NCBI RefSeq assembly: GCF_963920485.1
Contig: NZ_OY986431.1
Coordinates: forward strand, 310,001-374,000
From: Cyanobium usitatum str. Tous
GTDB lineage: Bacteria; Cyanobacteriota; Cyanobacteriia; PCC-6307; Cyanobiaceae
Direction: 5' to 3'
DNA length: 64,000 bases
Positions 1 to 64,000 of this stretch are shown piece after piece. The notes below the pieces were generated by a model, which saw nothing but the letters and a program-made list of their open reading frames with translations, had not been told where the DNA came from and searched no databases. The position numbers and the translations under genes were made by a program. The number at the start of each line of letters is the position of its first letter. Within the stretch, counting starts at the first letter, position 1.

Positions 1-814
1 TGGAAAGGCCAAACCCCTCGCCTAGGAGGCCTCCTGAGCCGATCGCCATCAAGCTCTGCACCAGTTGGTAGCCGTCCCCCTGGGCATCTCGCCAGGGATC
101 CAGGAAGGACACAACCCGCAAACGCTGGTATTCGTTAAGCATGATGCTGCCGCTGCCAAGCAGCCCTCCCGCTCCGGCTGCCCCGAGCAGCAGGGGCAGG
201 GAAACCCCCCCAGCCAGGGCCATCAGCCAGAGCAGCAGCCCCGATAGGGCGGCGGTGCTGAGGTTTGGTTGCTTGAGGATCAGCAGGATCAGGGCCCCAA
301 ATGCCCCTAGCCAGAGCAGTTTCTGATCGTTGCCGATGCGCTTCCAGTGGGCAAAAAGGGCAGCGCCCTGCAACACCACAAAAGGCTTGACCAATTCCGA
401 TGGCTGCAGCTGTACCGGTCCAAGCACCAGCCAGCGACTGGCGCCGTTGACAGTGCTGCCCATCACCAGGGTGGCTGCGACCAGAGCGATGCCAACCCAC
501 AACCCCAGGGGAGCTAGGTGCAACCAGCGCCGCAGGCTGGTGCGTAGGCCGAGCCAGAGCAGTCCCCAGCTGGCAACCATCCAAATCAACTGGCGCTTTA
601 GATAAAAGGCGCCGTCACCCATCTCCCGTTCAGCTACCCACCAACTGGCGGAGGTGAGCACCAGTAGTCCGATCAGGCTCCAGAGCGCCACCATGCCCAG
701 AAGTAATCTGGCTTCTGCTGGCCACTGGGACCAGGGCAACGGCAGCAGCGCCCCAGCCTTCGGAGAACCGCTAACTGCGTCGCGGTGGGGGTTGTGAGTT
801 GCGGTGCGGGCCAA
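1..814 (-). CDS. FtsW/RodA/SpoVE-family protein (peptidoglycan glycosyltransferase), 3' part cut off by the window
   Basis: This is a polytopic inner-membrane SEDS protein that polymerises lipid II glycan in division or elongation. The minus strand reads SSWWVAERE-type, NGASRWL, QPSELVKPF and AIGSGGLLGEGFGLS, which are SEDS hallmarks. Several hydrophobic segments lie between them. The frame is open to position 1, so the C-terminus lies outside the window. There is no early ATG. The first usable start after the in-frame stop is TTG at 814, and an internal ATG at 694 would remove the first conserved stretch. It lies downstream of apcC on the same strand but behind a terminator at 913-936. FtsW and RodA cannot be separated from this part alone. 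Confidence 0.85.
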   Translation of the reverse strand, partial: MARTATHNPHRDAVSGSPKAGALLPLPWSQWPAEARLLLGMVALWSLIGLLVLTSASWWVAEREMGDGAFYLKRQLIWMVASWGLLWLGLRTSLRRWLHLAPLGLWVGIALVAATLVMGSTVNGASRWLVLGPVQLQPSELVKPFVVLQGAALFAHWKRIGNDQKLLWLGAFGALILLILKQPNLSTAALSGLLLWLMALAGGVSLPLLLGAAGAGGLLGSGSIMLNEYQRLRVVSFLDPWRDAQGDGYQLVQSLMAIGSGGLLGEGFGLS

Positions 815-912
815 GGCTGAAATTGGGGAGTGGCAGAGGTGGGGCCAACGTCAACCCATTGAGCCGTGAGTGGGGGGGTGTTGTCTACCCCCGCCAACCA
901 GAGTCAAACAAT

Positions 913-936
913 AAAAAAGCCCGGCATCTGCCGAGC
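913..936 (-). terminator. Rho-independent terminator of the apc cluster
   Basis: On the minus strand a GC-rich stem (GCTCGGC / GCCGGGC, loop AGAT) is followed directly by six T. It lies 28 bases past the apcC stop, so it probably ends the apcA-apcB-apcC transcript before the ftsW-like gene. Confidence 0.75.
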
Positions 937-963
937 TTGGGGAGAAACGAGAGGTACTGAATA

Positions 964-1164
964 TCAGTTGCCGACGTTCTGTTGGCGACGCCCAGCCGCT
1001 AGTTCCACTTTGAGGATCTTGCCGCCCTGCTTCATGATCCGCTGCTGCTCAGCGAACCAGCTGTCGTAGGGCACCCATTTGGTGAAATAGGTGTTTTGAA
1101 GCTCACGCTGGGAGCGGCTCTTTTCCGGGCAAGGAATGCAAGCCGTGATCTTGAACAGACGCAT
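964..1164 (-). CDS. apcC: Phycobilisome core linker L_C (allophycocyanin-associated, 7.8 kDa type)
   Basis: ApcC is the small linker that caps allophycocyanin trimers in the phycobilisome core cylinders on the stromal face of the thylakoid. The 66-residue length is standard for the family. The N-terminus MRLFKITACIPC and the segment QNTYFTKWVPYDSWF are characteristic, and the short basic C-terminus is also typical. It is the last gene of apcA-apcB-apcC, 33 bases after apcB, and is followed by a terminator. Confidence 0.96.
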   Translation of the reverse strand: MRLFKITACIPCPEKSRSQRELQNTYFTKWVPYDSWFAEQQRIMKQGGKILKVELAAGRRQQNVGN

Positions 1165-1197
1165 GGAGATGATCCTCGGGTGTGCCGATGGCAGGGA

Positions 1198-1686
1198 TCA
1201 GTTGCCCAGGCCGGAGCAGATGTAGTCGAAATAGACAGCCATTTCACGGCCGGCATCCGGACCCACCAAGGCAGCGGTGGTTTCCTTCATGGCCTGGATG
1301 GATTGAACGGTTGCACCAATGGGTACACCCAGGGAGTTGTAGGTCTCTTTGAGACCATTCAAGACCCGCTCATCGAGGATGGAGGTGTCGCCAGCCAGCA
1401 TGGCGTAGGTGGCGTAGCGCAGGTAGTAATCCAGATCGCGGATGCAGGCTGCATAGCGACGGGTGGTGTACATGTTGCCGCCCGGACGGGTGATATCCGA
1501 ATACAGCAGCGACTTGGCTACGGCCTCTCTGATGATGGCCGAACCATTGGCGCTGATGGTGGCAGCGGCGCGGACGCGCAGTTCACCACTGGTGAAGTAC
1601 TGCTCCAGGCGGCCCATGGCGGAGTCGTCTAGGTACAGGCCCTGAACGTCGGCCTGATTAATGACGTTTGTGATCGCGTCTTGCAT
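1198..1686 (-). CDS. apcB: Allophycocyanin beta subunit
   Basis: This phycobiliprotein of the phycobilisome core carries phycocyanobilin and passes energy towards the terminal emitters. The 162 residues match the family length. The chromophore cysteine is Cys81 in the context [15 protein letters not shown]. Asn71 in [10 protein letters not shown] is the residue methylated in beta-type phycobiliproteins. The ATG start gives the usual MQDAIT N-terminus. The gene lies 42 bases downstream of apcA and is presumably cotranscribed with it. Confidence 0.97.
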
Positions 1687-1728
1687 GAATCCAGCTGTGG
1701 TGGCGGGGAGTAGTAAAAGAACGCTGCC

Positions 1729-2214
1729 TCAGGAGAGGGCGCCAATGACGTAGTCGAAGTAGAAACCGGCTTCTTCAGCGTCAGAGCCGGTGAGTAGGCC
1801 CATGGCGGCGTTCTTCATTTCCCGCACGGACTCAGCCATGGCATCGAGGGGAGTGCCGAGGGAGCGATACATCTCCTTGGCTCCGATGATGCCAACCTCT
1901 TCAATGGGGGTCACATCGCCGGCGATGATCCCGTAGGTCACCAAGCGCAGGTAGTAGTCCATGTCGCGAAGACACGAAGCGGTCATCTCCTCGCCGTAGG
2001 CGTTGCCGCCGGGGGAAATCACGTCGGGACGCCGCTGGAACAGGGCGCCACCAGCGGTCTTGACGATGCGCTCGCGGCTTTCTCCGAGAACCTGGGCGAC
2101 GCGAATACGACGTTGACCAGCGCCCACGAAGGACTTGATCTGGTCGAGTTCGCCAGGGCTGAGATAGCGGGCTTCCGCGTCCGCGTTGATGATCGAGTTG
2201 GAGACGATGCTCAT
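1729..2214 (-). CDS. apcA: Allophycocyanin alpha subunit
   Basis: ApcA pairs with ApcB to form the (alpha-beta)3 discs of the phycobilisome core. The 161 residues starting [18 protein letters not shown] match the family. Cys81 in [13 protein letters not shown] binds phycocyanobilin. The frame is open upstream to a start at 2316, but the extra 34 residues have no family similarity, so ATG at 2214 is chosen. It is first in the apcA-B-C transcript and separated from apcE by a terminator, so it probably has its own strong promoter in 2215-2510. Confidence 0.97.
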
Positions 2215-2511
2215 GCAGTTCTGCCTCGAAACAAGCGGCCGCCTTGACGGAGACCGATATCCGGTGGGTAAGGGAAAGGATCGACTTGCGCCGATCGCCA
2301 AATCATTCTGCGGCAAAGCCCCTCACTGCTCCCGTGGCGGTAACAGTTCTTCATGGCGTTTGTGTTCGGAAAACCCGCTGCAGCGCAATGGCTTTGGGCG
2401 ATATTGTTAATAGCGGTTTGGCGCAGCAATTATTCATAATTTTGCTTCGCTAGTCGCTCCACTTGTTTCGGCTTGCGGCTCAACTTTTGCGACAATTGTT
2501 ATCTTGATCAT
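2215..2511 (-). promoter_or_regulatory. apcA-apcB-apcC upstream region (probable promoter and leader)
   Basis: No gene is supported in this roughly 300-base gap between the apcE terminator and apcA. The part near 2400-2515 is clearly more AT-rich than the surroundings (runs such as TTATTCATAATTTTG), as expected for a promoter and 5' leader of a highly expressed operon. No -10/-35 pair is assigned. Confidence 0.45.
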
Positions 2512-2540
2512 AAAAAACCCCCCGAAGTGTCTCCGGGAGG
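2512..2540 (-). terminator. Rho-independent terminator after apcE
   Basis: On the minus strand CCTCCCG pairs with CGGGGGG (one G-U) and is followed by six T. It sits about 70 bases past the apcE stop and insulates apcE from apcA, allowing the linker and the abundant allophycocyanin subunits to be made at different levels. Confidence 0.8.
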
Positions 2541-2610
2541 CTCGAAGTCGCTGAAGCAGTGCGCAGGCGCATGGTTGGCATGCGGTTGAGGCGTTGCTGG
2601 ACTTAGGGGG

Positions 2611-4935
2611 CTACTTCCAGCGGCGAGTCGGCGCAGGTGCTTGGCGGATGCTGCCCGGCCCCGCGATGAAGTTCTCTTGGGGCTTAGCTGTCTTCATGGT
2701 TTCGCCCCCTACGGTCTGGGCTGTCCAGCTCCCCACGACCATCTGCCGACGGGCTGACAGATTTCGATTGGTTATATCCCCGGTAGTGCGTATGGTCTGA
2801 TCAACGGGCACATTTGGACGTTTGTCCTGGACAAATTCATTGGCATAGGCAGAGGCGTCGAAGGGGCGGTTTAGGCCAGGCACCTTACGCGCATTTCGAT
2901 CATTAGCAGTGACAAAACGCTCGTAGGGGACTGTGTCTTCGCCGTAGGTTTCGTTGTATTCGCTGCTGTTGAGAATGCCATCGACTACCCCATAGAAGCC
3001 AGTGTGGGCTGCGGTATCGAAGTAGGCATCGATTTCCCATCTCCCGAAGGTTGGGCGACCTAGCAGCCGGCGATGCATCACCTCGATGGCCTTGGTGATG
3101 TAAAGGCCGGTCCAATAACGGCGGCGGAAGGCCTTGGAACGGGCTACCTGGCGGATGAACTCCCGCAGGCTAATATCGCCGTTCTCGAGCTTGATTTCCT
3201 CAACTTTATTGCGCTCTCCGGCATAGCCAGCAGTGCCTAAAACTTGCACATAGACCGCATTAATAACGGCCTGGGTGCTGGCTTCAGTGCCACGGATGCT
3301 GGGTTGGCCGCCACGGCGGGGCACGGAGCTGCCGCCGGTAGCAATCTGCTGGAGGCGTACGACCTTGGGGCCCACTCGGCGAGGAGTGGCCTTGCGGAAC
3401 TGGACGCTGTCCATCTGGCCAGGCTGGGCCAGGCCATTGCCGATCAGGATGCGGCGGCTGTCGTAGCCGTAGGGCGCTGGCCGGGTTGCCACTGAGGCGG
3501 TGCCGGAAGGGAAAATCGCGCCGTAGTTGAGGGCCAGGGGGTCGTTGCCGCCGCCGTAGACGTGCTGATCGGCGAAGGGTTGGCGATAGGAGGCGTAGAG
3601 GGTGACGTATTGGGGTGCGCCTTCGAAGGGAGCGCTGAAGCGGAATAGCTTGCGATTTGATCCCCAGCCGGCACTCTCCTGGGCTTCTTCACCGAGATCC
3701 CTCAGGTAGGGAACGGTTTCTTCGCCGAACACCCGCGCGTATTCCAGGGTGTTGATTAGGGAATCCACTAGGCCATTCAGGCCTTGGACGCTGACGATGT
3801 CGAAATAGCGGGTGAATTCCTCGCGGGAGCTGATGCCTCGACCGAGGAAGTGGCGGAAGGCCAGCTCAACCGCCCGGCTATTGGAGAAGCCGCCGAAAAA
3901 CTGCTGGCGGTATTCCTTGCTGTGGCCGAGGGAGCGAATGAATTCCCGCATCGACAGCTGGCCCTGGCGCACCTGGGTGGCCTCAACCGGGCAGGGCGTC
4001 TGGCTGTAGGCCTTGGCGATGTCCCGTTCGAAAACCTGCCGGTAGGCGGCCCGAATGACTTCGGCCTTTTGGGCACCACTTAGGCGCGTCCGCATTATGA
4101 AGCGCTGCTTGCCGTCTGCGGCTAGGGCATAAATGGCAGGCAGCTGCAGGCCCTGACTTTCAGGGCTGCCGAGGCGCTGCCGGGTGCTTGGTGTGGCCAC
4201 CTGCAGTTCGGCGAGCAGCACGTTGAAGTACTGAATTACCAGTTGACGGGCCTGGGGGTTGTCCTTGCACAGGCCGGCGGCTGCAGCGCGCATTTCCTGC
4301 AGAGCCACATTGGTGGCAGCCAGGGAGCAGGCCTTCTCCAGTAGATCGCGCAGGCCGCGGGTGTTTACGGCCAGGATGCTTGGGTCCCCTGCTACCAGGG
4401 CGTAGCCCACATAGCGGAGGAACCAGCCCATGTCGCGCAGCGACTTGCGCATCCGATCGGTGCCGTAACGGCCTATTGCGATCGGGCTGAAGCCGGTGGG
4501 CAGCACAACCCTCACGTCGGCGTCGCCACCTGAGCTTTCAAGTAAGCGAGTGATCAGGTTGCCGCCGGAGTCGCCGGTGCCCTGGGCGAAGGTCTGCACC
4601 GAGCGCTGGAAGGCGGCCTGGTCAGCGGCCAGAGGGGTGACGTCCCTTGCTCCACCCCCGACGACGCTCAAGGGAGCATCCAGGTAGGAGAGGGGCGTGC
4701 CGCCGGAGAAGATCCGGTTGGCCGCCTTGGCCACGATGAAATCAGCGTTTTCCGAGATGCGGCGTGCAGCTTCTAAGCGCTGCTGGCCACTCTGGAAAAA
4801 CGCCACCAGGGTTTCAAGCTCGCCGCCGTCGGGGAAGCGATCCTGTTGCTCCGCCTGACGGACGCTGGAGAGCGGCAGGGTGTCGTAGCGCTGGGGTGAA
4901 ACCCTGGTGCTGCCGCTGCTGGCGGTCACGGTCAT
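2611..4935 (-). CDS. apcE: Phycobilisome core-membrane linker ApcE (L_CM), two-repeat form
   Basis: ApcE builds the allophycocyanin core, anchors it to the thylakoid and is a terminal energy emitter. This form has 774 residues. Residues 1 to about 240 are the phycobilin-binding domain, interrupted by the PB-loop (about 75-150). Cys203 in EKACSLAAT matches the chromophore cysteine region of ApcE. Two PBS-linker repeats follow, roughly 290-410 and 570-690, each with a TVPY motif near its end. Only two REP domains are present, whereas three or four occur in larger ApcE forms. ATG at 4935 (MTVTASSGS) is chosen over a start at 4962 by family similarity. It is divergent from the methyltransferase at 5124. 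Confidence 0.97.
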   Translation of the reverse strand: MTVTASSGSTRVSPQRYDTLPLSSVRQAEQQDRFPDGGELETLVAFFQSGQQRLEAARRISENADFIVAKAANRIFSGGTPLSYLDAPLSVVGGGARDVTPLAADQAAFQRSVQTFAQGTGDSGGNLITRLLESSGGDADVRVVLPTGFSPIAIGRYGTDRMRKSLRDMGWFLRYVGYALVAGDPSILAVNTRGLRDLLEKACSLAATNVALQEMRAAAAGLCKDNPQARQLVIQYFNVLLAELQVATPSTRQRLGSPESQGLQLPAIYALAADGKQRFIMRTRLSGAQKAEVIRAAYRQVFERDIAKAYSQTPCPVEATQVRQGQLSMREFIRSLGHSKEYRQQFFGGFSNSRAVELAFRHFLGRGISSREEFTRYFDIVSVQGLNGLVDSLINTLEYARVFGEETVPYLRDLGEEAQESAGWGSNRKLFRFSAPFEGAPQYVTLYASYRQPFADQHVYGGGNDPLALNYGAIFPSGTASVATRPAPYGYDSRRILIGNGLAQPGQMDSVQFRKATPRRVGPKVVRLQQIATGGSSVPRRGGQPSIRGTEASTQAVINAVYVQVLGTAGYAGERNKVEEIKLENGDISLREFIRQVARSKAFRRRYWTGLYITKAIEVMHRRLLGRPTFGRWEIDAYFDTAAHTGFYGVVDGILNSSEYNETYGEDTVPYERFVTANDRNARKVPGLNRPFDASAYANEFVQDKRPNVPVDQTIRTTGDITNRNLSARRQMVVGSWTAQTVGGETMKTAKPQENFIAGPGSIRQAPAPTRRWK

Positions 4936-5123
4936 TGACGAGAGCGAACCGGGCTGGGCCACGTTACGGCGGCCCCTCGGGCCCTTTGCCTAGCCATGAA
5001 CAAATGTTTGCAGCTTCGCTGGCTTGCTGATGCCAATTGCTCCGTCCTTGTGGCCGCTGGACGTGAAAAGCTCAGCCTGTTGCCGCTGATCCGTCCTTGC
5101 CCGCCAGTGATGCCGCCACGCCG

Positions 5124-6296
5124 ATGGTGAGCGCCTTTTACGACCGTTTCCCCTACCCGGGAGACCCCCTCCAAGACGGCCCGCCCCCCGGATACAACTG
5201 GCGCTGGTGCGTCGATAGCGCCTGGGCTGCTGCTACTGGAGCCCTGCCACCGCGCCCCGACTCAGGTGAACGGCCTTGGCGGATTCTCGACGCTGGCTGC
5301 GGCACCGGCGTCAGCACCGATTACCTCTGCCACCTCAATCCAGGTGCTGCGGTGATGGCAGTGGATATCAGCGCCGGAGCCCTTGAGGTGGCACGGGAGC
5401 GCATCCGTCGTTCAGGTGCGGCAAAAGCGGTGCGCGAGTTGCGTATCGAACAGCGCAGCCTGCTGGATCTGGCTGGCGAGGGACCCTTCGACTACATCAA
5501 TTCCGTCGGCGTTCTGCACCACCTGCGCGAGCCAGAGGCTGGCTTGCAGGCATTGGCTGGCTTGCTGCGGCCAGGCGGGCTACTGCATCTTTTTTTGTAT
5601 GCGGATGGCGGCCGCTGGGAAATTCACCGCACCCAGCGGGCCCTGGCAAGGCTGGCCGTCGGTTCAGGGGAGGAGGGGCTACGGCTGGGTCGCCAGCTCC
5701 TAGCCGAGTTGCCTGAGGGAAACCGGCTGCGACAGCATCACGAGCGGCGCTGGATTGTCGACACGGCAGCTGATGCCAATTTTGCGGATATGTATCTGCA
5801 CCCCCAAGAGACCAGCTACAACCTCGAGCGTCTGCTGGCTTTTGTCGCCTCAGCCGGTTTGGAGTTTGCCGGGTTTTCCAATCCTGAGGTGTGGTCGCCG
5901 GCGCGCTTGCTTAGTGGTGAGCTGCTGGAGCGGGCCCAGGGCCTCAGTCAGTTTGAGCAGTGGAGTTTGGTGGAGGAGCTTGATCCCGATATCAGCCATT
6001 TCGAATTTTTTCTCAGCCATGGGGCGGTGAGGAAACCCGATTGGGGCGACGACGAAGTTCTGCTGGCAGCGCGGGGTGAAACCAACCGCTGCCTTTGGGG
6101 TTGGCCAGCCACCCGCTTGATGGGGCCAGACCTATCACCCCTTGACGTCAGCGAAGCGGGCCTCAATTTGATGGCTGTCCTTGAGAGCGCACCGGGTGTG
6201 GCGATCGGCCAGCTGCCTTTGGATTGGCCTGCAGCGCAACGGATTGCCGTGGCCCGCCAACTGCTGAATCAGAGGGTTTTGCTGCCGGTGCTCTGA
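5124..6296 (+). CDS. Class I SAM-dependent methyltransferase, substrate unknown
   Basis: The Rossmann-type methyltransferase core is clear. Motif I is LDAGCGTGVST, the acidic residue at the end of strand 2 lies in AVDISAGALE, and DYINSVGVLHHL resembles motif IV. The N-terminal FYDRFPYPGDPLQ segment is a signature of a conserved cyanobacterial methyltransferase group. The C-terminal 170 residues look unrelated to the catalytic fold and may bind the substrate. An in-frame TTG at 5097 would add nine residues. Neither start has a clear Shine-Dalgarno. The gene precedes the ATP synthase operon on the same strand, but nothing shows a functional link. Confidence 0.8.
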   Translation: MVSAFYDRFPYPGDPLQDGPPPGYNWRWCVDSAWAAATGALPPRPDSGERPWRILDAGCGTGVSTDYLCHLNPGAAVMAVDISAGALEVARERIRRSGAAKAVRELRIEQRSLLDLAGEGPFDYINSVGVLHHLREPEAGLQALAGLLRPGGLLHLFLYADGGRWEIHRTQRALARLAVGSGEEGLRLGRQLLAELPEGNRLRQHHERRWIVDTAADANFADMYLHPQETSYNLERLLAFVASAGLEFAGFSNPEVWSPARLLSGELLERAQGLSQFEQWSLVEELDPDISHFEFFLSHGAVRKPDWGDDEVLLAARGETNRCLWGWPATRLMGPDLSPLDVSEAGLNLMAVLESAPGVAIGQLPLDWPAAQRIAVARQLLNQRVLLPVL

Positions 6297-6502
6297 GGGG
6301 GCGGGGATCAGCACCGTGATAGATTCCGCGCGCCTTTTCAGGGATTTGAGCGCGCTTGTCGGTATCCCTCCCCTGCCCCCTACTTCCCGACTCTGAGCCC
6401 ACCGTTTCGACGGCAGTTCAGGCTGGTGAAGCGGTCGAGCAGCCGGATGATGCCACCGGTGCATCAACCCTGCCAGCGCTAACCGCCGATGTCAGCAATG
6501 GC

Positions 6503-6838
6503 ATGGATGGTTATTTCCGGCTCCAACGCCGGCTTTTGCTAGCAACCTTGCTGCTTTCGGCAGTGGCGGTGGCTGGAACAGCCGTTTTGGGCTCCATCTC
6601 CACGGCTTCTAGCCTGTTGGTGGGTGCTTTAGCTGGCCTTCTTTACCTGTGGCTGCTCAGCCGCAGTGTCACCAAGCTGGGTGAAAATGCCCGGCGGGTT
6701 AGCAAGGTTCAGCTGCTGGTCCCGGTCGTCCTGGTGCTGATCGCAGCCCGGATCCCCCAACTTTCGATCCTGCCGGCTCTTTTGGGCTTTCTGCTCTACA
6801 AGCCGGCCGTGATCCTTCAGGCAGTCTTCGACACCTGA
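6503..6838 (+). CDS. atp1: ATP synthase protein I
   Basis: This small hydrophobic protein is usually the first gene of cyanobacterial atp operons. It helps assemble the c-ring but is not part of the mature enzyme. From ATG 6503 it has 111 residues with four hydrophobic segments (for example LLLATLLLSAVAVAGTAVLG and VPVVLVLIAARI). The frame is open upstream to a TTG at 6356, giving a 160-residue form with a polar, low-complexity extension. The ATG start is preferred because it gives the usual family length. It is followed 54 bases later by atpB. Confidence 0.8.
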   Translation: MDGYFRLQRRLLLATLLLSAVAVAGTAVLGSISTASSLLVGALAGLLYLWLLSRSVTKLGENARRVSKVQLLVPVVLVLIAARIPQLSILPALLGFLLYKPAVILQAVFDT

Positions 6839-6892
6839 TCCCGTTTCCGTTCCGTCGCCCTGGCGACCCCGAACTCCCCTTCGCTGGCTCCA

Positions 6893-7612
6893 ATGCCTCT
6901 CCTTCTCCCCTTTGCTGAACTGGAGGTTGGTAAACACCTCTACTGGCAACTTGGCAACCTCAACATTCACGGCCAGGTCTTCCTGAGCTCTTGGGTCGTT
7001 ATCGGTGCCTTGCTCGCCCTTGTAGTGGTTGGCACCCGCAAGCTGGAGCGTGATCCCCGCGGCACCCAGAACCTGCTGGAGTTCGTCTGGGATTACATCC
7101 GCGATCTCTCCCGTGAACAGATTGGTGAGAAGGCTTACCGAGATTGGATGCCCTTCATCGGCACCCTGTTCCTGTTCATCTTTGTGAGTAACTGGGGCGG
7201 AGCTCTGGTGCCTTGGAAGCTGATCCACCTGCCTAGTGGCGAGCTTGGTGCACCAACTGCTGATATCAACACAACCATTGCCTTGGCTTTGTTGGTATCT
7301 CTTGCCTACTTCTATGCCGGCTTGAGCCGCAAGGGACTGAGGTACTTCGAGTACTACGTGGAGCCGACACCGATCATGCTTCCATTCAAGATCGTTGAAG
7401 ATTTCACCAAGCCCCTTTCCCTTTCCTTCCGTCTCTTTGGCAACATCTTGGCGGATGAACTGGTGGTTGCTGTTCTGGCATTTCTAGTGCCCTTGATTGT
7501 GCCCCTGCCTGCAATGTTCCTGGGTCTTTTTACCAGTGCTATTCAGGCTCTTATTTTTGCCACGCTCGCTGCCTACTACATCGGTGAGGCAGTGCACGAA
7601 GAGCCCCACTAG
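6893..7612 (+). CDS. atpB: ATP synthase subunit a (Fo)
   Basis: Subunit a forms the two proton half-channels against the c-ring in the thylakoid membrane. The 239-residue protein has about five membrane helices. It contains the essential arginine in [16 protein letters not shown] and the family segments [18 protein letters not shown] and [11 protein letters not shown]. In chloroplast naming the gene is atpI. It is the first structural gene of the operon. Confidence 0.96.
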
Positions 7613-7735
7613 TAGCTCTTCTCTGGCAGCTCCGCTCCGGCGGTCTGCTAAATCTCCCTCGCGCAGGTCCGGAGGCATTCCGGGCCCATCTTTGAAAGGA
7701 TGTCCTCAGCGCAGGGTTTTAATCCCGGTCCATAA

Positions 7736-8020
<285 letters not shown>

Positions 8021-8119
8021 GCCTTGTTGTGAGTGGAAGGAGGGCGGGGGCTTGTTGCTCCTGCTCTTCCAGGCTCGCAAACCTCAATCCCGACCGATCG
8101 TTCCAGCGCCCTCGCCCCA

Positions 8120-8590
8120 ATGACCAGCTGGCTTCTGCTCGCCGAAGCAGGTGTCCCTGAGGGAGGTCTTTTTGACCTCGATGCCACCCTGCCGCTGATG
8201 GCGGTTCAGGTTGTTCTCCTCACTTTCATTCTGAATTCGCTGTTCTTCCGCCCCGTTGGCCGGGCTGTGGAGGAGCGTGAGAGCTTTATCTCCACTAGCC
8301 GCGCCGACGCCAAGCAGAAGCTGGCTCAAGCCGAGCGGCTGGAAGCCGATCTCAAGGAACAGCTCAAGGACGCGCGTCAGCAGTCCCAAAAGCTGATCCT
8401 CGAGGCCGAGCAGGAGATGGATCGTCTTTACCGCGACGCCCTTGCCGCGGCTACGGCCGATGCCAATGCTTCCCGGGAGCAGGCCCGCCGTGAGATTGAT
8501 TCTCAGCGAGATCAGGCCATGGCCCGGCTTAATAAGGACGCCGACAAGCTCGGTGATCTGATCGTGACCCGCTTGCTGGCAGCCTCATGA
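8120..8590 (+). CDS. atpF2: ATP synthase subunit b' (peripheral stalk)
   Basis: Photosynthetic organisms use a b/b' heterodimer as the peripheral stalk, and this is the b' copy, often called atpG in cyanobacteria. It has an N-terminal membrane helix ([19 protein letters not shown]) followed by a long charged coiled coil to the C-terminus. ATG 8120 gives 156 residues. The frame is open upstream to 8033, but that extension has no family similarity. It overlaps the b gene by four bases (ATGA). Confidence 0.93.
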
Positions 8591-9110
8591 CTTTCATGCT
8601 CCCCTCCTTGCTTGCAAGTCACGGCGGATTTGGTTTCAACCTCAATCCGTTTGAGACCAACATCATCAACTTGGCGATTGTTATCGCCGGCCTTTGGAAG
8701 TTTTTGCCGGGTTTCCTCGGCAGTATCCTGGAGCGCCGTCGTGCCGCCATCCTCAGCGATCTGCAAGATGCTGAGCAGCGTCTTCTCGCCGCAACGTCTT
8801 CGTTAGTCCAAGCTCAGCAGGATTTGTCGGCTGCGCAACAAAAGGCTGAGCAGATTCGCGCTGATGGTTTGGCCCGGGCCCAATCTTTGCGCCTGGAAAG
8901 CGAAAAGCGCACGATCAACGAAATGGCCCGCCTTAAGCAGGGAGCCATGGCCGACTTGAATGCCGAAGCAGCCCGCGTCACCGACCAGTTGCGCCGCGAA
9001 GCCGCCAATCGGGCTATTGCCCAAGCACTTGCCACCCTTCCCGGCAAGCTCAATGCAGATGCCCAGGCCCGACTGATCGATCAGTCCATTTCAACCCTGG
9101 GTAAAGCCTG

Positions 9111-9111
<1 letters not shown>
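8587..9111 (+). CDS. atpF: ATP synthase subunit b (peripheral stalk)
   Basis: This 174-residue subunit has an amphipathic start, one membrane helix ([20 protein letters not shown]) and a long coiled coil rich in Ala, Gln, Arg and Glu. It pairs with b' to hold the alpha3beta3 head against rotation. Its start overlaps the b' stop by four bases and its stop overlaps the delta start by one base, indicating translational coupling of the stalk subunits. Confidence 0.95.
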
Positions 9112-11280
<2,169 letters not shown>

Positions 11281-11295
11281 GGAGGGGCATAACTA

Positions 11296-12249
11296 ATGGC
11301 AAACCTCAAAGATATCCGCGACCGGATTGGTTCGGTCAAGAACACTCGCAAGATCACTGAGGCCATGCGCCTGGTGGCAGCCGCCAAGGTGCGCCGCGCC
11401 CAGGAGCAGGTGCTGCGCAGCCGTCCTTTTGCTGACCGGCTCGCCCGCGTGCTGGAAAATCTTCAGTCACGCATGCGCTTTGAAGATGCCGATGCTCCCC
11501 TGCTCGAGCAGCGCGAGGTTGGCACCATCACCCTGCTTGCCGTTACCGGTGATCGGGGCTTGTGCGGTGGCTACAACGCCAACATCATCAAGCGCACCGA
11601 ATTGCGCACCGCTGAATTGGTTGGCCAGGGCTACAAGGTGGATCTGGTATTGATCGGCCGTAAGGCGATCACCTACTTCCAGAACCGCGCTAATCAGTAC
11701 ACGATTCGCGCTACCTTTACCGGTCTTGATCAGGTGCCCAAGGCGAGTGAAGCGATGGGTATCGCCAACGAAGTGCTGGCGGAGTTTCTCTCCGGCAGCA
11801 CCGACCGTGTCGAGATCATCTTTACCAAGTTCATCAACTTGGTGAGCTCCAAGCCGGTAATTCAGACCCTGCTGCCCCTCGATCCCCAAGGCATTGCTAT
11901 CCCTGAAGACGAGATCTTCCGCCTCACTACCCGGGAAGGTCGGCTGGGAGTTGAAGTGGGTACGGCTGCCAACTTGCAGCCCAAGCTGCCCTCCGACATT
12001 GTTTTTGATCAGAGCCCTGATCAGCTGCTCAATGCTCTGCTGCCCCTTTATCTGGAAAACCAGCTTCTGCGTTCTCTGCAGGAGGCCGCAGCTTCGGAGT
12101 TGGCCAGCCGGATGACGGCAATGAACAACGCCAGTGATAACGCCAAGGCTCTAGCTAAGAGCCTCACGCTCGACTACAACAAGGCTCGCCAGGCCGCCAT
12201 TACCCAGGAAATTCTGGAAGTGGTTGGCGGCTCTGCCGGTATGTCCTGA
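11296..12249 (+). CDS. atpG: ATP synthase subunit gamma (central stalk)
   Basis: Gamma is the rotating shaft linking the c-ring to the catalytic head. The 317 residues exceed the usual non-photosynthetic bacterial length because of the insertion typical of photosynthetic gammas, here around residues 200-235 ([11 protein letters not shown] region). The two redox-active cysteines of chloroplast gamma are absent there, as expected in cyanobacteria, so no thiol control of that type is predicted. A good Shine-Dalgarno (GAGGAGG) lies just before the ATG. The cyanobacterial name is atpC. Confidence 0.97.
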
Positions 12250-12263
12250 GTCTGGGGGCTGGT

Positions 12264-12956
12264 TTGCAGATCGAGCCTCTGTTTCCGGTGGCTCTTGGCA
12301 GGGTGCAGCTGTTGCCTGATCCTCTGGATACGGCACTGCAACTTCAAGCCCTGCACGAGCTGCGGGGCCAAGCCAGCTCCAACCCCGATCCTTGTTGTGC
12401 CTGGACCGGCGACCTTAATGGTGTCTGGCAGCTGCAGCGTCAGCCTGCCTTTGCGCCACTAATTGCTGTCTTGACAGGCCATGCAGAAGCTTTTCTGCAG
12501 CAATTGGGTTTCGATCTCAGCCGAGTGGCCTTGCACCTGCAGCGCTGCTGGCCCGTGCTTAGTGAGGAGGGGCAGGTGGTAGGCCGCCACCATCACCCCA
12601 ACGCTCACCTCAGTGCCATCTACTACCTCAACGGTGATGGCAGCGGCCGCAGTGGCTGTCTGCGCCTGTGGCCGCAGCGGCAGCTGAATGAGCTGGTGCC
12701 TGGGATGGCTGTTGGCCACGAAGGTCCGTTGGCTGCATCGCCTTGGAGCGCCCCCTGGCTGGATGTGGCTCCCCAGGCAGGGCTGCTGCTGCTGTTTCCC
12801 AGTTGCCTGGATCATGCGGTGTTGCCAAACGAGGATCCCGATGATTTGCGCTGCTCCCTCAGCATCGATTTCGCGCTAACAGCTCCCGTGGCTAGAAATG
12901 GCTCCTCGCCACCGGAATACCTGGCGCCCCACCCCAGCCAGTGGCAGGAGCTTTGA
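12264..12956 (+). CDS. Putative 2OG-Fe(II) oxygenase family protein
   Basis: The sequence resembles the TIGR02466/PF13759-type putative 2-oxoglutarate- and iron-dependent oxygenases. The metal-binding candidates are the histidines in RHHHPNAHLSAIYYLN and the distal SCLDHAVLPNE segment, followed by RCSLSIDF, where an arginine could bind 2-oxoglutarate. A double-stranded beta-helix is implied. The substrate is unknown. The start is TTG at 12264, since no ATG gives the full conserved N-terminus. It lies only 14 bases after gamma and may be read through from the atp operon. Confidence 0.7.
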   Translation: MQIEPLFPVALGRVQLLPDPLDTALQLQALHELRGQASSNPDPCCAWTGDLNGVWQLQRQPAFAPLIAVLTGHAEAFLQQLGFDLSRVALHLQRCWPVLSEEGQVVGRHHHPNAHLSAIYYLNGDGSGRSGCLRLWPQRQLNELVPGMAVGHEGPLAASPWSAPWLDVAPQAGLLLLFPSCLDHAVLPNEDPDDLRCSLSIDFALTAPVARNGSSPPEYLAPHPSQWQEL

Positions 12957-13020
12957 TCGCCGGGGCTGGCGCGGGCGGACTGGAACAATGGTTTTTAGCT
13001 GCCCACTCCGGCACCCTCCT

Positions 13021-13350
13021 GTGACCGAAACCCAGACCTTCACAATCACCGCCGAGTTTCAAGGCACCCAACACATCTTTCCCTGCTGCAGCGATCAAAC
13101 CGTGCTGTCTGCAGCTGAGGCCGCCGGGGTCCCCTTGCCCAGTTCTTGCTGTTCCGGGGTCTGCACCACCTGTGCGGCTTTGATCAGTGAGGGCAGCGTT
13201 CAGCAGCCCGATGCCATGGGGGTCAAGGCGGACCTGCAACTAAAGGGCTATGCCCTGCTCTGCGTCTCCTTTCCCCAATCTGACCTGCGGCTCCAGGCGG
13301 GTATGGAGGATGCCCTCTACGAAGCCCAGTTCGGTAAATACCAGAAATGA
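13021..13350 (+). CDS. [2Fe-2S] plant-type ferredoxin, divergent paralogue
   Basis: An electron-transfer protein of about 109 residues. The cluster ligands fit C-x4-C-x2-C (CCSGVCTTC) plus a distal Cys in ALLCVSFP. It differs from the petF product at 42458 in being less acidic and having hydrophobic or basic insertions, so it probably serves a specialised partner. GTG 13021 is chosen by family alignment. An ATG at 12988 in frame would add 11 residues. It overlaps the next small gene by four bases, so the three genes 13021-14689 look like an operon. Confidence 0.85.
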   Translation: MTETQTFTITAEFQGTQHIFPCCSDQTVLSAAEAAGVPLPSSCCSGVCTTCAALISEGSVQQPDAMGVKADLQLKGYALLCVSFPQSDLRLQAGMEDALYEAQFGKYQK

Positions 13351-13538
13351 GTGCTGCGGCGCTGCGCCTGCAGCCCGTAACGCTGCAGTTCCGCCGTGCT
13401 CCAGGGCCGTTGTTGGCCCAGATCGAGGCTGCGTTAGCTCCGCACGGCCAACCGCTGCGCTGGGCGATCACCGCGGTGGAGCCTGGTCTGGCTGGATCGT
13501 GCCCATTGCTGACGCTTGAAGCGGTGGTGCTGGCATGA
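13347..13538 (+). CDS. Conserved small hypothetical protein (63 aa)
   Basis: I do not recognise a domain. The 63 residues are basic in the N-terminal half (LQFRRAPGPLLAQIEAALAPHG) with a short C-terminal hydrophobic part. The ATGA overlaps with both the ferredoxin upstream and the DUF3326 gene downstream strongly suggest that it is translated and works with them. Confidence 0.65.
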   Translation: MSAAALRLQPVTLQFRRAPGPLLAQIEAALAPHGQPLRWAITAVEPGLAGSCPLLTLEAVVLA

Positions 13539-14689
13539 CGGCGAGCCTGCCCCTGCCCACCTTGCTGGTGATTCCCACCGGGATTGGATGTGAGCTGGGT
13601 GGTTACGCGGGCGATGGCCTGCCTGCCGCTCGCTTGCTGGCGGCCGCGAGTGGCTGCCTGATCACCCATCCCAACGTCATGAATGGGGCCTCCTTGTACT
13701 GGAGCGATTCCCGCATCCACTACGTGGAGGGTTCGGCCCTCGACCGCTTCGCTGCTGCTGCGATCGGCCTGCGGCCGGTGCGCCGGCAGCGGCTCGGGCT
13801 GTTGCTCGATGCCGGTATCGAGGCGGAGCTGCGCTGGCGCCATCTCCAGGTTGCCGAGGGCTGCCGGGCCAGTCTGGGTTTGGAGATTGGCCCGGTGGTC
13901 ACCACCGATGAACCCCTCGAGGTGACTCTGTGTCAGGGAGCAAGCGGGGCTAGCTCGGGGCACCTAGGCCGCCCCGAGCTGCTGCTGCGCGCCGGCCAGA
14001 TGCTCAAGGCTGCCGGGGCTACGGCTATTGCGGTGGTAACTCGCTTCCCCGAGGACAACAGCAGCGAGGCCCTTGCGGCCTACCGCCAGGGGTCTGGTGT
14101 GGATGCCCTGGCCGGTGCCGAGGCGGTGATCAGCCATCTGCTCAGCCGCGAGTTGGGCCTGCCATGCGCCCATGCGCCGGCCCTCAGTCCCCTGCCGCTG
14201 GATCCTGGTCTCGACCCCCGGGCGGCGGGGGAGGAATTGGGCTACACCTTTTTGGCCTGCGTGCTGGTGGGACTGAGCCGGGCGCCCGATCTGGTGCCCC
14301 TGGCACCCGGCTTAGGACCCTTGAGCGCAGCCGGAGCTGATGTGCTCCGCATCGAAGATGTGGGGGCTGTGGTGGCCCCGGCAGGAGCCCTGGGGGGGGC
14401 GGCTGTGCTGGCCTGCGCTGAGCGCGGCATCCCAGTGATCGCAGTGCACAACCCCTGCGTGCTCAACGTGTCGGCGGCGGCCCTGGGCTTGGAGGTGCTC
14501 GCTGCAGAGAGCTATGCGGCGGTGGCTGGGTTGCTGGTCGCCCTGCGCGAGGGGATCAGCCCCTCTGCTCTGGTGCGCCCTTTGCAGCGGTTGACCGCGA
14601 TCAGCGCAGACAGGCCATCGGGTGGCGGGGTGTCACATCCAGGGCCCGGGCAACGCCGGGATGGCACACCGTCCCATGCACCGTGTTGA
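13535..14689 (+). CDS. DUF3326 domain protein
   Basis: This 384-residue protein belongs to a family known mainly from cyanobacteria and plants (DUF3326), of unproved biochemical role. Recognisable segments are IPTGIGCELGGYAGD near the N-terminus, THPNVMNGA, and GIPVIAVHNPCVLNV near residue 300. These glycine- and histidine-rich loops look like a ligand-binding alpha/beta fold. It is coupled to the ferredoxin gene by ATGA overlaps. The last 89 bases lie antiparallel within the 3' end of ald. The final 30 or so residues are low-complexity and could be a secondary extension. Confidence 0.8.
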   Translation: MTASLPLPTLLVIPTGIGCELGGYAGDGLPAARLLAAASGCLITHPNVMNGASLYWSDSRIHYVEGSALDRFAAAAIGLRPVRRQRLGLLLDAGIEAELRWRHLQVAEGCRASLGLEIGPVVTTDEPLEVTLCQGASGASSGHLGRPELLLRAGQMLKAAGATAIAVVTRFPEDNSSEALAAYRQGSGVDALAGAEAVISHLLSRELGLPCAHAPALSPLPLDPGLDPRAAGEELGYTFLACVLVGLSRAPDLVPLAPGLGPLSAAGADVLRIEDVGAVVAPAGALGGAAVLACAERGIPVIAVHNPCVLNVSAAALGLEVLAAESYAAVAGLLVALREGISPSALVRPLQRLTAISADRPSGGGVSHPGPGQRRDGTPSHAPC

Positions 14690-15713
14690 GACCGGAAAGT
14701 AGTTCGGGTCGGTCGGTGACGGCTTCGACCAGGCCCCGTCCCGCCATTGCCAGGATGTAGGGCAGGGTGACACTCACCAGCGCTTCGGTGGAGGTGAAGG
14801 GTACGGCCCCGGGCATGTTGCCGACGGCGTAGTGCTGCACGCCGTGGAGTGTGTGGACAGGATCGGTGTGGCTGGTTTCGCGGCTGGTGGCAATGCAGCC
14901 CCCCTGATCGATCGCCACATCCACCACCACGGAGCCGGGTTGCATCTGCCGCACCAGCGCCTCCTCCACCAGGGTGGGGGCCCGGCCACCGGCGGTGAGC
15001 ACGGCACCAATGAGTAGATCGGCACCCGGCACCAGGCGCTCGATCAGGCTGCTGCTGCTCACCAGGCTCACCAGCCGGCCGCGGCGGTGGGCCTCGAGGC
15101 TGCGCAGCCGCTCGGGCGAGCGATCCAGCAGGAATACCTCCGCATCCATGGCGGCGGCGATCCGGGCCGCATTCCAGCCCACACTGCCTGCTCCCAGCAC
15201 CACCACCCGCGCCGGCCGAACCCCGGTGCAGCCCCCCATCAGGATGCCGCGACCGCCGTGGGGGCGCTCCAGCAGGTGGGCCCCCACCTGGGCTGCTAGC
15301 CGGCCGGCGATTTCGCTCATCGGCGCCAGCAAAGGCAGGCTGCCGTCTTCGAGCTGCACGGTTTCATAGGCCACGGCAGTGGTGCCAGCCTCCAGCAGGG
15401 CCCGGCCCACCTCCGGGTAGGCGGCCAGGTGCAGGTAGGTGAACAGCACCAGATCGGAGCGCAGAAAGCCGAATTCCTCGGGCTGGGGCTCCTTGACCTT
15501 CACCACCAAATGGGCGCCCCAGGCTTCTGCGGCGCTCACCAGCCGGGCCCCGGCGGCGGCGAAGGCGGCATCGCTGAAGCCAGCCCCTAAACCTGCTCCC
15601 GCCTGGATGCGCACCTCCATGCCCTGGTTCACCAGATCGGCCACCCCGTCAGGGGTGAGGGCCACGCGCTGTTCATCGCGCTTGATCTCTGCGGGCACGC
15701 CGATGCTTGCCAT
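14601..15713 (-). CDS. ald: Alanine dehydrogenase
   Basis: Ald interconverts L-alanine and pyruvate plus ammonia with NAD(H). From ATG 15713 it has 370 residues and starts IGVPAEIKRDEQRVALTPDG, the usual substrate-binding start. Lys and His candidates lie in VVKVKEPQPEE and FTYLHLAAYPE. The NAD-binding Rossmann motif is VVVLGAGSVGWNAA, and VAIDQGGC and HYAVGNMPGAVP are family segments. An in-frame ATG at 15755 is possible. The 3' end overlaps the convergent DUF3326 gene by 89 bases, so the two transcripts are antisense there. Confidence 0.94.
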   Translation of the reverse strand: MASIGVPAEIKRDEQRVALTPDGVADLVNQGMEVRIQAGAGLGAGFSDAAFAAAGARLVSAAEAWGAHLVVKVKEPQPEEFGFLRSDLVLFTYLHLAAYPEVGRALLEAGTTAVAYETVQLEDGSLPLLAPMSEIAGRLAAQVGAHLLERPHGGRGILMGGCTGVRPARVVVLGAGSVGWNAARIAAAMDAEVFLLDRSPERLRSLEAHRRGRLVSLVSSSSLIERLVPGADLLIGAVLTAGGRAPTLVEEALVRQMQPGSVVVDVAIDQGGCIATSRETSHTDPVHTLHGVQHYAVGNMPGAVPFTSTEALVSVTLPYILAMAGRGLVEAVTDRPELLSGLNTVHGTVCHPGVARALDVTPRHPMACLR

Positions 15714-15828
15714 CGGTGCCGTCAGGCTGGCGCCGCTGGAGCTGGGGGGTGCCATGGTCGTGCTTCCGTTTGTGGTTCCAGGTTGGCTGCGGCTGGCGAT
15801 TGGCGCCATGCACGATTCAGCGGCTGAT

Positions 15829-17550
15829 TTAGAGGCTGGCGATCGGCATGCGCCAGCCGCTGCCGAAGGCCCGGCCGCCGATCTTGAGCAGGGGCGGGGC
15901 CTGGCGCCGCTTGAACTCGGCCCGGCGCAGCAGCTGCATCACCCGTTCGGCCAGCTCCGCTGGGGTCCCCCTGGCGATCAGCTGCTCCGGACTGGCTAAC
16001 TCCTCGATGTAGGCCTTCAAGATCGGGTCGAGCACGGCGTAGTCGGGCAGGGAATCGCTATCGAGCTGGTCGGGGCGCAGCTCGGCGCTGGGGGGTTTAT
16101 CGCGGATCGCCCGCCCCACCAGCTCGCCGTCGCCTGGCAGCCCCAGCTCACTACGGCAGGGGCCGGCGGCGGCCGAATCGAGCCAGGCGCAGAGCTCGAA
16201 CACGCTGGTTTTGTATAGGTCGCCGATCACGGCCAGGCCGCCGTTCATGTCGCCGTAGAGGGTGCAATAGCCCACGGCCAGCTCGCTTTTGTTGCCGGTG
16301 GAGAGCAGCAGCTGGCCCTGCTGGTTAGCCACAGCCATCAGCAGGGTGCCGCGGATGCGCGACTGCAGGTTTTCGGCGCTCAGACCGCAGGGCGGTCCCG
16401 CCAGCACCGGTGTCAGGGTGGTGTCGAAACTGGCCATCAGCGCTGCGATCTCAGCGGTGTGGCTGCCCAGGCCCAGGCGCCCAGCCAGGGCCTGGGCATC
16501 GTTTAGGGAGCCTGCCGAGCTCCAGGGGGAGGGCATCATCAGTGCCTGCACCCGCTCACCCCCCAGGGCAGCGGCGGCGATCACGGCCACCAGGGCCGAA
16601 TCGATGCCGCCGCTCAGTCCCAGCAGGGCGCTGCTGAAGCCGCATTTGCGGGCGTAGTCGGCCACCCCCAGCACCAGGGCCCGAAACAACTGCTCGTTTT
16701 CAGTAGGCAAAGGCGCCACTGGCAAAGGTGACACTGGCGCTGAGCTGTTGACTTCCCAGCAGCTCACCTGCTCCTTGCAACTGGCCAGCTGGCTCACCAC
16801 TGCACTGCCTGCCTCGACCCCACCTCTGGCATCCACCACGAAGCTGGCGCCGTCGAACACCAGCTCGTCGTTGCCGCCCACCTGATTGACGTAGACCACC
16901 GGGCAAGCGAGCCGGCTGGCGGCGCGGCGGGCCAGGCTCTGACGCAGGGCCACTTTGGCCTGGCCAAACGGTGATGCCGAGAGGTTGAGCAGCAGGTCGA
17001 TGCGGCTTGAGAGCAGCTCGGCGACGGGATCGGCACCAGCCAGGCGGTGGCCCTGCAGTTCCTCCTCAACCCAGAGGTCTTCGCAGATCGTTAGCCCCAG
17101 ACGCCAGCTCCGGCCGCCCCGCTCAAGCTCCAGCACGCTGGGCCCGCTGGCGGCGCAGAAGTAGCGCTGCTCGTCGAAGACGTCGTAGGTGGGTAGCAGC
17201 CGCTTACGGGCCACCACCCGCCAGCTGCCGGCCTCCACTAAGGCCACAGCGTTGAACAGGTTGGGCAACGGCGCGGCGCCTGATGGTTCGGCCATGCCCA
17301 CCAGCACGGCCAGCTGGGGTAGCTCTTGGGCTAGGGACGCGGCCAGCTGGTTGAGCACGGCGCCTTGCTTCGCGATCAGGCTGGGGCGCAGCAGCAGATC
17401 GCGTGGTGGGTAGCCCCAAAGGGACAGCTCGGGGGTGAGCACCAGATCGGCCCCCTGGGCGGCGGCATGACGGCTGGCCGCCAGGATCAGCTCGCCGTTG
17501 CCGGCCAGGTCGCCAACTAGCGGATTTAGTTGGGCCAGGGCGAGGCGCAT
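15829..17550 (-). CDS. nadE: Glutamine-dependent NAD+ synthetase
   Basis: This enzyme performs the last step of NAD synthesis, amidating deamido-NAD with ammonia taken from glutamine. The N-terminal nitrilase-like glutaminase has its Glu-Lys-Cys triad in TPELSLWGYP, RKRLLPTYDVF and LTICEDLW. The C-terminal synthetase has the PP-loop SGGIDSALVA and STGNKSELAVGY. The length of 573 is normal for the two-domain form. The start overlaps the nadD stop, so both NAD genes are cotranscribed with the GTPase and CNNM genes upstream. Confidence 0.96.
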   Translation of the reverse strand: MRLALAQLNPLVGDLAGNGELILAASRHAAAQGADLVLTPELSLWGYPPRDLLLRPSLIAKQGAVLNQLAASLAQELPQLAVLVGMAEPSGAAPLPNLFNAVALVEAGSWRVVARKRLLPTYDVFDEQRYFCAASGPSVLELERGGRSWRLGLTICEDLWVEEELQGHRLAGADPVAELLSSRIDLLLNLSASPFGQAKVALRQSLARRAASRLACPVVYVNQVGGNDELVFDGASFVVDARGGVEAGSAVVSQLASCKEQVSCWEVNSSAPVSPLPVAPLPTENEQLFRALVLGVADYARKCGFSSALLGLSGGIDSALVAVIAAAALGGERVQALMMPSPWSSAGSLNDAQALAGRLGLGSHTAEIAALMASFDTTLTPVLAGPPCGLSAENLQSRIRGTLLMAVANQQGQLLLSTGNKSELAVGYCTLYGDMNGGLAVIGDLYKTSVFELCAWLDSAAAGPCRSELGLPGDGELVGRAIRDKPPSAELRPDQLDSDSLPDYAVLDPILKAYIEELASPEQLIARGTPAELAERVMQLLRRAEFKRRQAPPLLKIGGRAFGSGWRMPIASL

Positions 17551-18176
17551 CAGGGACTTTTGAGTGGCTGGCTGAGGCTCGGATCGCCCGCTAGGCCGTA
17601 GAGATTTTGCTCGAGCAGCAGCGGCAACAGGGCCGCAGGCAGCTGGGCTGGGTCGGGGGTTTGGCGCACCGCCGAGCTGGCGGTGGCGGGAACCTGCAGG
17701 GGCAGGATCACCACCCGGCCCCCCAGCTGGGTGAGCTGCTCCAGTTGTTTGGGCTGCAGGGGCCAGCCGGCTCGGGGGGCGATTGCCAGCACGCAGGCCT
17801 TGAGCACGGCTTCGGCTTGCTTCCAGCTGGGGATCTGGGCAGCCAGATCACTGCCCACCACAAACACCAGCTCGCTGCCAGGCCAGTGGGCCGCTGCCCG
17901 CTCCAGGGTGGTGATCGCCCAGGGGCTGCTGAGCTCCTGCCGGTGGCTCAGCCTCGGATCGCCGATGGCTGCCACCAGCTCGGCAAGCAGGGTGGCCCGT
18001 TGCTCCAGGGGGGCGCCGTGGTGTTTTTGGGGGTTGTCGCTGGCCCAGGTGGCGACCGTGGGATAGAGCTGCAGCAGCCCCTCCAGCAGGGCCTGGTGGC
18101 CCCGGGTCGGTGGGTCGGCGCTGGTGCCAAACAGGGCGATCGGCCCCTCTGCGGCTTTGACGACCCCGTTGCTCAT
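17550..18176 (-). CDS. nadD: Nicotinate-nucleotide adenylyltransferase
   Basis: NadD makes deamido-NAD from nicotinate mononucleotide and ATP, feeding NadE encoded next. The nucleotidyltransferase motif is FGTSADPPTRGHQALLEG, with the HxGH-type pair replaced by the TRGH form. VFVVGSDLA is a second conserved segment. The usual C-terminal ISSTxIR motif is degenerate (ATASSAVRQ), a feature seen in cyanobacterial NadD-like proteins. ATG 18176 gives 208 residues and overlaps the upstream GTPase stop by four bases. Confidence 0.88.
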   Translation of the reverse strand: MSNGVVKAAEGPIALFGTSADPPTRGHQALLEGLLQLYPTVATWASDNPQKHHGAPLEQRATLLAELVAAIGDPRLSHRQELSSPWAITTLERAAAHWPGSELVFVVGSDLAAQIPSWKQAEAVLKACVLAIAPRAGWPLQPKQLEQLTQLGGRVVILPLQVPATASSAVRQTPDPAQLPAALLPLLLEQNLYGLAGDPSLSQPLKSP

Positions 18177-19510
18177 GGCAGCAGGGCCTGCAGGTTGGGG
18201 GCCGGCTCGCTGCGCTCGCCCAGCCACAGGCGCACCTGGGGATCGCTGATAGCCAGGCGCCGCAGCAGGGCGCCGGGTTGGCCGCCTCGCTGGGCGCTCC
18301 GCAGCAGTTCGGCGGCGGCCAGCCGGCCGGTGAGCCTGGTGGTGTGCACGGCTAGGGCCGCCTGGGCCAGGGCTACCGGGGCGGCTGGAGCGAGGCTGAG
18401 GCCGCCGGTGAGCGGTGCTGCCAGCAGCAGCAGTTGGCGTAGGGCGCCCAGGGCCAGCTGGATGCCGATCTGGGCGCCGCCCAGCAGGGCGTTGTGGCCG
18501 GAGAGCCGCCGCAGCAGCTGGCGGGCGCCGGCGCCATGCATCGGCAGGCCGTAGAGCTGGCAGAGCTGCAGCACAAGGGCGGTGTCGCAGGCCAGGCCGC
18601 CGGCCAGATCCAGCAGCACCAGGGGGTTGGCGGCCACGCCGGTGGCCTTGAGGGCGGCAAAGCGGCCGATCAGGCTTTGGGCGGCCTGGCGGCTGGTCCC
18701 CAGGCGCCAGCGTTGCAGGGACTGGTGAAAGCGCTCCGCGCTGCCCAGGGCATTGAGGGCGAGCAACAGGCAGCCGTGTTGCTCCAGCAGTTGCAGCAGG
18801 GACTGCCGCAGCGGCTCCACCTGCGGAGCTTGAACAACGCTGCGCACCCGGCCATCGGCCAGCAGCTGGGGTTTGCGTGGCGCGGCGGCCACCGGGATCA
18901 GCTCCAGCTGCCGGGCAGCTGCCGGCAGCCGCCGCTTGATGCTGGCGATCAGCTCGGCCTGCTCGGCCTCGCTCCAGCAGTCGCAGCGGTTGAGCACCAG
19001 CAGTACCGGCTTGCCGCTGGCCAGCAGTGGCGCCAGGGCGTCGTGCTCGATGCTGGTGAGGTCGCCGTCGAGCACCAGCAGCACCAGATCTGAGCCGAGG
19101 GCTACTCGGGCCGCCAGTCGGGCCCTGGCGGCGGCGGCGATCTCATCGATGCCAGGGGTGTCCACCAGCTCCACCCGGCTGAGCCCCTCCATGGGTTGCG
19201 CCCAGGCTTGGGCCTGCTGGTGGCGCGTGCAGCCGTGGGCCACGTCGGTGGCGAAAGCCGCCTCCCCCAGCAAGGCGTTGAGCAGGCTCGACTTGCCCAC
19301 CCCTACACGGCCGAACACGGCCACCCGCAGACTGCGCTGCTGCAGGCGCCCTAGCTGGCGATCCAGGGCCAGCAGCTGGCCGGCTAGCTGGCTTTGCTCG
19401 CGGCCGCTGAGCTGGAGCTGGCGGCGCCACTGGTCGAGCAGGGATTGGCAGCGCTCCGGGATGGCGGGCGCCTGATCGGGGCACGGTTCGGCGCGTGGTT
19501 CGGGCCTCAT
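18173..19510 (-). CDS. Era/DUF697-type GTPase, membrane-associated
   Basis: A TRAFAC-class GTPase: G1 is FGRVGVGKSSLLN, G3 is DTPGIDE and G4 is LNRCD. The C-terminal half has several hydrophobic stretches (ALGALRQLLLLAAPLTGG, LAPAAPVALAQAALAV) typical of the DUF697 GTPases of cyanobacteria and plastids. That suggests membrane attachment. ATG 19510 gives 445 residues and overlaps the CNNM-gene stop by four bases. Substrate or partner is unknown. Being wedged between a CBS transporter-like gene and nadD indicates an operon but not a pathway. Confidence 0.8.
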   Translation of the reverse strand: MRPEPRAEPCPDQAPAIPERCQSLLDQWRRQLQLSGREQSQLAGQLLALDRQLGRLQQRSLRVAVFGRVGVGKSSLLNALLGEAAFATDVAHGCTRHQQAQAWAQPMEGLSRVELVDTPGIDEIAAAARARLAARVALGSDLVLLVLDGDLTSIEHDALAPLLASGKPVLLVLNRCDCWSEAEQAELIASIKRRLPAAARQLELIPVAAAPRKPQLLADGRVRSVVQAPQVEPLRQSLLQLLEQHGCLLLALNALGSAERFHQSLQRWRLGTSRQAAQSLIGRFAALKATGVAANPLVLLDLAGGLACDTALVLQLCQLYGLPMHGAGARQLLRRLSGHNALLGGAQIGIQLALGALRQLLLLAAPLTGGLSLAPAAPVALAQAALAVHTTRLTGRLAAAELLRSAQRGGQPGALLRRLAISDPQVRLWLGERSEPAPNLQALLP

Positions 19511-20523
19511 GGCCGCATCCCTTCGCCCGCAGGTTGGGGACGGCGCCACCAGCCCGCCAGCACCGCCAGCACCGCCTCAGCGCCAATCACGCCCACGAAG
19601 CCGCCGAATTCATCCACCACGACGCGAACGCCGCTGCTGTTGCGGCGGAAGCCCGTGAGCAACCGGTCGGCCCGGATCATTTCTGGCACGTAATCGACCG
19701 GCTCACTTAGGGAAGCGGCAGTGCGATTGCCTTCGCCTTGGAGCAGGGCTGTCAGGAGCCGCTCCCGGCCGGCCACGCCTAGCACCTCATCCACCTCTTC
19801 GCCCAGCACCACCCACCACTCGGCGTTGTTCGCCAGCAGGTCTTCGCGCAACTGCTCCAGGCTGGTCGCCCCATCGAGGGTGGGAGCCGCCACCCTCGGA
19901 GTCATCAGATCGCGGGCGGTGAGGTCGTTTAGCTGGAACACCTTGGCGATCATGGCCGCTTCATCGGCCTCGATTTGGCCCTTCTGGGAGCCGAGCCGGG
20001 CCAGTAGGCGAATCTCTTCTTCGTCGGTGCTGATTTCGTTTTCGGCTGTGATCGCCGGCAGCAGGCGCTCTAGCAGCAGCACCAGGGGCAGCATCAGCCT
20101 GGTCAGGATTGCTAGGGCCGGGGCGCTGGCCAGGGCCACCGGCAGGGCCAGGCGGCTGCCGAGGGCCTTGGGCAGGATCTCCCCCAGCAGGATCACCAGC
20201 ACGGTGAGCCCCACGGAAAACAGGGGCAGGGCGATCCCCTCGATGCCCTCCCGTTTGAAAACGATGGCGGCGTAGCCGCCCAGCATCAGGCTGCCAAAAA
20301 TATTGAAGCCGTTGTTGGCGATCACCAGCACCGACAGGGTGCGGCCCAGCCGCTGGCGCAGCTTCTCCAGGCGCTGCGCTCCGCGCACGGGCTTGCTGCG
20401 GGCGGCAAGTTCGTGCACCCGCACCGGGTTCACGGTGAGCAGGGCAGCCTCAACTCCAGAGCACAGGGCCGAACCTGCGATCACCAGCACCACAAGCAGC
20501 GCCAGGGTGAGCAGGTCGTTCAT
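19507..20523 (-). CDS. CNNM/CorC-HlyC family transporter-associated protein with CBS pair
   Basis: The N-terminal DUF21/CNNM domain has three to four membrane helices, with conserved CSGVEAALLTVNPVRV and the ILLGEILPKALG motif. Two CBS domains follow (about residues 200-320), starting at ARDLMTPRV. This architecture is linked to Mg2+ or Co2+ efflux in other bacteria. The protein lacks the extra C-terminal CorC domain and ends shortly after the CBS pair (338 residues). It is first in the apparent operon with GTPase-nadD-nadE. Confidence 0.85.
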   Translation of the reverse strand: MNDLLTLALLVVLVIAGSALCSGVEAALLTVNPVRVHELAARSKPVRGAQRLEKLRQRLGRTLSVLVIANNGFNIFGSLMLGGYAAIVFKREGIEGIALPLFSVGLTVLVILLGEILPKALGSRLALPVALASAPALAILTRLMLPLVLLLERLLPAITAENEISTDEEEIRLLARLGSQKGQIEADEAAMIAKVFQLNDLTARDLMTPRVAAPTLDGATSLEQLREDLLANNAEWWVVLGEEVDEVLGVAGRERLLTALLQGEGNRTAASLSEPVDYVPEMIRADRLLTGFRRNSSGVRVVVDEFGGFVGVIGAEAVLAVLAGWWRRPQPAGEGMRP

Positions 20524-20630
20524 TCCGCCATTTCGCCGCTCGCCATCTACCTATTAAATCGGCTCCGCCAGCGTCTGTCCCGCTGCCTGCTCCAAACTGG
20601 ACTTATGCAGGGCCCGCCGGCCGCTTTTTT

Positions 20631-21950
20631 ATGTTCGATCCGTCCACCTTCGCCCAGCGCCGTCAGCGCTTCTTCGCCCAGCTCGGGGAAGCTGCTGCCG
20701 TGATTCCGGCTGCTGCGCTGGTGACCCATCACGCCGACTGCGAGTGGCCCTTCCGCCAAAACAGCGACTTTTGGTATCTCACTGGTTTTGATGAACCCGA
20801 GGCGGTGGCCCTGTTTTTGCCCCATCGGCCCGAGGGTGAGCGCTACGTGCTGTTTGTGCAGCCCCGCGAGGCCAGCGCCGAGGTTTGGAATGGTTTCCGT
20901 TGGGGTACGGAAGGCGCCGTGGCCGAGTTTGGCGCCGACCTAGCCCACCCGCGCAGCGAGCTAGAGCAGCGCTTGCCCGACTACCTCAGGGGCGCTGAGG
21001 GCATCGCCTTTCGCGTTGGCAAGCACCCGAAGGTGGAGCCGCTGGTGCTGGCGGCTTGGGCCGCCCAGCTCGACCGAGCCCCCCGCAGCGGCCGGGCCGC
21101 CCTGGGCCTGGTGGCCCCCTGTCCGCTGCTGCACGAGCTGAGGCTGCGCAAGGGCCCCGAGGAGCTGGAGCGTATGCGCGAGGCGGCGCGAATCTCGGCC
21201 GAGGCCCACGAGCTGGCTCGTCAAGTGGTTCGGCCTGGCCTCAATGAGCGGCAGGTGCAGGCCGTGATTGAGCAGCACTTCCTCGAGCAGGGTGCCCGTG
21301 GCCCGGCCTACGGCACGATCGTGGCCGGCGGCGACAACGCCTGCGTGTTGCACTACATCGCCAACAACGCCCCGCTGAACGACGGCGATCTTCTGTTGAT
21401 CGATGCCGGTTGCTCCTTAGCCGATTACTACAACGGCGACATCACCCGCAGCTTCCCGATCAACGGTCGCTTCAGTGGTGAGCAGCGCGCCCTCTACGAG
21501 CTGGTGCTTGCGGCCCAGGAGGCGGCGGTGGCCTCGGTGGCCCCGGGCTTCAGCGCTGAAGGGGTGCATGAGACCGCCCTGCGGGTGCTGGTGGCTGGCC
21601 TGCTGGACCTAGGGCTTCTGGCCGGATCCCTTGATGGGGTGATCGAGCAGGGGGCCTACCGCCACCTCTACATGCACCGCACCGGCCACTGGCTGGGCCT
21701 TGATGTTCACGATGTGGGGGCCTATCGCCTCGGTGAGCACCACGTGGAGCTGGAGCCGGGCATGGTGCTCACCGTGGAGCCGGGTCTCTACGTGAGCGAT
21801 CGGCTGCCGGTGCCAGAGGGCCAGCCGGAGATCGAAGCGCGCTGGAAGGGCATCGGCATTCGCATCGAAGACGATGTGGCCGTGACCAGCCACGGCCATG
21901 AAAATCTCACCGCCGCTGCCCTGAAGTCTCCGGCGGCGCTGGAGCGCTGA
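20631..21950 (+). CDS. pepP: Xaa-Pro aminopeptidase (aminopeptidase P)
   Basis: It removes an N-terminal residue preceding proline. The N-terminal creatinase-like domain (about 1-170) contains NSDFWYLTGF. The pita-bread catalytic domain carries the metal ligands in IDAGCSLADYYNGDITR, HRTGHWLGLDVHD, TVEPGLYV and GIGIRIEDD. All five ligands are present, so the enzyme should be active as a dinuclear Mn enzyme. It has 439 residues, close to the family norm, and is divergent from the CNNM gene. Confidence 0.95.
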   Translation: MFDPSTFAQRRQRFFAQLGEAAAVIPAAALVTHHADCEWPFRQNSDFWYLTGFDEPEAVALFLPHRPEGERYVLFVQPREASAEVWNGFRWGTEGAVAEFGADLAHPRSELEQRLPDYLRGAEGIAFRVGKHPKVEPLVLAAWAAQLDRAPRSGRAALGLVAPCPLLHELRLRKGPEELERMREAARISAEAHELARQVVRPGLNERQVQAVIEQHFLEQGARGPAYGTIVAGGDNACVLHYIANNAPLNDGDLLLIDAGCSLADYYNGDITRSFPINGRFSGEQRALYELVLAAQEAAVASVAPGFSAEGVHETALRVLVAGLLDLGLLAGSLDGVIEQGAYRHLYMHRTGHWLGLDVHDVGAYRLGEHHVELEPGMVLTVEPGLYVSDRLPVPEGQPEIEARWKGIGIRIEDDVAVTSHGHENLTAAALKSPAALER

Positions 21951-21971
21951 GGCTTAGGGCTGGGCAGGGCA

Positions 21972-22757
21972 TCAGCCCAGCAGCGGCAGCAGCATCTCCA
22001 GCAGGTTGGCCGTGCAGGGAATCACCGCGTCGGCGCCGGCCTGCAGCAGCTTGGCCTCGTAGGCAGCCCGTTGCTCAGGCTGGCCGTGCAGATGGGGTGG
22101 CGCTACCGCCAAGCTCAAGAAGCGCTGAGCGGGGCACTGGCCGCGGGCGCGCTGCACGGTGAGCACATCGGCCACCGTGTCGCCCAGGTAAACCACCGGC
22201 GCTGCGCCAGCCCCCAGGCTCTCGCCAGCTAATCGGCTGGCTAGCTGCAGCAAGCCGGTGGGATCGGGCTTGTCGGGCGCATCGCCCATGGCGATCAGGG
22301 GTGGATTGGAGAGCACCAGGCGGGTTTCCAGCACGTAATGGCAGGAGGGGGGCTCAGCGCCACTCACGAAGCCGTAGGCCAGACCTGCAGCCTCCAGAGC
22401 GCCAAAAAAGGCTTGCTGCACAAGTAGGGGCTCGTCGCGGATGAAGCCCCGCCACTGGCCCGGATCGCCGGCGGGATCGCCGCCGAAATAGAAGCCTTCG
22501 AACACCGCCACCAGCTCCTCAAACGCCGGCAGGGGGGTATGGCCAATGCGGCGCAGCAGCTCCATCGAGGCCTGCCAGTCGTTGTTCCAGCTTCCTTCGC
22601 TTTTGAGGCCGTCTATGGCGGCGGGCTCGGGACGCTGGCCATGGAAGTGGTGCACCGTTTCGACGATTGCCCGGCGGTAGCTGGCGCTCACATCGCGGAT
22701 CACGCCATCGATGTCGAACAGCACGACGGCCCGGGGCGGAGAGGCAGAAAGGGGCAT
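21972..22757 (-). CDS. HAD-superfamily subfamily IA phosphatase (TIGR01548-like)
   Basis: The nucleophile motif is LFDIDGVIRDVSASYR, with Asp-x-Asp intact. Motif II Ser lies in GFVSGAEPPSC, motif III Lys in APDKPDPTG and motif IV in VYLGDTVADV. The cap-domain pattern fits the TIGR01548 group found in cyanobacteria and archaea, of unproved substrate. ATG at 22757 is chosen over TTG 22760. It lies 12 bases after the transaldolase-like gene on the same strand, suggesting an operon acting on sugar phosphates (inference). Confidence 0.85.
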   Translation of the reverse strand: MPLSASPPRAVVLFDIDGVIRDVSASYRRAIVETVHHFHGQRPEPAAIDGLKSEGSWNNDWQASMELLRRIGHTPLPAFEELVAVFEGFYFGGDPAGDPGQWRGFIRDEPLLVQQAFFGALEAAGLAYGFVSGAEPPSCHYVLETRLVLSNPPLIAMGDAPDKPDPTGLLQLASRLAGESLGAGAAPVVYLGDTVADVLTVQRARGQCPAQRFLSLAVAPPHLHGQPEQRAAYEAKLLQAGADAVIPCTANLLEMLLPLLG

Positions 22758-22769
22758 CAAGATTGGCTT

Positions 22770-23429
22770 TTAGGAACGGGCATCGCTTTCAAACTGGACG
22801 CTGGCTGCAGCGGTGGCCTCACTGCCGAACAGTTCTGCTGCCAGTGCCGGGCTGATCGTGAAGGTGTTCAGCCCTTCAGCGGCCAGGCGGTTGAGTTCGC
22901 TGGGCTGGCGCAAGCTGGCCACCAGCAGCCGCACGCTGGAGCCGAGCCCCTCAATACATCTCTGCATGGTGACCACTTCGGCTACCCCATCGCGCCCCTG
23001 ATCCTGGATGCGGCCCAGGTAGGGGGCGATGTATTGGACTCCCAGGGCCGCGGCGATCAGCACCTGGTGGGGCTCGTAGCAGGCGGTGAAGGTGACGGCA
23101 ACGCCGGCGCCAATCAGCTCCCGGGCAACCGCTGCTCCCTGCTGGGTCACCGGTAGCTTCACGGCGATGTGGCCGGGTGCCAGGGCCGCCAGTGCCTGGC
23201 CGCAGCGCAGCATGTCTGCCGTGGTGGCGCCCCATGCCTGCAGGTGGAGTTCGGCGATGCCAAGGGCTAGGGCCGTGTGGCTAAGGGCTGCCAGGCTGTC
23301 GAGGCTGCAGGGCTGGGCGGCCCGGCGCAGCAGAGTGGGGTTGGTCGTTACCCCGTGAAATAGGCCGCTGGGCAGCCACTGCTGCCAGGCTTTGGGATCG
23401 GCCGAATCGAGGAACAGGCGCAGGGCCAT
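22770..23429 (-). CDS. Transaldolase/fructose-6-phosphate aldolase-like protein
   Basis: A short TIM barrel of 219 residues, the size of the FSA/TalC group rather than classical transaldolase. It starts RLFLDSADPKAW. It has GVTTNPTLLRR, the Schiff-base lysine candidate in HIAVKLPVTQQG, the YIAPYLGRIQDQG segment and a late FTISPAL. It could be a C3-transferring aldolase, but the exact substrate is not predictable. The genome presumably also has a full transaldolase elsewhere. Confidence 0.82.
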   Translation of the reverse strand: MALRLFLDSADPKAWQQWLPSGLFHGVTTNPTLLRRAAQPCSLDSLAALSHTALALGIAELHLQAWGATTADMLRCGQALAALAPGHIAVKLPVTQQGAAVARELIGAGVAVTFTACYEPHQVLIAAALGVQYIAPYLGRIQDQGRDGVAEVVTMQRCIEGLGSSVRLLVASLRQPSELNRLAAEGLNTFTISPALAAELFGSEATAAASVQFESDARS

Positions 23430-23431
23430 AG

Positions 23432-23983
<552 letters not shown>

Positions 23984-24039
23984 TCGGCGGTGGTTTATTA
24001 AGTTTGAGTTATTTGCAGTAGTTAAAAATATATTTATTG

Positions 24040-24063
24040 GCACTCCGCGAGGAGTGCTTTTTT
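24040..24063 (+). terminator. Rho-independent terminator after the PSRP-3 gene
   Basis: A perfect 7-bp stem (GCACTCC / GGAGTGC) is closed by a GCGA tetraloop and followed by six T. It sits about 57 bases past the PSRP-3 stop. Confidence 0.88.
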
Positions 24064-24097
24064 ATGAATCATTTTGCTCATTAATAGCAAGATCATG

Positions 24098-24139
24098 AAA
24101 AATCCGGATGCCAACCCTTGGCCTCGGGTGGCATCCGGA
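24098..24139 (-). terminator. Rho-independent terminator after the atpD-atpC operon
   Basis: The arms TCCGGATGCCA-(A)-CCC and GGGTGGCATCCGGA pair over 14 bp with a single bulged A. On the minus strand the hairpin is followed by five T (24102-24098). It ends the beta-epsilon transcript and faces the PSRP-3 terminator. Confidence 0.82.
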
Positions 24140-24150
24140 ATGAAATTATT

Positions 24151-24200
24151 TAAAAACTAGGCTGTTTAAAAACCTAGGCTGGTTGAAAACCTAGGTTTTA
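24151..24200. repeat. Three tandem 16-17 bp AT-rich units with a CCTAGG core
   Basis: Units start at 24151, 24167 and 24184 and read TAAAAACTAGGCTGTT, TAAAAACCTAGGCTGGT and TGAAAACCTAGGTTTTA. The third contains the perfect 14-bp palindrome AAAACCTAGGTTTT (24186-24199). They sit in the 3' untranslated region between the epsilon stop and the operon terminator. Function unknown; they may be a small slipped-strand duplication or an RNA structure. Confidence 0.6.
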
Positions 24201-24205
24201 AAAAG

Positions 24206-24613
24206 TTAGCTTGCCTTGCTGGCTTGGAAGCGGGCGCGAGACGAAGCCAGTGCTTGCTGGGCTTTCACCTTGTCTGGGCTGGCTGGCTTGCCCTCAAACG
24301 CAGCTGCTGCCGTTTGGGCAGCCTCAAAGGCAGCCTCGGCGGATGCGGCATTAATTGAGCTACCCAGCTCAGCGGCATTCACCAAAACGGTGACCTCGTC
24401 GGCCTCCACTTCGGCAAAACCACCCATCAGGGCGATCGTTGACCAAGCGCCGCCGGAGCGCAGACGCATTACGCCCGTATCCAGGGCTGCCAGCATGGTG
24501 ACGTGGCCAGGCAGGATACCTACCTGCCCAGTGGTACTTGGCAGGATCACCTCTTCGGCGGTTCCATCAAAAACGCTCTGATCAGGGGCCAGAACGCGGA
24601 GGGTGAGACTCAT
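24206..24613 (-). CDS. atpC: ATP synthase subunit epsilon
   Basis: Epsilon joins gamma to the c-ring and can inhibit ATP hydrolysis. The N-terminal beta-sandwich includes EEVILPSTTGQVGILPGHVTML and the C-terminal helical pair is Ala-rich (AAFEAAQTAAAAFEG). The 135 residues are normal. It is the second gene of the beta-epsilon operon, 29 bases after beta. Cyanobacterial naming uses atpE. Confidence 0.95.
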   Translation of the reverse strand: MSLTLRVLAPDQSVFDGTAEEVILPSTTGQVGILPGHVTMLAALDTGVMRLRSGGAWSTIALMGGFAEVEADEVTVLVNAAELGSSINAASAEAAFEAAQTAAAAFEGKPASPDKVKAQQALASSRARFQASKAS

Positions 24614-24642
24614 GGGTAGGGGTCCTCAGGGAAAAGCAGGAA

Positions 24643-26136
<1,494 letters not shown>

Positions 26137-26267
26137 TCAGCCCGCCTGAAGCGGCGCAACCTTACCACTGCGACAGGCGCACTTGGTTGCCCCAGGCCTG
26201 TACGCATCGGGCGGTTCGGTCACCCGCACAGCCAGGGGCTGGGCAGGAATAGGAAGGGCGGCATAGG

Positions 26268-26294
26268 TTGGCACTCGTTGAGCTCGAGTGCTAA
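26268..26294 (+). promoter_or_regulatory. CIRCE operator of the groES-groEL operon (HrcA site)
   Basis: The sequence TTGGCACTC, nine bases, then GAGTGCTAA matches the CIRCE consensus (TTAGCACTC-N9-GAGTGCTAA) with one mismatch. It lies 77 bases before the groES ATG. The heat-shock repressor HrcA binds this element in cyanobacteria and many other bacteria, so heat-inducible control of groESL is expected. The same intergenic region must also hold the beta-epsilon promoter. Confidence 0.93.
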
Positions 26295-26370
26295 ATCGCC
26301 TCTCAGGCCCACTCCAGTTCACTGTTCTGTGGCGTCTCAGGCGCCATGTCATTGCTCTCGCAATCCATCC

Positions 26371-26682
26371 ATGGCTGCTGTTTCTCTCAGCGTCTCCACG
26401 GTTAAGCCCCTTGGAGATCGCATTTTTATCAAGGTGTCCGAATCGGAGGAGAAGACCGCCGGCGGCATCCTTCTGCCCGACACCGCCAAGGAAAAGCCCC
26501 AGGTGGGCGAGGTGGTGCAGATCGGCCCCGGCAAGCGCAACGACGACGGCAGCCGCCAGGCTCCTGAAGTCAGCGTTGGCGACAAGGTGCTCTACAGCAA
26601 GTACGCCGGTACCGACATCAAGCTCGGCAGCGACGAGTTTGTGCTGCTTTCCGAGAAGGACATCCTCGCCATCGTCAACTGA
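26371..26682 (+). CDS. groES: Co-chaperonin GroES
   Basis: GroES caps the GroEL cage during folding in the cytosol. The 103 residues carry the family pattern [27 protein letters not shown], the mobile loop and [15 protein letters not shown] 26371 gives the usual N-terminus. The frame is open upstream to 26278, overlapping CIRCE, so that longer start is rejected. It is followed by groEL after 51 bases. Confidence 0.97.
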
Positions 26683-26700
26683 CGACTGGCCGATTACTGA

Positions 26701-28368
<1,668 letters not shown>

Positions 28369-28418
28369 TTCCCTTCGGGGATCCGAGCCGAATTGTCTAA
28401 TCTCAAATCTGATTAATC

Positions 28419-28444
28419 GGGAGGGCTTCGGCCCTCCCTTTTTT
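28419..28444 (+). terminator. Rho-independent terminator of groESL
   Basis: A perfect 8-bp stem GGGAGGGC / GCCCTCCC is capped by the stable TTCG tetraloop and followed by six T. It is a strong, textbook-shaped terminator 50 bases after the groEL stop. Confidence 0.95.
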
Positions 28445-28489
28445 GTGCTCTAGATAGGCAGAACCGATTGGCTACCTAATTAAGCGTGT

Positions 28490-28978
28490 TCAGGCTTTGG
28501 CTGGCTTGAAGTTGAGGGCTGCGCCGTTGTTGCAGTAGCGCTTGCCAGTGGGCTTAGGGCCGTCGTCAAACACGTGGCCCTGATGGCCACCGCAGCGCTT
28601 GCAGTGGTATTCGGTGCGAGGCACGATCAACTTGAAGTCCACCTTGGTGGCGATCCCGTTGGGCAGCGGTTGCCAGAAGCTGGGCCAGCCGGTGCCGCTC
28701 TCGTATTTGGCCTTGGAGCTAAACAGGGGCAGGGCGCAGCCAGCACAAACGAAAGTGCCTGGGCGTTTTTCGCTGTTTAAGGGGCTGGAGAAGGGCCGTT
28801 CGGTGCCCTCCTGGCGCAGCACGTTGTAGGCGGCTGGGTTGAGACGTTGCTTCCAGCTGGCTTCGCTGAGTTGCCAGGCTGGATCTTGGGCCTTGGAAGC
28901 TGCTTCGGCTCGGGAGACGCCAGTGAAAAAGGCGCCCAGGCTTGATCCCAGGGCTACCAGCAGATTGCGTCGCGGCAT
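28490..28978 (-). CDS. msrB: Peptide-methionine (R)-S-oxide reductase with export signal
   Basis: MsrB repairs R-methionine sulfoxide. Zinc ligands are two CxxC pairs (CAGC, CKRC). The catalytic cysteine is in GKRYCNNGAALNF, where most MsrB have RYCxNS/GAAL. GTGWPSFWQPL is the substrate-site signature. ATG 28978 gives 162 residues starting MPRRNLLVALGSSLGAFFTGV and an AEA-like cleavage site, so the enzyme looks Tat- or Sec-exported rather than cytosolic. Upstream in-frame codons (to 29113) would overlap secG and lack family similarity. Confidence 0.93.
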   Translation of the reverse strand: MPRRNLLVALGSSLGAFFTGVSRAEAASKAQDPAWQLSEASWKQRLNPAAYNVLRQEGTERPFSSPLNSEKRPGTFVCAGCALPLFSSKAKYESGTGWPSFWQPLPNGIATKVDFKLIVPRTEYHCKRCGGHQGHVFDDGPKPTGKRYCNNGAALNFKPAKA

Positions 28979-28991
28979 TGGGGTCACAGAC

Positions 28992-29222
28992 CTAACCGAG
29001 CCAGCCGGCGCTGAGCACAACGGCCAGGCCAAGAAAAATTGCCAGCAATGTCCAGCTGATGCGGTTGAGGGTGGCTTCGGCGCTACGGGCACTAGTGAAC
29101 ATCGAACCGCCACTAGCGGCTAGCCCGCCCATGCCATCGCCCTTGGGGCTGTGTAGCAGCACGCTGATGATCAGCAGAACGCCACTGCCAATCCACATCC
29201 ACGACAAAACGGAAGTGATCAT
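28992..29222 (-). CDS. secG: Preprotein translocase subunit SecG
   Basis: A 76-residue SecYEG component with two membrane helices (WMWIGSGVLLIISVLLH and TLLAIFLGLAVVLSAG) and the conserved loop HSPKGDGMGGLAASGGSMFTS. The Shine-Dalgarno AAGGAGG directly precedes the ATG. It lies between gpmI and msrB on the same strand, a common cyanobacterial pairing with gpmI. Confidence 0.95.
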   Translation of the reverse strand: MITSVLSWMWIGSGVLLIISVLLHSPKGDGMGGLAASGGSMFTSARSAEATLNRISWTLLAIFLGLAVVLSAGWLG

Positions 29223-29245
29223 GGGCCTCCTTGAATAGGGGCAGG

Positions 29246-30904
29246 CTAAACGCCCAGGGACTGGGGGATGGGACTGGCTTCGGCTGCGGTGCCAGTTGCC
29301 AGGATCAGTGATTCACCGCTCATAGTTGCGGGCTTGGGCAGGTGCAAGATCTCGAGCAGGGTCGGGGCGATGTCGGCTAGGCCGCCATGGTCACGCAGTG
29401 ACACGTTGGTGCCGTGGCCGGGCAACTTGCGTTTCTCGCCCTCCACCAAAATCACCGGCACGGGATTTGTGGTGTGAGCCGTCCAGGGGCGACCATCTGG
29501 GCCCTCCATCACTTCAGCATTGCCGTGGTCTGCGGTGATCAGCAGCGTGCCCCCCATGCGGTTGGTGGCCTCCATCAGCTTTCCTACGCAGGTGTCGACA
29601 GTGGTGATTGCTTCAGTGGTGGCATCCATTTTGCCGGTGTGCCCCACCATGTCTGGATTGGCGTAATTGATTACAACCAACGAGTAAATTCCCTTTTTGA
29701 TTGCGGCAATACAGCTTTCAGTGAGTTCGCCGGCGGACATTGCCGGGGATAGGTCGTAGGTGGCCACCCGCGGCGAGGGGACTAGGTGGCGATCTTCACC
29801 AGGGAAGGCTTGCTCAATTCCCCCATTCATGAAATAGGTGACGTGAGGATATTTTTCGGTTTCAGCTGTGCGGAACTGGCGCAGCCCCGATTTCGACACC
29901 ACTTGGCCCAGCAGGCCATCGAGAGATTCGGGCGGGAAAGCTACCGCTACGGGCAGGCCCTTTTCATATTGGGTGAAGGTGACCACATCCAGGGGGGCTT
30001 GGCGCTGCCGGGCGAAGTCGTCAAATTCCGGCAAAACCAGGGCGCGGATCAATTGGCGCACTCGGTCGGGCCGGAAGTTGAAACACACCAGAGCGTCTCC
30101 GCTCTTGATCAATCCCTCCGCCAATCGCAACGGTTCGAGGAATTCGTCGCCGATCTCTTGGGCGTAGGAGGCGTGGATGGCGTTGACCGGGCTGAGCTCG
30201 GATATCTCGCTTGGTTCGGTTAAGAGTCGATAGGCCTTTTCGGTGCGGTCCCAGCGGTTATCGCGATCCATGGCCCAGTAGCGGCCGCAGAGGGTGGCGA
30301 TACGGCCGACGCCGGCTCGGCTGATCTGCTCTTGAACCTGGGTGACGAATCGGGGGGCACTGCTCGGGTCCGTGTCCCGGCCATCGGTGATCACGTGGAT
30401 GCAGACATCCTTGAGACCGCGGCTCGCGGCCCATTGCAACAACCCCCCTAAATGGGTGATGTGACTGTGAACGCCCCCATCGGAGCACAGGCCGATCAGG
30501 TGCAGGCAGCCGCCCTTGAGCAGGAGGCCGTCGGCTAAGGCATTGAGGGCAGGGTTGGCGGCCAGGCTGCCGTCCTTGACGGCTTGGCTGATCCTCACCA
30601 GCTCCTGGCGAATGATTCGACCGGAGCCGATGGTGAGATGGCCTACCTCGGAGTTGCCCATCTGATGATCCGGCAGCCCGACTGCGGCGCCGCTGGCCTC
30701 TATCAATGTGTGGGGATAGGCGTGCCAGAGGGCATCCATGACCGGGGTGCTAGCAGCACGAATGGCGTTGTGATCGGCTTCATGGCTGTAGCCCCAGCCA
30801 TCCAGGATGGCGAGTACAACCGGGGCCACAGAGGATGAAGCCCGGGAGGCCGACGCTGGCCCTGGCGCCAGGGTGGATTGCTGCTGGGAGGGAATAGTCG
30901 TCAC
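29246..30904 (-). CDS. gpmI: 2,3-bisphosphoglycerate-independent phosphoglycerate mutase
   Basis: It interconverts 3- and 2-phosphoglycerate with two metal ions. The catalytic serine is in [14 protein letters not shown] and metal ligands lie in [25 protein letters not shown] and ADHGNAEVM. The start is GTG at 30904, giving 552 residues. The first 25 are Ser/Ala-rich and poorly conserved, so a shorter product is possible. It is cotranscribed with secG, and the 5' end overlaps the divergent pyrR leader. Confidence 0.96.
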
Positions 30905-31045
30905 CCGTCTCGCCTAGCGACGTTGAACCAACGCCTTCCGAAAACCAACTTACAGTGCAAATGTGCTGCGATCCCAGCTGCTCCGCTCGGGGTCAGCCTT
31001 TGGTCACACAGCCAACCAGCCCTAGCCGACTTGCCGGATTCCCTA

Positions 31046-31582
31046 ATGCATCGGCTCGAACTGCTCTCGGCCCTGGATTTGGGCCGCACCCTTGACCGGC
31101 TTGCATCCCAGGTGATGGAAGGGGTCGTCGACAGCCGCTCCTTAGTGCTTCTCGGCATACCCACCCGTGGAGTGGCGTTGGCTGAGGTATTGGCCTCCCG
31201 CTTGGCAGTTTTAGCCGGCCATCCGATCGACCAAGGCAGTGTCGATCCCACCTTCCATCGAGATGACCTGGAGCGAGTCGGCACCCGTCTGGGCCAGCCC
31301 ACCGAGTTGCCTGTGGCGCTGGATGGGCGCCAGGTGGTGTTGGTTGATGACGTGATCTTTACGGGACGCACTGTGCGGGCGGCCCTAGAAGCCTTGCAAG
31401 CCTGGGGTCGGCCCAAGCGGGTCAGCTTGCTTGCCATGGTGGATCGCGGTCACCGGGAGTTGCCGATCCAGCCCGATTTCTGTGGGCGTGTGGTGCCCAC
31501 CAGTCGCCAAGAATCAATCCAGCTCTGCCTGCAGCAGATCGATGGCGAGGAGGGGGTGTTCCTGCTGAGGCCAGAGCTCTAG
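31046..31582 (+). CDS. pyrR: PyrR: uracil phosphoribosyltransferase / pyrimidine regulator
   Basis: PyrR proteins bind pyr mRNA in Gram-positives and have UPRT activity. The PRPP-binding signature is VVLVDDVIFTGRTVRAALEA, and ILLGIPTRGVALAE-like and MVDRGHRELPIQ segments are also conserved. ATG 31046 gives 178 residues, the normal size. The frame is open upstream to 30878, but that part overlaps the gpmI start and is not conserved. RNA-binding ability in cyanobacteria is not established, and no pyr attenuator is visible here. Confidence 0.93.
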   Translation: MHRLELLSALDLGRTLDRLASQVMEGVVDSRSLVLLGIPTRGVALAEVLASRLAVLAGHPIDQGSVDPTFHRDDLERVGTRLGQPTELPVALDGRQVVLVDDVIFTGRTVRAALEALQAWGRPKRVSLLAMVDRGHRELPIQPDFCGRVVPTSRQESIQLCLQQIDGEEGVFLLRPEL

Positions 31583-31600
31583 CGAGAGTCAGGCAAGCGA

Positions 31601-31819
31601 TCAGGCGGGAGTCAGCTCATCTGAGCGGAAATGGGCCCGAAATTTGCCGAAGGCAACCACCACCGGCAAGGTTGGGCTAATCACCCGGCCCTTCCACTCG
31701 TTGAGCACGGTGACCACCTCACCCTGTTGCCCTTTGAGATCGAAGGCGACCCCGCGGTGCTGGGGGTGGTGGTAGACGACCACGCTTTGGGAGACCTGAA
31801 CCTGATCACCTGGCTGCAT
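31601..31819 (-). CDS. ftrV: Ferredoxin-thioredoxin reductase, variable (alpha) chain
   Basis: FtrV wraps the catalytic FtrC chain that passes electrons from ferredoxin to thioredoxin. The 72 residues match the family: PGDQVQVSQSVVVYHHPQHRG, FDLKGQQGEVV and VVVAFGKFRAHFRSDEL. It is a small SH3-like beta barrel. It lies convergent to pyrR (19 bases apart) and downstream of the next hypothetical gene. Confidence 0.94.
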   Translation of the reverse strand: MQPGDQVQVSQSVVVYHHPQHRGVAFDLKGQQGEVVTVLNEWKGRVISPTLPVVVAFGKFRAHFRSDELTPA

Positions 31820-31862
31820 GGCTCCAGAGCTTCATCGCGCGGCCAATCTTGTCACGCGCCAA

Positions 31863-32705
31863 TCACCGCTTGCTGGATCGGCGCTGACAAGCCGTCTCCG
31901 GCCCGGCCTCAACCACCTGTCCACCTAGGGCGCGACAGGCCTCCTGGAACGCGGACCACTCGTCCATACCCTGGGAGATCCGTTGGCGCACCTGGGCATC
32001 GAGTTGGGTGGAGGGCACGGTGTGGGGCAGCTGGCCATGGGCGTCGTGTTCGCGCTCCTGCACTGACAAGCCTTCGATGCCCTTCTGAACCTTGGCTTGT
32101 AGGCCGCGGCTCTGGGTTTTCCACCAGGGATGGTCGATGCGGGTGAGGGCCTCGAGGGCCTCCCACCAGCGCTTTTGCTCTGTGAGGCCCTTGGCCCGCT
32201 CCAGCTGCAGCCGGTTGCGAGTCCAGTTTTCACTGAGTTTGTCGCCCAGGCTGTCGCCATTTGCCCGGTGGTCATCGCCCATCACAGCCAGGATCTTCAG
32301 GGCTCCAGGTAGGTCGCCCTCTTGGAAGCGGGTTATGGCGCGCTGCTGCAGGCTTTGCTGCCACACCAGCAGCCTTTCGCGGTCTGCTCCGCTGCCGGCA
32401 AGGGAGTTCACCAGTTGCAATTGCAACTGCAGAGCCTCGCCCCAGCGCTCCTGCTGCCAGAGCTGGGCCGCTTTGCGGCGCCGGCAGCTGCCCTGTTCGG
32501 CAGGGGCCTGCCCCCCCAGCCAGCGCAGGGCTTCGAGCTGTTCGCTGTAGCGCAGGCAGGCTTCTAGGTCACCGCTCCTTGCCGCCTGCTCCAACCGTTG
32601 CGGCAGCTGCTGCTCCCACCAGTAGGTCGCCCCAATGCCGCAGGCCACAAGACCCAGGGTGAGACCCAGCCAGAAACGGGGCAGCCTGTGGCGGCGTAGG
32701 GCCAA
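31863..32705 (-). CDS. Hypothetical membrane-anchored helical protein
   Basis: Function not recognised. One N-terminal membrane anchor (FWLGLTLGLVACGIGATYWW) is followed by about 240 mostly helical residues rich in Leu, Gln, Arg and Trp, with TPR-like spacing (RSGDLEACLRYSEQLEAL, WGEALQLQLQLVNSL, WWEALEALTRI). This looks like a TPR/solenoid scaffold facing the periplasm or lumen. The start is TTG 32705, as no ATG keeps the anchor. It is cotranscribed with ftrV. Confidence 0.6.
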   Translation of the reverse strand: MALRRHRLPRFWLGLTLGLVACGIGATYWWEQQLPQRLEQAARSGDLEACLRYSEQLEALRWLGGQAPAEQGSCRRRKAAQLWQQERWGEALQLQLQLVNSLAGSGADRERLLVWQQSLQQRAITRFQEGDLPGALKILAVMGDDHRANGDSLGDKLSENWTRNRLQLERAKGLTEQKRWWEALEALTRIDHPWWKTQSRGLQAKVQKGIEGLSVQEREHDAHGQLPHTVPSTQLDAQVRQRISQGMDEWSAFQEACRALGGQVVEAGPETACQRRSSKR

Positions 32706-32808
32706 GGCAAATACAGAAATATGAAACTTAGTTTTATGGACGCTGCGGCCGAGATGCCGTCAGCTGAGGGCAGCGCTTGCGGCGTCCACTTGGGTTTACC
32801 GCTGATTT

Positions 32809-34368
32809 TCAGCGCACCGGGCCCAGTAATTGGGGGGCACTGCGGCGACCGCTGCGTAGGTCCGTGACCTCCAGTACCAGCTGGCCCTGGTCGTTGACGG
32901 AAAATGACAACTGCAGACAGTCCTCGCCAGGCTGTCCCGGCACGTCCAGGGCAAGATCCGGGGGTTGCTCGCTCCAGGGCATCACGCGGGCTTGTCCCGC
33001 TGGTCGCGGCCGCAGCACCGGTAGCCCGGCCTCAAACACCACCTCGCTGCGCCTTTCGTTGTCTGGTTCCCCCAGCACCAGCTCCAGGCTTCGCTGGTTG
33101 GGGCTGCTGCAGGCCAGCACGATTTCCAGCGACCGCTCACTCGGCCAGGTTTGCCCCGCCACAAACAGCGGTTGCCAGTGATGGCGGCTGGAGCGCTGAT
33201 CCCAGCAGCGCAGGCAAATTCCGTGGCGCAAAACATCGCGCACCCGCACCCCCGGTGTGAGGGCCAGGGCCCCCATGGCTACGGCCTCCACCGGCCGGCT
33301 TTGCTGCAGGGGAATGCCGCCGCAGCGCTCCTGCAGCCATTGGCGGATCAGGGGCATGCGGCTGCTGCCACCAACCGGCAGCAGGGCGGTGATCTTGTTT
33401 GGGGCCAGGCCATCGCGTCGGGCTCCCGCCAACACGACCTCCAACAGATCATCGAGTTGGGCCAGCAAGCCCCGCTCCACCAACAAGGCGTTTAGGCGGC
33501 TGCGGCTCAGCCGCAGAGGTTGGGGAGGCAGGCCCGCTGGACTCCAGAACACCAGGGCCTCTTCGGCGCTGCTGAGCTGGCATTTGAGCGATTCAGCGGC
33601 CTCCAGCAGGGCCCCATCCAGGGGGGCTCCGGGACAAAGGTGGGCTGCGATCCAGCGATCTATATCCCGTCCTCCCAGGGCCACCCCTGCCTTGCCGATC
33701 ACCCGGGCACAGCGCAGGGCCTGGCGACTTGAACTCAGATCCCGGCCGGCGAAGCGCAGCAGCTGGGCCATGGGCGCCGGGCGACCTTCGCCACCCTCTA
33801 GGGCCACCAGGGACAGGTCGATAGTGCCGCCTCCCAGGTCCACCACCAGCACCGTGCTGCCGGCAGGCAATCCCGCACCGATGGCTGCGGCGGTGGGTTC
33901 GTCCACCAGGGCCAGCTCAGGCACCTCTAGCTCCCGGCACACCTCCTGCAGCCATTGGCGGTAGCGGGGGTAGCTGTCTATGGGAGCGGTCAGCACCAGC
34001 CGCTCGGGCGCGAGCCCTGGCGGCAGGGCGGCCCAGAGCTGCCTCAGCAGCAAGGCACCGGCCTGTTCTGGCCCCAGGGGTAAGGCTGGAGGTGGTTGGG
34101 GCGCCGGGTAGGGCAGCGCGCCGATTTGTCGTTTGAAGTCCCGGTGCAGCTGGGGGCCATCGCTGTGGGCCAGGCCGGCCTCCAATACCTGGCGACCGAT
34201 CAGGGGCCTTGGCATGGCTGGATCGCTGAGCCAGAGCAGGGTTGGCACCACCACCGGCTCGCTGCTGCTGTAAGGCGGCAGGGCCAGCAGCTTGGCCGCG
34301 GTGTCTGGCCCCTGGTAGGCCACCACCGTGGTGCTGCTGCCTAGATCAATCGCCAGCGTGCCCCGCAT
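32809..34368 (-). CDS. Hsp70-family protein with shortened substrate domain
   Basis: The actin-like ATPase domain is intact: phosphate 1 IDLGSSTTVVAY, phosphate 2 VLVVDLGGGTIDLS and adenosine LLPVGGSSRMPLIR. Downstream of about residue 370 the chain is shorter and unlike DnaK's peptide-binding and lid domains. Total length is 519 versus about 640 in DnaK. DnaJ-linked segments such as the DLGVLLD-type linker are not visible. It is therefore a divergent Hsp70-like ATPase, not a canonical chaperone. It is divergent from rpoZ. Confidence 0.85.
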   Translation of the reverse strand: MRGTLAIDLGSSTTVVAYQGPDTAAKLLALPPYSSSEPVVVPTLLWLSDPAMPRPLIGRQVLEAGLAHSDGPQLHRDFKRQIGALPYPAPQPPPALPLGPEQAGALLLRQLWAALPPGLAPERLVLTAPIDSYPRYRQWLQEVCRELEVPELALVDEPTAAAIGAGLPAGSTVLVVDLGGGTIDLSLVALEGGEGRPAPMAQLLRFAGRDLSSSRQALRCARVIGKAGVALGGRDIDRWIAAHLCPGAPLDGALLEAAESLKCQLSSAEEALVFWSPAGLPPQPLRLSRSRLNALLVERGLLAQLDDLLEVVLAGARRDGLAPNKITALLPVGGSSRMPLIRQWLQERCGGIPLQQSRPVEAVAMGALALTPGVRVRDVLRHGICLRCWDQRSSRHHWQPLFVAGQTWPSERSLEIVLACSSPNQRSLELVLGEPDNERRSEVVFEAGLPVLRPRPAGQARVMPWSEQPPDLALDVPGQPGEDCLQLSFSVNDQGQLVLEVTDLRSGRRSAPQLLGPVR

Positions 34369-34425
34369 TACACCCTTCTAAACGGTGAATTGCCGCTGTT
34401 GACCTAGGTTGAGGCAATTACAGGG

Positions 34426-34662
34426 ATGCCCATGCAGAGCGGTATTGACGTCAACCACAAGGAACTGGCCCAGCGGGCCGAGAGCCTGATTCGCCACACC
34501 AGCAACCGTTACCTCACCACGGTGAAGATTGCTTTTCGGGCTAAGCAGCGTCGTTTTGATGATTTTGATGGTCTGCTCGACGATTCGATGATTAAACCCG
34601 TGCAGCGGGCCATCATCGAAATGAGCGATGAGCAGGACCAGCCCGATCTGCTGCCCGGCTGA
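34426..34662 (+). CDS. rpoZ: RNA polymerase omega subunit
   Basis: Omega stabilises the beta-prime subunit and influences sigma association in cyanobacteria. The 78 residues contain the conserved [21 protein letters not shown] and [13 protein letters not shown]. Two ATG codons (34426 and 34432) are possible starts. It is followed nine bases later by the DUF1818 gene, a conserved cyanobacterial neighbour. Confidence 0.93.
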
Positions 34663-34670
34663 TTCGGCCG

Positions 34671-35051
34671 ATGCTTGTTCAAGAAGGCGAGGGGTGGAGG
34701 TGGCTGGAGGATTCAGCCCGCCACCCCTTTTCTTTTTTGATTGGTGGCCAGGGCTGGGCCTTTGAGCTCACTGCAGAGGAAGCCCATGGGCTGGGGCGGG
34801 CTCTGGTGCAGCTGGTGCAAGAGCACCATGATCTGGCAAGCCAGTTGATGCCGGAAGAGTCGATCAGCATTGAGCTCGAGCGCGGCCCTGTGTGGATTGC
34901 CTTGGAAGGCGACCGTAACGCCTGGTCGCTGCGGTTTGTGCTCACGCCTGGGGCTGAATGCCGTGCCGTTGAGGGCAGCTGGCTACCCGGGCCCAGCGCG
35001 GCTTTGGTGGCGGCTCTGGCTCTGTGGGCAAGCCCGCACGGTTGCAGCTGA
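34671..35051 (+). CDS. DUF1818 family protein
   Basis: A cyanobacterial and plastid family of unknown function. The 126 residues include WRWLEDSARHPFSFLIGGQGWA and AFELTAEEAHGLGRAL, then ELERGPVWIALEG. It reads as a mixed alpha/beta domain. Adjacency to rpoZ suggests cotranscription only. Confidence 0.82.
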   Translation: MLVQEGEGWRWLEDSARHPFSFLIGGQGWAFELTAEEAHGLGRALVQLVQEHHDLASQLMPEESISIELERGPVWIALEGDRNAWSLRFVLTPGAECRAVEGSWLPGPSAALVAALALWASPHGCS

Positions 35052-35389
35052 GACCCAGCGGCAGTTGAAGCTGATCAGCACTGCTGATCATTGCCGTATT
35101 CCCGCGCATCCCCCAGATCAGTCTTGGTTTTGCTCAGTTTTTCCCCAGATCGGTCGTTCAGATGGGTCTTGCCCGCTAGGGCCTGGGGAGAAGCTCGCCT
35201 CCAGACCCTTTCCCCTTGACAGCGCCGGCTCCAGCCTCACCGCTTGGCCCAAAGGCGAGGGGGCCATGGCAAATGCTCTGGCAGAGCTGGGTTCTTAACC
35301 TGGGAGTCTGGCCAGGGCAGCTTCACCAGCCCATTTGACGGGCCCGGCTTGGTGTGGAGAACTGGTGCCACACAAGGCCGCTATTCCCC
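35052..35389. other. Intergenic region with a 19-bp perfect palindrome
   Basis: No gene is supported in these 338 bases. At 35072-35090 TGATCAGCA-C-TGCTGATCA is a perfect inverted repeat with 9-bp arms and a one-base centre, 20 bases past the DUF1818 stop. It is not followed by a T-run, so it looks more like a protein-binding site than a terminator. The rest shows only weak T-rich stretches (near 35129-35141). Confidence 0.5.
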
Positions 35390-35650
35390 ATGGATCTGCA
35401 GACTCCCGTCCGAGCCCAAGCTCCCGTGGAGGGGGAAGGCTTGACGGTGAGCTTTCGCGCCGAGGTGCCTGAGGCCTTATTGGCCGCGATGCGTGGCTTT
35501 ATCGAGCAGCACCCCAATTGGGATCAATACCGGCTGTTTCAAGCGGCCCTAGCTGGTTTCCTGGTGCAAAACGGCCTTGGCGACCGCGAAGTCACTCGCT
35601 GCTACCTGGCCAATCTCTTTCCCGCCCAGGCAAGCTTCAAGCAGCACTGA
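35390..35650 (+). CDS. DUF2811 family protein
   Basis: A small cyanobacterial family of unknown role, here 86 residues from ATG 35390. The core is VPEALLAAMRGFIEQHPNWDQY and FQAALAGFLVQNG, followed by RCYLANLF. It is probably a compact helical protein. An upstream ATG-like start at 35354 in frame is rejected as unconserved. Its 3' end overlaps the convergent membrane-protein gene by 14 bases. Confidence 0.8.
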   Translation: MDLQTPVRAQAPVEGEGLTVSFRAEVPEALLAAMRGFIEQHPNWDQYRLFQAALAGFLVQNGLGDREVTRCYLANLFPAQASFKQH

Positions 35651-36404
35651 GATGACCTGGTTCCTCCTGGCCAAAGAGTTGCTCGTAGGCGGCCGTGAGG
35701 GTGCAGGCCGCCACTGGCAACGCCACCACCAGGCCGATGAGCAGCACAAGGAAGCCGGCCAGCACCATGGCCAGAAGTACCAGGGTTAGGCCAAGGGCCT
35801 GGAGCCAGTGGGGATCGGTGGCGGCCCGCCCGCTGCGAAAGGCTGCCAGGGGGTTAAGTCCACCGATAAGGGCCAGCGGCAGGCTGAGTATTTGATCGGC
35901 GCTCAGATAAACAATGGCAGCCAAACCCGCCACCAGCGGTAGGGGGGCTAACAGCGGTTGAATCAGCGTGAGCAGCCAGGAGCTCGCCTGGGCCAGGCGC
36001 ACTATTAGGGCCAGCAACACCAGGACCAGCATCACGGTTCCAAAGCAGCGCAACATCGCTCTGCCATCGACCCGGATCAGTGCTGCCAGCCTGGGTCGCC
36101 CCTGATTGAGGGCTAGTTGGGCGCCCCGCATCAACCCCACCACCAGCCAAAGCCCGGTAAGGGCATAGATGATCCAGGCAGCCGCCGCCAGGGCGATGGC
36201 GACGGGGTCGGGCTTGCCCAGCAGCGACAGCACCAGGCTGCTCTCGTAGCGATAAAGCAGCTGGGCCGCCAAATTGGCGCCGCCGCTTAGCAGGGTGAAC
36301 CCCATCAGCACCCAGGGGCAGTGGTTGAAGGCCGCCCAGCCCCGCTCGACGGCGCTGCGGATGGCCAGGGGGGGCTTGGGGTTGATCGTGGCCAGTTGGC
36401 TCAT
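35637..36404 (-). CDS. Polytopic membrane protein of unknown function
   Basis: About five or six hydrophobic helices are evident (for example ALAAAAWIIYALTGLWLVVGL, GTVMLVLVLLALIVRLA and LGLTLVLLAMVLAGFLVLLIGLVVALPVAA). The N-terminal RSAVERGWAAFNHCPWVLMGF resembles the amphipathic entry of DUF975-like or GlpF-unrelated integral proteins, but no family is named with confidence. The start overlaps the upstream EVE gene by four bases (ATGA), so it is translationally coupled to it. Confidence 0.6.
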   Translation of the reverse strand: MSQLATINPKPPLAIRSAVERGWAAFNHCPWVLMGFTLLSGGANLAAQLLYRYESSLVLSLLGKPDPVAIALAAAAWIIYALTGLWLVVGLMRGAQLALNQGRPRLAALIRVDGRAMLRCFGTVMLVLVLLALIVRLAQASSWLLTLIQPLLAPLPLVAGLAAIVYLSADQILSLPLALIGGLNPLAAFRSGRAATDPHWLQALGLTLVLLAMVLAGFLVLLIGLVVALPVAACTLTAAYEQLFGQEEPGHLSAA

Positions 36405-36859
36405 GGCGACTCAAGCAGCTCCAGCAGTCGCTCGGCACTGCTGGGCTCAACCGGCAGGATCGAAAGCCGGTTGCCCCGCTTCACCACCCCCAGCTGCTCG
36501 GGGCTGAAGTTTTCCCGCAAGGCATCCAGGCTGAGCAGCTGCTGGAAGTGGCGTAAGTAGCGCAGCCGGCAACAGTCCCAGCGGGGTTTTTGCAGGCTTG
36601 CGGCGGGATCGAAATATTTGGAGTTGGGATCAAATTGGCTGGGGTCGACAATCTCGGTTTCAACCACCTCCATCAAGCCCACAATGCCCGGTGGTTTGGT
36701 ATTGGAGTGGTAGAAAAAAGCCCTGTCGCCAATTTGCATGCTCCGCATAAAATTGCGGGCTTGGTAGTTGCGAATGCCGTCCCATAGGGTGCTGCCCTCC
36801 CGCTGCAGATGGTCAATCCCGTAGACATCGGGCTCGCTTTTCATCAACCAATAGGCCAT
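36401..36859 (-). CDS. EVE-domain protein
   Basis: EVE domains are PUA-like folds that can bind modified bases in RNA or DNA. Signature parts are MAYWLMKSEPDVYGI, LWDGIRNYQARNFMR, GDRAFFYHSN and the C-terminal KRGNRLSILPVEPSS. The length of 152 is standard. It lies downstream of murD and is coupled to the membrane-protein gene. The target base is not known for this family member. Confidence 0.9.
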   Translation of the reverse strand: MAYWLMKSEPDVYGIDHLQREGSTLWDGIRNYQARNFMRSMQIGDRAFFYHSNTKPPGIVGLMEVVETEIVDPSQFDPNSKYFDPAASLQKPRWDCCRLRYLRHFQQLLSLDALRENFSPEQLGVVKRGNRLSILPVEPSSAERLLELLESP

Positions 36860-36914
36860 GGCCCGTTGCGGTCGCCTGGTGCGCGAATGTTAGGAGCTAG
36901 CTAGCTGAACGCCC

Positions 36915-38330
36915 TTACAGCGACTTCACCAGCTGACGGAAGTGATCACCACGGGCCTCAAAATCGCTGTATTGGTCAAAGCTGGCGCAGGCTGGGGAAA
37001 GCAGCACCGCTAGGCAGCGCTGGCTGCGGGCTAATTGGTTCGCCAGGGGTACGGCTTCAGCCAGGTTGTCGCAGCAGTGCACAACTCCGCTAAAGCCTGC
37101 TTGGTTAAGTAGTTGATGAAACTCTGCCTGGGCAGCTCCGTAGAGCACCACCGCTGCGGCTTTCTGTTGCAAGGCTGCCAGCCAGCTATGGGGATTGCCC
37201 TGCTTCGATGCACCACCGGCGAGCACTACTAGCGGACCGTCCAGGGCGTGCAGCGCCACCTCGGCGGCGTCGTAGTTGGTGGCCTTGCTGTCGTTGTAGA
37301 AGCTGATACCTTGCTGCTCGCGGATGCGCTCGAGCCGGTGGGGCACGCCGGTAAAGCAGCGGAAGGCTTGCTCCATCTGGGCGCCGCTTAAGCCGGCTTC
37401 GAGCCCGGCCGCGGCGGCCAGCAGCATGTTTTGGCGGTTGTGGGCGCCGGGCATGGCTAGGCAATCGGCAGCCATTAAAAGTTTGCCGGGGCAGGGGGCG
37501 CCGGGCTGGGGTGCTTGCCATACCTGGCCGGCTTCGATCCAGAGACTGGGCTGGATCGTGGGGGGGAGGTCCTCCCGGCTGCCGGCGGTGACCCAGATGG
37601 CCCGCTGCAAGCCGGCGGCATGGGCGCGAAGGTCGGCGTCATCGGCGTTGAGGATGGGCGCCGTGGAACGCTCCAACAGGCTGCGCTTGATGGCCCGGTA
37701 GGCCTCAATGGTTCCGTGGCGCTCGAGATGGTCGGGGGTCAAGGTGGTCCAAATTCCCACCCGTGGTGCTATTTGAGGGGCCGATTCGATCTGATAGCTG
37801 CTGAGCTCCATCACCAGCCAGTTGGGTTGGGGATCGCCGCGCTCCAGTCGCTCCAGAACCAGCTCGGCCCCAGAGAAGCCCACGTTGCCGCCCATCGGAG
37901 CATCGAGCCCAGCGTGCTGAAGCAGGTGGCTCACCAGGTGGGTAACGGTGGTTTTGCCATTGGTGCCGGTGATGCCGATCCAGGGCACGTCGCCACTGGC
38001 TTGGAAAGCCAGCTCCATTTCGCCTTTGATACTTACTCCTGAGTTGCGCAGCTCCACCAGGGTCGGATGGTCCCAGCGGATGCCTGGACTCACCATCACG
38101 GCTGCGGGAGTGGTGCCAAGGGCGGCAAAGGCGTCGCCATGGAGGGGCACACCAAGCTGCACATCAATGCCTGCCTGGCGCAACGCGCTCGCTTTGGTTT
38201 CGAGTGCTGGGCTGGATTGGCTCTCAATCACCAGCACCGCATGGCCGAGATGATTGAGCAGCCGAGCAGCACCTATGCCTGAGCGTGCAAGTCCAACAAC
38301 AACGGTTAGGTCCCTTGTTGCATCTGCCAT
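36915..38330 (-). CDS. murD: UDP-N-acetylmuramoyl-L-alanine:D-glutamate ligase
   Basis: MurD adds D-Glu to UDP-MurNAc-L-Ala in cytosolic peptidoglycan synthesis. The N-terminal Rossmann domain starts VVVGLARSGIGAARLL. The Mur ATP-binding loop is GITGTNGKTTVTHL. FYNDSKATNYDAA and HRLERIREQ are conserved substrate-binding regions. The length of 471 is normal. The ATG at 38330 is close to tRNA-Val (38364) with no clear promoter in between. Confidence 0.96.
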   Translation of the reverse strand: MADATRDLTVVVGLARSGIGAARLLNHLGHAVLVIESQSSPALETKASALRQAGIDVQLGVPLHGDAFAALGTTPAAVMVSPGIRWDHPTLVELRNSGVSIKGEMELAFQASGDVPWIGITGTNGKTTVTHLVSHLLQHAGLDAPMGGNVGFSGAELVLERLERGDPQPNWLVMELSSYQIESAPQIAPRVGIWTTLTPDHLERHGTIEAYRAIKRSLLERSTAPILNADDADLRAHAAGLQRAIWVTAGSREDLPPTIQPSLWIEAGQVWQAPQPGAPCPGKLLMAADCLAMPGAHNRQNMLLAAAAGLEAGLSGAQMEQAFRCFTGVPHRLERIREQQGISFYNDSKATNYDAAEVALHALDGPLVVLAGGASKQGNPHSWLAALQQKAAAVVLYGAAQAEFHQLLNQAGFSGVVHCCDNLAEAVPLANQLARSQRCLAVLLSPACASFDQYSDFEARGDHFRQLVKSL

Positions 38331-38363
38331 CTCGAAACTTAAGGCTAATACTGAACTTTTAAA

Positions 38364-38435
38364 TGGGCGATACTGGATTCGAACCAGTGACTCCTACCGT
38401 GTCAAGGTAGTGCTCTACCTCTGAGCTAATCGCCC
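38364..38435 (-). tRNA. tRNA-Val (GAC anticodon)
   Basis: On the minus strand 72 bases fold as a cloverleaf: acceptor GGGCGAT / ATCGCCC with A discriminator, D-arm GCTCAGAGGTAGAGC, anticodon stem CTACC / GGTAG with loop TTGACAC (anticodon GAC), and T-arm CTGGTTCGAATCCAG. CCA is not encoded. There is no att-like duplication next to it in the window. Confidence 0.97.
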
Positions 38436-38480
38436 CAGAAGCTTTGCCAGGTTACAGGTAGGCCTGATTCAGGTAATCCC

Positions 38481-39230
38481 TCAGCAGCGCACCAGCTCGA
38501 TTCGCCAGCGCTCCCGCTTGGTTGCTGTGACCGTCTCAAGCTGCAGTTCGCCCCGGCCCTCCAGCTGCACCCGGTCTCCAACCGTCAGCTGCCTGCTGGG
38601 ACTGCTAATAGGCTGCCAGTTGAGTCTCACCCTGCCTTGGCTGATCAGCTCGGCCATGCGGTTGCGAGATAGCCCGAATCCGGCAGAGGCCACCGCATCG
38701 AGGCGCAGGGAGGCCTCCACGGTTTGAATGCGGCGGGGATGGCGCGGCGCCGGAAGTTGCAACTCATGCAGGGGGCGGGCTTCTAGGGCCACCTCCACCG
38801 TGCGCACCATGGCGGTGCGGCCATCAAGGGCCGCGGCTTGAGCAGCCGTGAGAATGGCCTGGGCACCCCGGTCGCCTCGCAGCCAGAGATCGCCTAGCTC
38901 TCCTTCCGCAGCGCCGAGGGCTAGCAGGCCCGAGCGGAAGTCCTGTCGCTCAGCCGGGTCAAATAGGAAATTGCCGCCCAGCTCCAGGCCCATCAGGCCG
39001 GCGGCAACTTCATCGGCAGCAATGGCGGCGTCGTGGCGCTGCAAAAGCAGCCGCTGGCGTTCAGCTCCCGGGTAGCCCCCCCGGCTGGCTATTTCCAACT
39101 CGGCCAGGCCTGCCAGGCGCTCTTGGGCCTGCTCAAGCAACGCCCCATCAAGAAAGGGGGTCCACACCGGCTCCCAGGTGCGCAGGGCCTGGTCTGCGGC
39201 AGCGATCACAGCATCAAGGTCCCTAGCCAT
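38481..39230 (-). CDS. Photosystem II S4-domain protein (RNA-binding)
   Basis: The C-terminal S4 fold is clear: LRLDAVASAGFGLSRNRMAELISQGRVRLN then the beta-hairpin ending VGDRVQLEGRGELQLE. This matches the cyanobacterial and plastid protein family named for a photosystem II phenotype (TIGR03069-type). The N-terminal 150 residues are alpha/beta of unknown function. ATG 39230 gives 249 residues; the upstream in-frame extension is in the overlapping next gene and not conserved. It overlaps that gene by eight bases. Confidence 0.88.
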   Translation of the reverse strand: MARDLDAVIAAADQALRTWEPVWTPFLDGALLEQAQERLAGLAELEIASRGGYPGAERQRLLLQRHDAAIAADEVAAGLMGLELGGNFLFDPAERQDFRSGLLALGAAEGELGDLWLRGDRGAQAILTAAQAAALDGRTAMVRTVEVALEARPLHELQLPAPRHPRRIQTVEASLRLDAVASAGFGLSRNRMAELISQGRVRLNWQPISSPSRQLTVGDRVQLEGRGELQLETVTATKRERWRIELVRC

Positions 39231-39726
39231 CGCCCAGTCGCACCACCGCCAGGGGTTTGGCCTGCTGCAGGGAGATCCAGGGCATATCGACGCCGTTGGC
39301 GGTTTCGGCCAGCAGCAGCCAGTTGCCTTCTTCCACCCGGTTGCGCAGGCTGCGGATGCGGTCGTCCTCTTCGGAGCGCACGCTCGCGGCGGCCGCAAAG
39401 CTGCCCATCCAGCCCGAACCCATGCCGAGCAGGGCGCCGATCAGGTGCTGGCTCCAGGCACCCGCAAAGGCGAAGGTGTCCAGATCGGTGATGTAGGTGA
39501 AGGTGAGGCCAGCCAAAAAGCCAAAGGGAATGAGCCAACGCGCCATGCCCTGCTGGCGGGCCCGCCTTGCCACGGCAGGGTTTAGGCGGGCCACCTCGGC
39601 CATGGCCTGCTCTCCCTCGCCGATGGCCTCCAACTGCAGCAGCGGCGGCTGCAGCTCGGCCAGTCGATCTCGAAGCTGATGCAGTCTTTTGCGGTCGTTC
39701 AGAACCACCACCACACTTGTGCCCAC
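39223..39726 (-). CDS. Small conserved membrane protein, coupled to the PSII S4 gene
   Basis: 167 residues of unrecognised function. An N-terminal coiled region (LHQLRDRLAELQPPLLQLEAI) is followed by two membrane helices (WLIPFGFLAGLTFTYIT and LIGALLGMGSGWMGSFAAAAS) and a C-terminal soluble part. The start is GTG 39726. Eight-base overlap with the S4 gene argues for coordinated synthesis, possibly a partner in thylakoid biogenesis (inference). Confidence 0.65.
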   Translation of the reverse strand: MGTSVVVVLNDRKRLHQLRDRLAELQPPLLQLEAIGEGEQAMAEVARLNPAVARRARQQGMARWLIPFGFLAGLTFTYITDLDTFAFAGAWSQHLIGALLGMGSGWMGSFAAAASVRSEEDDRIRSLRNRVEEGNWLLLAETANGVDMPWISLQQAKPLAVVRLGDG

Positions 39727-39809
39727 GCTGCGCCCTACTCAGTGTTGTTGGGGCGATTCTCGCCGCTCACTACACTGCACGGCCGGCTCTCCGCTTCGTA
39801 CCGCCGGGC

Positions 39810-41396
39810 ATGACAAAGGTTCTCGTTTCGGATCCCATCGACCAGGCGGGGATCGACATCCTGTCCCAGGTGGCTCAGGTGGATGTGCGCACTGGCCTGC
39901 CCCCCGAGGAGCTCAAGGCGATCATCGGCGACTACGACGCCCTGATGATTCGCTCGGGCACCACGGTGACTGCCGAAATCATCGAAGCGGCCGACAAGCT
40001 GCGGATCATTGGCCGCGCCGGCGTTGGCGTCGACAACGTTGATGTGCCGGCGGCCACCAAGCGCGGTGTGTTGGTGGTGAACTCGCCGGAGGGCAACACC
40101 ATCGCCGCCGCTGAGCAGGCCTTAGCCCTAATGCTGGCCCTCTCGCGCCATGTGCCCCACGCCCACGCCAGCACCATGGCCGGCGGCTGGGATCGCAAGA
40201 AATACGTGGGTAACGAGCTCTACAAGAAAAAGCTGGGCGTGGTGGGTCTCGGCAAGATCGGCTCCCACGTGGCCCGGGTGGCCAAGGCGATGGGCATGGA
40301 CGTGATGGCCTACGACCCCTACGTATCTGCCGAGCGGGCCCAGCAAATGCAGGTGCGTCTGCTGCCCCTGCCCGCCCTGTTTGCTGAAGCTGATTTCGTC
40401 AGCCTGCACCTGCCCCGCACCCCAGACACCGAGAACCTGGTCAACGCGGAGCTGCTCAAAACCATGAAATCGACCGCGCGGATCGTTAACTGCGCCCGCG
40501 GCGGCATCATTGACGAAGCGGCCCTGGCTAAGGCGGTCGAGAACGGCACCATTGGCGGCGCGGCCCTTGATGTTTACGCCAAAGAGCCCCTGGAAGTAGG
40601 TTCGCCCCTGCGACAGGTCAAGGAGCGCCTAATCCTCACGCCCCACTTGGGTGCCTCCACCGAAGAGGCCCAGGAAAACGTCGCGATCGACGTGGCCGAG
40701 CAGATCCGCGACGTACTGCTGGGCTTGCCTGCCCGCAGCGCCGTGAATATCCCTGGCCTCAACGCCGAGGTGATGGAGCAGCTCAAGCCCCACCTGCAAT
40801 TGGCCGAAACCCTGGGTCAGCTGCTGAGCCAGCTGGCTGGTGGCCCGATCAGTGAGCTCGAGGTGCGGCTCCAGGGCGACTTCGCCGCCCACCCGGCCCA
40901 GCCCCTGGTGGTGGCGGCCCTCAAGGGTTTGCTTTCCACCGCCCTGGGCGACAGCATCAACTACGTGAACGCCAGCCTGGAGGCCAAGGAGCGCGGCATC
41001 CACGTGCTGGAAGTCAAGGATGACGCCAGCCGCGATTTCGCTGGTGGTTCGCTGCAGCTCAGCTGCCGCAATTCCCAGGCCAGCCACAGCGTTACCGGAG
41101 CGGTGTTCGCCGAAGGCGAGCTGCGCATCACCACCATCGATGAATTCCCGGTGAACGTGGCTCCCAGCCGCCACATGCTGTTCACCCGCCACCGGGACAT
41201 GCCCGGGATCATCGGCCAGTTGGGCTCCCTGTTGGGCGAGCACAACGTCAACATCGCCTCGATGCAGGTGGGCCGCCGCATCGTGCGTGGTGACGCAGTG
41301 ATGGTGCTCAGCCTCGATGACCCCATCCCCCCCAGCCTGCTGGTCTCGGTGCACGCCATCGAAGGCATTCAGGAAGCCCACCCTGTAACCCTTTGA
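39810..41396 (+). CDS. serA: D-3-phosphoglycerate dehydrogenase
   Basis: SerA opens phosphorylated serine synthesis by oxidising 3-phosphoglycerate with NAD. The 528 residues have the substrate domain (MTKVLVSDPIDQAGID), the NAD domain with GVVGLGKIGSHVA, the catalytic Arg-Glu-His region (NCARGGIID, LTPHLGAST) and a C-terminal intervening domain plus an ACT-like regulatory domain (RHRDMPGIIGQLGSLL). Serine feedback is therefore likely. Its stop overlaps the prmA start by one base. Confidence 0.97.
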   Translation: MTKVLVSDPIDQAGIDILSQVAQVDVRTGLPPEELKAIIGDYDALMIRSGTTVTAEIIEAADKLRIIGRAGVGVDNVDVPAATKRGVLVVNSPEGNTIAAAEQALALMLALSRHVPHAHASTMAGGWDRKKYVGNELYKKKLGVVGLGKIGSHVARVAKAMGMDVMAYDPYVSAERAQQMQVRLLPLPALFAEADFVSLHLPRTPDTENLVNAELLKTMKSTARIVNCARGGIIDEAALAKAVENGTIGGAALDVYAKEPLEVGSPLRQVKERLILTPHLGASTEEAQENVAIDVAEQIRDVLLGLPARSAVNIPGLNAEVMEQLKPHLQLAETLGQLLSQLAGGPISELEVRLQGDFAAHPAQPLVVAALKGLLSTALGDSINYVNASLEAKERGIHVLEVKDDASRDFAGGSLQLSCRNSQASHSVTGAVFAEGELRITTIDEFPVNVAPSRHMLFTRHRDMPGIIGQLGSLLGEHNVNIASMQVGRRIVRGDAVMVLSLDDPIPPSLLVSVHAIEGIQEAHPVTL

Positions 41397-42316
41397 TGGC
41401 TGCTGCCCCGGGCTGGTGGCGACTGGAGCTGGCTTCCCTGCCGGAGCTGGAGGAGTCCCTGCTCTGGAAGCTCGCTGAGCTGGGCATCCCCCGGGTAGCG
41501 GTTCAGCACCGCCCCGAAACACCCAGCCAGCGGCAGCTGATTGCCTGGTTGCCGGCGATCGATTGGCCTGAGCCGGAGCGGCAGCAGCTAGCTCGAGCTC
41601 TGGCGCCCCTGGCCGAGCCCTTCGGCTTGGCCCTGCCCCCGCTGCAGTGGAGTCAGCAGGCCGATGAAGACTGGAGCCTCAGCTGGAAGCAGCACTGGCA
41701 GGCCGATCCTGTGGGCCAGGGGCTGCTGATCCTGCCTGCGTGGCTGCCATGTCCGCCCGAGCATGCCGAGCGGCGGCTAATTGCCATGGATCCGGGCAGT
41801 GCCTTCGGCACCGGCAGCCATCCCACCACCAGGCTTTGCCTGGAGGCCTTGGAGCTGCTGGCAGCCAGGACGCCAGAGGGGCTGGCTGGCCTGCGGGTGG
41901 CCGACCTCGGCTGCGGTAGCGGCGTGCTGGGCCTGGCGGCCCTGCGGCTGGGCGCGGCCTCGGTAGCGGCCGCTGATACCGACTCCCTGGCAGTGCGAGC
42001 CACTACCGACAATGCCGCCCTCAACGGACTCACGCCTCAAGTGCGGGTGCAACTGGGCTCGGTTGAGGCCCTGGCTGAGCTGCTCGAGGCTCAGCCGGCC
42101 GATCTTTTGCTCTGCAACATCCTTGCTCCGGTGATTCAGGCCCTTTGTCCAGCCTTCAACACCGTGCTGGCTGCCAACGGCGTGGGTCTGCTCAGTGGGC
42201 TGCTCGTTGACCAGGCTCCGGCGTTGCAGCTGGCCCTGCGGGACGAGGGCTGGCAGGCCGAACTCACGGCCGAACAAAGCCAGTGGGGCCTGATGACGAT
42301 CCAGCGTGTCGCATAA
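41396..42316 (+). CDS. prmA: Ribosomal protein L11 methyltransferase
   Basis: PrmA trimethylates ribosomal protein L11. Recognisable parts are MDPGSAFGTGSHPTTRLCLEAL, motif I VADLGCGSGVLGLAAL and DLLLCNILAPVI. The N-terminal 100 residues form the substrate-recognition domain. ATG 41396 is preferred over TTG 41393. Cotranscription with serA by stop/start overlap is the usual picocyanobacterial arrangement. Confidence 0.95.
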   Translation: MAAAPGWWRLELASLPELEESLLWKLAELGIPRVAVQHRPETPSQRQLIAWLPAIDWPEPERQQLARALAPLAEPFGLALPPLQWSQQADEDWSLSWKQHWQADPVGQGLLILPAWLPCPPEHAERRLIAMDPGSAFGTGSHPTTRLCLEALELLAARTPEGLAGLRVADLGCGSGVLGLAALRLGAASVAAADTDSLAVRATTDNAALNGLTPQVRVQLGSVEALAELLEAQPADLLLCNILAPVIQALCPAFNTVLAANGVGLLSGLLVDQAPALQLALRDEGWQAELTAEQSQWGLMTIQRVA

Positions 42317-42457
42317 GGCACGCTGATCTGTGCCTTCAATTTGATTGGCCTTCCAGCGTTCTGGCCGCCAAATCGACAGTTAGGGCGTCCGGCGGATGTA
42401 TGAAGGGCGGGTCCTACAGGCCCGGCTTCCGGGTGCCTGTGAGCCCCAATCTTTTTC

Positions 42458-42757
42458 ATGGCTTCCTACAAGGTCACCCTCATCAGCGAGAGCGAAGGCC
42501 TCAACAAGACCATCGAGGTTCCTGATGACCAGTACATCCTCGACGCTGCTGAAGAGCAGGGTGTTGATCTGCCCTACTCCTGCCGCGCCGGCGCTTGCTC
42601 CACCTGCGCAGGCAAGCTGACCTCCGGCACCGTCGATCAAAGCGACCAGAGCTTCCTCGACGACGACCAGATCGAAGCTGGTTTTGTGCTCACCTGCGTG
42701 GCCTACCCCACCAGCGACTGCACCATCAAGACCCACGCCGAAGAAGAGCTCTATTGA
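42458..42757 (+). CDS. petF: [2Fe-2S] ferredoxin I
   Basis: The main photosynthetic ferredoxin, accepting electrons from photosystem I. The 99-residue acidic protein has cluster ligands in [12 protein letters not shown] plus a distal Cys in VLTCVAYP. It starts [14 protein letters not shown] and ends EEELY. The 141-base gap upstream may hold its own promoter. Confidence 0.97.
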
Positions 42758-42821
42758 GCCCCAGATCAGCCTGAGCAGGTTCGGCAATCCCGGACCTGCC
42801 TTTGAGCAATCTGAATTTTCT

Positions 42822-42845
42822 GCCACCCTTAGGGGTGGCTTTTTG
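42822..42845 (+). terminator. Rho-independent terminator after petF
   Basis: GCCACCC / GGGTGGC pairs with a TTAG loop and is followed by five T, about 65 bases past the petF stop. Confidence 0.82.
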
Positions 42846-42869
42846 CTGTCATCCCCGAGCCGCAGTTCT

Positions 42870-43271
42870 GTGTCAGCCCAGGCACCCCCCTCCCGGGGCA
42901 ACGTCGCAGCCCTGCTGGAGCCAGGGAGCGAGCACACCAGCCCCGGCGGCCAATACAGCTATCGGGTGCTGGGCCCCTGCTGCCGCCTGTTTGATCGCGA
43001 GGAGTTGCCCTGGCCCTGCTGTCGGTTGGCCTGGCGCAGCAAGGAGCCAAGCTGGCGGCGGATCGGCCGGCGCTTTGTGCCGGATCTGGCCTCCCGCCGC
43101 TGCCCGTCCTATGCCGTTGAGCTGCTGCAGCCCGGCGCCCGCCCCACCCGCACGGTGATCACCCTGTTTCCGGTGCGGCTTGGATCCCAGTTGCAGGAGT
43201 GGTGGTACAGCAAGCAGCCCACCTCCCTAGACCTGGCCAACTGCACGCCGCCGCCTTTTATGGCCAAATAA
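42870..43271 (+). CDS. Hypothetical protein, Cys/Arg/Trp-rich
   Basis: A plausible 133-residue protein starting at GTG 42870. No domain is recognised. It has YSYRVLGPCCRLFDREELPWPCC, RIGRRFVPDLASRRCPSY and a conserved-looking C-terminal HTVITLFPVRLGSQLQEWWYS-like stretch. Six cysteines could bind a metal. The real start is uncertain, because the frame is open upstream through petF's end, but that part lacks protein character. Confidence 0.5.
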   Translation: MSAQAPPSRGNVAALLEPGSEHTSPGGQYSYRVLGPCCRLFDREELPWPCCRLAWRSKEPSWRRIGRRFVPDLASRRCPSYAVELLQPGARPTRTVITLFPVRLGSQLQEWWYSKQPTSLDLANCTPPPFMAK

Positions 43272-43273
43272 AA

Positions 43274-43296
43274 AGCCGGTGCTGTTGCACCGGCAA
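43274..43296 (-). terminator. Rho-independent terminator after psbV
   Basis: On the minus strand GCCGGTGC / GCACCGGC pairs around AACA and is followed by a T-run (five T). It lies 27 bases past the psbV stop. Confidence 0.85.
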
Positions 43297-43322
43297 ATCT
43301 GAGCCTAAAAGTTGATCTGAGG

Positions 43323-43844
43323 CTAGAAGTAGATCTTGCCGCCGCCCCACTGGATGCCCTGAACCTTGGGGGACACCAGGATGTAGCCAGCCATCAGGCG
43401 CAGGTCCTCGTCGTCGAGGTCCCGCATTTTCACGAAGATGTCGCTGCTGCGCATGCTGGGGTGCACGTCAGCAATGCTGTATTCACCGTCGTAGGAGGTG
43501 GGGTTCTTCATGTAGTCCACCAGGGCCTCAACGCTGTCCCGCGACGGCGTCGCCAGGGCCAGAGTTTCAGGGTCGAGGCCCACGTTCTGATTGGTTTTGG
43601 TGATGCCACCGGCGTGGCACTCGCCGCAGCTGCTGTTGAACACCTTGCGACCGGCCTTGATCTCCTGCTCGCTGAAGGTCACCAGGGTGCCGTCTGGCGT
43701 GGCGGGCACTGTGAGCTGCTCTGTGGTCCAGGCAGCTGCCAGAGCCGGGCTGCCGAAGCCCATGAACAGCAGCAGGGCCAGCATGGTTCGAGCAAGAACG
43801 CGAACCGCCTTGCGGAGGGCAGCCGAGGGGAAGGAGGAGGCCAT
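43323..43844 (-). CDS. psbV: Cytochrome c550 of photosystem II
   Basis: PsbV is an extrinsic lumenal haem protein that stabilises the Mn cluster. From ATG 43844 it has 173 residues. A signal peptide ends at about residue 38 (FMGFGSPALAAAW). Haem binds at Cys73-x2-Cys76-His77 (CGECH), and the second axial ligand is a His near residue 128 (ADVHPS). The C-terminus is GGGKIYF. An in-frame extension upstream to 43925 is rejected. Confidence 0.96.
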   Translation of the reverse strand: MASSFPSAALRKAVRVLARTMLALLLFMGFGSPALAAAWTTEQLTVPATPDGTLVTFSEQEIKAGRKVFNSSCGECHAGGITKTNQNVGLDPETLALATPSRDSVEALVDYMKNPTSYDGEYSIADVHPSMRSSDIFVKMRDLDDEDLRLMAGYILVSPKVQGIQWGGGKIYF

Positions 43845-43942
43845 TGGAAAAAGCCGGCGGGTAGGCGGTAAAGACCGCATCGGAGACCTTGTATCACGGG
43901 GAAAGGGCCCTCCGCAGCCGATCAACGCGAACTGTTGCAGGG

Positions 43943-44902
43943 CTAGGCCGTGGCCGGTTCGGATGGGGTGATGTCGATGCTGAGGAAATCCTTGGCCACC
44001 AGGGTGTTGGCAAAGATGGATTGGGCTTCCGCTACCAGGTCGTCGGGGGTCATCGGATTGCCTGGCATGTAGCGAGGGCTCAGGTGGGTGAGCACCAGCT
44101 GCTTGACGCCCGCCTCCAGGGCGGTTTGGGCCGCCATCGTGCTGGTGGAGTGCTGGCGTTGGTAGGCAAGCTCAGCTTCGGCGTGGGAAAAGGTGGATTC
44201 GTGGATCAGTAGGTCAGCGCCGCGGGCCAGCTCCACCGCCGCTTCGCAGAACACGGTGTCGGTGCAGTACACGACGCTGGCCCCCGGGCGATCGGGGCCG
44301 CAAAGGCTGGCACCATTGATGATCCGGCCGTCTTCGAGGCTGACGTCGCGCCCAGCCTTGAGTTCGGCGTAGATCGGCCCTGGCGGGATGCCGAGGGCCT
44401 TGGCGCGCTTCACGTCGAAGCGGCCAGGCCGCGGCTTCTGATCGACCCGGTAGGCGTAGGCAGGCACCCGGTGGGTAAGCGGCGTGCAGCGCACCGTGAG
44501 GTCGTCGTCATCGAGCAGCAGGGCGCCGCTCTCGGCAGCGGATTGCACCCGGTGGGTGCGAAGGGGGTAGCTGATCCGGGTGGAGGAGGTGCGCAGTACC
44601 CCTTCGAGGTAGTCGCGCAGGGGATCGGGGCCGTAGAGGTCGATGCCCGTGCAGGTGCCCGCCAGGCCGAGGCTGGCCAGTAGGCCGGGCAGGCCAAATA
44701 CATGGTCGCCGTGCATGTGGGTGACGAAAATTCGCCGCAGCTGGCTCACCCGCAGATCGCTGCGCAGAAACTGGTGCTGGGTGCCCTCGCCGCAGTCGAA
44801 CAACCACAGCTCGCTGCGCTGGGGCAGTCGCAGCGCCACCGCCGACACATTGCGGCCCCTGGTGGGCACACCGGAGCTGGTGCCTAAAAAGGTGACCTGC
44901 AC
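43943..44902 (-). CDS. rnz: Ribonuclease Z
   Basis: RNase Z trims tRNA 3' ends. The metallo-beta-lactamase fold is evident: [16 protein letters not shown], the zinc site [28 protein letters not shown] and the late LLIHESTFS and LTHLSPRY segments. GTG 44902 is chosen (VQVTFLG), giving 319 residues. It lies downstream of a divergent gap with the SpoIID gene. Confidence 0.95.
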
Positions 44903-44974
44903 TGTGGTGCTGCCTCTGGCGCATGTTGCCACGCCGGGCACAATGGGGCCCCTAAGTCGGGAGAAGCAGCCCCC

Positions 44975-46285
44975 GTGCCTGTAGCGCGCTTTCCCCTGGT
45001 GTCTTTGCTGGCAAGCGCCCTAGTGCTGGCAGGGGCTGCTCCGGGACAGCTGCGGGCCCAGCAGGCCAATCCGCTGGTGCGGGTGCTGTTGCTCGAAACG
45101 GACAAGCTGACGCTGGCGGCGCCTCAGCAGCCCCTGGTGTTGCGGGCCGGTAGCCAGCGCTGGTCGCTGGCGCCGCTGGAGCCGGTGGTGTTGCAGCTGG
45201 CTGACGGCAGCTTGGTGCTGGAGCGCGCCGCCGGCGTGGAGCGACTGCCTGCGGTGAGAGAGCTCTGGCTGGAGCCGGCAGCCCAGTCCGCTGGCCCCCC
45301 TCTGGATTTGCAGCCCAGCCCCCAAGAGGGAGCCGATTTTCAGCTGCAGCAGCGGGGCTATCGCGGCCGACTGCAGGTGCTGGTGGGCAGCTCTGCCCTA
45401 CAGGCCGTCAACCATGTGCCCCTCGAGGCCTATCTACCCAGCGTGGTGGCCAGCGAGATGCCGGCGAGCTGGCCCCAGGCGGCCCTGCGCGCTCAGGCCG
45501 TGGCCGCCCGCACCTATGCCCTGCGTCAGCGCAAGCCAGCTGCCGCCTTTGATTTGAGCGCCACGGTTTCGAGCCAGGTCTACAAGGGCGTTGAGGCGGA
45601 AACCCCTTCAACCCGTCAGGCGGTGATTAGCACCCGCGGCCAGGTGTTGATGTTTGGTCTTGGCCTGGCCAACACGGTGTTTCACAGCAGCGCCGGTGGT
45701 CGCACCGAAAACAGCGGCGATCTCTGGAGCCAGCAGCTTCCGTATCTGGTGAGCGTGCCCGATTTTGATCAGCACAGCCCGGTGCATGCCTGGCAGTTGC
45801 GCCTGGAGCCCGAGCAGCTGCAGAAGGCGTTTGGCGAGATCGGCGGTTTCCAGCGCATAGATGTGCTCGCCACCACCGGCTCTGGTCGGGTGCGCCAGGC
45901 GCGGGTGACTGGCCCCAGCGGCACCCTGGTGCTCACGGGCGCCCAGTTGCGCAGTCGCCTCGACCTCAAGAGCACCCTGGTGCGCTTTGAAGTGGTCGCC
46001 CCCGAGTTGGCATCCCTGCCCCCCTCCCTGCCGGCCCTCCCCCCGCTGCCGCCCCAACTACTGCCTTCCAAGTCGTCCGATCCGGAGGCCCAGGCGCCTG
46101 GGCAGGTGCCACTCCCGGTGCAGGTGCCACCGCCGTCGCTGCTGGCGATCGGCCGCGGCTATGGCCATGGGGTGGGCATGAGCCAGTGGGGAGCCCATGG
46201 TCTGGCCCAGCGGGGCCAGAGCTATGACCAGATCCTTCGCCATTACTACCGCGGCACCGAGTTGCGTCCTTACGGCACTCCCTGA
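44975..46285 (+). CDS. SpoIID/LytB-domain lytic transglycosylase-like protein
   Basis: The N-terminal signal peptide ([17 protein letters not shown]) is followed by a SpoIID domain: [34 protein letters not shown], then [11 protein letters not shown] and the Gly/Ser-rich C-terminal [22 protein letters not shown]. In sporulators this domain cuts peptidoglycan glycan strands. A long Pro-rich linker (about 355-385) precedes the last motif. It is predicted to be exported and act on the cell wall. nagB starts two bases after its stop. Confidence 0.88.
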
Positions 46286-46287
46286 GC

Positions 46288-47043
46288 GTGCAGGTGACCG
46301 TGCTGGCAGACGCCGAGGTGGTGGCGGAGGCGGTGGCGGAGCGGCTGTTGCAGGAGCGGCGCGGCTCCGATCAGCGTCCCCTCGGCCTGGCCACGGGGCG
46401 CACCATGGTGCCCGTGTACGCCGCCTTGCGACGCCGGTTCGATCGGCTCAGCCGGCCAGAGCAGCAGGCCATCCGGCAGGGCTGGCGCAGCTTCAACCTT
46501 GATGAGTACGTGGGCCTGGGGCCATCAGATCCGCGCTCCTTTGCCGCCTTCATGGCGGAGCAGCTGCAGGGCCCGCTCGGGTTGGCGCTGGCCCAGGTGC
46601 AGCTGCCGGATGGCCTGGCGGTCGATTCCCAGCAGGAAGCTGGCCGCTATCGGGCGGCCCTGAAGGCCGCAGGGGGGATCGGCCTGCAGCTGCTGGGCTT
46701 GGGCAGCAATGGCCACGTGGGCTTCAACGAACCCCCCTGTGGCCCCGAGGCCCCCTGCCGTTGCCTCGCGCTCAGCGCCGCCACCCGGGCCCAGAACGCC
46801 GCTGCCTTCGGCGGCGATGCCGCGGCGGTGCCGGCCCGGGCCATCACCCTGGGGCTCGCCGAGATCCTGGCGGCCGAGCGGATCCTTCTGGTGGTCACCG
46901 GCGCGGCCAAGGCCTCGATCCTGCGGCGGGCCCTGCTGGAGCCTGCCTGCCCGGAGGTGCCCGCGAGCTCGCTGCAACACCATCCGCGGCTGGAGGTGTT
47001 GGTGGATGGGGAGGCGGCAGCCGCCCTCCCCCCGGCCCGCTAG
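46288..47043 (+). CDS. nagB: Glucosamine-6-phosphate deaminase family protein
   Basis: Converts glucosamine 6-phosphate to fructose 6-phosphate and ammonia. Family motifs are LGLATGRTMVPVY, NLDEYVGLGPSDPRS, the active-site LLGLGSNGHVGFNEP and ITLGLAEILAAERILLVV. The GTG start is two bases after the SpoIID stop, suggesting amino-sugar recycling from the wall (inference). The length of 251 is slightly shorter than E. coli NagB. Confidence 0.88.
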   Translation: MQVTVLADAEVVAEAVAERLLQERRGSDQRPLGLATGRTMVPVYAALRRRFDRLSRPEQQAIRQGWRSFNLDEYVGLGPSDPRSFAAFMAEQLQGPLGLALAQVQLPDGLAVDSQQEAGRYRAALKAAGGIGLQLLGLGSNGHVGFNEPPCGPEAPCRCLALSAATRAQNAAAFGGDAAAVPARAITLGLAEILAAERILLVVTGAAKASILRRALLEPACPEVPASSLQHHPRLEVLVDGEAAAALPPAR

Positions 47044-48455
47044 GGGCGTTCCTGCAGGGGGGGCAGCTGCCATTGCCTGGAGAGGACCGACGGGCCTGGC
47101 CCGTAGAGACGGCCCACGAAGAAGAAGGGCCCAGCAGGAGCGGGCAGCCAGTTGGAGACCTTGTCTGGGCCTGGGTTCTCATGCTGGAGGTAGATCTCCA
47201 GGGAGCCATCGGCCCCCAGCTTCAGGCCCTGGGTGCGATCCCCGATCGAATAGCGGTTGATCGGATTGGGCACCAGCAACCGCTCCGGCAGCTTGTACAT
47301 CGTGATCGACCAGAACTCACTTACCGGTGGCAGCTGGCCGGCGGGGAAGCGCAGCACCCACTGGCGGCGGCCGTCGAGCACCTTGCCGTCGGGGCCCGTC
47401 TGCTGGCTGGCGTAGAAGGCCTCGGCACTGCTGTGGCCATAGATCCCCAGCATCGCCCCCATGGCCCGGTAGGTGAGGTAGTCGGGCCCCAGTTCTTCAC
47501 GGCTGCCGAAGAAGCCTTTGGAACTGCTTTGGGCCAGGGCCTTGGTGCGCAGATTTGTAGCGGCGGCAGCCACCCCGGCCTCGATGGCGCTGCGGGTGGC
47601 GGGAGTCAGTTGCTTGGGGTCAAAGGGCCGCCCTGGACCGATGCCGATGCGGGCGAAGCGGGTCATCATCTCCCGCTCCGACGGCACGGTGGGCATGAAC
47701 GGCAGCAGGGCGTTGAGGTAGCCGATGAAGCCGATCCCCTCGGCCTTTGCCGTATCCCAGGCGGGCCAGTTCACCGGCGGAGCGGGCTTGGGGGGCTTGG
47801 TCCCTTCGAAGCTCGAAAGGGGGATCAGCTCGTATTTCGCCTGCAGCGCCTGCAGGGCGCGGATGTCGTCGGGCCCGTTGAGCTGGATGCGGGTGAGGCT
47901 GCCCACGAAATCGGTTTCGGCGCGGAACACCTTGGTGATCCCCTTGGGCACGGTTCCCTGCCAGCGGGGGCCGGCGAACAGGTAGGTGCCGGCGCCCCGT
48001 ACCGTGGACCGCACGCCGGTGTAGGCGAAGTTGTGGGTGTAGAGGTCGAACCACTGGTTCACGTAGTAGCGGGGAGCCGGCACGGCTGGCAGCTTCAGCA
48101 CGATCGGTTCGGCCCGCAGATCCAGCCAGGCCCAGGAGTAGGGCGTGTCGTTGTTGGGGGTGACGATGTCCGTGTCGGCCGGAGTGGCGGAGCGGCTGTA
48201 GTGACGGAACCGGTTGAAGCCGCCCACATAGCCCGGAAAGGCCTTGTTCTGGGTCTGGTTCCAGAAGGTCTGGTAACCCTGCAGGGGCGCGTAGGCGTAG
48301 AGCCAGGCCTCCGCGGCGATGGCCTTCGCTTCGGCGGGGGTGGGGGCTGGTGCCACAGAGGCGGCTAGGGCTGGTCCCGGCGCGGCGCTGGCCACTGCCA
48401 TCAGGGCGAGGATCAATCCCAAGCTTCTGGCCGGACGCTGGTGGATGGTCTTCAT
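47040..48455 (-). CDS. Secreted DUF1254/DUF1214 protein, copy 2
   Basis: From ATG 48455 it has 471 residues with a signal peptide (SLGLILALMAVASAAPGPALAA). The DUF1254 region (YAYAPLQGYQTFWNQTQ, TDIVTPNNDTPYSWAWLDL) and the C-terminal DUF1214 jelly-roll (PVSEFWSITMYKLPERLLVPNP, SLEIYLQHENPG) are both present. Function is unproved in this family. It is paralogous to the upstream gene, with which it overlaps by four bases, and converges on nagB with a four-base overlap. Confidence 0.85.
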   Translation of the reverse strand: MKTIHQRPARSLGLILALMAVASAAPGPALAASVAPAPTPAEAKAIAAEAWLYAYAPLQGYQTFWNQTQNKAFPGYVGGFNRFRHYSRSATPADTDIVTPNNDTPYSWAWLDLRAEPIVLKLPAVPAPRYYVNQWFDLYTHNFAYTGVRSTVRGAGTYLFAGPRWQGTVPKGITKVFRAETDFVGSLTRIQLNGPDDIRALQALQAKYELIPLSSFEGTKPPKPAPPVNWPAWDTAKAEGIGFIGYLNALLPFMPTVPSEREMMTRFARIGIGPGRPFDPKQLTPATRSAIEAGVAAAATNLRTKALAQSSSKGFFGSREELGPDYLTYRAMGAMLGIYGHSSAEAFYASQQTGPDGKVLDGRRQWVLRFPAGQLPPVSEFWSITMYKLPERLLVPNPINRYSIGDRTQGLKLGADGSLEIYLQHENPGPDKVSNWLPAPAGPFFFVGRLYGPGPSVLSRQWQLPPLQERP

Positions 48456-49975
48456 GGCTGGATCGGGGTTATGTCGTTGAGCTGCCAGGTCTTGGCGAAA
48501 TAGGGCTCGGTGGGGGCGTAGAAGCGGAAGTAGGCGAACCAGCCCTTGCCCGGCGTGGTTTGGATCCAGTTCTTGGCGCCAGCAGGCCTTATGGGCCCGA
48601 AATCCACATCCACCGAGCCGTCGGCTCCCTGGGGGGTGATCAGCAGGCTGCGGCTGAGGTTGTCGTAGAGGGTGATCGACCAGAACTGCTTCACCGGCGC
48701 ATTGGCCGGCACGCGCATGCGGTAGCTGCGGCCGCCGTCGAGCCACTGGCCCTTGGCGTCCTTAGAGGCCTCCAAATACACCTGGCCGAAGCCCACTACC
48801 CGGCCCTGCATCCCCACCGACATGGCGATCGCTTCGTAGAACCAGGAGATGCGCTCGTCGAACTGCACGCGGCGCTTGTCGGGCGATTCCTGATCCAGAT
48901 CGAACAGAACCGCGTACTCCCAGTGCTTGCCGGGGTTCACCGTGGCGCCTGGGGTGCGCTTGTCGTAGGCGATGGTGCGGGCCATCAGGTCGCCCAGCTG
49001 GGCCGCCTCGCCCAGGATCCGCGCCTGGCGCGCATCGGGTTTGAAGGCCTGGCCAGGCGCAATGCCCAGCGGCGACAGCATCCCGAACATCATCCGGTCG
49101 CGCGGCGCGACGGGCTCGTTGGCGTAGAGCTCACTGAGCAGCCGCCAGTAGGAGAGGTCGGCGGGCTGGGCCGATTGCCAGAGGCGACCACCCACCTCCT
49201 CGTAGCGGGACACCGGCGGATTGGCGCGCTGGTTCCAGCCGTAGAGCCGGTGCTGGCGCACGGTGGCCTCGGCCACGGCCTTGTCGGGGGCCAGGCCGCG
49301 GGTGCCGAACCACACCTGGTTGCTGGGGGAGCGGAAGATCCTGTAGCCCGGGGCCACCACCTCCGGCCCACCGGGGGGAAGGATCAGGTACTTGCCTCCG
49401 GCCCCCTTGTCGGGCCCGGTCTGGCCAAGGTCGGTGATCGGCTGCTGCCAGATGTCGAGCACACCGCCGGCTGTGAGCCCGGCCGGTACCTCCACCACCA
49501 GCGGCCCCTGCTTGGCCAGATCCCAGAAGCTGAAGGCGTAGAGGGTGGTGATGTTGGGGGTGAGCATCCCCGCCTTGTCCTGCAGCGTGCGGTAGAGCAG
49601 CACATCGCCGTTGCGCACGCCCATGGTTTTGGCCTGGGCGTCGTAGAGGGCCTTGTAGCCCACCGCCGGCAGGGCCCAGAGGTATGCCTGGGTGGCGCGC
49701 TGCAGGTCGAGTTCGTCGTAGAGCTTGCGGGCTGTGGCGGCGGTGGGGTAGCCGTTCTCCAGTTGCAGCCGTCCCAAAGCCGGCCTGTCCACGCTGGTTT
49801 TGGCTGAAGCGGTGGGTGCGGCCTGGGCCAGGGTCGGGCCGCTCAGGGGAGCCAGCTGGGCCAGGATTCCCAGGGCGAGCGCTGCGGGGCGGACAGGGGG
49901 TATTAAGCGGGATGCTGGAGGGGTCGCGTAATACTTATTAGTGAAGAACCTCGCCGCTGTCTGCCGCCGAGTCAC
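48452..49975 (-). CDS. Secreted DUF1254/DUF1214 protein, copy 1
   Basis: A paralogue of the next gene. DUF1254 begins around residue 90 (ATQAYLWALPAVGYKALYDA, NITTLYAFSFWDLA). DUF1214 ends the protein (VKQFWSITLYDNLSRSLLIT, SVDVDFGPIRP). A hydrophobic stretch at about residues 28-52 (PAALALGILAQLAPLSGPTLAQA) looks like a signal peptide, but the only usable start in this frame is GTG 49975, which puts it far from the N-terminus. The real start may be a rare codon nearer to it. The pair lies next to the mobile element. Confidence 0.8.
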   Translation of the reverse strand: MTRRQTAARFFTNKYYATPPASRLIPPVRPAALALGILAQLAPLSGPTLAQAAPTASAKTSVDRPALGRLQLENGYPTAATARKLYDELDLQRATQAYLWALPAVGYKALYDAQAKTMGVRNGDVLLYRTLQDKAGMLTPNITTLYAFSFWDLAKQGPLVVEVPAGLTAGGVLDIWQQPITDLGQTGPDKGAGGKYLILPPGGPEVVAPGYRIFRSPSNQVWFGTRGLAPDKAVAEATVRQHRLYGWNQRANPPVSRYEEVGGRLWQSAQPADLSYWRLLSELYANEPVAPRDRMMFGMLSPLGIAPGQAFKPDARQARILGEAAQLGDLMARTIAYDKRTPGATVNPGKHWEYAVLFDLDQESPDKRRVQFDERISWFYEAIAMSVGMQGRVVGFGQVYLEASKDAKGQWLDGGRSYRMRVPANAPVKQFWSITLYDNLSRSLLITPQGADGSVDVDFGPIRPAGAKNWIQTTPGKGWFAYFRFYAPTEPYFAKTWQLNDITPIQP

Positions 49976-50044
49976 ACAAAGTCGTGTGGCGGCTGAACGA
50001 TGAGCCAGTCACGATTGTGTGAGGATTTTTCATCGACCTTGTCT

Positions 50045-50992
50045 ATGACAACCCCTCCAGCTCCGCCCGCTTCCGGTGTGCGCAGCATTCCGGTTCGGAC
50101 TGCTCACGGCACCTTTGATGTTTGGACACGTCGCAGCGGTGCGAGTCCCCATATCAAGCTGTTGCTGCTCCATGGCGGACCGGGCTGCACCCACGAGTAT
50201 TTCGAGGTGTTTGACAGTTTCCTGCCCCAGGCGGGAATCGAGCTCTATTTCTACGACCAGTTGGGTTCGCATCACAGCAGCCAGCCCGATCACGCTGATC
50301 TGTGGGAGATCGGGCGTTTTGTAGATGAGGTGGAGCAGGTGCGTCAAGCCCTGGCCCTCGATGGCAGCAATTTTTTCTTGCTCGGTCACTCCTGGGGCGG
50401 GATTCTGGCAATTGAGTATGCGCTGCGCCACCAGCAGCATCTGAAGGGATTGATAATCTCCAATATGGTTTGGAGTGTGCCGGAGTATAAGCGCTACGCT
50501 GAAGAGCGTTTTCTCCGTCAACTGCCAGCGGGTGTTCTCGCCGAGCTTCAGGCCATCGAAGCTGCTGAGGATTACGACAACCCGCGCTACATGGAGTTGT
50601 TGATTCCGCACCACTACGAGCACCATGTGTTGCGCCGACCCTATGCGCAATGGCCCGATTCGGTTCTGCGTGCATTTGAGCACCTCAATCCGAAGGTCTA
50701 CATCCCCATGCAGGGTCCCAGTGAGCTGGGCGCCCGTGGCAAGTTGGCCCAGTGGGATCGCAGGGCTGATATATCCCGGATTGAGGTTCCCACTCTCACC
50801 ATTGGTGCCGCCCACGACACCATGGACCCCGAGCAGATGGCGGCTATGGCCAAGGCTCTGCCGCGGGGTTCCCATCTCCACTGCCCGAATGGAAGCCATA
50901 TGGCGATGGTTGATGACCAGGTGGTTTACATCCAGGGTCTGATCGATTTTCTGCGGCGGGTTGATGCCCAAGCGATCCGAGAGGATCCTTAA
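50045..50992 (+). CDS. Alpha/beta hydrolase, proline-iminopeptidase-like
   Basis: 315 residues with the oxyanion motif LLLHGGPGCTHEYF, the nucleophile elbow GHSWGGILAIEY, an acid near GAAHDTMDP and the catalytic His in CPNGSHMAMVDD. This is the pattern of bacterial proline iminopeptidases and related hydrolases. The true substrate is uncertain. ATG 50045 leaves room for a promoter, whereas ATG 50000 would leave only 24 bases from the divergent DUF1254 gene. It is the last host-like gene before the integrase. Confidence 0.8.
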   Translation: MTTPPAPPASGVRSIPVRTAHGTFDVWTRRSGASPHIKLLLLHGGPGCTHEYFEVFDSFLPQAGIELYFYDQLGSHHSSQPDHADLWEIGRFVDEVEQVRQALALDGSNFFLLGHSWGGILAIEYALRHQQHLKGLIISNMVWSVPEYKRYAEERFLRQLPAGVLAELQAIEAAEDYDNPRYMELLIPHHYEHHVLRRPYAQWPDSVLRAFEHLNPKVYIPMQGPSELGARGKLAQWDRRADISRIEVPTLTIGAAHDTMDPEQMAAMAKALPRGSHLHCPNGSHMAMVDDQVVYIQGLIDFLRRVDAQAIREDP

Positions 50993-51023
50993 GTCGGTTG
51001 GCAGGTGCCTTGCGCCACTGCTC

Positions 51024-51125
51024 TCAGCCCATCACCGCCGCCAGCAGCCCCTCGTCGGCCTCCAGGTTGCTGGTGACGCTGCGCACAACACCGGCCCTGG
51101 AAACCCCCTGTTGGAGTGGGCAAAA
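51024..51125 (-). pseudogene. Possible C-terminal fragment of a host gene at the element boundary
   Basis: On the minus strand an open stretch of about 34 codons ends at a TGA at 51024-51026. It reads GVSRAGVVRSVTSNLEADEG and ends LLAAVMG, with host-like GC3 codon use. No start belongs to it on the left. It could be the tail of a gene interrupted when the element integrated. This is weak evidence: a short GC-rich frame can arise by chance. Confidence 0.22.
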
Positions 51126-51153
51126 AGCCAGGCGCAGAGCGGGGTCTGGCCTA

Positions 51154-51180
51154 GGGGTTGACCCCATGGCAGAGTGCCAT
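51154..51180. promoter_or_regulatory. Two adjacent inverted repeats upstream of the integrase
   Basis: GGGGT-TG-ACCCC (51154-51165) is followed immediately by ATGGCA-GAG-TGCCAT (51166-51180). Together they form a dyad-rich block 74 bases before the integrase ATG. They could be an operator or part of the recombination site. No direct repeat partner is visible in the window. Confidence 0.35.
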
Positions 51181-51253
51181 CTGCGGCCACCTGCAGCCGC
51201 TTTTGCTGCCGCTTTTGCGCTCGCCGCGGCCACCACCGACACCCCACTCCGCC

Positions 51254-52507
51254 ATGGCCCGCACCACCGCCCAGCCCTGGGAGAAGAACCTGCGCCAGTT
51301 GGTAAAGGCAACCCACGGCCGGGGCTGGAGCATGGGGCCGCACCGTGGTGGCCGCACTCAGCTCACCCGGCGGTTTAGCGACGGCAGCCGGGCCTCCGTC
51401 ACCACCGCCACGCCCTGGGCGCCGGCCAGCAGTCCATCCCTGCTGGCCCTGGTGGAGCGGATCGACGCCCTGATGCGCGAGCACCCGCAGCTGGGGCTGG
51501 CGGATGCGGCCCAGCGAGTCGGGGCCATCACCAGCACGGCATCGGCCGCCACCCTGCGCGAGGGGGCTGCTGACTGGGCCGAGCTGGCCGAGGGATTCCG
51601 CCGCTACCTGGTGGAACAGACCGCCCGGGTGAAGCCAAAAACGTGGAAGAACACCTATCGCCGCCACGTGGAGCAGACCCTGGCCGTGCTGGCCGGTAAG
51701 CCAGCCCCCCGCACTGGGCAGGCCGTGCTGGAGCGCCTGCTGGAGGCCCACCCCACCCCCGCCGGTGGCACTGGCCGCCGCGAGCGGCTCGGCAATGCAG
51801 CCAGGTTTCTGACCTGGGCCGTGGATCACGGCGGCGCGGCAGAGCGGTATCGGCCCCCGGCCAGCAGGCGCGAGCTGATCGGCCGCCGCGGCCAGGCCAA
51901 GCACCAGGGGGTGCCTCTGCGAGACGACCAGGCCCTACGGGTTTATCGGGCGATCGTGGATCCCCGCTGGCGGCTGGCCTGGGGGCTGCTGGTGGTGTTT
52001 GGCCTGCGCCCTGCCGAGCTCGGTGTGTGCCAGGCCGAGGGCAGCGTGCTGCGGGTTGGTGGTGTGAAAGCCAACAGCACGGGCGCCCACGGTTCTAGGC
52101 CGGTAAAGCCGCTCGACCCCCAGGGGGCTCCGGGGCTGGGCCGTGAGCTGCTGGCGGTGCTGGCCGAGCGCGGGCGGGATGCCTTGCCCCCCGATTGTGT
52201 TGCGGCGCTCTGGAGCACCCGGATGCAGCAGCAGCTGGTGCGCCACACCCCCGTGTGGGCAGATGTGCTGGCTGAGGCCGCGGCAACTAACCAGGGCCAC
52301 CTGACGGTTTATTCCACCCGGCACGGCTACGCCTGGCGCGGCGGGCAGGTCTACCTGCTCACCCCCAGGGTGCTGGCCAGCTTGATGGGTCACACGATCC
52401 AGGTCCACCTACGGCATTACGGGGAGGGAGCTGCCGAGGCGGAGGTGGCTGCTGCGGTCGATGCTGCTGTGGCCCGGGTGCACCAAATCCCGGCACGTGC
52501 GGGCTAG
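51254..52507 (+). CDS. Tyrosine recombinase / integrase
   Basis: 417 residues from ATG 51254 (MARTTAQPWEKN). An AP2-like arm domain (TQLTRRFSDGSRASVTTATPW) is followed by a SAM-like core-binding domain (VKPKTWKNTYRRHVEQTL). The catalytic domain has Arg in VVFGLRPAELG, a Tyr-x-x-Arg pair in VYSTRHGYAWRGG (the usual His is replaced by Tyr), LMGHTIQV and the nucleophile Tyr in LRHYGEG. The domain order and the RHGYAWRG pattern fit integrases of picocyanobacterial elements. It is the first gene of the element, reading into it. Confidence 0.9.
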   Translation: MARTTAQPWEKNLRQLVKATHGRGWSMGPHRGGRTQLTRRFSDGSRASVTTATPWAPASSPSLLALVERIDALMREHPQLGLADAAQRVGAITSTASAATLREGAADWAELAEGFRRYLVEQTARVKPKTWKNTYRRHVEQTLAVLAGKPAPRTGQAVLERLLEAHPTPAGGTGRRERLGNAARFLTWAVDHGGAAERYRPPASRRELIGRRGQAKHQGVPLRDDQALRVYRAIVDPRWRLAWGLLVVFGLRPAELGVCQAEGSVLRVGGVKANSTGAHGSRPVKPLDPQGAPGLGRELLAVLAERGRDALPPDCVAALWSTRMQQQLVRHTPVWADVLAEAAATNQGHLTVYSTRHGYAWRGGQVYLLTPRVLASLMGHTIQVHLRHYGEGAAEAEVAAAVDAAVARVHQIPARAG

Positions 52508-52904
52508 TGCCACCAGCTACAGCGTGACACCTGCAGCCAGGCGGCACAGGTGGTGCAGATGAGCTTATGCTGGTTGCACCACAGGATTCCGCTGACGGTC
52601 GGGACGTAGAGCCCGGCCACTGGGATGCAACAGCTGACGGGAGCCCTGCCCAGGCGCCCGGGAGAAGCAGCCCCCCACCACAACGAACCACCGGACACGG
52701 GCCCGGCAGGCGTACGGCAACCTTGACCCTCTGGGTCACTGGAGCGGCAGGAATCAAGCAGTTGCCCCTGGCAGCTGTGCCCGAGGACCGAGGTACGACC
52801 CTCCCCTGCCCGGATATGCCGGGAGCCGCAACGGACGGAGGTGACCATCGGGGTGGTGCTGGCTTGGAGCCAGTGCGGGTTTCTCACAGAACCCGTGTGT
52901 CCGT
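52508..52904. other. Integrase-to-regulator gap, no gene supported
   Basis: About 400 GC-rich bases without a convincing coding frame; open frames exist on both strands but show no protein character. Near its end, 52876-52895 forms a hairpin (CGGGTTTCT / AGAACCCG, loop CAC, one bulge) ten bases before the next ATG. This may be a regulatory leader or promoter-operator region. Confidence 0.4.
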
Positions 52905-53186
52905 ATGAAAAATGCGATGCACCCCCGCGGGGGTGCTGATTCGTGGGTGCCGACAGGGCAGGCCATCAACGCCCTGGGCATCAGCCGCTCGACCCTCCAC
53001 CGGTGGGTGGGCTTGGGGTTGCTGGAGGCCGGCAGCCACTACCGCAACGGCCTAACCGCCAAATCACCGCGGCGCTGGAACGTGCAGGCCATGGAGGCCC
53101 GGATTGAGCAGCTGCGCAAGCTGCCGGATCCGCTGCGCCCTAACGCCGCCGATGACCAGGACCTGGTGGCCGCGGCCGACAACTGA
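52905..53186 (+). CDS. Helix-turn-helix DNA-binding protein (excisionase/AlpA-like)
   Basis: 93 residues. The centre reads VPTGQAINALGISRSTLHRWVGLGLLEAGSHYRNG, a MerR/AlpA-type helix-turn-helix with a recognition helix STLHRWV. This is the position and size expected for an excisionase or early regulator. The start is ATG 52905; ATG 52917 and GTG 52956 are alternatives. A perfect 18-bp palindrome (52919-52936) covers codons 5-11. Confidence 0.65.
   Translation: MKNAMHPRGGADSWVPTGQAINALGISRSTLHRWVGLGLLEAGSHYRNGLTAKSPRRWNVQAMEARIEQLRKLPDPLRPNAADDQDLVAAADN
52919..52936. repeat. Perfect 18-bp GC palindrome inside the start of the HTH gene
   Basis: GCACCCCCGCGGGGGTGC reads the same on both strands. 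As RNA it would form a strong hairpin just after the start codon, close to the one at 52876-52895. It might block translation or act as an autorepressor site. Confidence 0.5.
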
Positions 53187-53212
53187 ATTCACGCTTTCCG
53201 AGAAAACACCTG

Positions 53213-53626
53213 ATGACAACGACAACGAACACGCCCACGCCCACCGGCCTGGATTTGGTGATCGAGCGGCTGCGGGCCCTGACGGCCGAGCTCCAGCAGC
53301 AGCAGGCCGCGGCAGCTGCCGAGCCTGCAGCGCCGCTGCCGGTGGTGCTGACGGCCCCCGAGCCGGAGCTGGATCACACCGCCCTGGCCATGGGACTGAT
53401 CGAGGAGGTGGCCGACGCTGCCGCCCCCCGGGTGGCCCAGCTGATCGACGAGCAGATCAGGCTGTGGCTGCTTCGCCGCCAGCTGGCCCTGCCCGAGCTG
53501 CAGGTGCCGCGGGCCGATGACGTGCGCGACGAGATCCGCCAGGCACTGGTGGACTCTGTGGGCGCCGCCGGGGCGTTCACCCGTGCGCCGCGGGCGCAGG
53601 GCAGCCACCGCTACCGGCTGTTCTGA
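53213..53626 (+). CDS. Element protein of unknown function (137 aa)
   Basis: Not recognised. Polar Thr-rich start, a helical region rich in Gln/Ala (LRALTAELQQQQAAAAAEPAA), then charged helices (MGLIEEVADAAAPRVAQLIDEQIRLWLLRRQL) and a basic C-terminus ending GSHRYRLF. It probably folds as helices with a flexible N-terminus. It overlaps the next gene by one base. Unknown family. Confidence 0.6.
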   Translation: MTTTTNTPTPTGLDLVIERLRALTAELQQQQAAAAAEPAAPLPVVLTAPEPELDHTALAMGLIEEVADAAAPRVAQLIDEQIRLWLLRRQLALPELQVPRADDVRDEIRQALVDSVGAAGAFTRAPRAQGSHRYRLF

Positions 53627-53886
53627 TGGCCCGCCGTCACCGGCAACGCCCCTGGCCCAGCTCTGTGGAGCAGGCCCGGCTGGCGATGCCCCCCAGCAGC
53701 TGGGGCCACCTGCGGGCCCCCGGGCCCTGCCTTTGGTACGCCGGCAACCGCTGGCGCGAGGGCCTGGTGCTGGAGCTGCACCCCGAGCTGGGGGCCCTGG
53801 TGCTGGGGCAGCACTACGGCGGCCAGATCCGCGCCGATCGCATCACTGACGGCAGAAACGTTCAACCAATCCCGCAATCCCGATGA
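53626..53886 (+). CDS. Small basic element protein (86 aa)
   Basis: Not recognised. The N-terminus is strongly basic (MARRHRQRPW) and the middle is beta-rich (WYAGNRWREGLVLELHPELGALVLGQHYGGQIRADRI), suggestive of an SH3-like or nucleic-acid-binding barrel. The start overlaps the previous stop and the end overlaps the next start by four bases. Confidence 0.6.
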   Translation: MARRHRQRPWPSSVEQARLAMPPSSWGHLRAPGPCLWYAGNRWREGLVLELHPELGALVLGQHYGGQIRADRITDGRNVQPIPQSR

Positions 53887-54365
53887 CAGCAACAACAGCG
53901 ATCACCGCCTACGCCCCTGGCCAGGCCGTGATGGTGCAGGAAGAACCGCACCGGCCTGACACGTGGGCCATCGGCATGGTGACCCGCCCTACCGATCCGG
54001 AGTACGGGTGGACCAGCGCCGACGTTCGCACCAGCCCCAACTGCACCAGCAGCATGGTGCCGGGGTACGACCCTGGGAGCATCCGGCCGGCCACCGAGCA
54101 GGACATTGCCGCCCTGCCCGATTGGGCTCGGGAGTGGATCGAGCAGCAGCTGCTGGATCACCACAACCCCCGCGTGCCTGGTGACACCAAGGCGATCAGG
54201 GTGGCGCTCCGGGATGCCGGGATCCACCGGCTGGCGGATCTGCAGCGCGCTACCGATGCCGAGCTGCTGGCCCTGAAGGGCGTGGGCGCAAAGGCCGTCG
54301 CCACGCTGCGCCAGTGGCAGCAGAAGCGCGAGGCCAAGCTGCAGGGGGCCCGGGCCGATGCCTGA
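53883..54365 (+). CDS. Element protein with C-terminal helix-hairpin-helix domain
   Basis: 160 residues. The C-terminal 50 (LRDAGIHRLADLQRATDAELLALKGVGAKAVATLRQW) match a helix-hairpin-helix of the RNA-polymerase alpha-CTD/RuvA type, indicating DNA binding. The N-terminal 100 residues (YAPGQAVMVQEEPHRPDTWAIGMVTRP) look like a beta-rich module of unknown role. It is coupled by four-base overlap to the preceding gene and by eight bases to the next. Confidence 0.65.
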   Translation: MTATTAITAYAPGQAVMVQEEPHRPDTWAIGMVTRPTDPEYGWTSADVRTSPNCTSSMVPGYDPGSIRPATEQDIAALPDWAREWIEQQLLDHHNPRVPGDTKAIRVALRDAGIHRLADLQRATDAELLALKGVGAKAVATLRQWQQKREAKLQGARADA

Positions 54366-54594
54366 CCCCACCCGTGAGCAGCAGCACCGGCTGCCCAGCC
54401 ACCTGGGGCCGCCAATCACGTTTACGGCCGAGCGTAGGCGAATCAGCTTGGCGATCACCGGTGACGGTGTGCTGCTGGGCCCAGGTCATCTGCGCCTGGG
54501 GCGATTCCCAGGCCCGGCGTGCGCAGCAGCGTGGTGCGAGCGCACCGGCTGGCCATACCAGATCGGCATGGCCGGGGTGGTGAGCTGTGGCTGA
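54358..54594 (+). CDS. Small element protein (78 aa), unknown
   Basis: No family recognised. It has a basic helix (TAERRRISLAI) in the middle, a Cys pair (GPACAAAWCERTGWPY) and a C-terminal CG. Existence is supported by overlaps with both neighbours and GC-rich codon bias. Confidence 0.5.
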   Translation: MPDPTREQQHRLPSHLGPPITFTAERRRISLAITGDGVLLGPGHLRLGRFPGPACAAAWCERTGWPYQIGMAGVVSCG

Positions 54595-54937
54595 TCTGTG
54601 GACAGCACCCGGTTACGCCGTGCAGCGACCCGCCCGCCGCGGCCAATCCCATAACCCCGCACTTACGGGGCAATCCCGTGAGCGCCGGCCGGAGCCAGCA
54701 ACACCCCGGGCCGCGGCAGCAGAGCCCAATCCCCCGGGCCTGAGCGATCAGCAGCTGGCCGACCTGGCCACGTTGCGGCTGGAGCCCAGGCTGCCGGCCA
54801 ACGCCGATGCCCTGGCCCAGGCGATCACCAAGGCCTGGCCCACCACCAGCGCCAGCGACCCCCGCCTGAGCGGGTGGGGTTGGGAGCAGGTGCAGGCATA
54901 CCGCCGGCTACGGCAGCCGCTGCTGCGGCGGGGTTGA
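54587..54937 (+). CDS. Element protein (116 aa), unknown
   Basis: Starts at GTG 54587 inside the previous gene. Residues 1-60 are Pro/Arg/Ala-rich and probably disordered. Residues 65-116 (LSDQQLADLATLRLEPRLPANADALAQAITKAW) look like a small helical domain. No function assigned. Confidence 0.5.
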   Translation: MADLWTAPGYAVQRPARRGQSHNPALTGQSRERRPEPATPRAAAAEPNPPGLSDQQLADLATLRLEPRLPANADALAQAITKAWPTTSASDPRLSGWGWEQVQAYRRLRQPLLRRG

Positions 54938-55008
54938 TCCAAGCGGGCCGCCGGTGCGCCCTGGCCCCTGGCCTGAAGCCCGGCACTTCGATCCATCGCA
55001 ACGCCACC

Positions 55009-55227
55009 ATGGCCGACCAGCAACAGCAACAGCAACAACCCCGGGTGAAAATCTCCGGGCTCTGGACTAACACCACCCAGGCGGGCCAGGAATACTGGAG
55101 CGGGTCCAATGGATCTGTGCGCTACAGCATCTGGCCAAACGGATTTGCCAAGGGGCCGAATGACCCCACGCACGTGCTCTATTGCGAGCAGGTGCAGAAA
55201 AAGCCCGCCGATGCTGATCCGGGCTGA
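55009..55227 (+). CDS. Small element protein with polyglutamine start (72 aa)
   Basis: ATG 55009 gives MAD followed by seven Gln, then PRVKISGLWTNTTQAGQEYWSGSNGSVRYSI and HVLYCEQVQKK. This looks like a compact beta-rich domain of the size of a single-stranded-nucleic-acid or phage accessory protein. The same frame is open upstream to 54874, but that part is Ala-rich shadow. Followed by a terminator at 55272. Confidence 0.55.
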   Translation: MADQQQQQQQPRVKISGLWTNTTQAGQEYWSGSNGSVRYSIWPNGFAKGPNDPTHVLYCEQVQKKPADADPG

Positions 55228-55271
55228 TTGCAGTCAGGTGTAACTGCAGCCGTGTAATTTCACCGGCCGCG

Positions 55272-55296
55272 GCCTCCCAGAGCGGGGGGCTTTTTT
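55272..55296 (+). terminator. Rho-independent terminator ending the small-gene block
   Basis: GCCTCCC pairs with GGGGGGC (one G-U) around AGAGC and is followed by six T, 45 bases past the 55009-55227 gene. Confidence 0.75.
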
Positions 55297-55324
55297 AATG
55301 CCTGGCCGCCGATCCCCCAACAAA

Positions 55325-55363
55325 GTGGCACACCGTATCTGTGCCACGTGATGCCACGTGATG
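55325..55363. promoter_or_regulatory. Operator-like dyad with two direct CCACGTGATG repeats
   Basis: GTGGCACA-CCGTATC-TGTGCCAC (55325-55347) is a perfect 8-bp-arm inverted repeat. It runs into two tandem copies of the 10-mer CCACGTGATG (55344-55353 and 55354-55363). It lies between the terminator and the ribbon-helix-helix gene, about 97 bases upstream of its ATG, so it is a candidate operator for that regulator and possibly for the replication gene. Confidence 0.55.
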
Positions 55364-55459
55364 CCACGGTCAGATCAACTGGCACAGCTGGGGTTTGTGG
55401 CGGCGGTTGATTGCACAAAACAGCCTGCACACTGACAGCGGAGTCACCTGATTTGCCCC

Positions 55460-55693
55460 ATGCAAACACCCACCACAACCAAGGTCCTAAAGACACCCTG
55501 GCCGTCACGCGTCACTGTGCGCGTTAGCGGCGAAACGCACGGCCTGCTGCACACCATGGCGCGCGCCGAGGGCTACAAGTCTGCCGCCGACTTGGTGCGT
55601 TACTACCTGGCCAGGGGCATGGCCGCTGACGGCATTGATCCTCTGGAAGTGGGTCTGCTGCCGACGGATCACCAGCTGGTTAGTGACGACTGA
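55460..55693 (+). CDS. Ribbon-helix-helix-like regulator (77 aa)
   Basis: The start SRVTVRVSGETHGLLHTMARAEGYKSAADLVRYYLARGM has the beta-strand/two-helix pattern of CopG/Arc-type RHH DNA-binding proteins. It ends with an acidic tail (HQLVSDD). It is the gene immediately before the replication protein and probably controls its copy number, analogous to CopG regulators in plasmids (inference). Confidence 0.65.
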   Translation: MQTPTTTKVLKTPWPSRVTVRVSGETHGLLHTMARAEGYKSAADLVRYYLARGMAADGIDPLEVGLLPTDHQLVSDD

Positions 55694-55703
55694 GCAGCAA
55701 AAA

Positions 55704-55723
55704 CCCCCGGGAGCAACCGGGGG
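55704..55723 (-). other. Strong hairpin between the regulator and the replication gene
   Basis: CCCCCGG / CCGGGGG pairs around GAGCAA. On the plus strand it is flanked by A-runs on both sides, so it does not end a plus transcript. On the minus strand it is followed by five T, a terminator shape with no gene upstream of it. It may be an RNA attenuator of the replication gene, a counter-transcript terminator or a replication structure. Confidence 0.45.
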
Positions 55724-55747
55724 CCGGGCGAAAAAACACCTGCGCTA

Positions 55748-58700
55748 ATGATGGCACCCACAAGCACCCAGCAGTCACCACTCCACACCGCCGTTCTGGC
55801 TGCCCTGCAGGAGCACGGGACAGGACGCTGGCCTGCTGGTGTGGCCGCGGCGATTGCGGAGCAGGTGGGCAGCACACCCCGCAGCGTGAGCACCACCAAG
55901 TGCCTGCTGGCCAAGGGGAGGGCCGCCGACCCGGCCGAGCCCCCCGTGCCCGAGGTGGAGCAGCAGCTGGGCCTGGGCCTGCCAACTGCCAACGGCGTGC
56001 ACCAGGTGGGCGATCCCGAGGCCGATGCGCAGCGCGCCGCCCGGGGCAGCAAGCGCAAAACCAAGGCCGCGGCCAGCGCCCCCAACGACAACGGGGCACA
56101 AGCGGCTCCGGCGGCAGCCGTTACCCAGGTATCGGCCGAGGAGCCGGCGCCGCCAATACCTGCCGATGCGGCCGACCCGGTGGCCGAGGCCCTGGCCGAG
56201 CTCCAGCACAACGATGCGATCGGCCTGCAGCTGGTGGTGGATGGCAAGGCCCCCAGCAGCGCAGCCTGCCGTGCTGCTGGACTGCCCGGCACCTGGCGAT
56301 TGACCCGCTGGCCGCAGATCCGGGGGCTGGACCCCGAGCAGCTGCTGGCCAATCAGCAGGAGCAGGCCTCCACCGATGCGGCCCTGGAGCAGGGCATGGC
56401 CGACGGCGTGGCCCAGGCCCAGGCCGAGCGCGCCGAGCGCACGCAGCTATGCGAGCGGCACCGCCAGATCCTGCTGGCCAGCGCAATCACAGAGGAACGG
56501 ATCAGCCTCTGGGAAACGGTCGCTGACCCCAGGGATCTACCCCCTGCGCTGCAGAGCTGGGGCAAAAAGGCCGTGCCCTGCATGGCCACCACCTGGCTAA
56601 CGGTCAGCGGGGCGCTGGTGCCGCAGATCCGGGTGGACACGCCCATCCCCCTGAAGAACGGCCGCCCGGCCCGTTACCTGTTCCCCAAAGACAGCGGCGG
56701 CATCGTCGGCACCGATGCGGCCTTTGAGCGGGATTGGGGCAACGCCCACGTTCCGATGCTGATGGTGGAGGGCACCAAGCAGTTCCAGGCCGCGGCGAGC
56801 ACGATCAACCCCGAGGTGCCCTTTGCCATCCCGTTTGGCCTGGCCGGCTGCTGGGGCTGGAGCAGCGACCTGAAACCGAGCGCCGATTTGCTGGCGCTGC
56901 CGGTGGAGGGCCGGGACGTGCTGGTGGCTTTCGATGCGGATGTAGCCAGCAACTGGATGGTGTGGGAGGCCGCCAGGCGGCTGGAAAAGTATCTGCTGGG
57001 CGAGCTGATGGCCCGGTCAGTGCGGTTCCTGATCAACCCGGGCACCGGCGGCGCCAGCGATGGCCTGGACGATCTGCTGGGCCGCCAGCCAACCCTGGAG
57101 CGCCGGGTAAAGCTGCTGCGCCACCTGATCGACACCGCGATCGAGCACAAGGTGATCAAGGCCCCGAAACGGCCGGCCAAGCTCACCGCCTTTTTCGATG
57201 GCGCCAATTTCAAGCCGGCCAGCTGCCTGGACTACCTGAGCGGTGAAAACCACCTGGCGATGAGCGGCGACCAGTCGGTGGCGGTTTATCAGGGTGGGGT
57301 GTTCCACAACGGCACCAGCCTCTGGTGGACGCGGTTGGTATCGGAAACCCTGGGCGATGACTACCGGCCGGAGTTTGAGGCGAGCGTCACCAAGATTGCG
57401 CTGGCGCAGCTGAAAACCGAGGGGCTGGTGATTCCGTTCCAGCAGCCGCGGCCGGTGATCAATTTCCAGAACTGCCTGCTGGAGGTGCGGGAGCTGCTGC
57501 AGAGGGACCACACCCCCGAGCACCTGACGCTGATCCAACTGCCGCACCGGTGGAACCCGGCGGCGGAGTGCCCGGTGTTCCTGCGCTGGGTGGAGCAGGT
57601 AGCCCCGGGCCAGCTGGATGGCCTGCTGGATGTTTGCTGCCAGATGCTGGATCTATCGGAGTGGCCCCGGCTGATCGTGTTCCTGACGGGCCCGACCCGC
57701 AGCGGCAAGTCCACCTGGATCCGGATTCTGAACGCCCTGGTTGGCGCCCACCTGCGGGCCAATGTCAGCCTGCATGATCTGAGCCGATCGGGCCAGGACA
57801 AGTTCGCCACCAGCAGCCTGTTCGGAAAGGTGCTGAACACGTTTGCCGACCTATCTGCAGAGGATCTGCAGGATCTGTCGATGGTGAAAGTGCTCACTGG
57901 CGGTGATGAGTTTGAGGCCCAGCGCAAACACGGCCACCGGTTCCAGATGCGCAACCAGGCAATGCTGGTATTCAGCGCCAACACGGTGCCGGCCACCAGT
58001 GAGAGCAGCGGGGCGTTTCTGGCCCGGGTGGCCCACTTTGAGTTCCCGCACAGCTTCCAGGGCCGTGAGGACAAAACGATCGAGGAGCGGATCCTGCGGG
58101 ATGAAATCCCCGGCGTGTTGCGGCTGATGGTGGAGGCCCTGCACAAGCGAAAACAGCGGGGCAATTTCCTGCCGCTGGATGAGGGGCGGCAGCAAGCCTT
58201 CGCCGAGCGCACCGATCGGGTGCGGATGTTCCTGGCGGAGCGGACGGCGCCAGGTAAAAAGGGACCCCGGTGCATCCCCCGGTCGGAGCTTTATCAGCTG
58301 TTCTGCAGCTGGGTGGAGGAGGAGCACGGCGGCAAGGCCGGCCGGATCCTGGGCAAGCACAAGTTCAACGAACGGGTGCGGCTGGCGGGCGTGGGTGAGT
58401 TCAAGCCCGAGGGCGGATCGTGGCGCTGGGACCGGGTGGAGGTGGACCCCGAAACTGCCGAGCCGGCACCCCCCGAAACTGCCGAGCCTGGCGATGGTGT
58501 TGATAAGTCGGGGTTTGACGTTGATAAAGGCCCCGCCTCGGCACTTTCAGGGCCAAAACTGCCGAGCAAAACTGCCGAGGGTAAAACCGCTGTGGTGGAG
58601 CCGGTTCTGGTGGGTGGCGAAGCAGGGTCCACGGCAGTTTCGGCAGTTTCGCCCTATTGCACCACCCCTATACAGAACACTCAGCTGAAATTGAAACCGG

Positions 58701-60784
58701 CGCAATGGGTAGAAACTGCCGATACTGCCGAGGAATTGACAGAGGCCGCGGCGGTTGCTCCGGCCCTGCCGGCTGTGGTTGCCCCGGTGCCCCGGCCCTA
58801 TACAGGCCCTGCACGTGCGGGGTTGACCTACATCGCCGCGGCCGATCAGCTGCCCGACCCGGCCACCGTGCCGCTGCTGGTGGGCTTCGATCTGGAAACC
58901 TTTAACCGCCGCACCGATCTGCTGCGCCACAAGGCCAGCCTGTTCCCGTTCCTGGGCGGCGAGATCCGCCTGGCCCAGCTCCACGCCGACGGCCACACCC
59001 TGGTGATCGACGTGGCCCTGGTGGAGCAGGCCACCCCCGGCGCGGCCATCGCCTGGCTGGCTCAGATCGTGCGCAACCCCGAGCGCACTCTGGTTGGCCA
59101 CAACCTGCTGTTTGAGGCCACGCACCTGATCGCCGCCGGCATCCGGCCGCTGTGCCGCTGGTGGGACTCGATGCTGGCCAGCCAGACCCTGGGCGACTAC
59201 CCCGAGCACACCCTGGAGGCCGCGGCGGCCAACTACCTGGGCACCGCCCTGGACAAGGAGCTGCAGACCAGCGACTGGGGCAACGGGCTGACCGAGGCCC
59301 AGCTGCGCTACGCCGCCCTGGATGCCGAGGTGGTGCTGCCTCTGCGCGAGGCCCTGCACGCCGAGCTGGAGCGCACCGGCCAGGTGGAGGTGCACCGGCT
59401 GGACTGCCAGGTGATCTGCCCCGCCGCCGACGGCCAGGCCCGTGGGTTGGCGATTGATACCGAGGTGCTCGCCAAGGTGGAAGCGGAGGCCGCGGCCGCC
59501 CTGGCGCCGCTGCTGGATCAGCTGTACGCCGCGCTGGAGCCACACGGCCTGCCGCCCCGCGGCAAGACGCAGCCACACAAGGGCAACAAGTTCCCCGCGG
59601 CAATGGAGGCCGCCACCGGCCTGCAGCTGCGCAAGCGCGAGCCCGATAAAACGGGCGAGTGGGTGGAAAAAGTCAGCTGCTCCGCCGATGTGGTGGAGCT
59701 GTTCAAGGGGGTGCCGCTGATTGATCTGCTGCTCCAGATCCGGGATCTGGAAACCGCCGTGCAGCAGGCGGCCCAGCTGCGCCGCGATGTGGTGAGCGCC
59801 GGCGGGCGCACTTACCCCAACTACAACATCCTGGGGGCCAACACCGGCCGGATGACCACCTGCGGCCAGATCGGCGCCAAGGCCAGCGCCCCGTCAGACA
59901 CCGAGGTGTTCGGCCCCACAGCAGACAAGGCTGGCCAGCCCAAGCCGGTGAAGCTCCCGCAGATCGGCGCCAACTTCCAGGGTTTCCAGGCCCTGCTGAA
60001 AAAGGCCCTGTGCACCGGCGACCCCGCCAAGGTGCTGATTGACGCCGACTGGGACGGCCAGGAGATCCGCCTGCAGGCCAGCCCCAGGCTCTACAACGAC
60101 GGCGGCTACCGGCGCGAGGTGCTGCTGGGCGAGGACAGCCACACCAAGATGGCGCTGCTGCTGTTTGATCTGCCCCGCCCGGAGGGTGTGGTGCGCAAGC
60201 TCGTCGGCTGCACTGATGCCCAGCGGGCCGCTGCCAAGCCGGCCGGATTTTCCCTGCCATACGGTTGCGCGGCGGCATCGTTGCAAACCCGGCTATCGGC
60301 AGCGCAGGGCCAGCCGGTGCGCCGCTCCAAGGCGGAGGCCATTTACCGCCAGTGGCACCGCGACCACCGCGAGGTGTCGGCGCAGATGGACCACTGCGGC
60401 AACAACGTGGTGCGCGAGCGCCGTTCGATCGCCGGCCGCCGCATCTGCAGCCGCGGGAACAAGCCCGGCCCCGACGGTCGCCTGCCGGTGCACCGGATCG
60501 GCCGCACCAGCGGCGCCAACTGGCCCGTGCAGAGCAGTGGCAGAGATCTGCTGGCGGACGCCCTGGGTGATCTGTGGCTGGCCCTGGATGCCTACCCCGG
60601 CGCCCGCATCGTGGGGCTGATCCACGATGAGGTTCTGGTGGAGGCCCCCCGCGAGCTGGCCGAGCAGGTGCGCGACGTGGTGGTGGCCTGCATGAGCAGC
60701 GCCCGGCTCCAGGACAAATACCTGGGCGACGTGCCCCTAAAGGCCAGCGCCAAGATCGGCGACAGCTGGGGCGAGGTGCACTGA
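55748..60784 (+). CDS. Fused replication protein: TOPRIM/DUF3854-like primase region, SF3 helicase, DEDDy exonuclease and family A DNA polymerase
   Basis: 1678 residues. Residues 1-60 hold a winged-helix-like segment, and 60-150 are low complexity. The TOPRIM/DUF3854-like part has Glu in LMVEGTKQF (about 340) and an Asp-x-Asp in VAFDADVAS (about 395). The D5/SF3 helicase has Walker A GPTRSGKSTW (about 647), Walker B region LNTFADLS and sensor LVFSANTVP. A 120-residue linker follows. The exonuclease has VGFDLETF (about 1046), VGHNLLFEATHL and YAALDAEV. The polymerase has motif A LIDADWDGQEIRL (about 1431), motif B AAAKPAGFSLPYG and motif C GLIHDEVLVEA (about 1625). All polymerase motifs are intact. 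No frameshift or internal stop splits the domains. It is probably the element's own replisome; no primase catalytic proof is visible beyond the TOPRIM pattern. Confidence 0.9.
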   Translation: MMAPTSTQQSPLHTAVLAALQEHGTGRWPAGVAAAIAEQVGSTPRSVSTTKCLLAKGRAADPAEPPVPEVEQQLGLGLPTANGVHQVGDPEADAQRAARGSKRKTKAAASAPNDNGAQAAPAAAVTQVSAEEPAPPIPADAADPVAEALAELQHNDAIGLQLVVDGKAPSSAACRAAGLPGTWRLTRWPQIRGLDPEQLLANQQEQASTDAALEQGMADGVAQAQAERAERTQLCERHRQILLASAITEERISLWETVADPRDLPPALQSWGKKAVPCMATTWLTVSGALVPQIRVDTPIPLKNGRPARYLFPKDSGGIVGTDAAFERDWGNAHVPMLMVEGTKQFQAAASTINPEVPFAIPFGLAGCWGWSSDLKPSADLLALPVEGRDVLVAFDADVASNWMVWEAARRLEKYLLGELMARSVRFLINPGTGGASDGLDDLLGRQPTLERRVKLLRHLIDTAIEHKVIKAPKRPAKLTAFFDGANFKPASCLDYLSGENHLAMSGDQSVAVYQGGVFHNGTSLWWTRLVSETLGDDYRPEFEASVTKIALAQLKTEGLVIPFQQPRPVINFQNCLLEVRELLQRDHTPEHLTLIQLPHRWNPAAECPVFLRWVEQVAPGQLDGLLDVCCQMLDLSEWPRLIVFLTGPTRSGKSTWIRILNALVGAHLRANVSLHDLSRSGQDKFATSSLFGKVLNTFADLSAEDLQDLSMVKVLTGGDEFEAQRKHGHRFQMRNQAMLVFSANTVPATSESSGAFLARVAHFEFPHSFQGREDKTIEERILRDEIPGVLRLMVEALHKRKQRGNFLPLDEGRQQAFAERTDRVRMFLAERTAPGKKGPRCIPRSELYQLFCSWVEEEHGGKAGRILGKHKFNERVRLAGVGEFKPEGGSWRWDRVEVDPETAEPAPPETAEPGDGVDKSGFDVDKGPASALSGPKLPSKTAEGKTAVVEPVLVGGEAGSTAVSAVSPYCTTPIQNTQLKLKPAQWVETADTAEELTEAAAVAPALPAVVAPVPRPYTGPARAGLTYIAAADQLPDPATVPLLVGFDLETFNRRTDLLRHKASLFPFLGGEIRLAQLHADGHTLVIDVALVEQATPGAAIAWLAQIVRNPERTLVGHNLLFEATHLIAAGIRPLCRWWDSMLASQTLGDYPEHTLEAAAANYLGTALDKELQTSDWGNGLTEAQLRYAALDAEVVLPLREALHAELERTGQVEVHRLDCQVICPAADGQARGLAIDTEVLAKVEAEAAAALAPLLDQLYAALEPHGLPPRGKTQPHKGNKFPAAMEAATGLQLRKREPDKTGEWVEKVSCSADVVELFKGVPLIDLLLQIRDLETAVQQAAQLRRDVVSAGGRTYPNYNILGANTGRMTTCGQIGAKASAPSDTEVFGPTADKAGQPKPVKLPQIGANFQGFQALLKKALCTGDPAKVLIDADWDGQEIRLQASPRLYNDGGYRREVLLGEDSHTKMALLLFDLPRPEGVVRKLVGCTDAQRAAAKPAGFSLPYGCAAASLQTRLSAAQGQPVRRSKAEAIYRQWHRDHREVSAQMDHCGNNVVRERRSIAGRRICSRGNKPGPDGRLPVHRIGRTSGANWPVQSSGRDLLADALGDLWLALDAYPGARIVGLIHDEVLVEAPRELAEQVRDVVVACMSSARLQDKYLGDVPLKASAKIGDSWGEVH
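58451..58732. repeat. Iteron-like cluster (core AAACTGCCGA) inside the replication gene
   Basis: Direct copies: GAAACTGCCGAG at 58451 and 58475, the tandem 13-mers CAAAACTGCCGAG at 58554 and 58567, GAAACTGCCGA at 58712 and GATACTGCCGAG at 58721. Inverted copies: CTCGGCACTTTC at 58537 (one mismatch) and CGGCAGTTTC at 58632 and 58641. Copies are read in different frames (Glu-Thr-Ala-Glu in two, Lys-Leu-Pro-Ser in one, Lys-Thr-Ala-Glu in the next), so conservation is at DNA level. They encode the disordered helicase-exonuclease linker. Candidate replication origin or Rep-binding array. Confidence 0.75.
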
Positions 60785-61872
60785 TGGCCCTGCGCACCCC
60801 CACCGCGATCCGCCCCTGGTCGCTGCCCGAGCTCGGCCACGTTCTGCGGGCCTGCGCCGGTGTCCGCGGCAAGCACCGCCAACTGGGCCAGGCGGTGCTG
60901 CAGATGGCGCTGCTGGAGCTCGCCTGCACCGATGACCCACCCCGGGCCGCTGGCCTGGTGGAGCGTGTCGCAAACGGCAGCAAAAAGGCCGCGGCCGAGA
61001 TCACCGCCCTGCTGGACGCCCACCACCAGCTGGTGGTGCAGGCGCCCCCTGCAGCACCGCCACCACCACCGCTGGATGCCAACGGCTGGGCCCAGACCTA
61101 CGAACCGGCGCCAGCCCCACCGGCACCAGACACCCCGGTGGCGGAGTCTGTGGCGGCCTGGCTGCAGCAGCGCGGCCGCACAAGTACGCCAGCTCCACCA
61201 GCACCTGCCCCTGCACCAACGCCGGCGGCCTGGGCGCTACCCCCTGTCAGCAGGCCGCCCAAGCGGCCGTGCCCCCGCCACGTGATCGGCCGCCGTGCCC
61301 TGGCCCACTGGGTGACCGAGGGTGCCTGGCCTGCGGCGATCACCGGCACCAGCGTGGCCGCCGCTTACCGGCGGACGTTCGGCACCAAGCCACCCCCGGA
61401 GCTGCTCCACGGGCACCAGTTCGGCGCCAGCTGCGCCTACACCCGCCGGGAGCTGGAGATGCTGATGGCCGCCATGGTGCTGGCCGCCAGAACACCCCTG
61501 CCCCTGCCGCCGCCGGCGCCGCCCCTGATGGGCCCTTTCCGGGATTGGGTAAAGCCAGCGCCACCCCAGCCCAAGCCGGAGCTCAAGCCAGCCAAACCCC
61601 AGCCCGACGCCCACCTGCCGGCCCGCCAGAACCTTGCCCCCTGCCCCAGGGGCACCGAGCGCCACCGCATCGTGCACTGGATCGCCCAAAGCCTGATCGA
61701 CCCCGCCGCCCTGGGCTACCCCACCAGTGGCCTGGCTGGCGCAGTTGCCGCGGCCTACCGCCGCCTGTTTGGTGATCGGCTCCCGGCGCGGGACCCCACC
61801 TGCAGATCGTTCTGCATTTACTCCCGCCGGGAGATTGCCCTGATCGCCGCCAACATCAGCCCGCGGCAGTAA
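60784..61872 (+). CDS. Element protein with a duplicated unknown domain (362 aa)
   Basis: Start overlaps the replication-protein stop by one base. Residues 1-85 are helical (LPELGHVLRACAGVRGKHRQL). Two related modules of about 70 residues lie at 161-232 and 286-358, separated by Pro/Ala linkers: each has Cys-Pro-Arg, a Trp-containing helix (LAHWVTEG; IVHWIAQS), AAAYRRTFG or AAAYRRLFG, then Cys-x-Tyr-(T/S)-RRE. The duplication and basic AAYRR helices suggest DNA binding. No known family is recognised. Coupling to the polymerase hints at a replication partner. Confidence 0.6.
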   Translation: MALRTPTAIRPWSLPELGHVLRACAGVRGKHRQLGQAVLQMALLELACTDDPPRAAGLVERVANGSKKAAAEITALLDAHHQLVVQAPPAAPPPPPLDANGWAQTYEPAPAPPAPDTPVAESVAAWLQQRGRTSTPAPPAPAPAPTPAAWALPPVSRPPKRPCPRHVIGRRALAHWVTEGAWPAAITGTSVAAAYRRTFGTKPPPELLHGHQFGASCAYTRRELEMLMAAMVLAARTPLPLPPPAPPLMGPFRDWVKPAPPQPKPELKPAKPQPDAHLPARQNLAPCPRGTERHRIVHWIAQSLIDPAALGYPTSGLAGAVAAAYRRLFGDRLPARDPTCRSFCIYSRREIALIAANISPRQ

Positions 61873-61907
61873 CCAACAACGCCAACATCCGCCGGCAGAA
61901 TTACCCC

Positions 61908-62330
61908 ATGACCGCCAACATCCCCGACAAAGATTCCCCAGGGTGGGAAACCTGGGCAGCTGAGCACCCGCTGCACAAGGCGGTGGTGGGGCCCCGCCCC
62001 AGCCAGGCGGTGATCGCCCTGCGGGTGGAGCAGATGGTTGGCTGGATCGGCTCCTGCCGCACCCGGCCAACGATGCTGCAAATGGCGGCAGAGCAGTGGG
62101 GTGTGAGCCTGCGCTCTTTTGATGCCGTTCACGCCGAGGCGGTGCGGGAGTTGAAGCGCAAGTTCAACCAGGACCGGCCCGATTTCCTGAGCCAGAAGCT
62201 GGAGCAGCTGGAGCACCTGATCCAGGCCGGGCTCGACAGCGGCCAGCTATCGGCCGCGGCAGGCGCGATGAACCTGCTCCTGAAAGCCACCGGTTGCGAC
62301 GACCCCACCAAGCAGCCCAAACAGCGATGA
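61908..62330 (+). CDS. Terminase small-subunit-like protein
   Basis: 140 residues. An N-terminal helix-turn-helix (TMLQMAAEQWGVSLRSFDAVHAEAVRELKRK) is followed by a helical tail (LSQKLEQLEHLIQAGLDSGQLSAAAGAMNLLLKATG) whose spacing matches the HTH-plus-helical-repeat layout of phage TerS and related regulators. A plain HTH regulator is the alternative. No large terminase or capsid gene is seen. Its stop overlaps the next start by four bases. Confidence 0.5.
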   Translation: MTANIPDKDSPGWETWAAEHPLHKAVVGPRPSQAVIALRVEQMVGWIGSCRTRPTMLQMAAEQWGVSLRSFDAVHAEAVRELKRKFNQDRPDFLSQKLEQLEHLIQAGLDSGQLSAAAGAMNLLLKATGCDDPTKQPKQR

Positions 62331-62890
62331 CCCGCCGCCGCCGCCGTGATCCCGGTGCCTACCTGCGGGGCAGCATCCTGGACCCCCAGCCTGGGGAGGA
62401 GCATCTGGTGGGGCTGAACGTGCTGGAGTACGCCCTGCTCACGCCCAAGCAGCGGCAGCCGCCAATCGGGCCGATCTGTAGCTGCCCCGTGCCGGATCCA
62501 CACCGCCTGGGCGGCCAGCGGCCGATGCTGCGCTGGGCGGCCCACGACCAGCTGGAGCCCGCCTGTGGCACGTGCCTGAAGCCCATCAAGCAAGGCATCC
62601 ACAAGCGAAGGATGGCGGTGCACGTGCTCGGGCTGGCGGAGCTGCCGATCGACGCCCTGGACCTTGCCGATCTGGCCGACGCCGGCCTGCTGCTGGAGTA
62701 CCCGCCGCGGCCGGAGGCCCCAGTGCCTGCTGCACCCGCGCCCGACCCCCTGCTGCCCGATACCGCCGATGCCGATGCCGTGGGCGATGCCTGGGAGCCC
62801 GGCGTGGCCGAGGCCCTGCGGCTGCTGGCGGAGCCCCCGGACCTGAGCGACCTGGCCGCCAGAACCACCTTTGGTTCCTTGACCACCTGA
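62327..62890 (+). CDS. Element protein with possible zinc site (187 aa)
   Basis: Unrecognised family. It starts with MTRRRRRDPGAYL. Cysteines in PICSCPVPDPHRLG and EPACGTCLKPIKQGIHKRR could form one zinc-binding site. The C-terminal half is acidic and Pro/Ala-rich (APDPLLPDTADADAVGD). It ends where the GC content falls. The ATGA start is coupled to the TerS-like gene. Confidence 0.55.
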   Translation: MTRRRRRDPGAYLRGSILDPQPGEEHLVGLNVLEYALLTPKQRQPPIGPICSCPVPDPHRLGGQRPMLRWAAHDQLEPACGTCLKPIKQGIHKRRMAVHVLGLAELPIDALDLADLADAGLLLEYPPRPEAPVPAAPAPDPLLPDTADADAVGDAWEPGVAEALRLLAEPPDLSDLAARTTFGSLTT

Positions 62891-63117
62891 TTCACCAGAA
62901 GGTCTCTCCAAGGGTCCAGAAACTCCTCAAGACCACCACAGAGGGGAATAGAGGTGTGGTGATCAAACCATGGGTCTGGGATCACCATGCGTTCTACAAC
63001 CTGAAGGACTACTACTCCTATAGACATCACCAGGATGCTGATCTCGTGTTGGATTACCAGAATTCGGATCTGGTCTTCCCTACAGAATAAATAGAGATAA
63101 CCACCTTTCACTCGCCT
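62891..63117. other. Junction region: abrupt drop in GC content
   Basis: From about 62,880 the sequence changes from very GC-rich to balanced or AT-leaning. A frame open on the plus strand to 63090 (ending DYQNSDLVFPTE) has no start of its own and continues upstream only through the GC-rich gene in another frame. It may be a remnant of a truncated gene. No functional gene is claimed. Confidence 0.4.
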
Positions 63118-63303
63118 ATGAAGACGCAATCAAGACCTGATCAACGCAACATCAATCTGTTCTTTGGGAAAAGGAATCAGACCACTCTGCAAAAGTTTGA
63201 TTCCTTGTCCCACCAACTCAGACGATCCAGAACGGGTACTCTGGATTTCCTGATCACTCACTATGAATGGTTCCAGAACAACCGCAGTGAGGTGGTTAGA
63301 TGA
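63118..63303 (+). CDS. Small ribbon-helix-helix-like protein 1 (61 aa)
   Basis: Starts MKTQSRPDQRN. The core TTLQKFDSLSHQLRRSRTGTLDFLITHYEWF resembles the two-helix part of CopG/Arc regulators. Low-GC codon use differs from the upstream element genes. Its stop overlaps the next start by four bases, suggesting a co-translated pair. Confidence 0.5.
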   Translation: MKTQSRPDQRNINLFFGKRNQTTLQKFDSLSHQLRRSRTGTLDFLITHYEWFQNNRSEVVR

Positions 63304-63446
63304 ATACAACCATTCGACTGACTAAGGTTGAATACGAGATGCTGAAGGAACTTCAGAAGAGAGACAAGAGATACAAGAGGGGATTGGAGGAGAAGGTCAA
63401 GTTAGACCTGATATGGGCATACGATAAGATAATGCCATCTCGCTAA
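63300..63446 (+). CDS. Small ribbon-helix-helix-like protein 2 (48 aa)
   Basis: A short frame from ATG 63300 to TAA 63444. It reads MNTTIRLTKVEYEMLKELQ then KRGLEEKVKLDLIWAYDK, the beta-strand-helix-helix pattern of RHH proteins or a truncated antitoxin. Highly charged and Lys-rich, low GC. It follows the previous gene by ATGA overlap. Confidence 0.45.
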   Translation: MNTTIRLTKVEYEMLKELQKRDKRYKRGLEEKVKLDLIWAYDKIMPSR

Positions 63447-63453
63447 ACGCGCA

Positions 63454-64000
63454 ATGCAGTACTCGGAGAATAATTATTTAAAGAATCCAAGAATTATCAA
63501 TGATGAATATAGAGAAAGACTTCAGTCTTTCCAGGTTCCTGCAATCAAAAGGCACTTTGGCACTTTGGAGGGCAAATGCTTTGCGGATATTGGGTGTGGC
63601 GATATTCCGCTGGGGTACTGTCAAGGCGAGATAGGAAGACCCAAGAAGTATTACGCAACTGACTTGAATAAGGATGCACTTGATAGTGGTTTTAAATCTC
63701 TAACAAATTCCGGTGTTGACGTCTCGAATATAGAATTGATTCCTGGTCCTTATTTTGATTTTGATTTAATTCCCGATGCTTCAATCGATGCTGCATTTTC
63801 TAACTCTCTTTTCTCTCACCTTTCGCTCAATACCATACTGATTTGCTTGAAACGCCTGCGCCCAAAAATGGCGAATCATGCAAAGTATTTGTCTAGTATG
63901 ATAATTCTTCCTCCTGGCATTGATTGCATTGAGTACAAGTGGGAAGTCAAGTATGGAGCGGTTTCACATTCTGCTAGAGATCCCTTCCACTACCAGTTTT
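63454..64000 (+). CDS. SAM-dependent methyltransferase, truncated by the window end
   Basis: At least 182 residues, still open at 64000. The N-terminus MQYSENNYLKNPRIINDEYR leads to motif I FADIGCGDIPLGY, the strand-2 acid in YATDLNKDALDSG, and DASIDAAFSNSLFSHLS as motif IV. Codon use and base composition are low-GC, unlike host and replicon genes. Such stand-alone methyltransferases often belong to surface-glycan cargo, but the substrate is unknown. Confidence 0.7.
   Translation, partial: MQYSENNYLKNPRIINDEYRERLQSFQVPAIKRHFGTLEGKCFADIGCGDIPLGYCQGEIGRPKKYYATDLNKDALDSGFKSLTNSGVDVSNIELIPGPYFDFDLIPDASIDAAFSNSLFSHLSLNTILICLKRLRPKMANHAKYLSSMIILPPGIDCIEYKWEVKYGAVSHSARDPFHYQF

Follow-up and report, generated by a model that had tools for sequence, protein, structure and literature searches.

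Single-chain replicases are a known kind of protein. Pfprex, of apicomplexan apicoplasts, is one product with primase, helicase, exonuclease and polymerase parts. The exonuclease-polymerase (exo-PolA) part of the cyanobacterial protein described here has few nearer relatives of solved structure than the Pfprex polymerase, whereas the primase-helicase of Pfprex belongs to a different family and the Pfprex product, encoded by a nuclear gene, is cleaved. In the accessible part of PMC7689252, Pfprex is named beside a viral polyprotein, the 1606-aa ORF36 of OS3173/TOSV, a Pyrovirus and a virus of thermophiles. As in our protein, an N-terminal primase/helicase-like part with Walker motifs precedes a 3'-5' exonuclease and PolA in one chain, and, as in our family, unfused relatives exist; unlike in our protein, the viral helicase part is of the DUF927/COG5519 type, and that part of the paper mentions no intragenic origin. 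For GP55 of the lactococcal phage 1706, a single chain has been shown in vitro to act as helicase, primase, exonuclease and polymerase (PMC12205980, in the text accessible). It shares with our protein the joining of four replication functions, which in our case are read from sequence alone, but it has an AEP-type primase, a family B polymerase and the order helicase-primase-polymerase.

In a PICI origin, an AT-rich region lies between two sets of iterons, directly 3' of the initiator gene; the pri-rep-ori modules of PICI/SaPI elements occur with int and xis, with primase and initiator sometimes fused and terS sometimes present (PMC6092414, partial text). Our locus resembles this layout in its sequence, and the SaPI5 primase-helicase is the first fold match of its primase-helicase; it differs in that the origin-like array lies inside the gene and in that an exonuclease-polymerase is fused behind. 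For the intragenic position, phage lambda provides a precedent, since the iterons and AT-rich region of its ori lie within the initiator gene O (PMC5043065, partial text); O, however, is an initiator only, and the helicase comes from the host. Finally, the plasmids pAL20118a, pDongsha4a and pGM04 (Cyanobacterium, Geminocystis) share the order of helicase and then exo-PolA, but as two genes, a helicase gene annotated as DnaB-like standing directly before the exo-PolA gene.

The replicase is encoded on the plus strand at 55748–60784 of the window, by which we mean the whole stretch of 64,000 nucleotides analysed (positions 310001–374000 of the single-contig 2.66-Mb genome G000). The gene is a single uninterrupted ORF of 1678 aa, recognised by Pfam and PHROG profiles. 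The PHROG profile "DNA primase" covers residues 235–937 (1.7e-91) and "DNA polymerase" residues 1044–1676 (8.1e-65), while NCBIfam TIGR01613 scores 107.3 bits, slightly below its cut-off of 108.7. A sequence-only reading of this DNA had proposed four replication modules in one uninterrupted frame, and the domain matches bear it out.

The N-terminal half contains the helicase (residues 559–753, 57422–58006, plus strand), with Pfam matches to D5_N at residues 559–618 (E 3.7e-6) and DUF5906/SF3 at 646–753 (E 1.4e-14). SF3 helicases are marked by a Walker A, an acidic motif B, KxLTGGD, a sensor Asn and an Arg finger; Pfam, alignment and motif scan together place our protein in the D5/DUF5906, P4-type branch of this class. 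The Walker A GPTRSGKST at residue 648 (57689–57715) and the sensor Asn, in FSANTVP at 742, were recognised in the earlier reading, and G648, G653, K654 and N745 are indeed unchanged across the five proteins aligned (ours and four others). The same reading called the region upstream TOPRIM/DUF3854-like. In our copy the DUF3854 match (residues 332–445, 56741–57082, plus strand) is weak, at E 0.048 and under the family cut-off, but DUF3854 is significant in homologues (L025 2.5e-9, L030 2.3e-7, L024 3.6e-8), and E341 and D396-x-D398 are invariant in the aligned proteins; the assignment as a candidate primase region rests on these two observations. In Toprim-type primases, a Glu and a DxD carried on a Toprim fold are the catalytic residues. 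The first 170 or so residues of our protein are without equivalent in the four homologues of the alignment.

The exonuclease domain (residues 1044–1215, 58877–59392, plus strand) matches DNA_pol_A_exo1 at residues 1071–1208 (E 7.4e-18) and has the motifs FDLET at 1047 and YAALDA at 1188. It had been named a DEDDy exonuclease, a name that implies D, E, D, D and Tyr; the domain stands, whereas the ExoII residue is Glu (GHNLLFE) in place of Asp. This Glu is found in ten of the 11 proteins with a readable motif (L035, which is cut, being left out), the exception with Asp being L027. Because of this replacement, proofreading is possibly weaker than the name implies. The family A polymerase domain (residues 1417–1676, 59996–60775, plus strand; DNA_pol_A, E 7.4e-25) retains motifs A (D1434/E1439), B (K1497-F1501-Y1505) and C (H1626-D1627-E1628), all intact as previously claimed. 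Structure prediction, one of the checks suggested for the chain, was informative for one half: the primase-helicase model is of moderate quality (pLDDT 74.9, pTM 0.66) and matches the SaPI5 primase-helicase first (E 5.5e-13, TM 0.39/0.58), whereas the exo-PolA model is too poor to use (pLDDT 51). The SaPI5 sequence match is confined to the helicase part and the fold comparison comes without aligned ranges, and the Toprim-like region stays a candidate. By sequence, the best solved match of the exo-PolA part is 8jrb (196 bits); Prex reaches 161 bits, against 128 for Klenow.

The gene lies within a 17.6-kb stretch that is an integrated element. A perfect 33-bp repeat, at window positions 51052–51084 and at G000:378619, bounds 17,567 bp, with about the last quarter beyond the window. 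The right copy lies at the 3' end of yebC, identified through its product YebC. In five of six loci of same-genus relatives, both flanks are contiguous around one att copy (L116 only partly), and it is this empty site that identifies the stretch as integrated. Directly inside the left att site, a tyrosine-recombinase-type integrase is encoded at 51158–52507 (plus strand; phrog_1 integrase, 8.8e-13, with no Pfam match above cut-off), followed by a small excisionase/MerR-like HTH protein at 52905–53186 (plus strand; weak family matches). Both have homologues in other loci, upstream of the replicase in L022, L027, L028, L029 and L066. A small helix-hairpin-helix protein at 53883–54365 (plus strand; HHH_5, 2.8e-5, below cut-off) matches with its N-terminal third the stretch just upstream of the L022 replicase (4e-4), and its HHH part also matches a PHROG "head protein" profile (0.0025).

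Downstream, the ORF of a 362-aa protein of unknown family (60784–61872) overlaps the stop codon of the replicase by its final base; we find no homologue of it among the related loci searched. It is followed at 61908–62330 (plus strand) by a small HTH-like protein which we tentatively regard as a terminase small subunit. All six of its homologues match phrog_34910, of unknown function, and one of the six matches a terS family at E 0.036; in L022, L029, L035, L037 and L066, a homologue is encoded behind the replicase or polymerase gene. This protein has no match in the PDB, nor relatives in a viral scan. PICI satellites do not have a full set of structural genes; here, no TerL, portal or capsid match is found among the 15 element ORFs scanned with PHROGs. 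On the basis of the integrase, the excisionase-like gene and perhaps the terS-like gene, the element resembles a PICI-type satellite; an integrase with a specific att site is present, as in PICIs, and we assign PICI membership tentatively. A tycheposon, which according to the accessible part of PMC10872708 has a tRNA at its border and a tyrosine recombinase, was considered and rejected: the 33-bp repeat, the identity of YebC and the sites in relatives place att in yebC, not in a tRNA, so that the target of the element is the 3' end of a protein gene. Beyond the window, yet inside the element, a minus-strand gene (L021:4196-5392, equal to G000:376196-377392) encodes a repetitive GTINTGDGNDII-type protein; possibly cargo, it has the top DNA repeat count of a 20-kb stretch. 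We consider it rather likely, if by no great measure, that the replicase is the replication gene of this PICI-like element and works as a one-gene replicon.

The chain is not unique to this genome. With an alignment of the exo-PolA module (A2, threshold E 1e-30), 18 of 400 genomes of the family match, at 19 places. Eight places lie in open frames of at least 1436 aa (in G000, G004, G675, G064, twice in G054, in G124 and in G075), seven in frames of 675–677 aa, all in genus g35, and four in shorter or broken frames (G227, G120, G141, G156). The whole protein finds 15 of 300 genomes at 1e-20, and phylum-wide 10 of 386 match, four of them outside the family with frames of 582–869 aa. Peptide-pattern scans of genome and viral contigs with the whole chain returned no relatives, so alignments were needed to find them; A2 gave no match in viral contigs. 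Four g35 loci (L031, L032, L033 and L034) have a stand-alone exo-PolA of 650–654 aa with shared neighbours, and no other ORF above 381 aa is among those listed there.

The module order recurs, which the earlier reading had named as what would support it: G004 (1436 aa, SF3 helicase by Pfam) and G675 (1479 aa, assigned by its alignment to residues 246–1678 at 40% identity) both have the complete SF3-type four-module chain. Other fused frames carry other helicases. Pfam finds an AAA_25 ATPase in G124 and in both G054 copies, the N-termini of which can be aligned to our replicase (with a DUF3854 match in G124 only); G064 has a VapE-like helicase; and in G075 an AAA_25 follows an AEP primase that resembles the one of cyanophage S-2L (6zp9, E 4.7e-32). 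A winged-helix match after the helicase is found in AAA_25 members only, and above cut-off only in L027. In G195, an SF3 primase-helicase is joined to another PolA lineage, which has no match to our polymerase and is 42% identical to the PolA of phage locus L080. The locus L023:5954-10657 combines an S-2L-like AEP PrimPol, an AAA_25 ATPase, an exonuclease and a PolA with HDA as motif C; its linker is without iterons.

Module exchange extends to phages. The primase-helicase alignment finds 27 IMG/VR loci, 25 of which were analysed after L087 and L094, cut by contig ends, had been dropped (L093 is also cut, and L095 and L099 begin at most 20 bp from a contig end). A DUF3854-type N-terminus and PolA share one frame in 15 of the 25, a fusion called by Pfam in seven and by homology in the other eight; ten are not fused. 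SF3 helicases occur in three of the 15 (L080, L082, L088). The sequence-only reading had regarded a full four-module fusion as unusual; these phage fusions, the 1606-aa viral polyprotein and Pfprex show that proteins of this kind have precedents. In two phage contigs of one metagenome (IMG/VR 3300031507), the primase-helicase genes are 93% identical in DNA, but in L082 the gene is fused to PolA (1365 aa) and in L083 PolA is separate, about 0.5 kb downstream, the two PolAs being 36% identical. Judged by these identities, modules were swapped or fused here within a short time. The primase-helicase and PolA genes adjoin in Streptomyces phage TP1604. In Actinoplanes phage phiAsp2, the 4248-bp Pas55, which carries the label of a putative DNA polymerase in its deposited record, has matches to both the primase and the polymerase end of L102. 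Four phage loci, L089, L090, L102 and L106, have a DUF3854-type N-terminus fused to PolA in 1383–1533 aa with a middle without Pfam match; L089 and L102 have PHROG matches of unknown function.

The primase-helicase tree places our protein as sister to two stand-alone G048 proteins (100/98). In the exo-PolA trees our polymerase groups with that of G075 (97/98 and 99/98), while the polymerases of G004 and G675 fall among those that marine Synechococcus encodes as separate proteins. These trees contain long branches, one of them our own row, the exact place of which is unsure. A single origin of all SF3 fusions is rejected: a clade of the polymerases of our chain, L022 and L066 has an AU p of 4.6e-6 (22 rows), 9e-4 without L023 and 6e-51 with 16 rows. 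That one and the same exo-PolA module has been joined to helicases of several kinds, and that the polymerases of the SF3 fusions do not form a single clade, looks new.

Between L022 and L066, dN/dS is 0.088, 0.069, 0.058 and 0.095 across the four modules, with the last value for the polymerase, and 0.27–0.42 between helicase and exonuclease. This purifying selection argues that all four modules are in use. Not every member need have every activity, though, given the HDA motif C of L023 and the L022 and L066 proteins, which have GEARAGKGL in place of the Walker A GxxxxGKS/T (two of the 14 SF3-type proteins examined). The ATPase of these two (L022:9368-13678 and L066:2790-7229) appears doubtful from this motif, Ser/Thr being absent despite a helicase dN/dS of 0.069. 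L022/L066 and L027/L028 are not independent pairs.

It could be that the role of the polymerase is limited to repair or to starting synthesis, the element being copied by the host polymerase and the replicase being essentially an initiator. SaPI-type elements do not encode a polymerase, and the host genome encodes a separate PolA. We nevertheless consider this explanation rather unlikely, as the PolA motifs are retained, the polymerase is under the purifying selection just described (0.095, L022 versus L066), and PolA has been joined repeatedly to different helicases. On the reading that we prefer, a one-gene replicon, the element would supply its own polymerase rather than borrow one.

The most unusual part of the gene, absent from the earlier reading, is an iteron array in the DNA that encodes the linker between helicase and exonuclease. 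We noticed it through a dip in GC3, which is 0.80–0.94 in every 100-codon step of the gene save for 0.54 at residues 901–1000. The array, a candidate origin (58450–58732), contains six exact copies of AAACTGCCGA and three with one mismatch, in both orientations, all between 58452 and 58731. Exact copies number eight genome-wide, of which six fall within about 270 bp of linker; with up to one mismatch, the window contains 12 against 3.47 expected, nine of them in the linker. Two inverted pairs, each 9 bp from start to start and with 73–74 bp between the inner starts, enclose a spacer at 58654–58711 that is AT-richer than the gene (48% versus 68% GC) and a candidate melting site. The inverted-pair layout is common to our gene, L025 and L026, the proteins of which are 45 and 42% identical to ours. 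In its sequence layout, with two iteron sets that flank an AT-rich region, the array resembles PICI origins, but it lies inside the fused gene and not 3' of rep. This layout in linker DNA, with iterons around the most AT-rich stretch of the gene, looks new.

Linker repeats are widespread in the family. In eight of nine picocyanobacterial fused genes the linker is the strongest repeat peak of the scanned stretch (64 kb in the case of the window), and its repeat density is reached by none of 200 synonymous-codon shuffles. The exception is L023, which has no linker repeats although it is fused and has the PolA nearest to ours in the trees. The lowest-GC 60 bp of the ORF falls in the linker or tail in eight of ten genes, with a tie in L022 and another position in L066. 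Among stand-alone primase-helicases, L025 passes the shuffle test and L026 fails it (26 of 200) yet has inverted pairs; two stand-alone polymerases have no such repeats. In fused phage genes the repeat peak lies in the linker in two of 15 (L080, L089). The type of iteron tracks the helicase rather than the polymerase: genes with SF3 have A(A)ACTGCC types, those with AAA_25 have GATTCCACCC or GGACACCCC, and VapE goes together with GGTTCCAAA. That the iterons are a by-product of protein repeats is excluded by the synonymous shuffles and by the inverted copies, which encode other residues.

Iterons also have control roles in plasmids, and the array might instead be an operator or copy-control site for the replicase or a repressor, with the true origin elsewhere in the element. 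Other repeats do exist there: the repetitive gene further right, beyond the window, peaks at 208 versus 33 for the linker, and of the two stretches scanned, 54900–55800 and 60700–62000, the latter contains nine looser direct-repeat families of two to three copies, most 72–88% alike. The former, upstream of the gene, is without direct repeats of at least 14 nt, and the GC minimum of the gene lies between the inverted pairs, as in PICI origins. We therefore hold a control site to be unlikely and take the array as the probable origin.

The inferred fusion junction lies at residues ~1004–1013 (58757–58786, plus strand), where sequence resembling the L025 tail gives way to the exo-PolA module. Our linker aligns with the tail of the stand-alone L025 protein at a score of 116, and none of 1000 shuffles exceeds 69; L026 is matched less well (its score is reached by 11 of 1000 shuffles, and by 785 of 1000 with a narrower query), while the linker of L023 scores 87 (reached by 0 of 1000), chiefly through the first part of the polymerase module. 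This long linker, which resembles the tail of a stand-alone primase-helicase, would also suit a polyprotein from which primase-helicase and exo-PolA are released as two proteins, as is stated for Pfprex in the accessible text of PMC7689252, so that fusion would matter only for co-expression. Unfused neighbour genes in the same order in plasmids and phages fit such cleavage too; two coupled genes would, however, suffice for co-expression, yet fusion recurs with different partners, and we judge cleavage quite unlikely and the chain more probably uncut. That the gene is an assembly or sequencing artefact or decaying is next to negligible: broken polymerase-module copies do exist (G120 with two stops, fragments in G141 and G156), but an assembly error, named earlier as what would overturn the fusion, is ruled out by the single contig, by the same four-module chain in G004 and G675 and by coding GC3 throughout except in the linker, and decay is opposed by this GC3 and by the purifying selection between relatives.

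We propose that, once the element is excised at its yebC att sites, the chain would bind the iterons inside its own gene, in the DNA coding for the helicase-polymerase linker, probably via a DNA-binding region directly after the helicase. Melting of the AT-rich spacer and unwinding would fall to SF3 hexamers, priming to the Toprim-like region and extension of the primers to the tethered exo-PolA module. As for ancestry, a primase-helicase gene of the pri-rep-ori type may have acquired an exo-PolA module at its downstream end; because the module joined just behind such an origin, the origin would have been trapped mid-gene, in the linker, and such joins would have been repeated with different helicases.

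The fusion alone is not new, since OS3173 ORF36, Pfprex and GP55 are known and fusions recur in phage contigs. Among the matches listed from the openly licensed literature, which touched little on origins, no title concerns fusions of PolA and helicase in picocyanobacteria or a fused replicase gene with an internal origin, and no listed title combines exchangeable helicases with an integrated element and a PICI-like origin of intragenic position. Whether our chain is a complete one-gene replicon (initiator, primase, helicase, proofreading polymerase and linker-encoded origin), and one member of a plug-and-play family in which one polymerase module has been combined in turn with helicases of SF3, VapE-like or AAA_25 type and with primases of Toprim or AEP type, iterons of their own travelling along in most cases, is in our estimate nearly evenly balanced, with a slight lean in favour.

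If this is true, one 5-kb gene is enough for a mobile element to replicate. Such a replicon would be a very compact replication tool and would help to explain the spread of satellites of this kind. The family also makes two matters testable: the reason for tethering helicase to polymerase, and how the origin travels with the helicase in module swaps.
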